Assembly (NCBI GenBank): GCA_012517355.1
Contig: JAAYVD010000154.1
Span: 1-64,000 of the forward strand
Length of the DNA: 64,000 bases
Reading direction: 5' to 3'
Origin: Candidatus Rifleibacteriota bacterium
GTDB lineage: Bacteria; Muiribacteriota; Ozemobacteria; Ozemobacterales; Ozemobacteraceae
Position 1 is the first letter of the stretch. Each line of letters begins with the position of its first letter. The position numbers and the translations under genes are program-made. Of this stretch, positions 1 through 64,000 are shown in pieces. Under the pieces are notes generated by a model. It worked only from the letters and a program-made list of their open reading frames with translations. It did no database searches and was not told the origin of the DNA.

Positions 1-1414
1 AAAAGATCTCGTATTCCGTGGTGGTATGCAGGTTCTCGTCACGCACCAGTTTGTAGATGGAATTGGAGGTCTTGTCGTAGGCGAAAATGATGCCGCCTTT
101 CTGGTTCCATTGGTTGGAGACCGAGACCCCGACGATGTTCATGTTGGTCACGTTGGCATTGGCCGCGGCGTTGTACCAACTCTGGATGTTGGGGGTGCCC
201 ATGACATAGACCCAATCGTCGGTTCCGGTTTTCGAGGAGACGCCGATCCAGCGGGCACCCAGGTCGGGATTGGAGACGTTGGTGGAAGTGGGGGACCCGA
301 TGATCGGGTTGTCGGAGGAGGGAGTGTAGTTCACCAGGCCGCCACCGGCGGTCGACTTGGTGATGTAATACGAGGTGGTGGTCTTCTCCTTCGAGAAGAA
401 ATAGGTGCGGGAGGCGTTCTGGACGGTCCCGTTCATCGTGAACGGCATGAAGGCGACGCTGGTGAACCGGGGGACGAATGTCACCCCGTACGGGGTGGTG
501 CTGGTCTGACAGCTGTCGAGACAGGCATTGCGGCGGTTGCGCGAGAAGGTGTACTGGTAGCTGCTGCCGACGCTCGCCCCGGTGGTGGGATCGGTCATGC
601 CGTCGTGCCAGGAAAGAAGCTTCCAGTTGTAGTTGTTGCCGACGAAGGTGTCCTGGTTGACGACATACGAGGTGGGGGGCTGGGGAACCAGGCCGCAGTA
701 GTTGCCGTTGGTGGGGGCTGTGTTCCAGCTCGAGTACCAGGAGCCGTTCGGAACGGCATACCATTGTTTTCCCGCATAGATGCTGTCCTCACCGGGGACC
801 AAGACGGTGATGTACCCCGGAGGGAGGGGCGCGTTGCCGACAACCCCCAACGGAATCCCCGGACCACCGCAGAACGGGCGGTTGGTGGTGGATCCCCAGA
901 TCCGGTCGCCCGGATTGCCGGCCCGGTACAAGGTTCCCGGGTTGGCCGTGGTGGCGCCTGGCAGGTAATGGTGGCAGTATTGGTGGGCGCCGAAACCGGC
1001 CCGCTGGGCGGCAGTCCAGACGGAGGGTGAAGGGTAGTTCTGGTAGGTGGAGGAGTTGACCCAGTCGGTCAAACACGAGTTGTCGACCACCTGCCTGGCC
1101 ATCATCATGGTCGACAGGTTGGTGGTCTCGATGGAAACCGTATTGAGGTTCCGGTCGAGATCGACGGCCAGGGACATGGACGGCCCCGGGTCGTACAGGC
1201 GTCCGATCTTGAGGTTGGTCGGCGAATTGGAAGGGTTGTTCAGCCGGTACACCCCGCGATACAGGCAGTAGTCGCCGCCCAGCAGGAGGTAGACCTCGCC
1301 GTTCCTTTCGTAGAGTGCGTCACGTGCGTGCAGAGAGCCGGCACCTGCCAGCAGGATGGTCACCGCGAGCAGCAGCCCGGCGGTCGCCCGGATCAGGTTG
1401 ATTCCCCTATCCAT
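1..1414 (-). CDS. Large secreted protein, 3' end cut by window edge; last visible gene of the minor pilin operon
   Basis: An ATG at 1414 preceded by an AGGGGG ribosome binding site opens a frame that stays open to the left edge (471 codons visible). The N-terminus is a signal peptide: charged MDRG start, hydrophobic core, AGAGSLHA cleavage region at about residues 20-27. The rest is rich in Thr, Ser, Asn, Tyr and Gly with several Cys, typical of an exported beta-rich surface protein. I recognise no domain. Its place after three prepilin-like genes recalls pilY1 following pilX in Pseudomonas-type minor pilin operons, so a pilus-tip or adhesin role is a guess; no PilY1 beta-propeller or calcium motif was seen. 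The downstream end lies outside the window. Confidence 0.75.
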   Translation of the reverse strand, partial: MDRGINLIRATAGLLLAVTILLAGAGSLHARDALYERNGEVYLLLGGDYCLYRGVYRLNNPSNSPTNLKIGRLYDPGPSMSLAVDLDRNLNTVSIETTNLSTMMMARQVVDNSCLTDWVNSSTYQNYPSPSVWTAAQRAGFGAHQYCHHYLPGATTANPGTLYRAGNPGDRIWGSTTNRPFCGGPGIPLGVVGNAPLPPGYITVLVPGEDSIYAGKQWYAVPNGSWYSSWNTAPTNGNYCGLVPQPPTSYVVNQDTFVGNNYNWKLLSWHDGMTDPTTGASVGSSYQYTFSRNRRNACLDSCQTSTTPYGVTFVPRFTSVAFMPFTMNGTVQNASRTYFFSKEKTTTSYYITKSTAGGGLVNYTPSSDNPIIGSPTSTNVSNPDLGARWIGVSSKTGTDDWVYVMGTPNIQSWYNAAANANVTNMNIVGVSVSNQWNQKGGIIFAYDKTSNSIYKLVRDENLHTTTEYEIF

Positions 1415-1448
1415 AGACTGTCCCCCCTGTCTCATCGAATGCCGTCTC

Positions 1449-2444
1449 CTAACGGGTCGCCCGATATGCGTTCAGGATCACCCACTGCGTGGACTGGTTC
1501 ACCTTGTATTTGGTCAACAGGTTCGTGATGACCTCTTCCGTGATATCCACACCGCCCATCAGGACACGGGCGGCAGCCACCTCGTTGCGCACCGGCCCGA
1601 GGATGGCCGACCGGTTCCGGACCCAGTTGTAGATGCCCTCTCCGATGGCCTGGTAATGGTTCTCGACCACCCCGCGCGGCTCGAAGTCCGGTGGGGGCGG
1701 CTCATTGAGCGCGGTCTTGTAGGGGTTCTCAGGGGGCAGCGGCACGGGAACATCGGTCGTGGCTTCCCCCGGAAGGCCCAGTGCCGGCCCGGCGTCGAGC
1801 ACGACGGCCACCCGGCGCGCGGCGGCGACCGCCTTCACCGTCTCCTTCACCTCGTCGAGCAGAGCGAGGAAAATGGTGCGGGTCTCCTGGGGCGAGGAAA
1901 ACTGGCCGCTGGGGTCGGTCTTCTGCATGGTCCGGATCTGCTGGTCGAGGTCGCGCAGATCGGCGAACAGAACCCTGGCCTTCAACGCGAACTCCTGGTT
2001 GATCTGGGCCACCCGCACGAGGTTCTGGTTTTCCAAAACCGCCCGCGTGCCGGTCGCGGCTTTCAGGATCCGTTCCCCGTGAGCCTCCGCTTCCTGCCTG
2101 AGTTTGTCGTCGAGACCCCGGCGGATGTCGTTCAACTGGGCTTCGATGCTGCCACGCTTCTTCGTCAGCTCGGCCAGGGCGTTCTGGTGGTCGGCCGGCG
2201 CCGGCTTCTTCTCCCGGCTCGCCGGGATGAGCTTGCCGTCCATGAGGAAAGCGGCCCGGTGCGGGTCGTAATTGGCCATCTTGGGATGGAACAGCATGAC
2301 CGCCCCCAGGTCGACCAGGGCGATGACGGCTGGCGACACCTGGGCGGCCAGCGGACTCGCGGCCAGAAGGACCGCCAGGATGGCGGCAACCCCGGCGGTG
2401 AGGACGGGGCTGAGGAGGCTATCGGTGGTCTGCGGAAAGGACAT
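1449..2444 (-). CDS. OmpH/Skp-like periplasmic coiled-coil protein
   Basis: 331 residues from an ATG with AGGAG seven bases upstream. Residues 1-33 form a signal peptide ending near PLAAQ. The mature protein opens with VIALVDLGAVM, the same pattern as the first beta strand of OmpH/Skp chaperones, continues with a long charged helical region (about residues 85-235), and has AARRVAVVLDAGPAL, matching the VLD strand that closes the Skp fold. It is about twice the length of E. coli Skp and carries an extra C-terminal part of about 90 residues. It sits between the pilin-like genes and the large secreted protein, so it may chaperone that protein or the pilins; this is inference from position. Confidence 0.6.
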   Translation of the reverse strand: MSFPQTTDSLLSPVLTAGVAAILAVLLAASPLAAQVSPAVIALVDLGAVMLFHPKMANYDPHRAAFLMDGKLIPASREKKPAPADHQNALAELTKKRGSIEAQLNDIRRGLDDKLRQEAEAHGERILKAATGTRAVLENQNLVRVAQINQEFALKARVLFADLRDLDQQIRTMQKTDPSGQFSSPQETRTIFLALLDEVKETVKAVAAARRVAVVLDAGPALGLPGEATTDVPVPLPPENPYKTALNEPPPPDFEPRGVVENHYQAIGEGIYNWVRNRSAILGPVRNEVAAARVLMGGVDITEEVITNLLTKYKVNQSTQWVILNAYRATR

Positions 2445-2478
2445 GGGTTTCTCCTGGGCTCTTGGGCTGTTTCCCCGT

Positions 2479-2979
2479 TCAGGGGGTTTGCACGACGCGA
2501 TCGGTATGGAGGATCCGGTTGATGTTCCGGCTGATGGCGTTCTGGTTGTGGCGGGACGTGTAGGTGGCCACGGCATCGATGCTCAACACTTCGTTCTTCC
2601 AGTAGGAACTCGTGGCGGTGTGCAGGCTCATGTTCGTGATCCGCACGTAGATCTTTCCCGTCAGGTGGCTCGAACTGGCCTCCTGGACGAGGGTCAGATC
2701 CTGGAGGAAGGTGTTCATGGGAACGGTGTAACCGTTCTTCTTCGCTTCGTAGGCGGCATAGAACTGGGCGGGGCACAACTGGAACTTCAACGCGGCCAGG
2801 TCGATCAGTCCCTGACCAACGAGTTCCACGCTGGCCCGTTCGTCGTGGATGATGTTCTGGGGCAAGGCCTGCCCGGTCATCGAGGTGAGCCCCAGAGCCA
2901 TGACCAGCAGGATGCTGGCGAAGACGATGGCCATGGCGATCGCCACTCCCCGACGGGTATCGGGCCGTTTCCGGATCAT
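2479..2979 (-). CDS. PilX-like minor pilin / type IV pilus assembly protein
   Basis: 166 residues. The N-terminus has the form MIRKRPDTRRGVAIAMAIVF followed by an uncharged hydrophobic helix to about residue 32, the same architecture as PilX N-terminal regions (basic leader, RRGVAL-type start of the helix, no Glu at position 5). The remainder is a small globular domain. It lies 4 bases after the preceding pseudopilin gene and is followed by the OmpH-like gene, so it belongs to one operon. Likely role: initiation or priming complex of a type IV pilus or type II secretion pseudopilus in the inner membrane. Family assignment rests on the N-terminal helix only. Confidence 0.65.
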   Translation of the reverse strand: MIRKRPDTRRGVAIAMAIVFASILLVMALGLTSMTGQALPQNIIHDERASVELVGQGLIDLAALKFQLCPAQFYAAYEAKKNGYTVPMNTFLQDLTLVQEASSSHLTGKIYVRITNMSLHTATSSYWKNEVLSIDAVATYTSRHNQNAISRNINRILHTDRVVQTP

Positions 2980-2983
2980 GCGT

Positions 2984-3562
2984 TCAGTCCTTCAAATCCG
3001 ATTTGAAAGAGGTCAGGGAACAGAACTTTTCCCGGCCGTTGGGTTCGGTCCAGCGGGCGGTCATCGTATACCGGTGATAGACCCGTTGTGCCGTAAAGGA
3101 GCGATCGGCCCACCCCCAACTGGACGGGGTGGTGGGAAATTTCTCCTTGGAGGCGACGTTGTAGGTCTGGAAATTGAAGGTCACCGGCACGTCTTCGATG
3201 ACAAGCTGCAGCTGGTAGGTCACTTTCGGGGTGGCGATGCGCCCCACCGTCATCACCAGTTCGTTGGGCCCAGGATATCCTGGATAGCTGAGGGGTGGCA
3301 CATCGCCCCCGATCTGCCAGGGGCCGGCCCCTCCGCCCGCGAAGGTGGGCAGGGCGGCGAAGGGGAACTGGATCGCCGCGGCCAGGGCGGATTGCGCCAG
3401 TTGCATGGCCCGGATCGAACGGTCGTCTTTCTCGGTGACGGCGAGGGAACTGCCCAGCGAACCGATGATCGGAATGAAGGCCAGGGCCAGGATCACCATG
3501 GCAATCATCAGCTCGGTCAGGGTGACCCCGGCCTGCCGTCGGGAAAAGCGCCTCATCAGCAT
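2984..3562 (-). CDS. Prepilin-like minor pseudopilin (PilV/GspI type)
   Basis: 192 residues from ATG 3562 (a second ATG at 3556 is possible); the start lies 2 bases after the stop of the upstream gene, so translation is probably coupled. The leader MLMRRFSRRQAG ends in Gly, followed by VTLTELMIAMVILALAFIPI: a class III prepilin signal with cleavage after Gly12 and the conserved Glu at +5. The body is beta-rich. It would be processed by a PilD-type prepilin peptidase (not in this window) and inserted in a pilus-like fibre with its operon partners. Confidence 0.8.
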   Translation of the reverse strand: MLMRRFSRRQAGVTLTELMIAMVILALAFIPIIGSLGSSLAVTEKDDRSIRAMQLAQSALAAAIQFPFAALPTFAGGGAGPWQIGGDVPPLSYPGYPGPNELVMTVGRIATPKVTYQLQLVIEDVPVTFNFQTYNVASKEKFPTTPSSWGWADRSFTAQRVYHRYTMTARWTEPNGREKFCSLTSFKSDLKD

Positions 3563-3564
3563 GT

Positions 3565-4458
3565 TCAGAGCCCCCCCTGGATATCGACCCCGAAGGGAAT
3601 CTTCGCCTGCACGGTCTGCGTGAAGGAGGCGTTGGCATACCGGGATTCGGGATGGGGGAAGACCAGGTTCAGGGAATACACCTTGGCCACATCGGGACCG
3701 GTGGTGGTCGAGGCGTTCCCGAAATCGATCTCGATCCGGCCGATACCGGTCAGGGAAATGTCGAAAGTGGGATTTCCCAGCCCGAACTGTTGCGGGGTGC
3801 CCGACCAGTCGCCAACGGTGTTGTTCGCGGGAAACCCCGCGATGGTACTCGTGAAGACCGTCGAGTTGATGTCGTTCGTTCCGAACAGGCGCAGTTCCCC
3901 GGTCCGGCGGCGGCCGGCCGTGGCCGGGGGTCCGGGGATGGCGATCAGGGCGTGCGGCATGTTCAGGCCTTTCCGGCCGGAATCGGCCAGGGCGGGCTTG
4001 GTGACGGTGAAAAACAGCAGATTCTTTGGGTTGGTGAGGGTGGAAAAATCGACGACGGTCCCGACGGGGACGGTGTACAGGGGCGTGGGGACGATGCTCA
4101 CCTGGGTGGCGAGACCGGGGTTCACCGCGGTCAGGTTCGCCGTCTGCTCCAACCGTTCCTTGAACTGCAGCAGGAAGTGCTGAGCCGCCTTCTGCTGGGT
4201 AAACCGCCAGGTGCCTGAGGAATACATGCTCGAGCCCATCCGGTAGAAGGCGAAAAGGCCACCGAAGAACAGCGTGAACACCCCCATGGCGATGAGCGTC
4301 TCGACCAGGGTGAAGGTCTTCCGGGTGGAGGGGATGGTCGCCACCGCCCTCCCATGGGGCAGGCGACTGGAACTGCCCAGGCCTCCGGATCCGGGGATGT
4401 GTGAACCGGCGGTCATCTGGGATCTTTCGTCCACTCCGTTCGCTGCCTGGAAGACCAA
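3565..4458 (-). CDS. Prepilin-like minor pseudopilin (PilW/GspJ type), first gene of the operon
   Basis: 297 residues from a TTG at 4458 with AAGGAG (4467-4472) eight bases upstream; an ATG at 4416 with a weaker site is the alternative. The prepilin helix is FTLVETLIAMGVFTLFFGGL at about residues 49-68 with Glu at +5. The residue before the predicted cleavage site is Thr (RKT/FTLVE) rather than the usual Gly, and the leader is unusually long (33-48 residues). The large beta-rich C-terminal domain fits GspJ/PilW. The sigma-54 promoter at 4511-4526 lies 52 bases upstream of the TTG, which fits a short leader and supports the early start. Confidence 0.75.
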   Translation of the reverse strand: MVFQAANGVDERSQMTAGSHIPGSGGLGSSSRLPHGRAVATIPSTRKTFTLVETLIAMGVFTLFFGGLFAFYRMGSSMYSSGTWRFTQQKAAQHFLLQFKERLEQTANLTAVNPGLATQVSIVPTPLYTVPVGTVVDFSTLTNPKNLLFFTVTKPALADSGRKGLNMPHALIAIPGPPATAGRRRTGELRLFGTNDINSTVFTSTIAGFPANNTVGDWSGTPQQFGLGNPTFDISLTGIGRIEIDFGNASTTTGPDVAKVYSLNLVFPHPESRYANASFTQTVQAKIPFGVDIQGGL

Positions 4459-4510
4459 GGCGCACTCTCCTTCAGGCCAGGGGTACGTTCAGCTATCCTG
4501 GGGTTTTTCG

Positions 4511-4526
4511 AGCAATCCAGGTGCCA
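4511..4526 (-). promoter_or_regulatory. Sigma-54 (-24/-12) promoter of the minor pilin operon
   Basis: On the minus strand the sequence reads TGGCACC TGGA TTGCT, with GG and GC separated by exactly ten bases, matching the RpoN consensus TGGCAC-N5-TTGCW. The predicted start point is near 4500, which leaves about 40 bases before the TTG start of the first pilin gene and includes its AAGGAG site. Sigma-54 control of pilin genes is known in Pseudomonas and Myxococcus. No enhancer-binding protein gene is in the window. Confidence 0.75.
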
Positions 4527-4991
4527 TCCCCGATTCCATCTATACTGGCCCTTTGACTATAGATTAGCATACTATCCCACGACTTCGGAGGCCGGAATGC
4601 GTGAAAATTCCTTGCGTTTTGCCTCAATAACCTGCAGGGAATTTTTACAGGAGATGCCGGGAATCTGATTTTTTCACCCCCTGGTCCAGCGTCACGGTTG
4701 TCTTGTGGGGGAAATTCCCGCGGGATCCCCTTGCCGGCCGAATGAGCGCAGGATGACCAACCCCCAACCTCGACAGTGACGGGGATAGGGCGCTCTCCGA
4801 TTCCTGGTTCGTAGGCCACAAGGTTGTTCAGGCTGTTCAACGGAATGCCCCCCTTCCCTCGGAAGCAACCCCTTGCTCTGGACAACGACGTGGGCCAATC
4901 CTGTCGCCATTATTGCCCCGAGGGTACCCCTCACTTTTTTCGAGCCCCCTCCTTCCTAAGAAACTGCCCGGGACTTCATAAATGAGTTCAT
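4527..4991. other. Intergenic region between divergent sigma-54 units
   Basis: About 465 bases without a convincing gene. Short open frames here lack Shine-Dalgarno sites and the codon bias of the neighbours. The stretch around 4550-4640 is more A/T-rich than its surroundings. I see no tRNA, terminator or repeat. It probably holds regulatory DNA for one or both promoters. Confidence 0.4.
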
Positions 4992-5013
4992 GGTGCGCCC
5001 AATCTGACGCACC
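4992..5013. promoter_or_regulatory. Inverted repeat, possible enhancer-binding protein site
   Basis: GGTGCG and its exact complement CGCACC are separated by ten bases. The centre lies about 108 bases upstream of the start point predicted from the sigma-54 promoter at 5084-5099, the usual distance for an upstream activating sequence bound by an NtrC-family activator. The function is inferred from symmetry and spacing only. Confidence 0.45.
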
Positions 5014-5083
5014 TCTGTGACATCTCTTTCGCCGACTTGGCCCATTTCGCGTAAAACCAGCTCTGCCAGAGGCTTTCAGCAGA

Positions 5084-5099
5084 TGGCACGGTTGATGCT
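5084..5099 (+). promoter_or_regulatory. Sigma-54 (-24/-12) promoter of the VIT-vWA gene
   Basis: TGGCACG GTTG ATGCT: GG (5085-5086) and GC (5097-5098) are ten bases apart, a very good RpoN match. The predicted start point is about 5110, just upstream of a GAGGAGG ribosome binding site and an ATG at 5128. It is the second sigma-54 promoter in 600 bases, and it points away from the pilin promoter. Confidence 0.8.
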
Positions 5100-5127
5100 A
5101 TGAATTGAGACGCCCGAGGAGGAAATC

Positions 5128-7710
5128 ATGCACCGCGGAACCACCACCCAGCCCACCAGCATCCAAGAACTCATCATCATCCGGTATTTCATCATTCGGA
5201 CCAGTGGGCAAGGCTCCGTCGGCATGGCGTCCTCCCGGAAAACGATTGAGGGAGGGAGTCCCATGAACAGTCTGATGCGCATTTTCGTCCTGGCTTGCCT
5301 TTTCGCGACGGCCGCCATTCCGGCGGACGCCTTTTACCTGGTGACCCAGCGCGGTCAGCTGCCGCTCATGGAACAGCGGATCAAGGTGACGATCGACAAC
5401 CAGCTGGCGGTCACCACCATCGAGCAGACCTTCAACAACCCCAACGACACCACCGAGGAGGCGACCTACCGGTTCCCACTCGGGGAAAAGGCGTCGGTCC
5501 AGGAGTTCGGCCTGACCGGCACCGACGGGGTGCGGCGCGCCGGAGCCATCGAGGAAAAGAGCGAAGCCCAGGCGATCTACCAGAACGCGCAGAGCATGGG
5601 GGCCCAGCCAGCCATCGCCCAGCAGGCCGACCCCAACAGCTTCGAGACCAAGATCGGCACCGTGGCGGCGCGTTCCCGCAGCAAGGTCGACCTGACCTAC
5701 ACCGAGATCCTGCCCTACCACATGGGCAAGATCCAGTATTCCATTCCCCTCAACATCAAGGCCATCCAGGGCCACAACATGGACGTGGTAGCCGTGACCA
5801 TCGATCTGAAGGACCAGAAGGAGATCGTGGCGGTCGACTCGCCGACCCACAAGATCGCCGTGTCCAAGGTCGATGCCCACCACTGGCAGATCACCTTCGA
5901 GCGGTCCACCTGGCTGCCCGACACCGATTTCCAGCTCAACTACGAGGTGAAGGCCCAGAAGATCGGGTTCAACTTCCTGTCGACGCAGCCCGACCCCAAC
6001 GAGCCCGGGTATTTCATGCTGATGCTCGCCCCCCAGGAGGTCGTCGACGCCCGTGACATCGTCGCCCGCGACATCGTCTTCGTGATGGACGTGTCAGGCA
6101 GCATGAGCGGGTACAAGATCGACCAGACCAAGCAGGCGTTCAACTTCTTCGTCGACCAGCTCAACTCGGACGACCGGTTCGGGGTCATCGCCTTCTCCGA
6201 TTCCCTGCAGCCGTGGCGGGAAACCCTGGTGCAGGCCACCCGGGAGAACCGGCAGGCGGCCCGGGAGTTCATCGGGGCCCTGGGCGCCGGCGGCGGCACC
6301 AACATCCATGACTCGCTGGCGGCCGCGCGGCACCTGTTCCCCGAGGGAAAGACCACCAAGGCCATCGTCTTTCTGACCGACGGCGAGCCCACCGCCGGCA
6401 TCACCGACGCCAATGTCATCGCGCGCAGCATGCGCGAGGGGAATACCAAAAACATCCGCACCTTCGTGTTCGGCGTGGGCGAGAACCTCGACGCCCGCCT
6501 GCTCGACCAGCTGGCCCTGGAGAACTCCGGCCAGGCCGTCTACGTCCACGAGAACGAGCACCTGCAGGCCAAGCTGACCAGCTTCTACGAGACGATCAGC
6601 AAACCCCTGCTCGTCGACCTGGGCCTCGACTTCGGCAGCATCGAGATCAGCGAGATGTATCCGCCCCGGCTGCCCAACGTCTACAAGGGCTCGCAGGTGA
6701 TGGTGGTGGGCCGCTACAAGACCGGGGGCCAGACCACCCTGAAGGTGCGCGGCGTCCTGAACGGCTCGGCCCAGGAATACCCGCTGCCCGTCAGCTTCGC
6801 GAAGAACAGCCCCGACAACCGCATCGTGGCCCGGACCTGGGGCAAGATGAAGGCCGACTCCCTGATCGGCGAGATGCGGGCCTACGGCGACGACCCGGCC
6901 AGGAAGGCGGAAGTGATCCGGCTCAGCAAGACCTTCCAATTCACCACCCCCTACACCTCGTTTGTGGCCGTCTGCCCCGAGCAGGTGGCCCCGGCCCGCA
7001 ACGCCTCGCTGGACCCCTACCGCACCGCGCGCGGCGGCCGCCTGCCCAGCCAGCCGCAACCGGTGGCCGCGATGAACGTGCCGATGCCCCCGTCGAACGT
7101 GGTCATGCCCCCTTCGCCCGCCCCGGTGCAGAATATCACCGTGACCCGCACCACCGAGGCCAAGAAGGTCAGCCTGTGGGGCGCCTACAGCTTCCTGCCC
7201 GTCGCCCCCCTGCTGGTGCCCAACTTCCGCAAGGCCCGCGAGCAGGCGCGTGAGAAAGCCTGCTACGCCAACATGCGCGTCATCCTGGGCGCGGTCGAGA
7301 TGTACAACATGGACCACCAGGAGATGCTGCACGCCATCGACGAGCGCCACATCGCCGCCCTCCAGGGCAGCCAGTATCTGAAGTCCCAGATCACCCATCC
7401 CGAGACCGGGTGCGCCTACTTCACCGCGGGCGACCTGGCCAGCGACGGGATGATCGTCTGCGCCATCCACGGCGGGGTCGAGGACGGGGTCGAGTACGGC
7501 GGGGTCCCCGGGTCGCCCCGTTCCAACTTTTCGGTGACCGTCGTCGACAACACCTCGTGGGAAACCCGGATGTGGAACAAGTGCCTGCCGCTGATCGAGC
7601 TGGCCATCAACATTCCGCTGGTGCTGATCGGCCTGTGGTTCACCTGGGTGGTCTGCACCGCCCCGTTCCGCTGGCTGTTCAAGGCGGCCGCGGCGGACAG
7701 CGGAAAGTAG
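5128..7710 (+). CDS. VIT and von Willebrand factor A domain protein with pilin-like C-terminal part
   Basis: 860 residues from ATG 5128 (strong GAGGAGG site) or 815 from ATG 5263 (GGAGGGAG site). Only the second start puts a normal signal peptide (MNSLMRIFVLACLFATAA) at the N-terminus, so it is probably the main product. Domains, numbered from 5263: VIT (about 25-150); vWA (about 268-450) with the MIDAS motif DVSGS near 276 and TDGEPT near 371; a Pro-rich linker (about 590-630); then FLPVAPLLVPNFRKAREQ (644-661) and ACYANMRVILGAVEMYN, which resemble the helix and start of the globular domain of pseudopilin-like proteins; a transmembrane helix at about 777-798. Likely a cell-envelope, metal-dependent binding protein. 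Shared sigma-54 control links it to the pilin operon. Confidence 0.85.
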   Translation: MHRGTTTQPTSIQELIIIRYFIIRTSGQGSVGMASSRKTIEGGSPMNSLMRIFVLACLFATAAIPADAFYLVTQRGQLPLMEQRIKVTIDNQLAVTTIEQTFNNPNDTTEEATYRFPLGEKASVQEFGLTGTDGVRRAGAIEEKSEAQAIYQNAQSMGAQPAIAQQADPNSFETKIGTVAARSRSKVDLTYTEILPYHMGKIQYSIPLNIKAIQGHNMDVVAVTIDLKDQKEIVAVDSPTHKIAVSKVDAHHWQITFERSTWLPDTDFQLNYEVKAQKIGFNFLSTQPDPNEPGYFMLMLAPQEVVDARDIVARDIVFVMDVSGSMSGYKIDQTKQAFNFFVDQLNSDDRFGVIAFSDSLQPWRETLVQATRENRQAAREFIGALGAGGGTNIHDSLAAARHLFPEGKTTKAIVFLTDGEPTAGITDANVIARSMREGNTKNIRTFVFGVGENLDARLLDQLALENSGQAVYVHENEHLQAKLTSFYETISKPLLVDLGLDFGSIEISEMYPPRLPNVYKGSQVMVVGRYKTGGQTTLKVRGVLNGSAQEYPLPVSFAKNSPDNRIVARTWGKMKADSLIGEMRAYGDDPARKAEVIRLSKTFQFTTPYTSFVAVCPEQVAPARNASLDPYRTARGGRLPSQPQPVAAMNVPMPPSNVVMPPSPAPVQNITVTRTTEAKKVSLWGAYSFLPVAPLLVPNFRKAREQAREKACYANMRVILGAVEMYNMDHQEMLHAIDERHIAALQGSQYLKSQITHPETGCAYFTAGDLASDGMIVCAIHGGVEDGVEYGGVPGSPRSNFSVTVVDNTSWETRMWNKCLPLIELAINIPLVLIGLWFTWVVCTAPFRWLFKAAAADSGK

Positions 7711-7721
7711 GAAGGCACCGC

Positions 7722-7754
7722 GGGGCGGGCTTGTGGCCCACGGCCGCCCGCCCC
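7722..7754 (+). terminator. GC-rich hairpin between two co-oriented genes
   Basis: GGGGCGGGC (7722-7730) pairs perfectly with GCCCGCCCC (7746-7754) around a 15-base loop. It starts 11 bases after the VIT-vWA stop. There is no run of T, so it may be a processing or stabilising hairpin or a weak terminator. Confidence 0.35.
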
Positions 7755-7813
7755 GCCCGGACCGGACCCGCGACAGCAGCCAGAGTGCGGGGCGGCAGCA
7801 GAGGGGGAAGCGT

Positions 7814-8776
7814 ATGACGACCATCGAACGGACCATGCTGACCTTCGGGATCTTCGTGCTGAACCTCTACCTCGTCCTGACCGTCCACCAGGGGATCAGG
7901 GACGAGCAGCAGATGCAGCTGATCTTCACCCTGACCTCGCTGGTCTTTTTGACCTCGATCGCGATCTCCGTCTACCAGCGCGACCCCAGCTATTTCTTCG
8001 GGATCGTCGCCCTCTACTACTGCCCGTTCATCGTGCTGCGCACCGGCCTGTCGCTGGAATCGGGCGCCGCGCTGATCGCCACCGGGGGCATGCTGCACGG
8101 CCTGTCCGGCTGGCAGCTGCCCGGCCTGCCGCAGTGGGCCTCCCTCGGGTGGGTGTTCGGCCTGTTCGGCCGCCGCCGGCTGATGCGGCGCATCCTTCAG
8201 GCGGCCCGGGCCAAGGCCGGGGCCGAGCATCTCGTCGACAGCGACCTGCGCGAGTTCGCCGCCCTCGAGCACGACGTGGCCCGCGTGCGGGCTTCCCTCG
8301 ACGGGTCCGACCCCGCCCTCGAAGAGGCGCTGCAGGACACCATCCGGCAGATGGCCGGACTGCAGGCCGACCATGCCCGCCTCCTGCTGCGCGGCGCGCA
8401 CCTCGGCCGGGTGTTGCAACAGTCCGACCGCGCCGGGCTGGAGCGCGAAATCGCCGTCGCCGAGCGCGAGGCCGCCGCCACCGCCGACCCGGTCGCCCAG
8501 GCCCAGATCCGCGACATGGTCATCCTCAAGCAGAAGCGTCTGCAGGAGATGGACCGGCTGGCCACCTGCCACAAGCGGATCCAGGTGCAGCGCATGCAGA
8601 TCACCGAGCTGGTCAAGGGTGCCTTCGAGACCGTCAACTCGCTGAAGTTCGCCGACATCCAAACCATGAAGGCCTCGTCTGGCCAGCTGTCCCGCGGCAT
8701 CGTCCGCATCCGCGGCGAGCTCGAATCCCTCGAGCAGGGGCTGCTGACCGCCGAGAGCCTTTCCCACAACGCCTGA
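7814..8776 (+). CDS. Membrane protein with N-terminal helices and long cytoplasmic coiled coil
   Basis: 320 residues from ATG 7814, chosen because GAGGGGGAAG lies just upstream and the hydrophobic segment starts soon after. Three or four membrane segments occupy about residues 7-95 (for example GIFVLNLYLVLTV, LVFLTSIAIS). From about residue 115 the protein is a charged helical coiled coil (many Glu, Arg, Ala, Leu; LEREIAVAEREAAA). I recognise no family. It follows the VIT-vWA gene by 103 bases on the same strand and could be its partner, but a hairpin lies between them. Confidence 0.7.
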   Translation: MTTIERTMLTFGIFVLNLYLVLTVHQGIRDEQQMQLIFTLTSLVFLTSIAISVYQRDPSYFFGIVALYYCPFIVLRTGLSLESGAALIATGGMLHGLSGWQLPGLPQWASLGWVFGLFGRRRLMRRILQAARAKAGAEHLVDSDLREFAALEHDVARVRASLDGSDPALEEALQDTIRQMAGLQADHARLLLRGAHLGRVLQQSDRAGLEREIAVAEREAAATADPVAQAQIRDMVILKQKRLQEMDRLATCHKRIQVQRMQITELVKGAFETVNSLKFADIQTMKASSGQLSRGIVRIRGELESLEQGLLTAESLSHNA

Positions 8777-8861
8777 CGACAATGCCGGACGAATAAGCCT
8801 GACGAACGAACATGCCCGACGAAAAGGCCTGAATACAACGCCTGACGACAACGCCTGACGG
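8771..8861 (+). repeat. Tandem array of about seven copies of a 13-bp unit
   Basis: Units of the form GCCTGACGACAAC start at 8771, 8784, 8797, 8814, 8827, 8840 and 8853. Spacing is 13 bp except one of 17. Copies vary by one to four bases (GCCGGACGA, GCCCGACGA). The first copy contains the TGA stop of the preceding coiled-coil gene, so the array begins inside the last codons and runs into the intergenic space. Confidence 0.8.
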
Positions 8862-8875
8862 CTTCCCTCTCCCTG

Positions 8876-8902
8876 CCGCCCCGGGGCCCTCGCCCGGGGC
8901 GG
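8876..8902 (+). terminator. Strong hairpin after the 13-bp repeat array
   Basis: CCGCCCCGGG (8876-8885) pairs perfectly with CCCGGGGCGG (8893-8902) around a 7-base loop. It lies 100 bases past the coiled-coil gene and 120 before the antiporter. There is no T tract, so intrinsic termination is not certain in the classical sense. Confidence 0.4.
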
Positions 8903-9022
8903 TCACCGTCCAGGCCGGCCAGTCCAGGGCGCGTGGGGGGCTCCGGGGGTTCCCCCGGGGGCCGTTTCCTGATACTCTGACCAGAATCCGGCGAGCCCGC
9001 AGCCCATTCCGGAAAGGACCCC

Positions 9023-10897
9023 ATGGACGTTCTCTGGCAAACCCTGGACCATCTTCGCGAGCCGCTTTTCCGCCTGTACACGATCGCCTCGACGCACATC
9101 ATGGCCAACCTGGCGACCATCATGCTGCTGGGCCTCTCCGCGCAATGGCTGGGCTGGTGGCTGCACATCCCCTCGATCCTGCTGCTGTTGTCGTTCGGGT
9201 TCCTGGCGGGACCGGTGACCGGGCTGATCAACCCCGACCAGTTGCTCGGCAACCTGCTGAACCCGCTGGTGTCGCTGTCGGTGGGCATCATCCTGTTCGA
9301 GGGGGGGCTCAACCTCAAGCTGTCCGACCTGCCCCGCATCGGTCGGGTCGTCCGCACGCTCAACACGATCGGGGTGATGGCCACCTGGACCCTGGCCACT
9401 CTGGCCGCCCACCTGCTCCTGCCGCTCAGCTTCCCCGTCTGCCTGCTGTTCGGGGCCATCCTGACGGTGACCGGGCCCACGGTCATCCTTCCCCTCCTGC
9501 GGCAGATCAAGCCGAACCCACGGGTTTCCTCGATCCTGCGCTGGGAGGGCATCCTGGTCGACCCGGTGGGCGCGACCCTGGCCGTCCTGGTCTTCGAGGT
9601 CGTGCTGATCGGCAGTTTCACCGAAATTCCCCAGATGATGCTGTGGGACCTGGGGAAGGTGGTGGTCTGGGGGTCGGTGTTCGGAGCGGGCGGGGCGCTG
9701 CTGATCTTCCTCTTCCTGCGACACCACCTGGCCCCCGAGTATCTGCACAACCCGTTGACCTTCGCGCTGGTGGTCGGCATCTTCGCCTTCGCGAACCAAT
9801 GGCAGGCCGAGTCGGGGCTGCTCGCGGTCACCCTGGCGGGGATCCTGTTGGGCAGCCAGACCGCCGTCTCGGTGCGCCACATCCTCAAGTTCAAGGAAAA
9901 TCTCCAGGTGCTGCTGATCTCGACCCTGTTCATCCTCCTGGCCGCCCGCATGAAAATGGCCGACTTCCAGGCCCTGGACTGGCGCATCGGCCTCTTCCTG
10001 GCCCTGCTGATCTTCGTCGTCCGGCCGGCGGCCGTGTTCCTGGCGACCCTGGGCAGCGACCTGTCCTGGCAGGAACGGACCTTCCTGGCCTTCCTGGCCC
10101 CGCGCGGCATCGTCGCCGCCTCGGTGGCCTCGATCTTCTCGCTGCAGCTCACCCATGCCGGCAACCTGACCGCCCACCTGCTCGTGCCCTACACCTTCGC
10201 CGTCATCGTGACCACCGTCCTGTGGTACGGACTGACCGCGGGGTTCCTGGCCCGGCACCTGGGGATTTCGCAACGGAACCCCCAGGGCACGATCATCGTC
10301 GGGGCCCACGACTGGGCCCGCGAGATCGCCCGCCAGCTGGCCGCCATGGAGATCCCGGTCCTGCTCATCGACAAGAACCGCCAGCACATCGAGGCTTCCC
10401 AGGACCTGGCGCTGCCTGTCCTCGAGAAGAGCGTCCTGTCGGAAGATCTTTCCGAGGAGATCGAGCTGACCAGCTACCGGCGCCTGATCTGCCTGACCGC
10501 GAACGACACGGTCAACTCGCTGGCCAACCTCCACTTCCAGGAGTTTTTCGAAAGGGAGGACATCTTCCAACTCCCGCTACAGAACCCCGGGTCGATTCCC
10601 GGGCACCTGTGCGGGCGGACGCTGTTCGGCCCGGAGTTCACCTTCGAACAGGTCGGCCGCCTGTTCAACCGGGGCGCGGGTTTCCGGGTCTTTTCCCTGG
10701 CGGAATGGCAGAGCCTGTCGAAGCCGGCAGCCGGGGGAGCCCTGCCCTTCCCGCTGTTCGCCGCGGATGGGCAGGGCTCTCTGACCATCGCCACGCCGAA
10801 TGCCTCGCCGGTCACCGCCCGGACCACCCGGGTGTTGGCCATGGTTTCCCCCGATGACGCGGCGGGCCCCGCGGCAATGGACCCCGTCAGAATTTGA
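9023..10897 (+). CDS. Cation:proton antiporter (CPA/NhaP type) with C-terminal RCK domain
   Basis: 624 residues, ATG with GGAAAGG upstream. Residues 1-405 hold about twelve hydrophobic helices of the Na+(K+)/H+ exchanger fold, including TVTGPTVILPLL and WEGILVDPVGA, the ion-binding Asp segment in this subfamily. From about residue 422, GTIIVGAHDWAREIARQL is a nucleotide-binding Rossmann motif of a TrkA-N/RCK domain, running to about 530; the tail is unassigned. Predicted inner-membrane exchanger for pH or cation homeostasis gated by NAD(H) or another nucleotide. Its last 11 bases overlap the end of the convergent AsmA-like gene. Confidence 0.85.
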   Translation: MDVLWQTLDHLREPLFRLYTIASTHIMANLATIMLLGLSAQWLGWWLHIPSILLLLSFGFLAGPVTGLINPDQLLGNLLNPLVSLSVGIILFEGGLNLKLSDLPRIGRVVRTLNTIGVMATWTLATLAAHLLLPLSFPVCLLFGAILTVTGPTVILPLLRQIKPNPRVSSILRWEGILVDPVGATLAVLVFEVVLIGSFTEIPQMMLWDLGKVVVWGSVFGAGGALLIFLFLRHHLAPEYLHNPLTFALVVGIFAFANQWQAESGLLAVTLAGILLGSQTAVSVRHILKFKENLQVLLISTLFILLAARMKMADFQALDWRIGLFLALLIFVVRPAAVFLATLGSDLSWQERTFLAFLAPRGIVAASVASIFSLQLTHAGNLTAHLLVPYTFAVIVTTVLWYGLTAGFLARHLGISQRNPQGTIIVGAHDWAREIARQLAAMEIPVLLIDKNRQHIEASQDLALPVLEKSVLSEDLSEEIELTSYRRLICLTANDTVNSLANLHFQEFFEREDIFQLPLQNPGSIPGHLCGRTLFGPEFTFEQVGRLFNRGAGFRVFSLAEWQSLSKPAAGGALPFPLFAADGQGSLTIATPNASPVTARTTRVLAMVSPDDAAGPAAMDPVRI

Positions 10898-12707
10898 AGA
10901 GGTCCTTCAACTGGCGGTCGAGGGATTTCTTCTTCGTGGGGGCGGGTGGCACCGGCGCGGGCGCCGTAGCGGGAGGGGCAGCCGGGGCGGTCTTCTTTTT
11001 CTTCCTGAACAGCCCCCCGAGCCCGTCGAGCAGCTCCTGCGCCGGGTCCTTCCGGGGTTGGGCGGTGCCCGAGGCGGCCGGGGCGGGGGATCGGTTCCCG
11101 CCGAGAAGCACGTCCTGGAGCATCTTCTGGCCCTTCCGCTGCAGGCCGAGTTCGAGCAGCTTCTGCGGGCTGAAGCCCGGGAAGGAGGGCGCCAGCAAGG
11201 TTCCTTCGACCCGGGTCGGCACCTTGACCGAAACCCCGTCGAGGGAGAGCTCCTGCAACACCCGGCTCTTCTCGACCGCCGGGCGGGCGAACACGAGGTC
11301 GAGTTTCCCCTTCAGGCTGGTGTCGAGCCCGACGTCGCCGCGGTAGTCGGCCCGGCCGACGGGGCTCTGGAAGAACAGGTCGTCGGTGGTCATGATCCCG
11401 CGGCGCAGGAGGAAGGTGCCGCGGCCCTCCTGGATGTCGCCGGCGGCGAACTCATCCAGGTTCAGCAGGGACAGCACGGGGGTGATGACGGGCGGGGCGT
11501 GGTAGGCCCCTTCCCGCATTGCCAGGGAGCCTTTCCCGTTCCAGGAGGAGAGTCCGGACGCATCGCCCGTGGCCTCGAAGCTGCCGTCGACCGGCCCGGC
11601 CACCACCTGTTTCTGGGTCGTATTCTGTGACAGGAACGATTCGGCGCGCAGGCCGGCGGCCTGCGCCTTCATCTCGAAGCCGGCCGGAACCCGCCCGGGG
11701 TGGACCGTCGCGTCGGCTTCGAGGCGGCCGCCGAACATGGTGGCCCGGGCTTTGGAGATGGAGAGCGTCTTCCCCGCGAAATGGAAGGGGGCGACCAGGT
11801 CCTGCCAGGGGAAGGTGTAGGTACTGGCGTCATTGGCGGAAACGGGGGCGATCACGGCACCGGAGGCGACGGTCACCTTGCCCGTGATGGTCATCTGCGC
11901 CAGGGGGCCGGCCAGGGTTCCCGCCACCGCCCCCGCCCCGCTCAGCCTGTAGCCGCCGGGCGGCAGCAGCAGGGTGCCGATGGCCGACAGGTTCAGCGGG
12001 TCGAGCGCGAACCCGAACGACACCTTGGGGGCCGCCAGGTCCGTGATCCGGCCGGAAAGCTTCCCGGCCGCGAGGTCCGTGGGAGGGTCGGCCGGCCCGT
12101 CGGCGGCCCAGGCCACGGCACCGGCCAGTTCGACGGCCAGCCCGGACCGATCTTCCGACTTGGTGACGGCGGCGGCGGGAATGCGCAGGTGGAGGCTGCC
12201 CCGCCGCTGGTGGTCGTCGATCCTGATCGCCAGGCCGGTTCCGCGGATCATGGTGAACGGGAGATCGCGGAGGTCGAGGGGGAGGCTGGCGGAAGCCGGT
12301 TTCACCGCCCCACCCCGCACCAGGGCCCCGCCTTCGTCGAGCGTCAGGCGGCCGGTCAGGGTGGCCAGCGAGATTTCCTGCAGGACGAGCTTCCCGCCCA
12401 GCAGGCTCATCAGGTCGCAGGTGGCGGACAGTTCGCCCAGCTCGGCGGCGGGCAGGGTGGGCTGGGCGGGGTCGCCCATGCGCACCCCGCGCAGGCGGAC
12501 GGTCGAGTATTCCAGTCCATATTCCCGCACGGACACCGGGACGCCGACGAACTCCGAGATCTTCCTCTCGAACTGCTGCTGCAGACCACCGGCCTCCTGG
12601 GCGGTTCCCGGGGAGGCGGAGCCCAGCGCGACCAGGAGGGCGAGGAGCCCGGCCAGGGACGGGCGCGAGCGGTTCCGGGATAAATCGGGGGCGGGATGTT
12701 TCTTCAT
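10887..12707 (-). CDS. AsmA-like envelope protein
   Basis: 606 residues, ATG with CAGGAG upstream. Signal peptide at residues 1-36 (ends near SPGTAQ). The body has the alternating beta pattern of AsmA/DUF3971-type proteins: KISEFVGVPVSVREYGLEYS near the N-terminus, and in the C-terminal third GSFEATGDASGLSSWNGKGS, VLSLLNLDEF and DYRGDVGLDTSLKGKLDLVF, typical of the AsmA C-terminal module. The extreme C-terminus is a Pro/Ala/Lys-rich tail. AsmA-family proteins are implicated in phospholipid transport to the outer membrane or outer-membrane assembly. It is the last gene of an operon with the histidine kinase (22-base gap). Confidence 0.75.
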   Translation of the reverse strand: MKKHPAPDLSRNRSRPSLAGLLALLVALGSASPGTAQEAGGLQQQFERKISEFVGVPVSVREYGLEYSTVRLRGVRMGDPAQPTLPAAELGELSATCDLMSLLGGKLVLQEISLATLTGRLTLDEGGALVRGGAVKPASASLPLDLRDLPFTMIRGTGLAIRIDDHQRRGSLHLRIPAAAVTKSEDRSGLAVELAGAVAWAADGPADPPTDLAAGKLSGRITDLAAPKVSFGFALDPLNLSAIGTLLLPPGGYRLSGAGAVAGTLAGPLAQMTITGKVTVASGAVIAPVSANDASTYTFPWQDLVAPFHFAGKTLSISKARATMFGGRLEADATVHPGRVPAGFEMKAQAAGLRAESFLSQNTTQKQVVAGPVDGSFEATGDASGLSSWNGKGSLAMREGAYHAPPVITPVLSLLNLDEFAAGDIQEGRGTFLLRRGIMTTDDLFFQSPVGRADYRGDVGLDTSLKGKLDLVFARPAVEKSRVLQELSLDGVSVKVPTRVEGTLLAPSFPGFSPQKLLELGLQRKGQKMLQDVLLGGNRSPAPAASGTAQPRKDPAQELLDGLGGLFRKKKKTAPAAPPATAPAPVPPAPTKKKSLDRQLKDLFKF

Positions 12708-12729
12708 GGTGTTTCTCCTGGCCTTGGGT

Positions 12730-15602
12730 TCACGTGGGTGGGGAACCCAAGGCTCCAGGGCAGGCCAGGCTTTGGGCCACCACCTGGCTGAGTTCGGTCA
12801 GGTCGAAGGGCTTGTGCAGGAAAGCGATCGCTCCGAGGGCCAGGATCTCCTCGACGTTCCCCTCGTGATGGAACCCCGAACAGACCACCACCCGGAGGGC
12901 CGGAGCGATGGCCCGCAAGCGCTCCAGCACTTGCCTGCCGTCGACCCGTGGCATGATCATGTCGGTGATGACCAGGTCGAAACCGGCCGGCGATCGCTGG
13001 CAGGCGGCCAGACCCTCCTGGCCGTCGGCGGCCAGTTCCACCTCGTATCCCAGGTGGCGCAGATGGGCGTCCATGACGGCCCTGACTTCCGCCTCGTCGT
13101 CGATGACCAGGATCCTGCCCTTGCCGGGCACGGGGGCGGGGGCGTCCTGGTTCCCCGCGGGGAGTGGCTGCATCGACACGGGCAGGAGGACGGTGAAGGT
13201 CGATCCGCGTCCGGGTTCACTGGCGACCTGGATGCCCCCGCGGTGGTCCTTGACGGTCTTGAAGGCGACGGTCAGGCCGAGCCCGGTTCCCTTGCCGTGA
13301 TCCTTGGTGGTGAAGAAGGGATCGAAGATGCGGGGCAGGATCTCGCGGGGGATGCCGAGGCCGGTGTCCCGGATCGCGATCTCGACATATCCCCCCGGCG
13401 GGAAGGGGTGGTCGACCTCGCTGTCGCAGACCACCGTGCGGGTGGAGAACGACAGGGTGCCGCCTTCCGGCATGGCATCGCGGGCGTTGAGGCCGAGGTT
13501 CAGGAAGGTGTTCTGGAGCAGGGTGGCATCGCCCACGATGGTGCCGGGGTTGGCCTGGAACCTGGTCTCGATGACGATCCGCTTGTCGATGGAATGCTTG
13601 AGGAGGCTGATCGCGGCTTGCAGGGGCCCGTGCACGTCGATGGGCGAGGCCTTCAGGGTTCCCTTGCGGGAGAAGGCGAGGAGCTTGCGGGTCAGGTCGG
13701 CGGCCCGGCGGGCCCCTTCCTTGATCGACTCCACGGTGGCCTGCACCTTGGGATCGGGACCGACCCGGACCTGGAGGATCTCGGCATAGCCGAGGATGCC
13801 GGTCAGCATGTTGTTGAAATCGTGGGCGATGCCGCCGGCCAGCTGACCGACCACGTCCATTTTCTGGGCCTGGCGCAGGTCCTCCTCGAGGCGGCGGGTG
13901 GCGGTGACATCAACGGTGATCGACAACAGGCAGGGCTCGCCGTGGAAGGTCATCAGGCGGGCCGAGGCGAGGAAGTGCCGGGGACTGCCGTCGGGATCGG
14001 CCCCGACCAGGGAGACGTTGTCGATGGTGGTTTCGGCGCGGGCGCGGTCGACCATGGCGGGGGTCGGCACCTGGACCACGGCGGCCTCGAGGCGCCCCAG
14101 AGGCCGGCCGAGGACCGCCTCGCGGGCCAGCCCGACCGTCTCCAGGAAGGCGGGATTGGCGGCGACATAGGATCCGTCGGCGAGCCGGTTGATCGCGATG
14201 GCCTGGGGAACGGTCTCGAAGATGGCCCGGAAGTTCTCCTCGTGCTGGCGCAGCTCCCGCTCGGCCCGCTGGCGCTCGGTGACATCGCGGACCACGGACA
14301 GGAACCGTTCCCGGCTCCCGGTGGCGAAGGCGTTGAGGCTGACCTCGGCGTCGAACTCGGTGCCGTCGAACCGCCGATGCCGCCAGTGGAAGAACTGTCC
14401 TGCCCCCGCCCGCGCCCCCGCCAGCCTGGCACGGGCCAGATCCTCCGAGCGCTCCCCGGAAGGCTGGCATTCCGGCGAAAACTGGTGGGGACTCCGGCCC
14501 AGGATCTGCTCCCGGGTCGCCCGGAACATGGCCAGGGCCTGGCTGTTGCAATCCGTGACCCCGTGGCCGGGCTCGGAGAGGAGGATCCCGTCCGAGGCGT
14601 GCTCGAACAGGGTCCGGTATTGTTCCTCCCGCTCCCGGATCTCGCGGAGGCGGCGTTCCACCTCGCGCCGCAGGCTCCGGTTCCAGAGGATGACCAGGAG
14701 GACCAGCCCCAGGGCCGACCCGCAGGCCAGGAGCAAGGTTCGGGGATGGATGGCCGGCTCGACCTCCACGTGGATCCAGCGGTCGAACAGGGCCCGCCGT
14801 TCGGCCTCGGGAATGGCATCCAGGGCGCGTTGCAACAGCCGCCCCAGGACCGGCCAGTCGTTGCGGCTGGCGATGCAGAACCGGTAGACATAGCCGATCT
14901 CGCCTGCCACGCGCAGGTTGGTCAGGCCTTCCTTCTGGATGTGGAAGACCGCAGGCGGCAGGATGGTGATCAGGGCATCCAGCTCCCCCATCGACACCTG
15001 GTGGAGACCGGCCCGTTCGGAATCGAGGTTGATGAGGGTCAGCCCAGGCGCCATCTGGTTCAGATACTCGGAGACGGCGAACGACTGCACCACGCCGACC
15101 CGCAGGGAACGGAGGTCCTCCAGGCGGAGGGTGCCGCGGATGCGTTGGCTGGTGATGATGACCGTCGGCACCTCGAGCAGGGGCGAGGTGAAGCTCCACC
15201 AGGCCTCCCGCTCCGCGGTGCGCTGGGCGAGGCTGGTCAGGGCGATCTCACGGCGCTGGCCCGCCTGGATGATCGCGTCCCAGGTCTTGAGGTTGACCAC
15301 CCGGAACCGGACGCCGAGCCGGGCTTCGAGGTGGCGGAAGAGGTCCCCGGCATAGCCGGTGAACCGGCCCTGCTCATCGATGATCTCGAGGGGCGGGAAG
15401 TCCGGGGTCGGGGCGAGGATGAACTGTTCGGCGTGGGCGGCCAGCCACTGACGTTCCTCTTCCGACATGGGGATGACCTCGCCGGCCTGCCCGGGTGAGG
15501 ACCGGGGCCCCGGAACCACGGCCAGCAGGAACACCACAAGGAGCCATCGGGCGACCGGGGAGGCACGGCCCCCGCGACGCCCACCGGGGTCAGCCCCCCG
15601 TC

Positions 15603-15606
<4 letters not shown>
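12730..15606 (-). CDS. Hybrid sensor histidine kinase with periplasmic solute-binding sensor, two PAS domains and receiver
   Basis: 958 residues. The TTG start overlaps the TGA of the upstream GGDEF gene, so translation is coupled; no closer ATG precedes the signal peptide. Order: signal peptide (about 18-42), bacterial solute-binding domain family 3 (about 48-280), transmembrane helix (about 289-308), PAS (330-445), PAS (455-575), HisKA with GGIAHDFNNMLTGILGYAE (phospho-acceptor His near 593), HATPase (N-box NLGLNARDAMPEGG, then DTGLGIP and GTGLGLTV), receiver (about 835-950) with VIDDE, phospho-acceptor Asp in VITDMIMP near 882 and the conserved Lys in HKP. It likely senses an amino-acid-like ligand in the periplasm. 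No separate output regulator is adjacent. Confidence 0.93.
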
Positions 15607-17180
<1,574 letters not shown>

Positions 17181-17341
17181 GGTCGGCACCCCTGTCCGTA
17201 TGTGATCGGGCACGGCCGATGGGCCGTTTCCCGCTGGGAAGGATACCATGAAGCGACGTTCCATGCTATGGTAGAGGCAGTGCCCGACCGGGCGGGGACG
17301 GCTGCCGGCCGGCCCTCCCCGGCGGGACCGGAGGAACCGCC

Positions 17342-18544
17342 ATGCCCCACCCCCCGCGCCATACCGCTTCCCTTCCCTGGCACCAGCGCATCGGCCACCG
17401 CATCGTGGCGGTGGCGGTGCTGGCCGCTTTCGTCCCGATCATGATCCTGGGCCTGACCATCGGGGTCAAGTTCCGGCGCGACCTGGTGCAACAGGCGATC
17501 AACGCCCAGCTCGGACTGACCGGCGCCATCCAGAACGGCATCGATTCTCTGCTCCGGAGCTATGAGCGGCAGTTGAGCGCTCTGGCCACCGATCCGGACG
17601 TGCAACAGATGGAGGATGCCGGCACCCCTGGACGGGTCGCCGACCGCCAGCGCGAGGCGATGTACCGGTTCCTGGACATCAACCCCGTGTTCTACAGTTG
17701 TTTCATCTACGCGGCCGACGGGACGGTCACCTCGATCGCCTTCCGGAACCGGTACCGGGGCCAGGACGAGCGGTTCATCGGGAAGAACCTGCTGCGGACC
17801 AAGGGCAAGGGCATGGAATCGACGCGCGAGGCGTTCCTGCAGGTGCTGCAATCGGGCCTCCCCTCGTTCACCGGCCACATCATCAGCTCGTCCGACCAGA
17901 AGATGATGCTGATGATGGTCCCGGTGCGCGATTTCGTCGATACCGCCAGGTGCATCGGGGTGATCAGCTGCGCCATCAACCTGGAGGGCCCGGAAATGAA
18001 GGAACTGATCCGGGAGTATCCGCTCCAGGGCGGGGACATCCTGCAACTCGTCGACCAGACCGGACGCATGATCGCCTGGCGCGGGGATGGCCTGCCGGAT
18101 GGGCTGGTCGGGGTCTCTCTCGATTTCGACCGGCTGCAGGCGCAATCCACCCAGCCGGTGGAATTCGCGGTCGGTGACCGGCCCTACCTGGGCATCGTCA
18201 CCCGCCTGCCCGCCCTCAACAGCTACCTGATCGCCGCCAAGCCCCGCGGCGAGATCCTCGGATTCCTGCACCGGATCCTGTTCGATCTCGCCCTGGTGCT
18301 CGGCATCGCCTTCGTCCTGGCCATCGGCTTCGGCTACGCCATCTCGCGGCCCCTGGCCGCCAACGTCGATCGTCTGCTCGAGGGGATCCGGCGCGTGTCC
18401 GACGGGGTGGTCAGCCACCGGGTTGTGGTCGAGGGCCAGGACGAGATGGCCCAGGCCTGCGCCGCTTTCAACGACATGGTGGCCACCCTGGAGAAGAACC
18501 GTCTGATGGACGAGGTCTGGACGCGGGAGTGGGAACGCAAGTGA
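17342..18544 (+). CDS. CACHE-HAMP membrane sensor lacking an output domain
   Basis: 400 residues, ATG with GGAGGAA upstream. A transmembrane helix at about 20-42, a periplasmic region of about 270 residues with the features of a double CACHE sensor (FLDINPVFYSCFIYAADG, then LQLVDQTGRMIAW), a second transmembrane helix at about 313-336 and a HAMP linker to about 392 (ISRPL, DEMAQACAAFNDM). The protein then ends, where chemoreceptors, kinases or cyclases would have an effector domain. Its stop overlaps the GTG of the next gene (GTGA), so it is co-translated with the MFS-HEAT protein, which may be its downstream partner. Confidence 0.85.
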   Translation: MPHPPRHTASLPWHQRIGHRIVAVAVLAAFVPIMILGLTIGVKFRRDLVQQAINAQLGLTGAIQNGIDSLLRSYERQLSALATDPDVQQMEDAGTPGRVADRQREAMYRFLDINPVFYSCFIYAADGTVTSIAFRNRYRGQDERFIGKNLLRTKGKGMESTREAFLQVLQSGLPSFTGHIISSSDQKMMLMMVPVRDFVDTARCIGVISCAINLEGPEMKELIREYPLQGGDILQLVDQTGRMIAWRGDGLPDGLVGVSLDFDRLQAQSTQPVEFAVGDRPYLGIVTRLPALNSYLIAAKPRGEILGFLHRILFDLALVLGIAFVLAIGFGYAISRPLAANVDRLLEGIRRVSDGVVSHRVVVEGQDEMAQACAAFNDMVATLEKNRLMDEVWTREWERK

Positions 18545-21480
18545 CCGGCCCCCGGCCGGCCGTCGCCGGCTCCCTGCCCAGCCCGGCCTGGTTGCTCGCC
18601 GTGCAGTTCCTGCTGCAGAAGGCGAGCAACAACCTGCTGTATCTGTCCCTGTTGACCGTCTTCCTCAAGAGCGCCGGACCAGAAGGCCTGCCCTGGATCT
18701 ACGTGCTGGTCAACCTGTCGTTCATCGGCCTGCAGTTCGGCATCGCCAGCCGCACCGAGGGGCGGGAAGGCCACTGGCTCCTGGCCGCCTTCTCCTGGCC
18801 GGCCGTCATCTTCGCCGTGGCCGCCGGGGCGACCGTCCAGGGAGCTTCCGGCCCGCTGTTGATGGTCTTTTTGATCCTGGCCATCTTGATCGACCTGTTC
18901 ACCAACCAGGCCTTCTCGAACATGGCCAACCAGTATCTTCCCCTGCAGGAGGCCAAGCAGGTGCTGCCAGGGATCTTCGCCGCCGGCAGCCTGGGCTACA
19001 TCCTGAGCGGGATCCTGCTCAAGTTCGTGCTCGACATCGTCGGCATCCGTGGCCTGCTGTGGTTCACCGCCCTGCTGATCGTCATCCAGCACCTCCTGCT
19101 GGTCTCCCTCGAACCCTACGAACGGGCCACCCAGGGCCCCGTTCCGGCCGTCCCCGCCACCACCCCGGCCGCCGCCGCGGCTGGGGCGGAAGCTGTTGCG
19201 GCCGCGGGCGAGGCGGCTGGTGGGGGGACTGGGGCGAAGGGTGGGGCGGCTGGCAAGCCGACCGCCGGGACGGGGGCCCGGGCCACCGGTGCCGCCCCCC
19301 CCACGGCCACCCCGCCCTCCGCCCCGGGAGTCACCCCGCCCTGGCGGCACCCACTGGCCCAGCTGCTGATCGTCTCCTCGTTCCTGATCCTGTTCAACAA
19401 GTATCTGATCGACTACCTGTTCGCGGGGGCGGTCAACCGCCATTTTCCGAGTGCCCAGGACCTCGCCGTGTTCATGGGTGTCTTCGGGGCCTCCGCCGAC
19501 CTCACCGTGATCGGGCTGCAGACCCTGGTGATGAACCACGTCTTCGCCCGGTTCCCGATCGGCCGGGTGCTGATGGTGGTTCCGGCCCTGCTGGTGCTGC
19601 TCTGCGGGGGGGCCGCGTTCGGCGCCCTGTTCCTGCTGGTGGTGACCATCCAGTTCTTCGTCCTGCTCAACAGCAAGAACTTCACCGTGCCCGCCACCTC
19701 GATCCTGCTGGGCGCCGTCCGGCAGCAGGAACGGGGCGCCGTCCGGCGCCACATCGGCATCGCCTGCTCGGTATCGAGCCTGCTGGTGGGCGGCATCCTG
19801 CTGGCCGTGCGGGGCCGGGTTTCACCGGAGGGGTTGTTCCTGACCGCCGCCCTGGGGTATGTCCTGATGGCCTGGGCCCACCACCGGCTCGATGCCGCCT
19901 ACGCCCAAACCCTTCGCCAGACGATCTCGGAGAGCCCCGAGGCCGACGACCCGGAATGGCTCGAATCCCTGCGGTTCCTGGGGGCGCGGGAACGGTTTTC
20001 CCGCCTGCAGGACCTGTTGACCCACCCGGAACCCGGCATCCGCAAAGGGGCGATCCGGGAGGCCGCGTTGCTGTCCCCGGACGAGGTCCACCGCCTGCTG
20101 CTGCCCATGCTGGAGACCGAGCGGGACCCGGCCTGCCTGGCCGCCGTGGCCCGCACCCTGCTGGACGTGCTCGGCCCCGACACGCTCTGCAACCTCGAGA
20201 TGCTGCTGGCCGGCAACGACGATCCCCGCCTCACGGCCGACCTCCTCGAGGCCATCGGCCGGGTGGGATCGGGCGAGGCCATCGAGGACATGGTCGAGCT
20301 GTTCCTGGCCCACGATCATCACCGCATTCGCGGCAGCGCGGCCATGAGCCTGTTGCGCCTGACCCGACGCCCCGAACGGCTCGAAGAGGCCCTGCGGGGA
20401 CTGGCCCGCATGGCACGGGACCGCGGACCCCTCAGTCGTGCCACCGCCGCCGCCGTCATGGGCGAAATGGCCATGCCCCTGTTCATCCCCGCCCTGGAGG
20501 TGTTGAGCACCGACCCGGACGAGACGGTCGCCCGCAACGCCCTGCAGGCCCTGGCCAAGATGCAGAGTTCCCGCGCCCTGGCCATCCTCGAAAGTCGCTG
20601 CCAACACCCCCATCCGGGGGTGGCCGGGACCGCGCGGGCCCTGTTCCGCGAAGCCTCCCGGCAGGGGATCGCGCAGATCGGGTCCCTCCTCAAGGGTTTT
20701 TCCGGCGCCGAGCGGCACCGGCTCGCGCAGTCGTTGCGAACCATGCACGGGGAGCGGCTTCTCGGACTGCTGGCCCGGGTTCTTGGCCTGGAACGGCCGG
20801 TGGCCAGGGAAGGCCTGGTCCGCCTCCTGCAGGAAGGGCACGCCGAGACCATCGAGCTGGTCGACCGTTGCCTGGCCACCGTCGGCGAGGACGGCTCAGA
20901 GATCTCCCTGGAACCGGTGTGGGAACGGCTGCAGGAAACCTTCGCCCCCGGCCTTCCCCGCTGGACCGAAGCGATTCCGTTCCTGGCCCAGGAAGTGGCC
21001 GGTTCCGACCGGGATGTGGCCGCCCTGGACACCCCCCGGATGATCGAGCTCCTCCGCCGGGTCTGGCTGGAAGGGGTGGCCCTGGAACTCGCCCCCGAGC
21101 TACAGGCTGCCCCCTTCCCCCCCGAGCGCCTGGCCCGCCTGCGGGAGACGTGGCGGCAGCGGGCCGAGGGATGCGCCCGGGCGATGGCCCTGACCTTTCC
21201 CGACCCGGCTCCGGTCCTGCGGGCCATCGACCAGCTCGCCGGCACCGACCCGTTCACCCGGTCGGTGGCCCGCGAGCTGCTGGAAACCCAGTTCGGGACC
21301 ACCCTTCTCGGCTGGCTGGAGCCCCTCCTCCGGCCGACGGGGGTGGCCGGCCCCGAGACCGCAGCCCAGGATTTCCTGCGCGAGGCGCGGGAACGCGGGA
21401 TGGGGGTCGATGTCGCGGCTGACCGCGAGCGGCTCCTTCCCCTCCTCGTCCAGATCACCCAGGTGGAGGCTACCGCATGA
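18541..21480 (+). CDS. MFS/nucleotide-carrier-like membrane protein fused to HEAT repeats
   Basis: 979 residues from the GTG at 18541 that overlaps the upstream stop; a GTG at 18529 would add four. About ten to twelve hydrophobic helices span residues 15-450, in the style of MFS or ATP/ADP carrier-like transporters. They are interrupted by an Ala/Gly/Pro/Thr low-complexity loop at about 200-268. From about 490 to 715 there are helical repeats of HEAT type (for example HPEPGIRKGAIREAALLSPD, DPDETVARNALQALAKM), followed by a further helical region to the end. Known HEAT-fused nucleotide-transporter-like proteins exist in other bacteria; the substrate cannot be told. It may act as a receptor rather than a transporter, given the operon with a CACHE sensor. 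Confidence 0.8.
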   Translation: MTGPRPAVAGSLPSPAWLLAVQFLLQKASNNLLYLSLLTVFLKSAGPEGLPWIYVLVNLSFIGLQFGIASRTEGREGHWLLAAFSWPAVIFAVAAGATVQGASGPLLMVFLILAILIDLFTNQAFSNMANQYLPLQEAKQVLPGIFAAGSLGYILSGILLKFVLDIVGIRGLLWFTALLIVIQHLLLVSLEPYERATQGPVPAVPATTPAAAAAGAEAVAAAGEAAGGGTGAKGGAAGKPTAGTGARATGAAPPTATPPSAPGVTPPWRHPLAQLLIVSSFLILFNKYLIDYLFAGAVNRHFPSAQDLAVFMGVFGASADLTVIGLQTLVMNHVFARFPIGRVLMVVPALLVLLCGGAAFGALFLLVVTIQFFVLLNSKNFTVPATSILLGAVRQQERGAVRRHIGIACSVSSLLVGGILLAVRGRVSPEGLFLTAALGYVLMAWAHHRLDAAYAQTLRQTISESPEADDPEWLESLRFLGARERFSRLQDLLTHPEPGIRKGAIREAALLSPDEVHRLLLPMLETERDPACLAAVARTLLDVLGPDTLCNLEMLLAGNDDPRLTADLLEAIGRVGSGEAIEDMVELFLAHDHHRIRGSAAMSLLRLTRRPERLEEALRGLARMARDRGPLSRATAAAVMGEMAMPLFIPALEVLSTDPDETVARNALQALAKMQSSRALAILESRCQHPHPGVAGTARALFREASRQGIAQIGSLLKGFSGAERHRLAQSLRTMHGERLLGLLARVLGLERPVAREGLVRLLQEGHAETIELVDRCLATVGEDGSEISLEPVWERLQETFAPGLPRWTEAIPFLAQEVAGSDRDVAALDTPRMIELLRRVWLEGVALELAPELQAAPFPPERLARLRETWRQRAEGCARAMALTFPDPAPVLRAIDQLAGTDPFTRSVARELLETQFGTTLLGWLEPLLRPTGVAGPETAAQDFLREARERGMGVDVAADRERLLPLLVQITQVEATA

Positions 21481-22544
21481 GATGGTTGTTTCCCGCCCTG
21501 TTCGGCGTCCTGCTCGTGGGCGCGCTGTTCCTCTCCTTGCAAGGCACGACCGCGACCCTGAAAATGGACCTGGTGCTCGAGCAACGGCCCCCCATCGTGC
21601 TCGGGGTGATCCCCTACCTGTCGCCCGACGACCTGAAGACCGAGATGAACCCGATCCTCAACTACCTGGCGGCCAAGCTCAACCGCCCCTTCCATCTCAA
21701 CGTGGCGGCCGACTACGAAACCCTGGCCCGCATGCTGGAGATGCGGATGGTGCAGGTGGCCTGGTTTTCGCACGCCTCGTTCGAGCAGCTGCGCGGGCAT
21801 CGCCGGTGGGAAGTGCTGGTGCGGCCGGTGCAACGTGGCCGGGCCAGCTACTTCGGCCGGATCATCTCCCGCCGGAACGGCCCCATCAAGACCATCGAGG
21901 ACCTGCACGGCCGGACCTTCGCCTATGTCGACCGCTACTCCGGGTCGGGGTTCTACTTCCCCAACCTGATGTTCAAGGAACGGGGCATCGACCCTCTGCG
22001 GTTCTTCTCCAAGGTGGTCTTCACGCGGAGCCACGACGCCAGCATCGACGGGGTTCTGAACGGGACCTACGACGCGGCGGCCGTGTTCGCGGTCAACATC
22101 AACCCCCGCTACCAGGAGAAGGTTCCCCAGCTGGAGTTTTTGGCCTCGGTCGGCCCGATCCCCACCGACCCGATGGTCGTTTCGGACGACCTGCCGGCCC
22201 CGGTGAAAGACCAGATCAAGGCGGCCATGCTCGCCATGCATGCCGATCCCCTGGGCCAGGAGGGAATCCGCGAACTGAACGTGCTGCGCGGAACCGAGCG
22301 GTTCATCAGCGAGGAGGAGGTCATCGCCAGGCTGGCCAGCGAATCGGTCGAGGAGTCCGCCGCCCACCGGCAGGCGGAAACCGGCATCCCTGCCATTTTC
22401 GACGCCAGTCCCCTTCCGGCGTCCGGCCCGGCCGTCCTGCCGGCGCCGGCCGCGACCGGCAGCGGGACCCCGCCGGCCCCCGCACCGCCAGGATCGGCCG
22501 CCCCTGGACCGGCCTCACCGCCAGCGGAACCCGTCGCCCCCTGA
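21477..22544 (+). CDS. PhnD-like periplasmic phosphate/phosphonate-type binding protein
   Basis: 355 residues; the ATG overlaps the TGA of the MFS-HEAT gene (ATGA). An N-terminal signal or anchor helix (residues 1-22) precedes the PhnD fold: LGVIPYLSPDDL, the WFSHASFEQL segment, and KTIEDLHGRTFAYVDRYSGS, the usual hallmark of this family. The C-terminus is a Pro/Ala-rich tail. No ABC permease or ATPase is nearby, so it probably works as a ligand-presenting sensor partner for the CACHE-HAMP and MFS-HEAT proteins rather than for uptake. Confidence 0.85.
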   Translation: MRWLFPALFGVLLVGALFLSLQGTTATLKMDLVLEQRPPIVLGVIPYLSPDDLKTEMNPILNYLAAKLNRPFHLNVAADYETLARMLEMRMVQVAWFSHASFEQLRGHRRWEVLVRPVQRGRASYFGRIISRRNGPIKTIEDLHGRTFAYVDRYSGSGFYFPNLMFKERGIDPLRFFSKVVFTRSHDASIDGVLNGTYDAAAVFAVNINPRYQEKVPQLEFLASVGPIPTDPMVVSDDLPAPVKDQIKAAMLAMHADPLGQEGIRELNVLRGTERFISEEEVIARLASESVEESAAHRQAETGIPAIFDASPLPASGPAVLPAPAATGSGTPPAPAPPGSAAPGPASPPAEPVAP

Positions 22545-22560
22545 CCCCCGCCAGGGGGTC
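22543..22560. terminator. Hairpin between convergent genes
   Basis: GACCCCC and GGGGGTC pair around a 4-base loop (GCCA). It overlaps the stop of the PhnD-like gene and lies 33 bases from the end of the convergent phosphodiesterase gene. It may stop both transcripts, though there is no T run on either side. Confidence 0.45.
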
Positions 22561-22592
22561 GGAACCCGGCCGATGCCCCGGCGGGCGGGCGG

Positions 22593-23537
22593 TCATCTCC
22601 CTTTCGCGCCCTCCAGAAGCAGGGCGGACAGCCGCTGGGGGAAATCGGTGAACAGGCCGTCGACCCCTGCCTTGATCAGGGCCTCCATCTGCCCGGGATC
22701 GTTGACGGTCCAGACGTTCACCCTCAGTCCCGCCTGGTGGGCCTGATCGATGATGTCCTGGCGGAGGCGGCCGCCGTGGTGGAAGTCCTGGGAATCGAAG
22801 CCCAGGACGTCGCGGGACGGGTTGAAGGCCACCGCCCCGAGCAGGTCGGCCACGTATTCCTTCAGGGGATACACGGGGTCCTCGACGAGGGCGGCCCGGG
22901 GGATTTCGGGCGCGATCCGCCGCAGCTGCACCAGGATCTCGTGGTCGAAACACGAGAAGATGACCCGGTCGGCGATGCCCGAGGCGCGGACCTCGGCCAC
23001 CACCTTGTCGGCCAGGCCGGGGTAGAAGGCCGGGAAGTTCTTCAGTTCGATGTTGACGCGCGTGTCGAGTTCCTTGACCAGGGCCAGGGCGGCCTTCAGG
23101 GTCGGGATGCGCACGCGGCCACTGCTGAACAGGGCCAGGTCTTCGGGGGGCACCTCGCCGGCCCGGATCTGGTTGAACGGGTCGGCCTGGACGAACCAGG
23201 TGCCGGCGTCGAGGCTCATCAGCTCGGCGGCCGTGAAATCGAAGACCCGCCAGGGTTTGCGGTGGGGGAACCGGTCGGCGGCGTCGGTGGTGCGTTCGAG
23301 GGTGTCGTCGTGGATGACGACCGGGATGCCGTCCTTGCTCAGGTGGACGTCGAGCTCGATCATGTCGGCCTTGCCCCTCGTGATGCCCAGGCGGAAGGCG
23401 GGAAGGGTGTTTTCGGGGGCGATGCTGCGGGCCCCGCGGTGGGCGATGTTGAGGACCGGGGCGGGCTGGGCCCGGAGATCCGCGCCGACGGCGAGCAGGG
23501 CGGCGAGCAGAACGAGACCGCAGAGGGGACGGAACAT
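22593..23537 (-). CDS. Glycerophosphodiester phosphodiesterase, secreted
   Basis: 314 residues from ATG 23537 with GGGAGGTCACC upstream. Signal peptide at residues 1-23. The GDPD barrel starts with NIAHRGARSIAPENTLPAF, carrying the catalytic HRG (His33) and the metal-binding PENT Glu, followed by IELDVHLSKDG (metal-binding Glu and Asp) and VVIHDDTLERTTD (second catalytic His). The C-terminus has VNVWTVNDP, as in UgpQ/GlpQ. It hydrolyses glycerophosphodiesters to glycerol 3-phosphate and an alcohol, here in the periplasm. Confidence 0.9.
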   Translation of the reverse strand: MFRPLCGLVLLAALLAVGADLRAQPAPVLNIAHRGARSIAPENTLPAFRLGITRGKADMIELDVHLSKDGIPVVIHDDTLERTTDAADRFPHRKPWRVFDFTAAELMSLDAGTWFVQADPFNQIRAGEVPPEDLALFSSGRVRIPTLKAALALVKELDTRVNIELKNFPAFYPGLADKVVAEVRASGIADRVIFSCFDHEILVQLRRIAPEIPRAALVEDPVYPLKEYVADLLGAVAFNPSRDVLGFDSQDFHHGGRLRQDIIDQAHQAGLRVNVWTVNDPGQMEALIKAGVDGLFTDFPQRLSALLLEGAKGR

Positions 23538-23662
23538 GGGTGACCTCCCTAGGTGAGCGGATGATGGGCCCATTCTCCCCGATGCCCGGGCGCCCGTCAA
23601 GCCCTGGCGCCCCGCGGGCGGCGTGAAATCCCCGTTTCCCACCGTGCAGGGGAGCCGGTCCA

Positions 23663-23671
23663 TGGTATACT
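23663..23671 (+). promoter_or_regulatory. Extended -10 promoter of the oxidase-like gene
   Basis: TGGTATACT is a TGn extended -10 element (TATACT at 23666-23671) with no clear -35 box 17 bases upstream. It is 27 bases before the ATG at 23699, which has a strong GGGAGGTGAT site. Confidence 0.5.
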
Positions 23672-23698
23672 GGGACATTGCCGACGGGAGGTGATCCG

Positions 23699-24190
23699 AT
23701 GAGCCAGAAGTACGGTCCCAACCTGTCTCAGGAAGCCATGGACAAGGTCCTGCAGGAAGAGGACACGGGGTATCTCGGGTTGGCGGACGAGGGGAAACCC
23801 TACGTGGTTCCGGTCTCCTTCGCCTACCTCGACCATCGCATCGTCATCCACGGGGCCACCACCGGTCGCAAGCTCGACATCATCCGCCGCAACCCGCGGG
23901 CCTGCTTCACGGTCTCCCGGCACATCGACCGGACCCGCCCGCACCAGGCCGAGGGCGGCTGCACCTACCGGTTCGAATCGGTGATCTGCCAGGGCACGGC
24001 CGAAGTCGTGGACGATCCGGTCATCCGTCTCGAGTGGCTGCGCCGCTTCAAGGACTATTTCTACCGCAAGCTGCGCCTCGACCCCGCCGCCGACCCGGTC
24101 ACCGAAAAGGCCGCCCAGCACTGCAGCTGCATCGTCCTCCGCATCGAGACGATGACCGGCCGCGCCAAACGGGAAGCCGTCGCCGACTGA
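23699..24190 (+). CDS. Pyridoxamine 5'-phosphate oxidase-like flavin-binding protein
   Basis: 163 residues, ATG with GGGAGGTGATCC. The fold is that of small split-barrel FMN proteins: GYLGLADEGKPYVVPVSFAY and the GATTGRKLDIIRRNPRACFT segment are typical of the PNPOx-like/NimA-type family, with the later RFESVICQGTAEVV strand. Members bind FMN or F420 or reduce nitro compounds; the substrate is unknown here. It stands alone between a divergent phosphodiesterase gene and a hairpin-rich spacer. Confidence 0.8.
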   Translation: MSQKYGPNLSQEAMDKVLQEEDTGYLGLADEGKPYVVPVSFAYLDHRIVIHGATTGRKLDIIRRNPRACFTVSRHIDRTRPHQAEGGCTYRFESVICQGTAEVVDDPVIRLEWLRRFKDYFYRKLRLDPAADPVTEKAAQHCSCIVLRIETMTGRAKREAVAD

Positions 24191-24360
24191 TCGCCGTCCG
24201 GTCCGACCGGCCGGCGCGCGTCCCCTCCTCGACGTCCCCGCCACCTCCGCCGCGGGCCCCCCCGCCGGCAGCCCACCCCCACAGGTCGCGGCTGCCGCGA
24301 CCTGTCCTGATTTTTCCAGGGGAACGCCAAAAAAGACAATGACCCGCATAAAGGCTTGCC

Positions 24361-24470
24361 GAAGGGGCTTTGCCCCTTCACCCCACCAGGGCCGATGGCC
24401 CTGGACCCTTTCTGCTGGCGAGGTGAACGTGAACGCTGACGCGTTCACCTCGCGGAAGCTCCGCTTCGCG
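24361..24470. repeat. Cluster of four hairpins in an intergenic region
   Basis: Four successive inverted repeats: GAAGGGGC/GCCCCTTC (24361-24379); CCAGGGCC/GGCCCTGG (24386-24404); GCGAGGTGAACG/CGTTCACCTCGC (24418-24453, 12-base arms); CGCGGAAGC/GCTTCGCG (24451-24470, one bulge). The surrounding 350 bases between the oxidase and the diguanylate cyclase hold no gene. The layout resembles a dispersed multi-palindrome intergenic repeat of the REP/BIME kind. Some arms may also end the convergent transcripts on either side. Confidence 0.6.
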
Positions 24471-24545
24471 GTCCGTTAGCCCTGGACCGGACGGGAGAAA
24501 AAAGAGGAATGGAGGCGTCGGTCGAAAGGCAGGGGTGTCGAAGGA

Positions 24546-26354
24546 TCAGTGCTTGGCCGGGGGCGCGTTGCCGAAGGACTCGTCGAAGACGGTGGAGGTG
24601 TTCCTGCCACGTTCCTTCGATTTGTACAAAGCCAGGTCGGCCTTCCGGACGAGGTCGAGTTTTTCCGTCCCGTGCAGGGGGAACGCCGAGATGCCCAGGC
24701 TGATCGTCACCTTCAGCACCTGGCTCTGACCGGGGAAATCAAAGGCCTCGACCGCCTTCCGGATGCGTTCGGCCACGGCGAACCCGCTCTGCAGATCGCT
24801 TTCCGGCAGGATCACGGCGAACTCCTCCCCACCGTACCGTGCCGCCAGGTCCACCGCGCGAAGGTTCTCCTTGAGCACCCTGGCCACGTGCGACAGGACC
24901 ATGTCGCCCGTCTGGTGGCCCCAGGTGTCGTTGAACTTCTTGAAGTGGTCGATGTCGAACAGGATCAGGGAGAAGGCCTTGCCATACCGGTGGCTGCGCC
25001 GCAGCTCGGTGTCGAGGGACAACTGGAAGTAACGGTGGACGTACAACTTGGTCAACCCGTCGGTGATGGCCATCTCGTAGAGCCTGGCCTTTTCGAGGGT
25101 CAGGGCCACCTGGGCGCCCATGGTGCTGGCAAGAGCGATGTCGGCCTCCCCGAACTCCCCGGCCCGGCGGTTGACGATGTTGACCACCCCGATCGGCTTC
25201 TTCTCCAGCAGGAGAGGCACGCACAGGATGTTCTGGATCGACGAGGAGATCCCTTCCTCGTAGGGTTTGAGGGTGCCGTCGGGGATCCGGTTGAAAACCA
25301 CCGGCACCCTGTCGGCAAACGCCTTGCCGGCCACGCCTTCCCCGGGCTTGATCTCGATACGCGACGTGGCGTTCTCGATGCCTTCCGCCCAGACCACCTG
25401 CACCACCAACGCCTGCTTTTCCTCGTCGAAGAGCATGATGCTCCCGCGCGTTGCCTCGAGGCTCTGCACCGATTTCTCCAGGATCACCTTCAGGATCTCC
25501 AGGGTGCTGCTGGCGAAGTTGATCTTTTCGGAAATCTCGTTGAGGGCCTTCAGCTCGCCGATCCGGCGATGCAGGTCGCTCTGGCTCTTCTCCAGCGAGA
25601 CCATCATGACGTTGAACGAGTCGATGAACGTCTCGATCTCCAGGCTGCTGGTCAGGCGGGGAATGCGGGTGTTGAGCCGCCCGCCGCTGATCTCCCGCAC
25701 GGCCCGGCTGACCTGCTCGAGGGGTCGCGTGGTGAACCCGGCCACCAGGAAGCAGGTGACCAGGGTGACCAGGCCGATCAGGATGGTCAGCCGGATGGTC
25801 TGGACCAGGATGCCCTGGCGCAGTTCCCCGACCTCGTCCATGTCCCGGCTGACATCGAGGATGCCCACGACCTTGCCGGCCTTGTTCCTGATCGGGTGGA
25901 AGGCGGCCGCCCAGTTGCCGAAGGCGTCCTGGTAGTTGTCGGTCGAGGTGGGCTCCCCGGTTTCCCAGGCGCGGGGGATCTCCTCGGGGACATCCATGAT
26001 GGGGTAGCCGTAGCAGAAGCCGTCGCCGAGGTCGGACCCGTCGGCGACATGGACGAGGAACCGTCCGTTATAGCGATAGAGCCCGAGCCAGGACAGGTTG
26101 AAACGCTCGCTGAACAGCCACAGCAGGTGCTTGACCTCCTGGTGGTAGGGGTCGTCCTGGGTCTGGATCGCCTCCAGCCGGTCGGCGTCGATCAACTGGG
26201 CCACGCATTCCGCCGTGGCTTTCAGGCCCGTTCCCACCTGCTTCGAGAAACTCCCGGCGGCATACTGGAAGATGACGTAACTGAGCGAGGAGACCCCCAC
26301 CATGACCAGCACTCCGAACAGCAGGAAGATCTTCCACTTCAGCGACCGCACCAT
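24546..26354 (-). CDS. Membrane diguanylate cyclase: sensor, HAMP, GAF, GGDEF
   Basis: 602 residues. Transmembrane helices at about 7-29 and 189-210 flank a periplasmic sensor of about 155 residues; a HAMP linker (about 210-262) and a GAF domain (about 290-430) follow, then GGDEF (about 440-595) with the motif GGEEF near 507. An RxxD product-inhibition site (RAVD) lies five residues before it, so feedback by c-di-GMP is expected. It makes c-di-GMP from two GTP. It lies 22 bases after the NHL lipoprotein gene and is probably co-transcribed with it. Confidence 0.92.
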   Translation of the reverse strand: MVRSLKWKIFLLFGVLVMVGVSSLSYVIFQYAAGSFSKQVGTGLKATAECVAQLIDADRLEAIQTQDDPYHQEVKHLLWLFSERFNLSWLGLYRYNGRFLVHVADGSDLGDGFCYGYPIMDVPEEIPRAWETGEPTSTDNYQDAFGNWAAAFHPIRNKAGKVVGILDVSRDMDEVGELRQGILVQTIRLTILIGLVTLVTCFLVAGFTTRPLEQVSRAVREISGGRLNTRIPRLTSSLEIETFIDSFNVMMVSLEKSQSDLHRRIGELKALNEISEKINFASSTLEILKVILEKSVQSLEATRGSIMLFDEEKQALVVQVVWAEGIENATSRIEIKPGEGVAGKAFADRVPVVFNRIPDGTLKPYEEGISSSIQNILCVPLLLEKKPIGVVNIVNRRAGEFGEADIALASTMGAQVALTLEKARLYEMAITDGLTKLYVHRYFQLSLDTELRRSHRYGKAFSLILFDIDHFKKFNDTWGHQTGDMVLSHVARVLKENLRAVDLAARYGGEEFAVILPESDLQSGFAVAERIRKAVEAFDFPGQSQVLKVTISLGISAFPLHGTEKLDLVRKADLALYKSKERGRNTSTVFDESFGNAPPAKH

Positions 26355-26376
26355 CGGTGGGATGAGCCTCCCTTCG

Positions 26377-27492
26377 TCAGTCCGGACGGGCCTGTTCGAC
26401 GGCCTGGAGGAATTTCCCCTGGTCGTCGAACACGTAGAGCTTGTTGTTCAGGGAATCCACCGCCACCACGCGGGTGGGGCTGGCCAGCAGGCAGATGCCG
26501 AACAACTGGAACAGGTCCTTCTCGCTCTCCCGGGGCGGTTCCATCGTCCGCTGGAACCGGAACTCCCGGTCGAACACCGAGATCCGCATCGTCCCGAGTT
26601 CGGTGACGTAGAGGTTCCCCTGCGGATCGAAGGCCATGAACTGGGGGAAATTCAGGGTGCCGGGGGTCTCCCCCTTGCCGACCGCCACCCTCAGGAAGGT
26701 TCCGTCGGGTTCGAACAGCTGCAGCCGCGAATTGTACTCGTCGAGCACGAGAATCCTGCCGTCGGGCGTCTTCTTGATGTCGTTGGGATACCACAACAGG
26801 CCGGGATCGACCCCGTGGGTGGCGATGAAGCCGGCTTCGCGCCCCTGGGGATCGAACCGGACCACGCAGTCCTGCCGCGAATCGACGATCAGGATCGACC
26901 CGTCGGGGTCGCGGTGGAAGGCTCCGGCCGCTTTCAGTCCACCCTTCCGGCCCTCCCAGGTCCAGGCGCGCAGCAGCCGGCCCTGGTGGTCGAAGAACAG
27001 GAATTCGAGGATCGACAGGGCGTCCCGCTCGGCCCGGGTCTTGCCCACTCCCAGCGTCCGGTAGTTGGAGGCGATGATCTCGGAGTCGGTGATCCACAGG
27101 CCCCAGACGTTGACCATCTGGGGGTGCGTGATCTCCCGGACCAATCGGAAGTCGCGGTCGAGCACCACCAGCCGGTGGGCCTGGGCATCGTTGACCACGA
27201 GAAAAGACCCGTCGGGAGAGGCGGCGATCACGTTGGGCCTGTGCAGAACGGGATCCACTCCGCACCCCGTGGCCAGGCACAACACCAACAGCAGGCCCGC
27301 GACGATCGCCAGGTGGCCTTCAGGCGGGGCGCGCAACGGACGGGGCGCGCCGCCATCCGCGGCGACAGGGAAGGTCTTCCGACATCCTGTCGGTCCGAAC
27401 CGTCGCCACGACGGGTTGGCCACTCTTGTCCGAAGGATTCCGGCACCGGTCGGGACACGGGGTTCAATGCTCACGCTTCCATTATCATCCAT
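26377..27492 (-). CDS. NHL-repeat beta-propeller lipoprotein
   Basis: About 371 residues from ATG 27492; the true start is uncertain because a good promoter overlaps this ATG, and a GTG at 27474 or a later codon may be used. A lipoprotein signal (LAIVAGLLLVLCLATGC, lipobox LATGC) lies about 60 residues in, which favours a later start. The rest has repeated strands of the NHL type (for example PNDIKKTPDGRILVLDEYNS, FDPQGNLYVTELG), about six blades. Such propellers act as binding platforms in the envelope; the ligand is unknown. Upstream of, and probably co-transcribed with, the membrane diguanylate cyclase. Confidence 0.8.
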   Translation of the reverse strand: MDDNGSVSIEPRVPTGAGILRTRVANPSWRRFGPTGCRKTFPVAADGGAPRPLRAPPEGHLAIVAGLLLVLCLATGCGVDPVLHRPNVIAASPDGSFLVVNDAQAHRLVVLDRDFRLVREITHPQMVNVWGLWITDSEIIASNYRTLGVGKTRAERDALSILEFLFFDHQGRLLRAWTWEGRKGGLKAAGAFHRDPDGSILIVDSRQDCVVRFDPQGREAGFIATHGVDPGLLWYPNDIKKTPDGRILVLDEYNSRLQLFEPDGTFLRVAVGKGETPGTLNFPQFMAFDPQGNLYVTELGTMRISVFDREFRFQRTMEPPRESEKDLFQLFGICLLASPTRVVAVDSLNNKLYVFDDQGKFLQAVEQARPD

Positions 27493-27509
27493 CCGCCCTG
27501 GGGTTTCAA
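27481..27509 (-). promoter_or_regulatory. Sigma-70 promoter for the NHL lipoprotein-cyclase operon
   Basis: On the minus strand TTGAAA (27504-27509) and GATAAT (27481-27486) are exactly 17 bases apart. The predicted start point is near 27474, where an in-frame GTG begins. If the promoter is used, the ATG at 27492 cannot be translated from this transcript. Confidence 0.6.
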
Positions 27510-27562
27510 GCAACCCCTGCGGACCACGGTTCCGTGCCGAAGAGCCACGGCCGGGGGGCCAA

Positions 27563-28315
27563 TCAGGGGTGGCCCTGCCAGATCGTCCCGACCAGGACCC
27601 CGAGCAGGAGGAACGCCGCGGCCAGATCCCAGGTACCCAACCGGAATTCGTGATACCGGGTGCGCGCCCCGCTGAGCCGGTAGCCCCGTGCCTCCATCGC
27701 CAGGGCGAGGTCGCCCGCGCGATGGATCGACAGGACCAGGGTCGGGATCAACAGGGGCAGGAGATTCCGGATCCTGGCCACCAGGCCGGCCCCTCGACCC
27801 AGACCAGCCCCCCGGGCGGCCTGCGCCATCCGGATCCTCTCGATCTCGGCCAGCACCACCGGCAGGAACCGGATCCCGATCACCATCACCAGCGCCAGCT
27901 CCCGCCGGTCGATGCCGAAGACGGACAGCGGCCGGAAGGCCTGCTCCCAGAAGAACGTGAGTTCGGCCGGCGACGAAACGGTGACCAGGACCGCCGACCA
28001 CAGGAAAATGCCGCAGACCCGGGCCACCGCGTCCCCGGCCCGCCACCAGGAGGCTCCGGCCTCGCCGGTGAGGTTCACCAGGGCCACGACGACGAGCAAC
28101 GCCACGATCCCCTTCAGTTCGCGGATCGTGTCCGCCACCGGGACCCCACCCGCCCAGGCCAGGACCAGCAGCAGGGCCACCCCCAGCCCCGAAGCCTCCA
28201 GGCCCCAGGGATGCAGGGAGAACCAGAGGATCCAGGCGAACACCCCCACCCCCTTCACCACCGGATGCAGCCGGAAGAGGAAGGTGTCAGCCGGTCGGTA
28301 GGTCAGTCCGCGCAC
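27563..28315 (-). CDS. ecfT: ECF transporter transmembrane protein EcfT
   Basis: 250 residues from GTG 28315, which gives the family-like start RGLTYRPADTFLFRLHPVVK; a GTG at 28381 would add 22 Pro/Arg/Gly-rich residues. Five or six membrane helices and the two Ala-Arg-Gly coupling signatures (QAARGAG and MEARGYR) that contact the EcfA ATPases are visible. With EcfA1 and EcfA2 it forms the energising module of a group II energy-coupling factor importer for vitamins or metals. No S component gene is in the window, so substrate proteins must be encoded elsewhere. Confidence 0.88.
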   Translation of the reverse strand: MRGLTYRPADTFLFRLHPVVKGVGVFAWILWFSLHPWGLEASGLGVALLLVLAWAGGVPVADTIRELKGIVALLVVVALVNLTGEAGASWWRAGDAVARVCGIFLWSAVLVTVSSPAELTFFWEQAFRPLSVFGIDRRELALVMVIGIRFLPVVLAEIERIRMAQAARGAGLGRGAGLVARIRNLLPLLIPTLVLSIHRAGDLALAMEARGYRLSGARTRYHEFRLGTWDLAAAFLLLGVLVGTIWQGHP

Positions 28316-28433
28316 GCCCGCCCCCAGGCGCGCGGGAACCGCAGCCCCCCTCCCACCGCGCCGCCAGGGAACGGCCGGCACCCGACCGCTTGTGCCGGCG
28401 GCCGGTCACGGCCCTGCCCGGGCGTACCTTGTT

Positions 28434-28473
28434 GTACAAAAGTAAATTCCATGTTTTAGTACAAGTTAATTCC
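28434..28473. repeat. A/T-rich direct and inverted repeats between ecfA2 and ecfT
   Basis: Two direct repeats, GTACAAAAGTAAATTCC (28434-28450) and GTACAAGTTAATTCC (28459-28473), sit in an A/T-rich island inside very GC-rich DNA. TTGTACAAAA (28432-28441) and TTTTAGTACAA (28454-28464) also form an imperfect inverted repeat. The second copy covers the TAA stop of ecfA2. This could be an operator or a processing site before ecfT. Confidence 0.5.
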
Positions 28474-29263
28474 GGTGGGTCGCCGCCGACCGCAGGGCGT
28501 CGGCCGTCGGCCAGGGAGGGGGTTCTTCCGGGGGCCGGCCCAGGCCGGCGACCGCCGCCCGGAACCAGTCCGGCAAGGGGAACAGGTCCGGTCGCGCCAG
28601 GGCGGCCGCCAGGAAGAGGCGCCCGTCCCCGAACCACTCCCCCGCCCCACCGCCCACAACCAACAGGCCCCGCGCGTGCGGAAGGAAGGCCTCCACATCG
28701 TGGGTGACCACGATCACCAGGGCCTCGGCAGCCAACCCCGCCAGCACGGCGAGCAGGCTGTCCTGACCTTCCGCGTCCAGGCCGGCCAGCGGCTCGTCGA
28801 GCAGCACCAGGGGCGGCCGGAAGACCGTGCAGGCGGCAAGAGCCGCCCGGCGCTTCTCCCCGCCCGAGAGGGTCAGCGGGTTCCGGCCCCAGAAAGTCTG
28901 GGCAGGCAACCCCCACCGGGACAACCACTCCCCCCCCGCCGCCTCGGCCTCGCCTGACGGCTGGCCCCGCGCCCGCAGGGCATAGGTGACCTCCTCGCCC
29001 ACGGTGGGCAGGAAGAACAACGTCTCGGGATTCTGGAAGGCCAGGCAGACCTTCCCTTCGGCCGACCAGGCTTCCTGCCCGACCCGCGCGCCGCCGGACA
29101 GGGCCGGCAGGAACCCGGCCAGCGTCATCAGCAGGGTGGTCTTTCCCGACCCCGCCCGCCCGACGACGAGATGCAGCCCGGGTCCGGGGAAAGCCCCGGT
29201 CAACGGCCCCACCACCGCGCGACCTTCACGGCCAGCCACCAACCCCTCGAGCTGCAGGTTCAT
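28466..29263 (-). CDS. ecfA2: ECF transporter ATPase EcfA2
   Basis: 265 residues; the ATG overlaps the TGA of ecfA1 (ATGA). ABC ATPase with Walker A GRAGSGKTTL, Q-loop LAFQNPET, signature LSGGEKRRAALA, Walker B LVLLDEP, D-loop and switch His in VTHD. Pairs with EcfA1 and binds EcfT to energise uptake. Order rplQ-ecfA1-ecfA2-ecfT is the classic arrangement known from Firmicutes. Confidence 0.9.
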   Translation of the reverse strand: MNLQLEGLVAGREGRAVVGPLTGAFPGPGLHLVVGRAGSGKTTLLMTLAGFLPALSGGARVGQEAWSAEGKVCLAFQNPETLFFLPTVGEEVTYALRARGQPSGEAEAAGGEWLSRWGLPAQTFWGRNPLTLSGGEKRRAALAACTVFRPPLVLLDEPLAGLDAEGQDSLLAVLAGLAAEALVIVVTHDVEAFLPHARGLLVVGGGAGEWFGDGRLFLAAALARPDLFPLPDWFRAAVAGLGRPPEEPPPWPTADALRSAATHRN

Positions 29264-30132
29264 CCGACAACCCTTCCAGGGGGGGCGCCCGGAGGGGCGC
29301 CCGGCCATCCGGCCGGCAGTCCGGCAGTTCCCGGACCGCCGTCCTCCCGGCGCCCGCCTCCGGAACCGTCATCGGCCCGGGATTGGCCGCCGATGCCGGT
29401 TCGCCACCGGACCGACTCGGGCAGGCGGATCCCCCATTCCCCGATGGCGGGATGCCGCCACAACCCACCCTCCCCGCCGTCGTAGACCAGCCGGCCGCCA
29501 TGCAGCACCATCGCCCGCTCCAGCCGCTCGGCATCGGCCGCCTGGGGGGACACCACCAGGATCCCCAGATCCCGTTCCGCCCGCATCTCCATCAGGATCT
29601 CCCAGAAATCCCGGCGGGCCCAGGGATCCAGCTGGGAGGTCGGCTCGTCGAGGATCAAAAAGTCGGGGTCCATGATCAGGACCCCTCCGAGAGCGAGCTT
29701 CTGCCGCATGCCCCCCGACAGCTCCACCACCGGGCGCCGCAGATACTCCCCAAGGCCCAGCCGGCCCGCCACCTCGGGCACGCGGGCCCGCATCTCCCCA
29801 GGCTCCATGCCCAGATTTTCCGGGCCGAAGGCCAGGTCCTCCTCGACCGTCACGCCGACGATCTGCCGGTCGGCGTCCTGGAACAGCAGCCCGACCCGCC
29901 GCTGGATCTCGGGATCCCGGGCCGTGGTGTCGATCCCTGCCACCTCGACCCGACCGGTGGTGGGCAGCAGGAGCCCCGCGGCCAGGTGGGTCAGGGTCGA
30001 TTTCCCCGACCCGTTGCGACCGAACAGGCCGACGAGCTCGCCCTTGCGCAGGCAAAAGGAAACCTCCCCGAGGATCGGGGAGGTCTGGGGTCCGTAGGAG
30101 AACGTGACCCGGTCGAACGTCAGGCTTGCCAA
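29260..30132 (-). CDS. ecfA1: ECF transporter ATPase EcfA1
   Basis: 290 residues from a TTG at 30132 with GGAGG about 13 bases upstream, 22 bases after rplQ. Walker A GRNGSGKSTL, Q-loop LLFQDADRQIVG, signature ELSGGMRQKLALG, Walker B FLILDEP are intact. The switch (H-loop) region reads ILVVSPQAADAERL where the family has THD, so the conserved His is missing. In a heterodimer this would leave one nucleotide site degenerate. The C-terminal 50 residues are a Gly/Pro/Arg-rich extension. Confidence 0.88.
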   Translation of the reverse strand: MASLTFDRVTFSYGPQTSPILGEVSFCLRKGELVGLFGRNGSGKSTLTHLAAGLLLPTTGRVEVAGIDTTARDPEIQRRVGLLFQDADRQIVGVTVEEDLAFGPENLGMEPGEMRARVPEVAGRLGLGEYLRRPVVELSGGMRQKLALGGVLIMDPDFLILDEPTSQLDPWARRDFWEILMEMRAERDLGILVVSPQAADAERLERAMVLHGGRLVYDGGEGGLWRHPAIGEWGIRLPESVRWRTGIGGQSRADDGSGGGRREDGGPGTAGLPAGWPGAPPGAPPGRVVG

Positions 30133-30154
30133 GAAGCGGGTGACGGCCTCCGGA

Positions 30155-30751
30155 TCAGGCGGTGCGGCAGGGCTTCCAGCCGATTTCCATCGGCAGTTCG
30201 CTCACCTGGCCGGCGGGCATGAACTCGATCAGCGCCATGTCAGCGGCGTCGCCGCGGCGCTTGCCGAGCTTGAAGATGCGGGTGTAGCCGCCGCCTACTT
30301 CCTTGAACCGGGGGGCGATCCGCTTCACCAGCTTGGTGATGATGCCTTCGACCCGGAGGATGCGGGGCCCCTTGGCCCGTTCGCCGTCCGAGGCGAGGTA
30401 TTCCACCACGAACTCGGGTTTGGGGTTCTTCTTGGGATCCTCGAGGTACTTCTCGGCCTTCTCCCGCAGGATCTTGGGCAGGTTGGAGAGGTACTTCCGG
30501 ATCGCCTCGCGCCCCTTGATCTCCTTGTCCTCGGAGCTGTGGAAGAAGTTGACCAGTTCGTCCTTCTTCTCGGCCCCGTCCTTCTTCGCCATGGTCACGG
30601 CCTTCTCGATGATCCGCCGCAGGTCCTTGGCTTTGGGCAGGGTGGTCTGGATGCGCTCGTACTTCACCAGCGAAGAGCACAGGGAGCGCAACAGCGCAAT
30701 CCTCTGGTGCGATTCGCGATCGAATTTCCGTCCGATTTTCTTGTGTCTCAT
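30155..30751 (-). CDS. rplQ: 50S ribosomal protein L17 with a large insertion
   Basis: 198 residues against about 116-130 in most bacteria. The start MRHKKIGRKFDRESHQRIAL and the end GGGYTRIFKLGKRRGDAADM are typical bL17. Between them residues of about 73-135 are an insertion rich in Lys, Glu and Pro. Its ATG overlaps the rpoA stop (ATGA). bL17 lies at the peptide exit tunnel rim, so the insertion could reach the emerging chain or factors docking there. Confidence 0.95.
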   Translation of the reverse strand: MRHKKIGRKFDRESHQRIALLRSLCSSLVKYERIQTTLPKAKDLRRIIEKAVTMAKKDGAEKKDELVNFFHSSEDKEIKGREAIRKYLSNLPKILREKAEKYLEDPKKNPKPEFVVEYLASDGERAKGPRILRVEGIITKLVKRIAPRFKEVGGGYTRIFKLGKRRGDAADMALIEFMPAGQVSELPMEIGWKPCRTA

Positions 30752-31755
30752 TCTTCGGTCCCTCCGCCGTTTTCGTCACCCGGCAGGGTCAGGTTGAACT
30801 GGGCCAGCTTCTCGCGGACCTCCTTCAACGACTTCTTGCCGAAGTTCTTGATCTCGAGGAGCTCGGAAGCCTTCTTGTTCACCAGCTCGCCCATGGTGTG
30901 GATGCCCGCCTTCTTCAGGCAGTTGCGCGAGCGCACCGAGAACTCGAGGTCCTTGATCAGGATTTCCTGATAGCCCTTCTGCTGCGGTTCCTTCTTCTGG
31001 CTGGCCACCATGACCAGGTCTTCTTTGGCGGCGGGCCTGGCTTCCTCTTCCTCGCCTTCCACTTCCTCCTCGTCCTCGAGGTGGAGGAAGAGGTCGATGT
31101 GGGCGCGCAGGAACTTGCCGGCCAGCTCGATCGATTCGACCGGCTTCATGCTGCCGTTGGTCCAGACCTGCAGGGTCAGCTTGTCGAAGTTGATGTCCTG
31201 CCCGACGCGGGCGTCCTCGACGTTGAACATGACCTTGGTCACCGGGGAATACTGGGAATCGACCAGGATCAGCCCGATGTTCTGGTTGGCCGCCTTCTGC
31301 TGCTCGGCCAGCTTGTAGCCACGGCCGCGGGTGAAGGTGATGTCCATGCCCAGGGTGATGTCACCGGTGATGTGCGCGAGATGCGTCTCGGGCTCGATGA
31401 TGGTCAGGTTGGGATTCTCGCCGATGTCGCCGGCCGTCACCTGGCAGGGACCCTTCGCCTCGAGGCGCACGGTCAAGGGTTCGTCCTGGTGCAGGTTGAC
31501 CACCAGCTTCTTGAGGTTGAGGATGATCTCGGTGACGTCCTCGACGACGCCGGGAATGCTGCAGAACTCGTGCAGCACCCCGTCGATCTGGACGGCGGAC
31601 ACCGAGGAACCGGGCAGCGAGGAAAGGAGCACCCGCCGGAAGGAGTTGCCGAGGGTCTGGCCATAGCCCTTCTCGAGGGGTTCCAGGGTCAGGATGCCGT
31701 GGTTCGGGCTGTCGCCCATCTGGAACTTGATCTTGGGTCGATTGATTTCGATCAC
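30748..31755 (-). CDS. rpoA: RNA polymerase alpha subunit
   Basis: 335 residues from GTG 31755 with GGAGGGG upstream. N-terminal assembly domain (EPLEKGYGQTLGNSFRRVLL near residue 23) and C-terminal domain with the helix-hairpin-helix segment RSRNCLKKAGIHTMGELVNK that contacts DNA and activators. The linker between them is unusually acidic (EDEEEVEGEEEEARPA). Standard alpha operon position between rpsD and rplQ. Confidence 0.97.
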   Translation of the reverse strand: MIEINRPKIKFQMGDSPNHGILTLEPLEKGYGQTLGNSFRRVLLSSLPGSSVSAVQIDGVLHEFCSIPGVVEDVTEIILNLKKLVVNLHQDEPLTVRLEAKGPCQVTAGDIGENPNLTIIEPETHLAHITGDITLGMDITFTRGRGYKLAEQQKAANQNIGLILVDSQYSPVTKVMFNVEDARVGQDINFDKLTLQVWTNGSMKPVESIELAGKFLRAHIDLFLHLEDEEEVEGEEEEARPAAKEDLVMVASQKKEPQQKGYQEILIKDLEFSVRSRNCLKKAGIHTMGELVNKKASELLEIKNFGKKSLKEVREKLAQFNLTLPGDENGGGTEE

Positions 31756-31770
31756 TTCGGGGCCCCTCCG

Positions 31771-32403
31771 TTACCGCGAGTAGTATTCGACGATCAGCGA
31801 TTCCTGGATCTTCTGGTCGAGCTGGGAACGCTCGGGCAGGGCCACGAATTTGCCCTTCAGGGCGTCGCGATCGACTTCGAGCCAGGCGCTCATTTCCTTG
31901 CCGCTGGTCTTCTCCATCAGGTCCTTCAGCTGCTTGCGCAGCTTGCTGCTTTCGCGGACGGTGATGGTGTCGCCGGGCCGGACCCGGAAGCTGGGGATGT
32001 CGACCTTGTGATCGTTCACCTGGAAATGCCCCTGGGTGACCCACATGCGGGCCTGCTGCCGGGACAGGCCGAAGCCCATCCGGAAGACCACGTTGTCGAG
32101 CCGGGTTTCCAGCAGGTGCAGCAGGTTGGTGCCGGTGTTGCCGGGCATGGCGGAAGCCATGTCGTAGTATTTCTCGAACTGCCGCTCGAGCACGCCGTAG
32201 ATGCGGCGGACCTTCTGCTTGGCCCGCAGCTGGACCTCGTAGCCCGTCTGCTTCCGCATCATGCGGTCCTTGCCGTGCTGCCCGGGGATCTGGGCCCGCC
32301 GCTTGAAGGCGCATTTGTCGGTGTAACAACGGGTGCCTTTGAGGAAGAGGGTGTCGCCTTCGCGCCGGCACAACCGGCAACTGGAATCACTGTATCTGGC
32401 CAT
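31771..32403 (-). CDS. rpsD: 30S ribosomal protein S4 (zinc-binding form)
   Basis: 210 residues. Early 16S rRNA binder. The N-terminus has four Cys (CRLC at 9-12, then CYTDKC), so this is the zinc-containing version. The S4 RNA-binding domain follows (LETRLDNVVFRMGFGLSRQQ). Alpha operon; good AAGGAG site. Confidence 0.96.
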   Translation of the reverse strand: MARYSDSSCRLCRREGDTLFLKGTRCYTDKCAFKRRAQIPGQHGKDRMMRKQTGYEVQLRAKQKVRRIYGVLERQFEKYYDMASAMPGNTGTNLLHLLETRLDNVVFRMGFGLSRQQARMWVTQGHFQVNDHKVDIPSFRVRPGDTITVRESSKLRKQLKDLMEKTSGKEMSAWLEVDRDALKGKFVALPERSQLDQKIQESLIVEYYSR

Positions 32404-32415
32404 GGGAAACGCTCC

Positions 32416-32817
32416 TTAGACGCGGCGCCGCTTGGGAGGGCGGCAACCGTTGTGCGGAATTCCGGAAACGTCCTTGATCGAAACCACGTTCAGGCCCACG
32501 GTCTGCAGGGCCCGGATGGCGGACTCGCGGCTCATGCCGGGGCCGGCCACGAAGACTTCCACTTCCCGCATGCCGTATTCGATGGCCTTCTTGCCGGTCG
32601 ATTCGGCGCACACCTGCGCGGCGTACGGGGTGGACTTCCGGGATCCCCGGAAGCTGTTGGCTCCGGAACTCGACCAGCACAGGACGTTGCCCTGCAGGTC
32701 GGTGATGGTGATCTTGACGTTGTTGAAGGTGGACTGGATGTGCGCCTGCCCCTTCGGGACGATCTTCTTCTCGCGCTTCTTGGCGCGCGCCTTGGGTTTG
32801 GGTCCGGTTTTTGCCAT
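32416..32817 (-). CDS. rpsK: 30S ribosomal protein S11
   Basis: 133 residues, normal length. Contains [20 protein letters not shown] and the C-terminal [20 protein letters not shown] typical of uS11, a platform protein near the mRNA exit site. Between rpsM and rpsD as in the standard alpha operon. Confidence 0.97.
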
Positions 32818-32863
32818 GATGTTACCGCTCCTTCAATTCATGCACGCCCTGACGGGACGGGAA

Positions 32864-33229
32864 TTACTTGTTCTTGGTGATGGCCCGGCGGGGCCCTTTG
32901 CGGGTGCGGGCGTTGGTGTGGGTGCGCTGGCCGCGGACGGGGAGGCCCTTGCGGTGCCGCAGACCACGATAGCAACCGATGTCCATGAGCCGCTTGATGT
33001 TCATGGCGACTTCCCGGCGCAGATCGCCTTCGACCCGGTACTCGCGGTCGATGGTCTGCTTGATCTGGTTGATCTGGTCCTCGGTCAGCTCCTTGACCCG
33101 GGTCTGGGGGCTGATCTTGGTCTTGATCAGGATGTCACGGGCCCGGCTCCAGCCGATACCGTAGATGTAGGGAAGCGCCGCTTCGATGCGCTTGTCCCGT
33201 GGAAGATCGACGCCTGCGATACGCGCCAT
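32864..33229 (-). CDS. rpsM: 30S ribosomal protein S13
   Basis: 121 residues. Starts [20 protein letters not shown] with the helix-two turn-helix N-terminal domain ([12 protein letters not shown]) and ends in the basic tail [18 protein letters not shown] that reaches the tRNA sites. Full-length, so the S13-like segment found on L22 in this cluster is an additional copy. Confidence 0.97.
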
Positions 33230-33252
33230 AAGTCGTTACCTCCTGTTCCGGT

Positions 33253-33366
33253 TCAACCCTGGCGCTGCTTGTGGCGCGGGTTATCGCAAATGACGCGGAT
33301 GATGCCGCGCCGCTTGATGACCTTGCATTTCTCGCAAATCTTCTTGACCGATGCCCGAACTCTCAT
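33253..33366 (-). CDS. rpmJ: 50S ribosomal protein L36
   Basis: 37 residues beginning [20 protein letters not shown], with the zinc ligands of the Cys3-His form (CEKC, then CDNPRH). Too short for routine gene calling but in its usual place between infA and rpsM. Last small protein added to the 50S subunit. Confidence 0.97.
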
Positions 33367-33397
33367 GGGTGCCTCCAAAACTTCGGTTGATTTCCAA

Positions 33398-33616
33398 TTA
33401 TTTGTAGCGGTAGACGATCCGTCCACGGCTCAGGTCATAGGGGGTCAGCTCGACGGTGACCTTGTCCCCGGGAAGGATGCGGATGTAGTGCATGCGCATC
33501 TTCCCCGAAATGTGGGCCAGGACCACGTGGCCGTTTTCCAGTTCGACTTTGAACATGGCGTTGGGAAGAGGCTCGAGAACCTTTCCCCCGATCTGAATGG
33601 TATCCGCTTTGGTCAT
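33398..33616 (-). CDS. infA: Translation initiation factor IF-1
   Basis: 72 residues, the normal length: a single OB-fold with [20 protein letters not shown] and the C-terminal [14 protein letters not shown]. Binds the A site of the 30S subunit during initiation. Its ATG overlaps the stop of map (ATGA), so the two are translationally coupled. Confidence 0.97.
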
Positions 33617-34401
33617 GCCGTTGCTGCTTCCCCTTTTTTGCCCGGTCCTGGGTGATGATGGGTCAACACCCGGGGCCCGGATTCGGTCACCGCGACCGAG
33701 TGCTCGAAATGTGCCGAAAGACTTCCGTCCACCGTGACAACCGTCCAGCCATCCTTCAGGGACCGGACCTCGTATCCACCCATGTTCACCATGGGCTCGA
33801 TCGCGAGGACCATTCCCGCCTGAAGCCGGGGGCCCGTCCCGGCCTTGCCGAAGTTCGCGACCACCGGCTCCTCATGGAGGCCATACCCGATTCCATGCCC
33901 GACGTAGTCGCGGACCACCGAAAAGCCGTGTCCTTCCACGTGGCTCTGCACCGCGTGGGAGATGTCCCCCAGCCGGTTGCCCGGCCAGGCCTTCTCGATC
34001 GCCTTCTCCAGGCTCTCCGCCGAGACCCGCAGGAATGCGAGGATCTCGTCGGAAACCGTTCCGATCGGGATGGTCACGGCCATGTCGGAGAAGAGCCCGT
34101 CCTTTTTCAGGCCGATGTCGACACTGAGGATGTCGCCGTCGGCCAGGACCCGTTTCTTCGAGGGGATCCCATGCACCACCTCATCGTTGATGCTGGTGCA
34201 GAGGGTCGCCTGGTAGCCACGGTACCCCTTGAAGGCGGGAACCGCTCCGGCCTGCCGGATGGCATCTTCCGCGAACCTGTCCAGTTCCTGGGTCGAAACG
34301 CCGGGTTTGGCCAGCCGTTTGACCCCTTCCAGAACGGTGGAGAGAATCCCACCGTTCAGTTCCATGACCTCGATTTCAGCCTTTGACTTGAGTGGAATCA
34401 A
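33613..34401 (-). CDS. map: Methionine aminopeptidase, type I
   Basis: 262 residues from TTG 34401, which gives the family start [18 protein letters not shown] and overlaps the end of adk by 26 bases. The metal-binding residues lie in [16 protein letters not shown] (two Asp), [12 protein letters not shown] (His), AIEPMV (Glu) and the final VAVTE (Glu). Removes the initiator Met from nascent proteins as they leave the ribosome. Confidence 0.95.
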
Positions 34402-35071
34402 GGCCCTTCAGACTTTCGATTATAGCACAGATGTTCTGGAAAATCACGTCGATCTGCCCGATTCCGTCGACCAGATGCATGATCTTCGCCTTCCGGTAAT
34501 ACTCGATGAGGGGTTGGGTCTGCTCGTGGTAGACGTGGAGCCGATGGGAGATCACCTCGGCGGTGTCGTCCTTCCGCTGCTGCAGCTCCCCGCCGCACCG
34601 GTCGCAAACCCCGTCCTTCTTGGGGGGGGAAAACTTGACGTGGAAGCTGCTGGAACACCCCTTGCAGATCCGCCGGCCGGTCAGCCGGTCGAGGAGCTCC
34701 GAATCGGCGACGGTGATGGCGATGGCCGCGGCCATCTCCATCTTCTTCGCCGTCAGGGCCTTTCCCAGCGACCCGGCCTGCCCGACCGTCCGCGGAAACC
34801 CGTCGAGGATGAACCCGGCCTGGCAGTCCTTCTCGGCCAACCGGTTGAGCAGGATGTCGAGCACCAGCTCGTCGGGGACCAGACCGCCCGAGGTCACATA
34901 GGACTGCACCTTGGAGCCCAGTTCCGAACCGCTGGCAATGGCCGCCCGCAACAGGTCCCCCGTGGAGATCTGCGGAATGCCGTATTTCTCCACCAGCATC
35001 TTGGCCTGGGTGCCCTTGCCCGCGCCGGGGGGGCCCATCAGGATCAGGTTGAGGACGGGTTTCTTCGCCAT
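34376..35071 (-). CDS. adk: Adenylate kinase (zinc-binding LID)
   Basis: 231 residues. P-loop GPPGAGKGTQAK, the GFPRTVGQA region, and a LID domain with four Cys (CKGC and CDRC) that bind zinc, as in Gram-positive and many other bacteria. Interconverts ATP + AMP and 2 ADP. Lies 3 bases after secY, as in many spc operons. Confidence 0.97.
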   Translation of the reverse strand: MAKKPVLNLILMGPPGAGKGTQAKMLVEKYGIPQISTGDLLRAAIASGSELGSKVQSYVTSGGLVPDELVLDILLNRLAEKDCQAGFILDGFPRTVGQAGSLGKALTAKKMEMAAAIAITVADSELLDRLTGRRICKGCSSSFHVKFSPPKKDGVCDRCGGELQQRKDDTAEVISHRLHVYHEQTQPLIEYYRKAKIMHLVDGIGQIDVIFQNICAIIESLKGLDSTQVKG

Positions 35072-35074
35072 GTT

Positions 35075-36382
35075 CTACCGCAGCCCTTTCTTCTTCATGA
35101 ACCCTTCGTAATGCCGGGTCACCAGGTGGGATTCGAGCTGGCGCATGGTGTCCATGGCCACGCCAACCACGATCAGCAGAGCCGTTCCACCGAAGTAGAA
35201 CTGCACGTTCATGACGTTGATCAGCAGGTTGGGCACCACGGCCACCACGGCCAGGAAGATGCCGCCCGCCAGGGTGATGCGCGACAGGGTCCGTTCCAGG
35301 TAATCGACGGTGGGCCGGCCCGCGCGGATGCCCGGGATGAACCCGCCGTATTTCTTCATGTTGTCGGACAGTTCCTGGATGTTGAAGGTGATGGCGGTGT
35401 AGAAATAGGTGAAGAAGATGATCAGGATGCCATACAGGAACAGATAGGTCCAGCTGTTGTAGTGGAAGATGTTCAGCAGGAAGTAGATGATCGGATTCTT
35501 GATCAGTTCCTGCATCGAATCGAGGCTCTGGATCCAGTTGGCGATCATCGAGGGGAACAGCAGGATCGAACTGGCGAAGATGACGGGGATGACGCCGGCC
35601 TGGTTCACCCGCAACGGGATGAAGGTGTTCTGGCCACCGTAGACCCGCCGCCCGACCACCCGTTTCGCATACTGGACCGGGATCTTGCGGACCCCGTCCT
35701 GCACGGTCACGATTCCCATGATGACGATCACGACCACGACCAGGAGCAGGACGGTCTTCACCACGTCCTCGGCGCTGCCGGAGAACAGGTAGATCTGGTG
35801 GATGATCGCTTCGGGGAGGGAGGCCAGGATGCCCGCCGTGATCAGGATGGAGATCCCGTTCCCGATGCCGTGCGAGGTCATCTGTTCACCGAGCCACATG
35901 ATGAACGCCGTGCCGGCGGTCAGGGTGATGACGGCCATGATCTTGAACGGCCAACCCGGCTGGGGGACGACCCCGTACCGCTCCAGCATGAAGCTGATGC
36001 CGAAAGCCTGCAACGCGCCGATCAGCACCGTGCCGTACCGGGTATACTGGCTGATCATCTTGCGCCCTTCCTCCCCCTCTTCCTTGGCCAGGTGTTCGAG
36101 GTAGGGAATGACGTAGACCAACAGCTGCATGATGATCGAAGCGTTGATGTACGGGGCGATACCGAGGGCGAACACCGAGAAGCGTCGCAGGGCCCCTCCC
36201 GAGAACATGTTCAGGAAGCTGAACAGTTCCGAGCTGGGGAGGTTCTGCGTCAACATCTTGGCATCGACGCCCGGCGTCGGGATGTGGGTCCCGATGCGGA
36301 ACACCACGATCATGCCCAGGGTGAAGAGAATCCGATTCCGGAGTTCCGGAATCTTCATCGAGTTGGCGAGGCTCTGGAACAC
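35075..36382 (-). CDS. secY: Protein translocase subunit SecY
   Basis: 435 residues from GTG 36382, preceded by the very strong GGAGGTGATC and adjacent to the rplO stop. Ten predicted membrane helices; the first region holds RNRILFTLGMIVVFRIGTHI and the C-terminus the GGTALLIVVGVAMDTMRQLE segment. Core of the SecYEG channel in the inner membrane. Confidence 0.97.
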   Translation of the reverse strand: MFQSLANSMKIPELRNRILFTLGMIVVFRIGTHIPTPGVDAKMLTQNLPSSELFSFLNMFSGGALRRFSVFALGIAPYINASIIMQLLVYVIPYLEHLAKEEGEEGRKMISQYTRYGTVLIGALQAFGISFMLERYGVVPQPGWPFKIMAVITLTAGTAFIMWLGEQMTSHGIGNGISILITAGILASLPEAIIHQIYLFSGSAEDVVKTVLLLVVVVIVIMGIVTVQDGVRKIPVQYAKRVVGRRVYGGQNTFIPLRVNQAGVIPVIFASSILLFPSMIANWIQSLDSMQELIKNPIIYFLLNIFHYNSWTYLFLYGILIIFFTYFYTAITFNIQELSDNMKKYGGFIPGIRAGRPTVDYLERTLSRITLAGGIFLAVVAVVPNLLINVMNVQFYFGGTALLIVVGVAMDTMRQLESHLVTRHYEGFMKKKGLR

Positions 36383-36829
36383 TCAGATCACCTCCGCCTT
36401 GCCACCGGCTTTCTCGATCTTCGCCTTGGCGGACTCGGAGAACCGATGGGCATGGACGGTGAGGGCTTTGGAGATCTCACCCCGGGCCAGGATCTTGATG
36501 GGGTGGTGCAGGTTCTTGACCAGGCCTTTTTCCTTCAACAGCTCGATCGTCACGTTGGTGTTGGCGTCGAACAGGTCGAGGGCCGCCAGATTCACCAGGG
36601 AATAGGTCACCCGGTGGGGGCTGACGAAACCGCGCTTGGGGAGGGTCCGGACCAGCCGCATCTGGCCGCCTTCAAACCCCGCGTAGGGGTGGGGCTTGCC
36701 GGAGCGCGCGGTCTGGCCTTTATGACCGCGGGTGGACGAGTTGCCGTGGCCGGAGCCCTTGCCGCGGCCGATTCGTTTGCGGGTATGGGTGGAGCCGAGG
36801 GCCTTCTTCAGATTTCCCAGAGTCAACAT
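36383..36829 (-). CDS. rplO: 50S ribosomal protein L15
   Basis: 148 residues. RIGRGKGSGHGNSSTRGHKG is the Gly/Arg-rich N-terminal extension of uL15 that enters 23S rRNA; the C-terminal globular part ends KAKIEKAGGKAEVI. Normal length. Confidence 0.97.
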   Translation of the reverse strand: MLTLGNLKKALGSTHTRKRIGRGKGSGHGNSSTRGHKGQTARSGKPHPYAGFEGGQMRLVRTLPKRGFVSPHRVTYSLVNLAALDLFDANTNVTIELLKEKGLVKNLHHPIKILARGEISKALTVHAHRFSESAKAKIEKAGGKAEVI

Positions 36830-36843
36830 GGTGGATGGTCTCC

Positions 36844-37023
36844 TTACTTGACTTCCAGCCAGCGTTCAACCTTCTTGATCATCCCGAGGATCGCGGGATT
36901 GGCCGGAAGGGTGACTTCCTGCTGCATGCGGCGCAGGCCCAGGGCGTGGATGGTCCGCTTCTGGCGCACGGTGGCGCCGATGGAACTCTTGATCAGTTTG
37001 ACGGTGACGGTCTTGCTTTCCAT
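36844..37023 (-). CDS. rpmD: 50S ribosomal protein L30
   Basis: 59 residues starting MESKTVTVKLIKSSIGATVR, with RTIHALGLRRMQQEV, the typical uL30 pattern. Small gene between rpsE and rplO, its normal place. Confidence 0.96.
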   Translation of the reverse strand: MESKTVTVKLIKSSIGATVRQKRTIHALGLRRMQQEVTLPANPAILGMIKKVERWLEVK

Positions 37024-37033
37024 GGCCGGACTC

Positions 37034-37681
37034 CTAACCGAAGATGACCTGGCCAGGGGTCAGACCCCGCATCTTGGCCACGTCGCCGACGCCGCGCAGT
37101 TTCTTGAGGGCGTCCCAGGTGGCCTTGGCCACGTTGACCGGATTGTTCGACCCGATGCGCTTGGAGAGCAGGTCCTTCACGCCGAGCGCCTCGAAGATCG
37201 CGCGCACCGCGCCGCCGGCGATGACGCCGGTGCCGGGGGCCGCCGGCTTCAGCATGACGGAGCTGGCGCCGAACTTGCCCAGGAAGGGGTGGGGAATGGT
37301 ACCCTTGTTCAGGGGGACGGTGATCAGGCACTTCTTGGCCTTCTCGAGTCCCTTCCGGACGGCGTCGGGAACCGCCTTGGCCTTGCCGAGGGCGATGCCC
37401 ACGCGGCCCTTCTGGTCACCCACGCAGACCAGGACGGAGAAGCCGAAATGCCGGCCGCCCTTGACGGTCTTGCTGACGCGGTTGACCGCGATGATCTTTT
37501 CGACGAACTCGCTCTCCGCCTGGTCCTGGCCGAAGCGGCCGCGGCCGTCGCGGCGACCCCGTCCCGGGCCGTCGCGGCGCGGGCCGTGGTGATCGCGGTG
37601 GTCGCGGTGATCGCCGGAGGGGGTGGTGGGGGTCGGGGTCGGGGCAGTGGGGGTGGTGGGATTGGTGTTGTCGGTTGCCAT
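37034..37681 (-). CDS. rpsE: 30S ribosomal protein S5 with low-complexity N-terminal extension
   Basis: 215 residues. The S5 fold begins at about residue 57 (ESEFVEKIIAVNRVSKTVKG) with the usual GRHFGFSVLVCVGDQKGRVG and C-terminal lobe. The first 55 residues are an extra Thr/Pro then His/Arg/Gly/Asp-rich tail. uS5 lies at the mRNA entry channel, so the tail may touch incoming mRNA. Confidence 0.96.
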   Translation of the reverse strand: MATDNTNPTTPTAPTPTPTTPSGDHRDHRDHHGPRRDGPGRGRRDGRGRFGQDQAESEFVEKIIAVNRVSKTVKGGRHFGFSVLVCVGDQKGRVGIALGKAKAVPDAVRKGLEKAKKCLITVPLNKGTIPHPFLGKFGASSVMLKPAAPGTGVIAGGAVRAIFEALGVKDLLSKRIGSNNPVNVAKATWDALKKLRGVGDVAKMRGLTPGQVIFG

Positions 37682-37692
37682 GGTCAGCTCCT

Positions 37693-38061
37693 TTAGAATT
37701 GCAGGCCGCCGGCTCTGGCGCCCTCAGCCAGTTCTTTGACCCGGCCGTGATACTTGAACCCGCCCTTGTCGAACACCACCTGGGTGATGCCCTTGGCCTT
37801 GGCGCGCTCCGCAATCATGGTTCCGACCACGCGGGCCCCCGCCTTGTTGCCGCCGTTGACCTTCTGGTCGCGAGCCGCCTTCTCGGAGGAGCTGGCCTGC
37901 GCCAGCGTGATGCCCTTGTCGTCGTCGATGATCTGGACATAGATGTGGTTCAGGCTGCGGAAAACCGCCAGCCGGGGGCGCTCGGTCGTCCCGCTCAGGT
38001 AGAACCGGGCCCGCTCGTGTCGCTTGACACGCATTTCCTTCTTCTTGTTCGCCTTGTTCAT
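37693..38061 (-). CDS. rplR: 50S ribosomal protein L18
   Basis: 122 residues. [20 protein letters not shown] and the C-terminal [20 protein letters not shown] are typical of uL18, which binds 5S rRNA with L5. Normal length and place. Confidence 0.97.
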
Positions 38062-38089
38062 ATTGCTTCTCCGTCGTCAAGCGGCGCCA

Positions 38090-38662
38090 TTACGCGGCCA
38101 GCTTCTTGCCTTCCTTGATCCGGACCTTCTCACCCGCGTAGCGGATGCCGGTGCCCTTGTAGTGGCAGGGAGGCTTGATCCCCCGGATGTCGGCGGCCAC
38201 CTGGCCCACCTTCTCCTTGTCGATCCCGGTCACGACGACCCGGGCGGCGACGTCGAGGCCACCGGGCGTCTTGACGCCGGGCTCGACCTTCAGGGTGACG
38301 TCCTTGGGGGGCTCGAAGGTTACCGGGTGGGAATACCCGATGTTGAAGGTGACCTTGGTGCCTTCGGCCTTGACCTTGTAGCCGAGCCCGACGACCTCGA
38401 GCTCGCGGGTGTACCCCTTGGTCACGCCCTGGACCATGTTGGCCAGCAGGCTGCGGACCAGGCCATACTTGGCCCGGACCGGCTTCTCGCTCTCCTCGGG
38501 AATGGAGCACTGGAGGTGGTCCTTTTCCTTGGCGATCTTGACTTCAGGGGGGAATTCGCGACGAAGGGAGCCTTTGGGCCCCTTGATCGAGACGGAATGC
38601 CCGGAGATGTTGATCTCGACCCCGGCGGGGACGGTGATGGGTTTCTTGCCGATGCGTGACAT
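38090..38662 (-). CDS. rplF: 50S ribosomal protein L6
   Basis: 190 residues. MSRIGKKPITVPAGVEINIS is the standard start, and the end GTGIRYAGEKVRIKEGKK the standard C-terminus of uL6, near the factor-binding site. Confidence 0.97.
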   Translation of the reverse strand: MSRIGKKPITVPAGVEINISGHSVSIKGPKGSLRREFPPEVKIAKEKDHLQCSIPEESEKPVRAKYGLVRSLLANMVQGVTKGYTRELEVVGLGYKVKAEGTKVTFNIGYSHPVTFEPPKDVTLKVEPGVKTPGGLDVAARVVVTGIDKEKVGQVAADIRGIKPPCHYKGTGIRYAGEKVRIKEGKKLAA

Positions 38663-38671
38663 GGCGGCCTC

Positions 38672-39070
38672 CTACCAGATGTGGGCGAGGACTTCACCGC
38701 CGACACCGGCCTTGCGAGCGTCCTTGTCGGTCATGATGCCCTTGGAGGTGGAGAGGATGGCGACACCCAGACCACCGAGAACCTTCTCGAGCCGTTCCGT
38801 GGGGGAGTAGATCCGGCGGCCGGGCTTGGACATGCGGCGGATGCCGAGGATGTTCCGGGCCTGGCGTTCCCCGTATTTGAGGAAGATCTTGAGATTGAAC
38901 TTGTTCTGGAACTTGTAGTAGCGGAAGTCGCGGATGAATCCTTCCTTCTTGAGGATCTTGGCGATCTCGATCTTCATCTTGGAAGAAGGCATCTCGACGC
39001 TTTCGTGTTTCACCTGGTTGGCGTTGCGGATGCGGGTCAGCATATCGCCGATGGGATCAGTCATGCTCAT
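38672..39070 (-). CDS. rpsH: 30S ribosomal protein S8
   Basis: 132 residues. [15 protein letters not shown] and the C-terminal [20 protein letters not shown] are typical uS8, which binds the central domain of 16S rRNA. It is often the translational repressor of this operon in other bacteria. Confidence 0.97.
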
Positions 39071-39080
39071 GGTCGCTCTC

Positions 39081-39266
39081 CTACCAGCTCGACTTGGTCA
39101 CGCCCGGGATCTGACCACGAGAGGCCAGGCTCCGGAAGCAGATGCGGCACATCTGGAAATCCCGGATGTACCCGCGAGGGCGACCACAGATCCGGCAACG
39201 GTTGTAAGCCCGGGTCGAGAACTTGGGCTTCCCCTGCCACTTCATGATCAACGCTTTCTTGGCCAT
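39081..39266 (-). CDS. rpsN: 30S ribosomal protein S14, zinc-binding type
   Basis: 61 residues, the short zinc form: [20 protein letters not shown] carries the four Cys. Normal place between rplE and rpsH. Confidence 0.97.
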
Positions 39267-39277
39267 ACTGACTCCTT

Positions 39278-39961
39278 TTAACTCTTCTGGGCCCGGCGGA
39301 ACGGCATTCCCAGCAGAGACAGGAGCTCTCGGGCTTCGCCGTCGGTTTTGGCGGTCGTGACGATGGTGATGTTCATCCCCTGGACCTTTTCGACCTGGTC
39401 GTACTTGATCTCGGGGAAGACCAGCTGCTCCTGCAGCCCCAGGCTGTAGTTGCCCCGACCGTCGAACGACTTGGGGGACAGCCCGCGGAAGTCGCGGATG
39501 CGCGGAACGACGATGTTGAACAGCTTGTCGAGGAAGAAGTAGGCGCGGTCGCCGCGCAGCGTGACGGTGGTGCCGATGGGCACGCCCTCGCGCAGCTTGA
39601 AGTTCGAGATCGACTTCCGGGCCCGGGTGATGACCGGCTTCTGGCCGGCGATCTGGGTCAGCTCCCCCACGGCCGCATCGAGCAGCTTGCTGTTCTGGGT
39701 CGCGGCGCCGACGCCCATGTTGAGGACGACCTTGGCGACACGGGGAACGGCCATCGGGTTCTTGTACGAGGTGAGCAGCTTGGGCAGAACTTCGGACGTG
39801 TACTTCTGCTTCAGCCTTGGAATAGACTTTGGACCCACCGGTTTGGCGGCCTTCGGGGCCTTGCCGGCCTCGGGGGCCTTGCCGGCCTCAGCGGCCTTCG
39901 GGGCCTTGGGGGCCTTCGGGGCCTTGCCGGCTTCGGGGGTCCCTTCTTGCGTCTTTGCCAT
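39278..39961 (-). CDS. rplE: 50S ribosomal protein L5 with Lys/Ala/Pro repeat at the N-terminus
   Basis: 227 residues against about 180. The uL5 fold begins near residue 50 ([20 protein letters not shown]) and is normal to the end. The first 45 residues repeat units such as EAGKAPKA, and the DNA of about 39855-39945 is visibly repetitive. L5 binds 5S rRNA and the P-site tRNA. Confidence 0.96.
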
Positions 39962-40006
39962 GCCGAAATCTCCTTCGATTCGATCGGTGATGCTGCCCGG
40001 CGGCGC

Positions 40007-40360
40007 TTACTTGCGGCCGATGGGCTCGTTGCAGAGTTTGCAGACCCGGGCCTTTTCGCCCTTCTGGTCGACGAGGACGGCGCGGGTGACCTTGTTGCAG
40101 GCGCTGCACAAGAGGCCCACGCGGCCGAGGAAGATCGCGCCTTCCTTCTGGATGATGCCGCCCTTGCCGATCTTCTTGCTGGGCCGCTGGTGGCGCTTCA
40201 CGTAGTTGACACCCTCGACGAAGACCTGGCCCTTGTCGGGCTTGACCTGCAGGACGCGGCCCTTCTTGCCGCTGTCCTCGCCGGTCAGGATGACGACCGT
40301 GTCGTCCTTCTTCACGTGGGGCTTGGCCACGGCGCGTTTGGCTTTCACGCTTTTCAACAT
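40007..40360 (-). CDS. rplX: 50S ribosomal protein L24
   Basis: 117 residues. The KOW motif is in [20 protein letters not shown]; the C-terminal part has CSAC and CKLC, a zinc-ribbon-like form seen in many bacterial L24. One of the assembly-initiating proteins, at the tunnel exit. Unlike L17, L22 and L29 it is not expanded. Confidence 0.97.
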
Positions 40361-40376
40361 GGGTGCATTCCTTCCG

Positions 40377-40719
<343 letters not shown>

Positions 40720-40745
<26 letters not shown>

Positions 40746-41034
40746 CAGTGGCCTCCTTCATGCTGTCCTTGGTCTTGGCGTCCGCCTTCTCGATGACCTC
40801 GCGAACGATCCACTTCTTCAGCTTGCTGAAGGGCCGGCATTCCTCGATGCGGACCAGGTCGCCCAGCTTGCATTGTTCGTCCGGGTCGTGGGCCAGGCAG
40901 GTGGTCTGCTGGCGGATGTATTTCTTGTATTTCGCGTGCTGGACGATCCCCGCGAGCTGGACCTTGACGGTCTTGGGGGTCTTGTCGGCGATCACCCGTC
41001 CGATGCGGGTGCGGCGATAGGATTTCTGTTCCAT
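40720..41034 (-). CDS. rpsQ: 30S ribosomal protein S17
   Basis: 104 residues. [20 protein letters not shown] and the [18 protein letters not shown] segment identify uS17. A tail of about 20 residues (from [10 protein letters not shown]) overlaps the start of rplN by 26 bases in another frame. Confidence 0.96.
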
Positions 41035-41052
41035 GGTGTTCTCCTAAAAAAA

Positions 41053-41685
41053 TCAGAACGGCAGCCGACCAGAGGTCAGTTCCCGCTGCATGGCGCGGAT
41101 CTGCTCGAGCTCGCCGAGCTTGGCACGCTTGGTTTCCTTGAGAGAGGCGAACTGAGAAGCCTCATTAAAACCCAAAGAGTTCAGTTTGTCAAGGAACTTC
41201 TTGCGGGCGGCGAACTTGGGATCCCGCAGCCGGACAGAGGCGGAGCGCAGTTGGGTCTCCTCCCGCCCTTTGACGGTCTTGAGTTTCTCGGTGAGGCGGG
41301 TGCGGAGGGTCTTGAGCAGATCGGCGGCCTTCTTATCGACCTCGACCTTGATCTCCTGGGTGACCTTGCGGGCTTTCTGGTTGAGCTTTTGCCGGAGCAT
41401 GGTGAGCTTCTCGCGCAGGGGGACCCGGCGCGGGTCGATCGCCTTCTCCTTGATCAGGCTCTCCATCTCCGCCTTGAGGCGGCCGCGCACGGCATCCTTC
41501 TCGATGCGGGAGATGTAGGTCTTGACGCGGGCGATGTTGCGGCGCACCAGTTCGATGCGGGAGGGATTGGACAGCTGGCCGGTCACCACCTGGAAGCGCA
41601 GGTTGAACAGCTCCTCCTTGTAGTGGCGCAGCTTGTCTTCCAGCTCGGGGACGGTCAATTCGGCTAGTTCTTCGCGGTTCTTCAT
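41053..41685 (-). CDS. rpmC: 50S ribosomal protein L29 with a 145-residue C-terminal extension
   Basis: 210 residues; bacterial L29 is usually 60-75. Residues 1-65 are a normal uL29 ([20 protein letters not shown], then [20 protein letters not shown]). From about 66 to the end the protein is a long, highly charged, mainly helical segment (Lys, Arg, Glu, Leu) with no family I recognise. No stop or frameshift separates it, and rplP and rpsQ flank it as usual. uL29 sits at the tunnel exit next to the SRP and trigger factor site on L23. Confidence 0.93.
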
Positions 41686-41701
41686 GACGTCACTTCCTGT
41701 G

Positions 41702-42112
41702 TCACTGCTTGGCGTTCACGACCTGGGTCCGGATGGGGAGCTTCCGGCCGGCCTGGGAGAGGGACTCGATGGCGATGTTCTCGGGAACCCCTTCGAGCTC
41801 GAACAGGATGCGACCGGGCTTCACCACGGCCACCCAGAACTCGGGGGCGCCCTTCCCTTTTCCCATGCGGGTTTCCAGGGGCTTCTTGGAGACGGGCTTG
41901 TCGGGGAAGACGCGGATCCACATCTTCCCCGCGCGCTTGACGGTGCGGGTGATGACCTTGCGGGCGGCCTCGATCTGGTTGCTGGTCATCCAGCAGCATT
42001 CGAGGGCCTGCAGGCCGAAGGTGCCGAACGCCAGGTACTTGGCGCCCTTGCTCAGTCCGCGCATGCGGCCGCGCTGCTGTTTGCGGAATTTGGTTCGTGC
42101 CGGCATCAACAT
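41702..42112 (-). CDS. rplP: 50S ribosomal protein L16
   Basis: 136 residues. [20 protein letters not shown] is the standard start; [20 protein letters not shown] is the conserved loop near the A site and peptidyl transferase centre. Normal length. Confidence 0.98.
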
Positions 42113-42129
42113 GGCTCAGTTCCTCCTGT

Positions 42130-42816
42130 TCAGTACGTGGTTTCCCGAGCCGGGGCGGTCTCGGAGCTGCCGGGTTTGCCGATCTTCTCGCCCTTGAAGA
42201 CCCAGACCTTGACCCCCACGCACCCGAAGGTGGTGATGGCGGTCTCCTTGGCGAAGTCGATGTCGGCGCGCAGGGTGTGCAGGGGAACCCGGCCTTCGCG
42301 CTGCCATTCGAGGCGGCTGATCTCGGCGCCGCCCAGGCGACCGGAGCAGGTGACCTTGACGCCCTGGGCGCCGGCGCGCAGGGCACGCCCGATCGTCTGC
42401 TTCATCGCCCGGCGATGGGAGATGCGCTTCTCGAGCTGCATCGCGATGTTCTCGGCGATGATCTTGGCTTCGGCGTCGGGGTGCTTGATCTCCTGGATGG
42501 CCAAAAAGACCGACTTGCCGGTGAGCTTCTCGAGTTCCTTCTTGAGCATTTCCACCCGCTCACCCCCGCGGCCGATGATGACGCCGGGCTTGGCGGTGTG
42601 GATGGTGATGCGGACCTTGGTGTTCGACTTCCGCTCGATCTCGATGCGGCCGATCCCTTCGCGGGGAAACTGCTTCTTGTCGATGAACTCGCGGAGCTTG
42701 ACGTCCTCGTGCAGGAAGTTGGCGTAATCAGCCCGCTTGGCGAACCACCGGGAATCCCAGGTGCGGGTGATGCCGAGCCGGATGCCGATTGGATTGACTT
42801 TCTGTCCCATGGTCAT
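42130..42816 (-). CDS. rpsC: 30S ribosomal protein S3
   Basis: 228 residues. The KH domain has the GxxG loop in [14 protein letters not shown]; the C-terminal domain has [15 protein letters not shown]. Forms the mRNA entry site and helicase with S4 and S5. The ATG overlaps the rplV stop. Confidence 0.98.
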
Positions 42817-43544
42817 TTCCCTCCCTGGGTCTTGGTGGTCTTCTCGGCCTTGGGCGCCTTGGGGGCGGCCTTTTTGGCCTTGGGGGCGGCCTTCGCCGCG
42901 GTTTCGGCCTTGGGGGCGGCGCCGGCTTCGGCGGCCTTGCCCTTGTCGGCTCCCTCGGGGACCTTCGCGGCCTTGGGCATCACGAACTTCTCGCGCAGGA
43001 CGATCAGGGCGTGCGCGGTCCGCTTGCGGATGCGACAGGCGCGGCCGCGGGCGCGGGCCATGAACCGCCGCATGGTGGGGCCGCCGTCGATGGTGATCTT
43101 GGCCACGAACAGGCCGTCGGCCTTCAGGTCGTGGTTGTTGCCCGCGTTGGCGATGGCCGACTTGAGCAGCTTGAGCAGCACGGGGGCCCCGGACTTGGGC
43201 AGATACTGCAGGATGGCCAGGGCATCGTCCACGGGTTTGCCGCGGATCTCGTCGGCCACCAGGCGCAGCTTGCGGGGGCTCATCCGCACGTTGGTGATGC
43301 TGGCGCGGGGGATCTCCACCAGATCGATCAGGCGGCTCTTCTCTTTCCAGGAGAGCTCACCGACCTTGGGGTAGACCTTGACCGACCGGCCGTCCTTCTC
43401 CACCCGGCGGGTGTAGAGACGGGCGCGGGTCAGGATGTTCTCGATCCGGGTCCGGTTGTGCTTGGTGTCCAGACCCTTGATCATGCGCATCCCGTTGAAG
43501 AGATCGACATCGTCAGGGATATTCACGCCTACCAGACGCAACAT
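42813..43544 (-). CDS. rplV: 50S ribosomal protein L22 with S13-like N-terminal domain and Ala/Lys-rich tail
   Basis: 243 residues from ATG 43544 with GGAGGAA upstream; typical L22 is about 110. The uL22 fold is residues 81-186 ([20 protein letters not shown] to [12 protein letters not shown]). Residues 1-80 are extra: [12 protein letters not shown] resembles the [12 protein letters not shown] start of S13, and [19 protein letters not shown] resembles the GELs-EE-- strand-helix of bacterial and archaeal S13. Residues 190-243 are an Ala/Lys/Pro tail. uL22 lines the exit tunnel and its outer surface is at the rim. The S13-like call is from reading, not from a search. Confidence 0.9.
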
Positions 43545-43554
43545 GATGTTCCTC

Positions 43555-43827
43555 CTACTTGACCGCCGCCGCCTTCTCGCTGGCGGCGTGGGCCTTGAAG
43601 GTCCGGGTCGGGGCGAATTCCCCGAGTTTGTGACCGACCATGTTCTCGGTGATGAAGACCGGGACATGCTTGCGGCCGTTGTGGACGGCGATGGTGTGGC
43701 CGACCATCTGGGGATACACGGTGGAGGAGCGGGACCAGGTCTTGATCTGGCGTTTCTCGCCCGTCCGGTTCATGGCCTCGATGCGTTTCATGAGGCGTTC
43801 TTCGATAAACGGAGGTTTCTTGCTCAT
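43555..43827 (-). CDS. rpsS: 30S ribosomal protein S19
   Basis: 90 residues, normal. [20 protein letters not shown] and [15 protein letters not shown] are typical uS19, a head protein that pairs with S13. Confidence 0.98.
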
Positions 43828-43839
43828 TTTCCCACTCCC

Positions 43840-44667
43840 TTACTTCTTCCTGCGAGTAATGATGTACTGGTTGGACGCATTCTTCTTCTTGCGGGTCTTC
43901 AGGCCCTTGGCGGGCTGGCCCCACAGCGACACCGGGACGCGGCCGCGGCTGTTCTTGCCTTCACCGCCACCGTGCGGATGGTCGCAGGGGTTCATGACGG
44001 CGCCGCGGACGTAGGGCCGCCAGCCTTTCCAGCGATTCCGGCCGGCTTTGCCGATCGACAGGTTCATGTGGTCGAGGTTGCCGACCTGGCCGATGACCGC
44101 CCGGCACTCGAGCGGGATCTTGCGCATCTCGCCGGAGGGCAGGTTGATCTGGGCGAAGTCGCCTTCCTTGCCGGCGAGCTGCGCCGAGGCACCGGCCGAG
44201 CGGGCCAGCTGGGCGCCCTTGCCGGGCTTCATCTCGATGTGGTGGATGTTGGAGCCCAGGGGGATGTCCTTCAGGGGGAGGCAGGCGCCGGTCATGATCT
44301 CGGAATGGGGCCCGTTCTCGATGACCGCCCCGACCTTCAGACCCTCAGGGGCGATGATGTACCGCTTCTCGCCGTCCTTGTAGGTGATCAGGGCGATGCG
44401 GGCGGTGCGGTTGGGATCATACTCGATCGCCGTGACCTTGCCCGGAATGCCGTCCTTGTTCCGCTTGAAGTCGATGATGCGGTAGAACCGCTTGGAACCG
44501 CCGCCCCGATGGCGCTGGGTGACGTGCCCGTGGTGGTTGCGGCCGGCAGGCTTGTGGAGGATCTCGACGAGCGACTTCTCGGGCGTGCTCTTGGTGATCT
44601 CCTCGAAGGTGTACCCTTCCATGAACCGCCGGGAGGGGGTGGTCGGGTTGTATTTCTTGATGCTCAT
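43840..44667 (-). CDS. rplB: 50S ribosomal protein L2
   Basis: 275 residues. The C-terminal loop [20 protein letters not shown] holds the conserved His near the peptidyl transferase centre; the N-terminus starts [20 protein letters not shown]. Normal length. Confidence 0.98.
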
Positions 44668-44688
44668 TGGATGTTCCTTCCCGCGTCC

Positions 44689-44979
44689 TTACGCGATCCC
44701 CTCGAAGAAGGTGATCGAGTCTTCCTGGTTCAGGGTGACGATCGCCTTCTTCCAGCCGGCGGTGAAGCCGCGATGAACGCCACGGCGCTTGGCCTTGGGC
44801 CGCACGTTCAGGGTGCGGACGTTGGTCACGCGCACCTTGAACAGCAGCTCGACGGCGTCCTTGATCTGGTGCTTGTTGGCCGTCTTGGCGACCTTGAACT
44901 GGTAGATCTTTTCGCCCATGCGGTCGTAGCTCTTCTCGGAGACGATGGGCTGCAGAATGACGTCCTGCGGATGGTTCAT
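44689..44979 (-). CDS. rplW: 50S ribosomal protein L23
   Basis: 96 residues, normal. QPIVSEKSYDRMGEKIYQFK and VRTLNVRPKAKRRG are typical uL23, the main docking site for trigger factor and SRP at the tunnel exit. Not expanded here, in contrast to its neighbour L29. Confidence 0.97.
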   Translation of the reverse strand: MNHPQDVILQPIVSEKSYDRMGEKIYQFKVAKTANKHQIKDAVELLFKVRVTNVRTLNVRPKAKRRGVHRGFTAGWKKAIVTLNQEDSITFFEGIA

Positions 44980-45596
44980 TTGACCAACACCTCCTCCAGG
45001 GTTCGGACGGCCTTGTCGCTGATCGCCAGGTGGCCGTAGCGCAGCAGGTCGACGACGTTGACCTGCATCGGAGTGACGAGCTTCACCCGCCGCAGGTTGC
45101 GGGCGGCGAGCTTGCTCTTGGCGGAAATCTCGGGCAGCACCAGCAGGGCCTTCTCCAGCTTGTGCTCCTCGAGGAACTTGACGACGTCGGCGGTCTTGCC
45201 GGAATCGAAGGTCAGGTTCTCGACCACGCGCACCCGCTGGTTGGCCGCCAGCTCGGTCAGCACGCCGCGCAGGGCGACGTCAACCATCTGGCGGGGGGGG
45301 CGGTGATCGTAGATGCGGGCCTTGGGGCCGAAACAATTGCCGCCTCCGGGCCACAGGGGGCTGGTGATGGAACCCTGACGGGCCCGGCCGGTCCCCTTCT
45401 GGCGCCACGGCTTGCGCCCACCGCCACGCACTTCGGCGCGGGTCTTGGTGTCGAGGGTGCCGAGGCGCTCGTTGTTGCGCTGGGCCTTGACCACGTCGTT
45501 GACGGTCTGGGGGTGGGCCTTGGCGGCGAACACCTCGTCCTTCAGGGTAATGGAACCGGCCTCGCGGCCGTTCATCGCAAATTTTTTGGTTTCCAT
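44976..45596 (-). CDS. rplD: 50S ribosomal protein L4
   Basis: 206 residues. KPWRQKGTGRARQGSITSPL is the long loop that lines the exit tunnel and is the site of macrolide resistance changes in other bacteria. The stop overlaps the ATG of rplW (ATGA). Confidence 0.97.
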   Translation of the reverse strand: METKKFAMNGREAGSITLKDEVFAAKAHPQTVNDVVKAQRNNERLGTLDTKTRAEVRGGGRKPWRQKGTGRARQGSITSPLWPGGGNCFGPKARIYDHRPPRQMVDVALRGVLTELAANQRVRVVENLTFDSGKTADVVKFLEEHKLEKALLVLPEISAKSKLAARNLRRVKLVTPMQVNVVDLLRYGHLAISDKAVRTLEEVLVK

Positions 45597-45607
45597 GGCA
45601 CTCTCCG

Positions 45608-46231
45608 TTACTGCGCCCGGCGGACGATCACGAGACCGTTGGCGGCCCCGGGGATGGCGCCCCTGATCAGCAGCAGGTTCTTCTGCTCGTCGACCCGGAC
45701 CACCTTCAGGTTCTTCACGGTGCGGCGGACGTCGCCCAGGTGGCCGGGAAGGCGCTTGCCCTTCCAGGTGCGGCTGGCTTCCTGGCCGGAACCGGTGGAA
45801 CCGGTGCAGCGGGGACGATCCGACTGGCCGTGGGTGATCGGGCCGCCGTTGAAGTGGTGACGCTCGATGGCGCCGGCAAACCCCTTGCCCTTGGTGGTGC
45901 CGGTGACGTGGACGGTCTCGCCGGCCTTGAACATGGAGACGGTGATCTCGCTGTTGGGGGCCAGGCCTTCGGTCTCACTGGCGGGCAGGTTCCGCACGAA
46001 GCGGAACGGCTTGACGCCGGCCTTCTCGAACATCAGGCGGAGGGGCTTGTTCAGGAGCCGGGTGACCGCGTCCTTGGCGATCTCGCGGTAGCCGACCTGG
46101 ACGGCCTTCTCGCTCTTGCGGATGATGGTGCAGGGGCCGCAGCTGATCACGGTGACCGGGACGACGTCGCCGGTGTCGGTGAAGATCTGCGTCATGCCGA
46201 TCTTGGTGCCCAGAATTGCGTTCACGCCCAT
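45608..46231 (-). CDS. rplC: 50S ribosomal protein L3
   Basis: 207 residues. GTKIGMTQIFTDTGDVVPVT at the N-terminus and KGKGFAGAIERHHFNGGPIT in the middle are typical uL3. Normal length; directly before rplD. Confidence 0.97.
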   Translation of the reverse strand: MGVNAILGTKIGMTQIFTDTGDVVPVTVISCGPCTIIRKSEKAVQVGYREIAKDAVTRLLNKPLRLMFEKAGVKPFRFVRNLPASETEGLAPNSEITVSMFKAGETVHVTGTTKGKGFAGAIERHHFNGGPITHGQSDRPRCTGSTGSGQEASRTWKGKRLPGHLGDVRRTVKNLKVVRVDEQKNLLLIRGAIPGAANGLVIVRRAQ

Positions 46232-46253
46232 ACGTTTCCTCCTTTTCCCTCGC

Positions 46254-46565
46254 TCACAGCATCTTGATCTCGATGTTCACGCCGGAGGGCAGGTCCATGT
46301 TCATCAGGGAGTCGACGGTCTGGGAGGAAGGGCTGTACAGATCGATGTTCCGCTTGTGGATGCGCATCTCGAACTGCTCGCGGGAATCCTTGTTGACGAA
46401 CGGCGACCGCAGCACGGTGTATTTCCGGATCTCCGTCGGCATGGGGATGGGCCCGCTGATCCGGGTGCCGGTCCGCTTCACGGTGTCGCAGATCCGCGCC
46501 ACGGACTGGTCCAGCAACCGGTGGTCGAAGGCCTTGAGGGACAACCGCATCTTTTGCTTGGCCAT
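46254..46565 (-). CDS. rpsJ: 30S ribosomal protein S10
   Basis: 103 residues. [20 protein letters not shown] and [20 protein letters not shown] identify uS10, which also serves as NusE in antitermination. First gene of the S10 cluster, 60 bases after fusA. Confidence 0.97.
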
Positions 46566-46625
46566 TATTCGAAATCCTCCTTGGGATGAATACCTTGCGT
46601 CAAAATTTCCCGCCGGACGGCACGC

Positions 46626-48740
46626 CTACTGGGCGACCGCCTGCTGTGGGGGCTTTTTAAATCCGAACACTCCGAGGATCTTTTCGGCAACGTTCTCGGG
46701 CACTTCGTCGTAATGCAGCACCTCCATGGTGAAGCAGGCGCGACCCTGCGAGAGCGACCGCAGCTGGGTGGAATACCCGAACATGTCCGACAGGGGGGCC
46801 TGGCAGTCGATGACGCGGATGTCGCCGCGCATCTCGACCTGCACGACCTTGCCCCGCCGCGCGTTCATGTTCCCGATGATGTCGCCCATGTATTGGTCGG
46901 GCGTCTCGATCTCGACGCGCATGTAGGGTTCGAGCAGGACCGGGGAAGCCTTCATGAGTCCATCCTTCACGGCCTCGAACCCGGCGATCTTGAAGGCGAT
47001 ATCCGAGCTGTCGACCGGATGGGAATTGCCCCCGGTCAGGGTGACCTTGACATCGACCACGGGATACCCCGCCAGGGCTCCGTCGTTCAGGGCATCGCGG
47101 GCCCCCTGTTCGATCGACTTGATGAACTGGCGGGGGATGTCGTTCCCCTTGGTGGCGTCGACGAACTCGAAGCCCTTCCCGCGGGGGAGGGGCTCGACCT
47201 TGACGATGACATGCCCGAACTGGCCATGCCCGCCGGTCTGCTTGACATGCCGGGCCTCACCGCGGGCGGCGGTGCGGATGCCTTCCTTGTAGGCCACCTG
47301 GGGCTTGCCCACCGAAGCCTTCACCCCGAAGTCACGGGTGATCCGGTCGACGATGACCTCCAGGTGGAGTTCCCCCATCCCGGCGATGATCGTCTGGCCG
47401 GTCTCCTCGTCGATCGAGGCGCGGAAGGTGGGATCTTCGTCCATGAGGGCGTTGAGCACGGTGCCCAGCTTGGCCAGTTCGGCCTGGTTGGTGGCCTCGA
47501 TGGCCACCGAGATGACCGTGTCGGGGAACCGGATCTGCTCGAGCAGCACGGGGTGGGCCTCGTCGGTGAGGGTGTCGCCGGTGGCGACCTTCTTCAGCCC
47601 CACCACGGCCACGATGTCGCCGGCCTGGATCTTTTCGAGTTCCTGGCGCTGGTTGGCGTGCATCTGCAGCAGGCGGCCGAGCCGGTCCTTGCCGCCGCGG
47701 CTGACGTTGACGATCTGGCCCCCCGACTTCATCGACCCCGAGTAGACCCGGATGTAGACGAGCTTGCCGACGTGGGGGTCGGTGGCGATCTTGAAGACCA
47801 GCGCCGCAAAGGGCCCCTTGGGATCGGCGGTCACCTCGACGAGAGCGTCGGTCTTGGGATGATGGCCCTGGACCGCCGGCACGTCGAGGGGGCTGGGGAG
47901 ATACCAGGCCACGGCGTCGAGGAGGGCCTGGACGCCCTTGTTCTTGAAAGCCGAGCCGACCAGCACGGGGACGATCTTGTTCTTCACCGTGGCTTCCCGG
48001 ATGGTCTGCCGGATGATGGATTCGTCGATCGGCTGGTCGTCGAGGTATTTTTCGAGGATCTCGTCGTTGTAGGCGGACAGGGTCTCGAGGAGATAGTCGC
48101 GGGCCTCCTGGGCCTCGGCCTGGAGCTCGGCGGGGATGGCGGTCACCTCGAAGGAGGAACCGAGATCGTCGCTGCCTTTGGCCCAGAGGTGGGCCTTCAT
48201 CTCCACGAGGTCGATGTGGCCCTGGAACCGCTCTTCCGCGCCGACGGGGATGGTCACCGGGACGGGGCGGGCCCGCAGCCGCTCCTTGATCTGCTGGACA
48301 GCACGCTTGTAGCAGGCGCCCGTCCGGTCCATTTTGTTGATGAAGGCCAGGCGGGGGACCGCGTATTTGTCGGCCTGCCGCCAGACGGTCTCGGACTGGG
48401 GCTGGACCCCGGCGACCCCGCAGAACACGACGACGGCGCCGTCGAGCACCCGCAGGGACCGCTCGACCTCGGCGGTGAAGTCCACGTGCCCGGGCGTGTC
48501 TATGATGTTGATATCACAATCAAGCCAGTGGCACTTGGTGGCGGCACTGGTGATGGTAATGCCGCGCTCCTGTTCCTGGACCATCCAGTCCATGGTGGCG
48601 GTGCCTTCGTGCACCTCCCCCATCTTGTAGTTCCTCCCGGTGTAGTAGAGGATCCGCTCGGTGGTCGTGGTCTTACCGGCATCGATGTGGGCGATGATGC
48701 CGATATTGCGGATCTTCTTCATGGCTTCCCGGGATTTCAT
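46626..48740 (-). CDS. fusA: Elongation factor G
   Basis: 704 residues (start at 48740; an ATG at 48722 is possible). GTPase motifs [33 protein letters not shown] and NKMDR, then domains II-V to the normal end ([16 protein letters not shown] with one change). Catalyses translocation. In most bacteria tuf (EF-Tu) follows fusA; here the next gene is rpsJ, so tuf is absent from this locus. Confidence 0.98.
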
Positions 48741-48773
48741 GGCGCGGCCTCGTGACTCCTGTCCTGGTGTCCC

Positions 48774-49247
48774 TTACACGCGATAATGGGCGAAGGCCTT
48801 GTTGGCTTCGGCCATGCGGTGCACTTCGTCGCGCTTCTTCATGGTGGCGCCGGTGTTCTTCAGGATGTCGGCGAATTCGGCGGCCAGGCGGTCGGCCATG
48901 GACTTCTCTTTGCGCTGGCGGGAGAACCCGAGGATCCAGCGGAAGGCGAGGGCGATGGCGCGGTCGGCCTTGACCTCGATGGGCACCTGGTAGTTGGCGC
49001 CGCCGATGCGCTTGCTGCGGACTTCGACGATGGGCTTGGCCGAATCGATCGACTTCTTGAACAGCTCGAGCGCGTTCTCGGCGTTGTTCATCTTGGACAG
49101 CTTCTCCAGGGCATCATAGAAGATGCCGGTGGCGATGCTGCGCTTGCCGCGGTTCATCAGGTTGTTGATGAACCGGGTGACCAGCTTGGAGTTGTACACA
49201 GAATCGGGAGTGATATCCCGCTTGCTGACGTGACCACGGCGAGGCAT
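48774..49247 (-). CDS. rpsG: 30S ribosomal protein S7
   Basis: 157 residues. MPRRGHVSKRDITPDSVYNS, then KSMADRLAAEFADILKNTGA and the C-terminal MAEANKAFAHYRV are typical uS7, which nucleates the 30S head. Confidence 0.98.
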   Translation of the reverse strand: MPRRGHVSKRDITPDSVYNSKLVTRFINNLMNRGKRSIATGIFYDALEKLSKMNNAENALELFKKSIDSAKPIVEVRSKRIGGANYQVPIEVKADRAIALAFRWILGFSRQRKEKSMADRLAAEFADILKNTGATMKKRDEVHRMAEANKAFAHYRV

Positions 49248-49262
49248 GGAATCGGGTCCTCC

Positions 49263-49640
49263 TTACGCTTTCTTGGGCCGCTTGGCGCCGTACTTCGAAC
49301 GGCCCTGCTTGCGATTGGCAACGCCGGCGCAGTCGAGGGCCCCACGGATGATGTGATACCGCACGCCCGGCAGATCCTTCACGCGGCCGCCGCGGATGAG
49401 GACGACCGAGTGCTCCTGCAGGTTGTGACCGATGCCCGGGATGTAGGCGGTGACCTCGATCTTGTTGGTCAGCCGCACGCGGGCGATCTTCCGCAACGCG
49501 GAGTTGGGCTTCTTGGGCGTGGTGGTCTTGACGACGGTGCACACTCCCCGGCGCTGCGGGCAATCCGTCAAGGCGGGGGAACTGGACTTGTAGCGGACCG
49601 ATTCCCGCGCCTTCCTGATGAGTTGGTTGATGGTCGGCAC
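49263..49640 (-). CDS. rpsL: 30S ribosomal protein S12
   Basis: 125 residues from GTG 49640 with GAAGGAAGG upstream; longer frames upstream run through the promoter and are not coding. [13 protein letters not shown] and [13 protein letters not shown] have the wild-type Lys residues at the sites linked to streptomycin resistance. Decoding-site protein. Confidence 0.97.
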
Positions 49641-49668
49641 TGGTAACACCTTCCTTCGCAATATTCCG

Positions 49669-49687
49669 ACTCGTCGAAAAAACGAGT
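49669..49687 (-). promoter_or_regulatory. Leader hairpin before rpsL
   Basis: ACTCGT and ACGAGT (6-base arms, 7-base loop rich in T on the minus strand) lie in the 65-base rpsL leader, about 30 bases before the GTG. It could be a binding site for a regulator or for S7/S12-type feedback; this is inference from position. Confidence 0.35.
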
Positions 49688-49713
49688 ACCCCCGGCAGGG
49701 GAGGTAAGGTTTG

Positions 49714-49742
49714 ATGTTAGCACACGTTGCCGGCCCTGTCAA
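49714..49742 (-). promoter_or_regulatory. Sigma-70 promoter of the str/S10/spc/alpha cluster
   Basis: On the minus strand TTGACA (49737-49742), 17 bases, then TAACAT (49714-49719) with TGC just before it (extended -10). The predicted start point is near 49707, about 65 bases upstream of the rpsL GTG. No comparable promoter was seen further down the cluster, so many of the genes may share this one. Confidence 0.75.
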
Positions 49743-49985
49743 TGATGAATCGGCGGAAAATTTCAGAAACCGGCTTCGGAAGATGCCCCGCCATTGCCGC
49801 ATCGTCCTCCACCTGCGCCGACAGAGGCTTTCCTGGGTTCCACACGGTCAAACGTCCTCCCGGCCTTTCCCCCCCCGGCCGGCAGGGGGGGGGGGAACAT
49901 CCCCCCAATGGGACAGGGCCCGGAATCTTCCGGGCCCTGCCTTGTCTGGACCGTAGAACTTCGGGGTCTGGTGGGGTGGAGCCGT
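49743..49985. other. rpoC-rpsL spacer with terminator-like hairpins and a G-run
   Basis: Between the rpoC stop and the rpsL promoter there is no gene. It holds the hairpin at 49914-49939 and a run of 11 G at 49885-49895 facing a run of C at about 49870, which could also pair with each other. Confidence 0.4.
49914..49939 (-). terminator. Hairpin downstream of rpoC
   Basis: Perfect 11-base arms CAGGGCCCGGA and TCCGGGCCCTG with a 4-base loop, 47 bases after the rpoC stop. It is not followed by a run of T on the minus strand, so it may stop transcription only partly and let polymerase through to rpsL. Confidence 0.55.
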
Positions 49986-56093
<6,108 letters not shown>

Positions 56094-56134
56094 GTGGTCG
56101 GTTCTCCTTATCTCTACTCGCTGTCGCCGACGGC

Positions 56135-60226
<4,092 letters not shown>

Positions 60227-60480
60227 GTTCTGCCTTGCTCCTTACAGAAAGATCGAATGACGCGAATCCCCGGCGCGGGAAAAGGTACCGGGGATGGGCC
60301 GAGAACGGGATTCCGAGGTCGGGTCGGATCGCCAGGACAACAGGAAGGAACGGGAAAAAGGAGGAACAACTCCCCCTTTCCCCTGCGGGAGGGTCTTCAC
60401 GAGGTCCGGTCGGCTATTCAATGCCTGCGGGGCTCCACACCTGGGTCGTGGTCTTCCTTCCTACCGAAGCATGAAAATGG
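60227..60480 (-). promoter_or_regulatory. Long rpoB leader
   Basis: About 250 bases lie between the predicted rpoB start point and its ATG. They contain a GC-rich hairpin (CCCCGG at 60268-60273 with CCGGGG at 60288-60293) close to the ribosome binding site, and a purine run that could pair with a CCTCCTTTTT stretch upstream of it. A control role (attenuation or autoregulation) is possible but not shown. Confidence 0.4.
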
Positions 60481-60486
60481 TTTTGG

Positions 60487-60515
60487 ATTATAACACGCGA
60501 CCGCGGAGGTGTCAA
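60487..60515 (-). promoter_or_regulatory. Consensus sigma-70 promoter of rpoBC
   Basis: On the minus strand a perfect TTGACA (60510-60515), exactly 17 bases, and a perfect TATAAT (60487-60492), with TGT just upstream (extended -10). It is the best promoter in the window. The start point should be near 60480. Confidence 0.85.
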
Positions 60516-60632
60516 TGATTTGTCGCAGGTTTCATGCCAACCCGGAATGCCGCCAGGAAGGGCCTCTTCCCATGCTGGTTTCCGGCCGACGGAAATTTCT
60601 CGGGCCGGACATGTTGCATTCGGGGCGGGTCT

Positions 60633-60640
60633 GGTATAAT
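60633..60640 (+). promoter_or_regulatory. Extended -10 promoter of the winged-helix regulator
   Basis: TGGTATAAT with perfect TATAAT (60635-60640). A TTGCAT lies 15 bases upstream, a short spacer. The predicted start point (60647-60651) is at or next to the ATG at 60651, so the transcript should be nearly leaderless. It is divergent from the rpoBC promoter, 120 bases away. Confidence 0.65.
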
Positions 60641-60650
60641 GACCGTCCCG

Positions 60651-61388
60651 ATGCAACTGACCATCCGACTCGCCGAAGCCTTCCTGGACAGCCCCGGCGG
60701 GGTGCTGTCCATCCACCAGGTCTCCAAGCGGCTGGGCATCCCCTATGGAACCGCCTACAACCGCATCCACGAGATGGGGGAACTGGGATGCATCCAGATC
60801 GTTCCGCAGGGGAAGGCCAAACTCTGCACCCTCAACCCCGAAAACCCGATGACCGCGACCCTGCTCGGCCTTGGATCCGCCCAGGTGACGCACCGGTTCA
60901 TCACCTCCGACTCGCCGCTCGCCCCCCTCACCGCCAAGCTCCGCGACCTCGTCGACAGCCGCCTGGGCGACCGTCTGCAAGCCGCTCTCCTGCTCAATTT
61001 CGAGGCATTCCGGGAAAGCGCCGGGGCCGTTGCCGCCGGGGCCGCCGACCGGGAATCCTCCCTCTCCGAATCCGGCCCGGCCCCGCATCCCCCCGACGAC
61101 CCCGCCTCCCAGAGCTCCCTCGCCATCGACCTGTTCCTGGTCATGGCCGAGGAAGGCCCGCTCGACCACCAGCTGGAAATGGGCATCCACGCCATTTTTC
61201 CCTCCCATCTCCACCCCCGCATCACGTCCATGACGGTGACCATCCCCACCCTGGTGGGCATGCTGCGGGAGCGGGAGAACGAAGCCGGACTCGCCGCCTA
61301 TCACATGCTGCGCCGCGGCCTCCTGCTGCAGGGGTTCGAACGGTTCTTCACCCTCCTGCTGGCGGCATTCCCTCCCAGGCTGGCCTGA
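60651..61388 (+). CDS. Winged-helix DNA-binding regulator
   Basis: 245 residues from ATG 60651, chosen because the promoter overlaps the earlier ATGs. Residues of about 5-60 form a winged helix: FLDSPGGVLSIHQVSKRLGI (helix), PYGTAYNRIHEMGELGCIQI (recognition helix and wing). The rest is helical with a Pro/Ser/Ala-rich low-complexity loop at about 130-155 and no domain I recognise. It may be a transcriptional regulator; its position opposite rpoB could mean it acts on that promoter, but nothing shows this. Confidence 0.65.
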   Translation: MQLTIRLAEAFLDSPGGVLSIHQVSKRLGIPYGTAYNRIHEMGELGCIQIVPQGKAKLCTLNPENPMTATLLGLGSAQVTHRFITSDSPLAPLTAKLRDLVDSRLGDRLQAALLLNFEAFRESAGAVAAGAADRESSLSESGPAPHPPDDPASQSSLAIDLFLVMAEEGPLDHQLEMGIHAIFPSHLHPRITSMTVTIPTLVGMLRERENEAGLAAYHMLRRGLLLQGFERFFTLLLAAFPPRLA

Positions 61389-61431
61389 GTCCCGATTCAG
61401 AAAAGCCCCGACATCTGCCGATGGAAGGGCT

Positions 61432-62106
61432 ATGAAGCATTTCCGCGTGGCCCTGTTCGTCTCCCTGCTTCTGGCCACCCTGACCGCCACCACGATCGGG
61501 CAGGGAACGCCTTCCCAGCCCCGACGGCCCACCCCGACCGGCCCCGGGGGCGCCGCCCCCAAGTCCCCTTCCCTGGCCGGGATGCTCAGACCGGATGCCG
61601 CCAACAGGACGACGCCCGGCACCGACGCCCGCACCTTTCTGACCCAGGCCCAGGGCTATATCGGCGAGGGCCGGCTCCCGGAGGCCAGGGAAGCCCTCCG
61701 CACCGCTCTGCGCCTCGAACCGATGAACCTGGAGGCCTGGAACCTCTACGATTACGTCGCCGAGCTCAGCTACATCGAGCGGGCCCGCGACGAGAAGCGG
61801 AACCCGGTGGTGGAGCGGGACCTCAAGCCCCTGTTCGCCATCGAACGGGTCGAGAGTTTCGACGAGTTCGGCACCCTCTACCTGGTGGGCGAGATCCGGA
61901 ACGTTTCCGACAGCCTGCGGCAGAACATCCTGGTGCAGGGAACCCTGCTCGATGAAAACAAACAGGAACTCCGCCGGGAGTCCGGGTCCTTGCCACTGAA
62001 GGACCGGGGCTTGTTTCCCAACGAGAGTTCCCTGTTCGAGATCCCGTTCAAGAACCCGCCGCCGGGGGTGAAATCGTTCCGGGTGCGGGTCGCGGAGTTC
62101 GACTGA
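61432..62106 (+). CDS. Secreted TPR protein with FxLYD domain
   Basis: 224 residues. Signal peptide at residues 1-24 (ends near TIGQG), a Pro/Thr linker, a TPR-like pair at about 65-110 (YIGEGRLPEAREALRTALRL, EPMNLEAWNLYDYVAEL) and a C-terminal FxLYD domain at about 135-224 (FDEFGTLYLVGEIRNVSD, then GLFPNESSLFEIPF). A periplasmic or envelope adaptor; function unknown. Probably co-transcribed with the regulator 43 bases upstream. Confidence 0.75.
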   Translation: MKHFRVALFVSLLLATLTATTIGQGTPSQPRRPTPTGPGGAAPKSPSLAGMLRPDAANRTTPGTDARTFLTQAQGYIGEGRLPEAREALRTALRLEPMNLEAWNLYDYVAELSYIERARDEKRNPVVERDLKPLFAIERVESFDEFGTLYLVGEIRNVSDSLRQNILVQGTLLDENKQELRRESGSLPLKDRGLFPNESSLFEIPFKNPPPGVKSFRVRVAEFD

Positions 62107-62109
62107 GGG

Positions 62110-62358
62110 TCAGTCCTTGCAGCAGTTCGGATCCGACCAGCGGACCAGGGTGTGTTGGCCGTCGAGGATCTTGACCAGATGGACCATCGCCACCACGAAC
62201 GAGAGGAATCCGAGCCACCGGAGCCAGGAGTTCTCGACCATGTCGATGAGGTCCTTCTTGAATTCCTTCATTTCCTCCGGGAAGGCGAACAGGAGGACTC
62301 CCATGAGAGAGACGAAAGGCAAAGCAAACAGCCAGAACACCTTCTTAATGAACCACAC
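62110..62358 (-). CDS. Small membrane protein of unknown function
   Basis: 82 residues from GTG 62358 with GGGAG eight bases upstream and a promoter at 62395-62423. Two hydrophobic segments (about residues 5-26 and 48-66) with a charged loop between them (EEMKEFKKDLIDMVENS), ending in DPNCCKD. I do not recognise the family. It ends 3 bases from the convergent TPR gene. Confidence 0.6.
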   Translation of the reverse strand: MWFIKKVFWLFALPFVSLMGVLLFAFPEEMKEFKKDLIDMVENSWLRWLGFLSFVVAMVHLVKILDGQHTLVRWSDPNCCKD

Positions 62359-62394
62359 GGCTTTTCTCCCTGTTGTCGAGGAATTGGTGGGTGT

Positions 62395-62423
62395 ATCATA
62401 ACAGAGGCCTATAGGAAAGTAAA
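62395..62423 (-). promoter_or_regulatory. Sigma-70 promoter of the small membrane protein
   Basis: TTTACT (62418-62423) and TATGAT (62395-62400) on the minus strand, 17 bases apart; predicted start point near 62388, about 30 bases before the GTG. tatC starts only a few bases beyond the -35 box on the other strand. Confidence 0.6.
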
Positions 62424-62429
62424 CTCTTC

Positions 62430-63245
62430 GTGCACCCCCAGGACCCACACATACCTGCCATGCCGACGCCCCTTCCCGCCGCCGGCCCCGGGAACGGGGA
62501 ACCGGAAGGCGGGCCGGAATCCTCCCTGGTCGATCACCTGGCGGAGCTCCGCACCCGGATCCTGATCTGCCTCGCCAGCTTCCTGGCCTGGTTCGCGGTG
62601 GCATGGTGGCAATCCGACGTGCTGGTGCGCCTGGCCCTGGGCCCCTTGCGGCAAGCCTTCCCGACGGCGCGGCTGGCCGCCCTCACGGTGACCGAGGCCT
62701 TCGTCACCACCCTCAAGCTGTCCGCCCTGGCCGCCCTGACGGCCACCCTGCCGGTGATCGTCTGGCAGGCCTGGCGGTTCGTGGCTCCCGGCCTGCTCCC
62801 GCGGGAGCGCTTCTGGAGCCGGCTGGTCCTGGTCCCGGCCATGCTGTGCTTCGCCATCGGGGTGGCGTTCTGCTATCTCGTCGCCCTGCCGGCCGCCCTG
62901 GGATTTTTGATCCAGAGCGGGGATTTCCTGGTCCTGACCCTGTCCTACGCCGCCTTCGTCGAGTTCGAAATGATGTTCCTGGTGGTGATGGGGGTGCTGT
63001 TCGAACTCCCCCTCCTGCTGGTGTTTCTCGATGTGACCGGTCTGTTTCCCGCCGAGCGGGTGCGCGAAAACCGGCGGGTGGCGATCGTCGCGGCCTTCGT
63101 GGTGGGCGGCATCCTGTCGCCGCCGGACGTGGTCTCGCAGTTCCTGGTTTCCGTCCCCCTGGTCCTGTTGACCGAGGCGGGACTGTGGCTCTCCCTGGCC
63201 GCCCGCCGGTTCCGGGGCCAGCCCGGCGCCGGGCCGAACAAATGA
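62430..63245 (+). CDS. tatC: Sec-independent protein translocase TatC
   Basis: 271 residues from GTG 62430; an ATG at 62460 is possible. Six membrane helices. The family signatures are visible: SSLVDHLAELRTRILICL near the N-terminus, the conserved TEAFVTTLK and QAWRFVAPGLLPRER loops, and SPPDVVSQFLVSVPLVLLTE near the end. Receptor for twin-arginine signal peptides. tatA/tatB are not in the window. Confidence 0.93.
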   Translation: MHPQDPHIPAMPTPLPAAGPGNGEPEGGPESSLVDHLAELRTRILICLASFLAWFAVAWWQSDVLVRLALGPLRQAFPTARLAALTVTEAFVTTLKLSALAALTATLPVIVWQAWRFVAPGLLPRERFWSRLVLVPAMLCFAIGVAFCYLVALPAALGFLIQSGDFLVLTLSYAAFVEFEMMFLVVMGVLFELPLLLVFLDVTGLFPAERVRENRRVAIVAAFVVGGILSPPDVVSQFLVSVPLVLLTEAGLWLSLAARRFRGQPGAGPNK

Positions 63246-63267
63246 TTTTCCCCACGGAGGGAATTCC

Positions 63268-63275
63268 GGTATACT
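63268..63275 (+). promoter_or_regulatory. Possible promoter of the last gene
   Basis: GGTATACT with a good -10 (TATACT at 63270-63275) but no clear -35. The predicted start point is near 63282, just before the perfect hairpin at 63287-63308. Confidence 0.4.
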
Positions 63276-63286
63276 GCTGAAGCCTG

Positions 63287-63308
63287 TTCCACCTCGTTCG
63301 AGGTGGAA
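63287..63308 (+). promoter_or_regulatory. 5' leader hairpin
   Basis: TTCCACCTC and GAGGTGGAA form a perfect 9-base stem with a GTTC loop. It lies 42 bases after tatC and would be almost at the 5' end of the next transcript. It could protect the RNA or, less likely, end the tatC transcript. Confidence 0.5.
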
Positions 63309-63381
63309 ACGGTGGCGTTTGCCCATTCAGGTCCGGGTGGATCCGGCCGATACACCTTGAGGGGTATTCAAAACCAGCGTC

Positions 63382-64000
63382 ATGGGTTGGTTCTCGCGAA
63401 AAATCAGCGATCCCGCGGAAGCGTTCTCCCGCCTCATCTCCCCGGACAAAAAGGTGTCCAAGCAGGCGGCGGACGATTTCGTGACCAACCTCGACAACAA
63501 TCTCGTGGAGTTCCTCTGCGAGCGGTTCGAGGAACAGACCACCCTGGAAACCCGGTTGAAGATCCTGGAGATCTTCGCCGCCAGGCACGAGACCCTGTCC
63601 AACGAGGATCTGCGACTGATCCTCAAGCTCCTGGCCTACCCCGACTCGGTGCTGCGCGAGACCTTCAAGGAGATCCTGCAGAGCCTGACCGAGGAGCGGT
63701 TGAAGCCGATCACCGAAGTGCTCTGCGCGACCTCCGACGTCGGCATCCGCAACACCCTCCAGCACGCGATCGTCCATTCGGGGGTGCTGGAGCGCCTGCT
63801 CAAGAAATGGGCCGAGTACTCGACCAAGGAGAAGATCCTGTACATCGAGGAGATCGTCCTGCTGCAGAATCCGCAGACCTACCCCATCTTCATGGACATC
63901 CTGAAGGAAGAGGTGGTCGAAAGCCGGAAGGAAGAGAAACGCATCATCCAGGTCGAGTTCGGCAAGCACATCGAGAAGATCAAGGACCCCGCCTTTCTCG
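63382..64000 (+). CDS. HEAT-like helical repeat protein, 3' end outside the window
   Basis: 206 residues visible from ATG 63382, no signal peptide. It is all helical with repeats of HEAT/ARM type (ETRLKILEIFAARHETLSNE, IRNTLQHAIVHSGVLERLLK). The start MGWFSRKISDPAEAFSRLIS is followed by several such repeats. I do not recognise a family. The frame runs to the right edge, so the protein is longer than seen. Confidence 0.75.
   Translation, partial: MGWFSRKISDPAEAFSRLISPDKKVSKQAADDFVTNLDNNLVEFLCERFEEQTTLETRLKILEIFAARHETLSNEDLRLILKLLAYPDSVLRETFKEILQSLTEERLKPITEVLCATSDVGIRNTLQHAIVHSGVLERLLKKWAEYSTKEKILYIEEIVLLQNPQTYPIFMDILKEEVVESRKEEKRIIQVEFGKHIEKIKDPAFL

Follow-up and report, generated by a model that had tools for sequence, protein, structure and literature searches.

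A sigma-54-type promoter with a conserved upstream dyad at a VIT-vWA gene of Ozemobacteraceae, and its probable place in a stress regulon

Since Riflebacteria are known mostly through metagenome assemblies, their regulation has to be deduced from sequence. In the 64 kb stretch of DNA analysed here (the window), taken from a genome of 7.1 Mb in the family Ozemobacteraceae, a gene encoding a VIT-vWA protein is preceded by a predicted sigma-54 promoter and an inverted repeat, and a pilin operon with a promoter of the same type runs in the opposite direction. Which genes does the repeat connect: the two neighbours, or the vWA gene and others elsewhere in the genome? The first-pass annotation had proposed that the neighbours form one regulon. 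The comparisons described below make a stress response the probable setting of the vWA gene, apart from the neighbouring pilus genes.

The window's own genome is designated G000; G, C and L numbers denote genomes, contigs of a genome and individual loci, respectively. The family comparison set comprised 24 genomes, 15 with an orthologue of the vWA gene and nine without one. Upstream regions of vWA orthologues were read in 14 genomes, with the window's own counted in.

Table 1. Positions of the features discussed (window coordinates unless a contig is named)
Feature	Position	Strand	Remarks
Divergent pilin operon, sigma-54-type promoter TGGCACCTGGATTGCT	4511–4526	-	neighbour, judged outside the regulon
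Candidate second, distal enhancer, TGGGCCAATCCTGTCGCC	4891–4908		matrix score 11.9, second-best in the window
Inverted repeat GGTGCG-N10-CGCACC	4992–5013		exact; contains the core dyad
Core dyad, putative main enhancer (UAS), TGCGCCCAATCTGACGCA	4994–5011		90 bp to the promoter, start to start
Third, weak enhancer candidate, TGTGACATCTCTTTCGCC	5016–5033		matrix score 11.3, third-best in the window
VIT-vWA gene, sigma-54 (-24/-12) promoter TGGCACGGTTGATGCT	5084–5099	+	predicted start ~5110
VIT-vWA protein gene	5263–7710	+	frame open from 5128; start at 5263 agrees with orthologue L077
Candidate one-component bEBP (L187)	G000:C13:106650–108083	-	GAFTGA, AAA+ domain, Fis HTH (HTH_8)

The promoter, the repeat and the gene downstream

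The promoter of the vWA gene, TGGCACG-GTTG-ATGCT, has one mismatch to TGGCACGNNNNTTGCW. Its anchors are intact and correctly spaced, with GG at 5085–5086 and GC at 5097–5098, 12 bp apart, which is the form used here to define sigma-54 promoters (TGGCACG-N4-TTGCW plus GG and GC anchors 12 bp apart). The earlier identification of a sigma-54 promoter at this place is therefore borne out, and the coordinates and distances given with it are right. Only two places in the window have at most one mismatch to TGGCAYGNNNNTTGCW, namely this promoter and that of the pilin operon, where 0.78 are expected; two or more occur in 19 of 100 shuffled sequences, and taken alone the number is not significant. What deserves notice is their placement: the two matches share one intergenic region, divergent and 573 bp apart, in agreement with the earlier description of two such promoters less than 600 bases from each other. 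A motif scan for RpoN, restricted to the individual loci, gave no match; RpoN is likely to be encoded in G000, since this genome carries 19 strong sigma-54 activator domains.

The inverted repeat was also found as first described, exact and centred about 108 bp upstream of the predicted start. By itself it is no rarer than chance, as it occurs in exact form at two places in the genome and the composition estimate is two to three. With one mismatch, it occurs at 92 places per strand versus 19 for a reversed control, which is a poor control for a palindrome. Given only two exact places and a control of this kind, the exact repeat was dropped as a genome-wide signature. The repeat is significant because it is conserved in relatives and because its generalised form recurs at other sigma-54 promoters: it is a variant of a more general dyad, TGCGNCA-N4-TGNCGCA. 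Dyads with up to two mismatches number three in the window, versus 3.6 expected, and in the GC-rich genome G000 the dyad alone is modestly enriched (18 versus 10 in the control at one mismatch). When a matrix was built from the relatives' 14 sites with the window's own site held out, the core dyad ranked first in the 64 kb, with a score of 15.8, and the sites ranked second and third proved to lie in the same intergenic region.

The encoded protein, predicted to be located at the cell surface, consists of a signal-peptide-like start, VIT and vWA domains, a pilin-like segment and a C-terminal hydrophobic helix; its structure prediction, made with three sequences, gave a mean pLDDT of 30.5 and was unusable. 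The pilin-like segment (PNFRKAREQAREKACYANMR...) corresponds to window positions 7200–7490, approximately residues 692–787 of the frame, and is found at many other places in the family genomes, some of them within open frames of about 1,800–1,900 residues. The start at 5263 is preferred because the matching leader of orthologue L003 has stops in every frame, and a leader peptide from 5128 was rejected on the same ground. An RNA element in the leader was rejected as well, with a folding z-score of -1.01 and no Rfam match in 4400–5400. In the untranslated leaders of most vWA orthologues (L002–L014), an AT-rich stretch (GAAATTATTATTATT or GAACTTATGAT) occurs some tens of bases past the predicted start, at 5165–5200 in the window.

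Conservation and helical phasing of the dyad

Because the promoter count and the exact repeat hardly go beyond chance on their own, the upstream regions of the orthologues were examined. All 14 genomes have the dyad, mismatched at no more than 3 of its 12 positions, upstream of the vWA gene, and in 11 of the 14 regions it is followed by a sigma-54 site with at most two mismatches; no recognisable site was found upstream of the other three orthologues (L005 and L008, from one genus, and L012). Dyad and promoter lie 90 bp apart, start to start, in G004 and the three genomes of the window's genus, and 69–71 bp apart in four genomes of genus g4. When each genus in turn was left out of the matrix, the observed score was reached in 13 of the 14 regions by no more than 6 of 1000 dinucleotide shuffles; the test failed at L007, where 82 of 1000 shuffles scored as high. 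The previously listed site was the best-scoring one in 13 of the 14 regions. Two orthologues from the window's genus (L002 and L003) carry a distal dyad about 112 bp ahead of the main one, which, together with the second-ranked site in the window, makes a paired enhancer at the vWA promoter likely.

A search of the 24 family genomes gave 22 exact dyads, versus 3 for the reversed control. A sigma-54 site with a proximal half-site 33–63 bp upstream was found 28 times (reversed control, 2), and one with the half-site 64–94 bp upstream 19 times (control, 0); neither gapped pattern has a match in G000. The 48 dyad–promoter pairs that were read divide into 24 with a full dyad (distal half with at most 3 of 6 mismatches) and 24 with a half-site only. 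Phasing is confined to the full-dyad pairs, with R = 0.76 at a period of 10.5–10.75 bp, a value reached by none of 5000 random sets, versus R = 0.27 for the half-site-only pairs. With one value per gene family (n = 13, families grouped by hand), which is the sole way in which this test handles the kinship of orthologues, R is 0.68, and 120 of 5000 random sets reach it. The grouped list omits one further dyad, at 89 bp, of a promoter that has two (L123), and the distances at clpB (117 and 126 bp) and most of those at pspA (161–170 bp) lie beyond the range that the phasing test covered. The dyad is on a fixed helical face relative to the promoter, with a period of about 10.5 bp. The phased dyads lie 58–102 bp upstream, a range typical of bEBP enhancers, and their distances therefore fit an activator-binding enhancer. 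UAS sites of such enhancers are described in a review (PMC7175178).

Genes that carry the dyad

Looking for the repeat at other RpoN promoters had been proposed as a check on the first-pass annotation; its generalised form lies at four of 53 sigma-54-like sites in G000 and at many in relatives. These 53 places, which match the consensus with at most one mismatch, compare with 37 for the reversed pattern, and many of them are therefore chance occurrences. The four have a dyad scoring at least 12 at 40–160 bp upstream, whereas the downstream control gave none; 300 permuted symmetric matrices reached a mean of 0.09 of the 53 sites, and only one of the 300 reached four. The genes concerned are the vWA gene (15.8), a membrane protein gene on contig C71 (15.4), clpB (13.1) and a gene for a pilin-vWA fusion (12.8).

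In the family as a whole, a dyad with a sigma-54 site precedes clpB in G017 and G005 (126 bp) and G000 (117 bp), the PspA genes of G003, G004 and G014, PspA-like genes of G000 and G001, and the prepilin-vWA fusion genes of G000, G017, G021 and G005. The same pair is found upstream of a membrane protein family without a Pfam match, an MBL-fold gene and other genes. G002 and G007 add dyads at their PspA-type genes, in G007 with no recognisable sigma-54 site. Seven of the 26 PF04012 loci checked have a dyad score of at least 12, including all four strong PspA loci and three PspA-like ones. In G000, the promoter sequences at clpB and at the PspA-like gene depart from the sigma-54 consensus (TGGCACGATTCTTGGT, AGGTACGTTTGTTGCG).

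Several further observations concern these and other sigma-54 sites. In the fusion proteins (L180:1-1476(-) on G000:C172, L128, L101 and L155), a prepilin N-terminus is joined to a vWA domain, with N_methyl and VWA_2 matches. The hsp20 gene of G000 (L031, C2:36077–36092) has a perfect sigma-54 site and no dyad; at hsp20 of G021 (L124), both dyad arms are perfect and the spacer is 3 instead of 4. Good sigma-54 sites also precede genes on contigs C13 (L032) and C117 (L168) of G000 whose products are predicted to be small secreted proteins with many GQ repeats.

As the partner genes encode a disaggregase, PspA, and surface and membrane proteins, the dyad apparently marks an envelope/protein-stress regulon, and the vWA gene is most likely a member of it. 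The promoter and dyad sequences, their conservation, the phasing and the gene list are direct readings; from them we infer bEBP binding, activation and a stress signal, and we hold the following course of events to be likely. A bEBP with a Fis-type helix-turn-helix would bind the core dyad, probably aided by the distal site at 4891–4908 and perhaps by that at 5016–5033. With the dyad on a fixed face of the helix, the bound protein would contact sigma-54 RNA polymerase held closed at the promoter, and this contact would open the promoter of the vWA gene. The gene clpB is usually placed under heat-shock sigma factors, and the dyad with its target list would put it under sigma-54 in this lineage.

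Candidate activator, alternative readings and known systems

The best candidate for the activator of the dyad promoters is the one-component bEBP L187, with about an even chance of being the right one. It has approximately 165 unannotated N-terminal residues and no match to a receiver domain. Reciprocal best hits were compared, over 72 bEBP loci (L273 and L283, with no readable frame, left out), between three genomes with the vWA gene (G006, G009 and G012) and three without it (G011, G015 and G018). Five activators, L183, L184, L187, L191 and L192, have such hits in all of the first three, and L187 alone among them is absent from all of the second three. The L187-type N-terminal part is present in 14 of 15 genomes with a vWA orthologue versus 3 of 9 without one (Fisher p 0.0037, kinship ignored); within this count, G002 contributes a contig-end fragment only, and the part is missing in G021 (75% complete). 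It had been predicted beforehand for G003 and is absent there (genome 83% complete), though G003 has PspA dyads. Locating the activator through dyads at its own gene failed, since none was found near the candidate bEBP genes. The L187 gene follows genes for a zinc-ribbon protein and an acetyltransferase-like protein (G000:C13:106650–110215; also L293 and L298), a neighbourhood conserved in part in G012 and G006.

The same mechanism might instead work through L183, L184, L191 or L192, a possibility that is somewhat doubtful and still deserves attention: all four share the reciprocal best hits in G006, G009 and G012, and two dyad-carrying genomes, G003 and G021, are missing the L187-type N-terminus. 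What favours L187 over them is its singular absence from the three tested genomes without a vWA orthologue and the distribution of its N-terminus (14/15 versus 3/9). It is unlikely that the dyad is bound by a factor other than a bEBP, be it repressor or activator, acting beside sigma-54 and not through it. Such a factor would suit the dyads at L005, L008, L012 and the PspA gene of G007, where no sigma-54 site is recognisable. Against it, dyads and sigma-54 sites are strongly paired across the family (28 versus 2 and 19 versus 0), and the phased upstream spacing is typical of bEBP enhancers.

Quite improbable is the reading with which the locus was first interpreted, one regulon of the pilin operon and the vWA gene, in which a PilR-like activator bound between them would fire both promoters. 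Both are good sigma-54 sites in a single intergenic region, the vWA protein contains a pilin-like segment, and another dyad-bearing gene encodes a prepilin-vWA fusion. However, at 40–160 bp upstream of the pilin promoter there is no dyad (best score -4.1), and the nearest good ones are those on the vWA side, at least 365 bp away. Among the pilin relatives with readable upstream DNA (19 loci, less L312, which is too short, and L303, the window's own), a dyad within 600 bp was found in 0 of 17 (best score 7.5), and three of the 17 have a sigma-54-like site with at most two mismatches. Of the 14 genomes compared by tblastn, only the window's own has a pilin gene upstream of the vWA gene; the commonest upstream neighbour is a DnaQ-like exonuclease gene, within 1.5 kb in nine of the 14 and farther upstream in G001. 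The missing pilin-side dyad and the non-conserved adjacency make a shared regulon unlikely, and the proposal of one is not supported. In this one genome, the pilin promoter may use the vWA-side enhancers by looping over at least 365 bp. A pilin link of another kind is real: the gene for the prepilin-vWA fusion carries the dyad. The inverted repeat ATCTATA-N13-TATAGAT (window 4537–4563) adjoins the pilin promoter and could be the operon's own control site. That the repeat is a chance palindrome beside a real sigma-54 promoter is very improbable, for although the exact 12-base form and the near-matches in the window occur at chance frequency, the dyad is kept in 14 of 14 genomes, passes the leave-one-genus-out test in most regions, ranks first when held out, is phased and recurs at functionally related genes.

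Returning to activation by a bEBP at the dyad, a wider proposal is advanced tentatively, as one not far short of probable: Ozemobacteraceae would possess an undescribed sigma-54 stress regulon, in which ClpB, PspA and vWA surface proteins with pilin-derived segments are co-induced under a one-component activator whose N-terminal sensor domain is unknown. If true, a phage-shock-like response is extended here to protein repair and cell-surface proteins. The dyad and its targets offer a handle on when Riflebacteria produce their many vWA and pilin-like surface proteins, and a possible context for the unknown N-terminal domain of a conserved activator. Among the titles and abstract openings covered, mostly outside subscription journals, no account of the dyad or of a sigma-54 regulon in Riflebacteria was found.

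Several known systems resemble parts of this arrangement. The VIT and vWA arrangement is shared with TIGR03788 (marine proteobacterial sortase target), from which the regulated protein differs in its score (280.1 bits, cut-off 551.65) and in carrying a pilin-like segment. Response regulators of the PilR/NtrC type have a Fis-type HTH, sigma-54 dependence and upstream inverted repeats, as is the case here, whereas our candidate activator has no receiver domain match and the pilin promoter no dyad. In Desulfovibrio vulgaris, inverted-repeat operators of one-component bEBPs were predicted by comparative genomics of the sigma-54 regulome, with phage-shock and envelope-stress genes among the targets; phage shock has its own one-component regulator there, DVU2989 (PMC4641369). 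The operators and stress targets are alike and the lineage differs; the terms ClpB, TGCG and TGTCGC are absent from the main text of that report. A further parallel is provided by the Psp system of E. coli and others, in which sigma-54 and a bEBP, PspF, likewise act at a pspA-type gene; PspF is under negative control by PspA (PMC4641369). A pspA-type gene under the same enhancer is found here as well (seven of 26 PF04012 loci). The candidate bEBP, in contrast to PspF, has an extra N-terminal domain and falls below the cut-off of the PspF model (271.6 versus 443.55 bits), and one dyad is common here to clpB, VIT-vWA, pilin-vWA and membrane protein genes. The promoter reads as a genuine enhancer-dependent one of the ordinary kind, and it is the set of partner genes that appears unusual.
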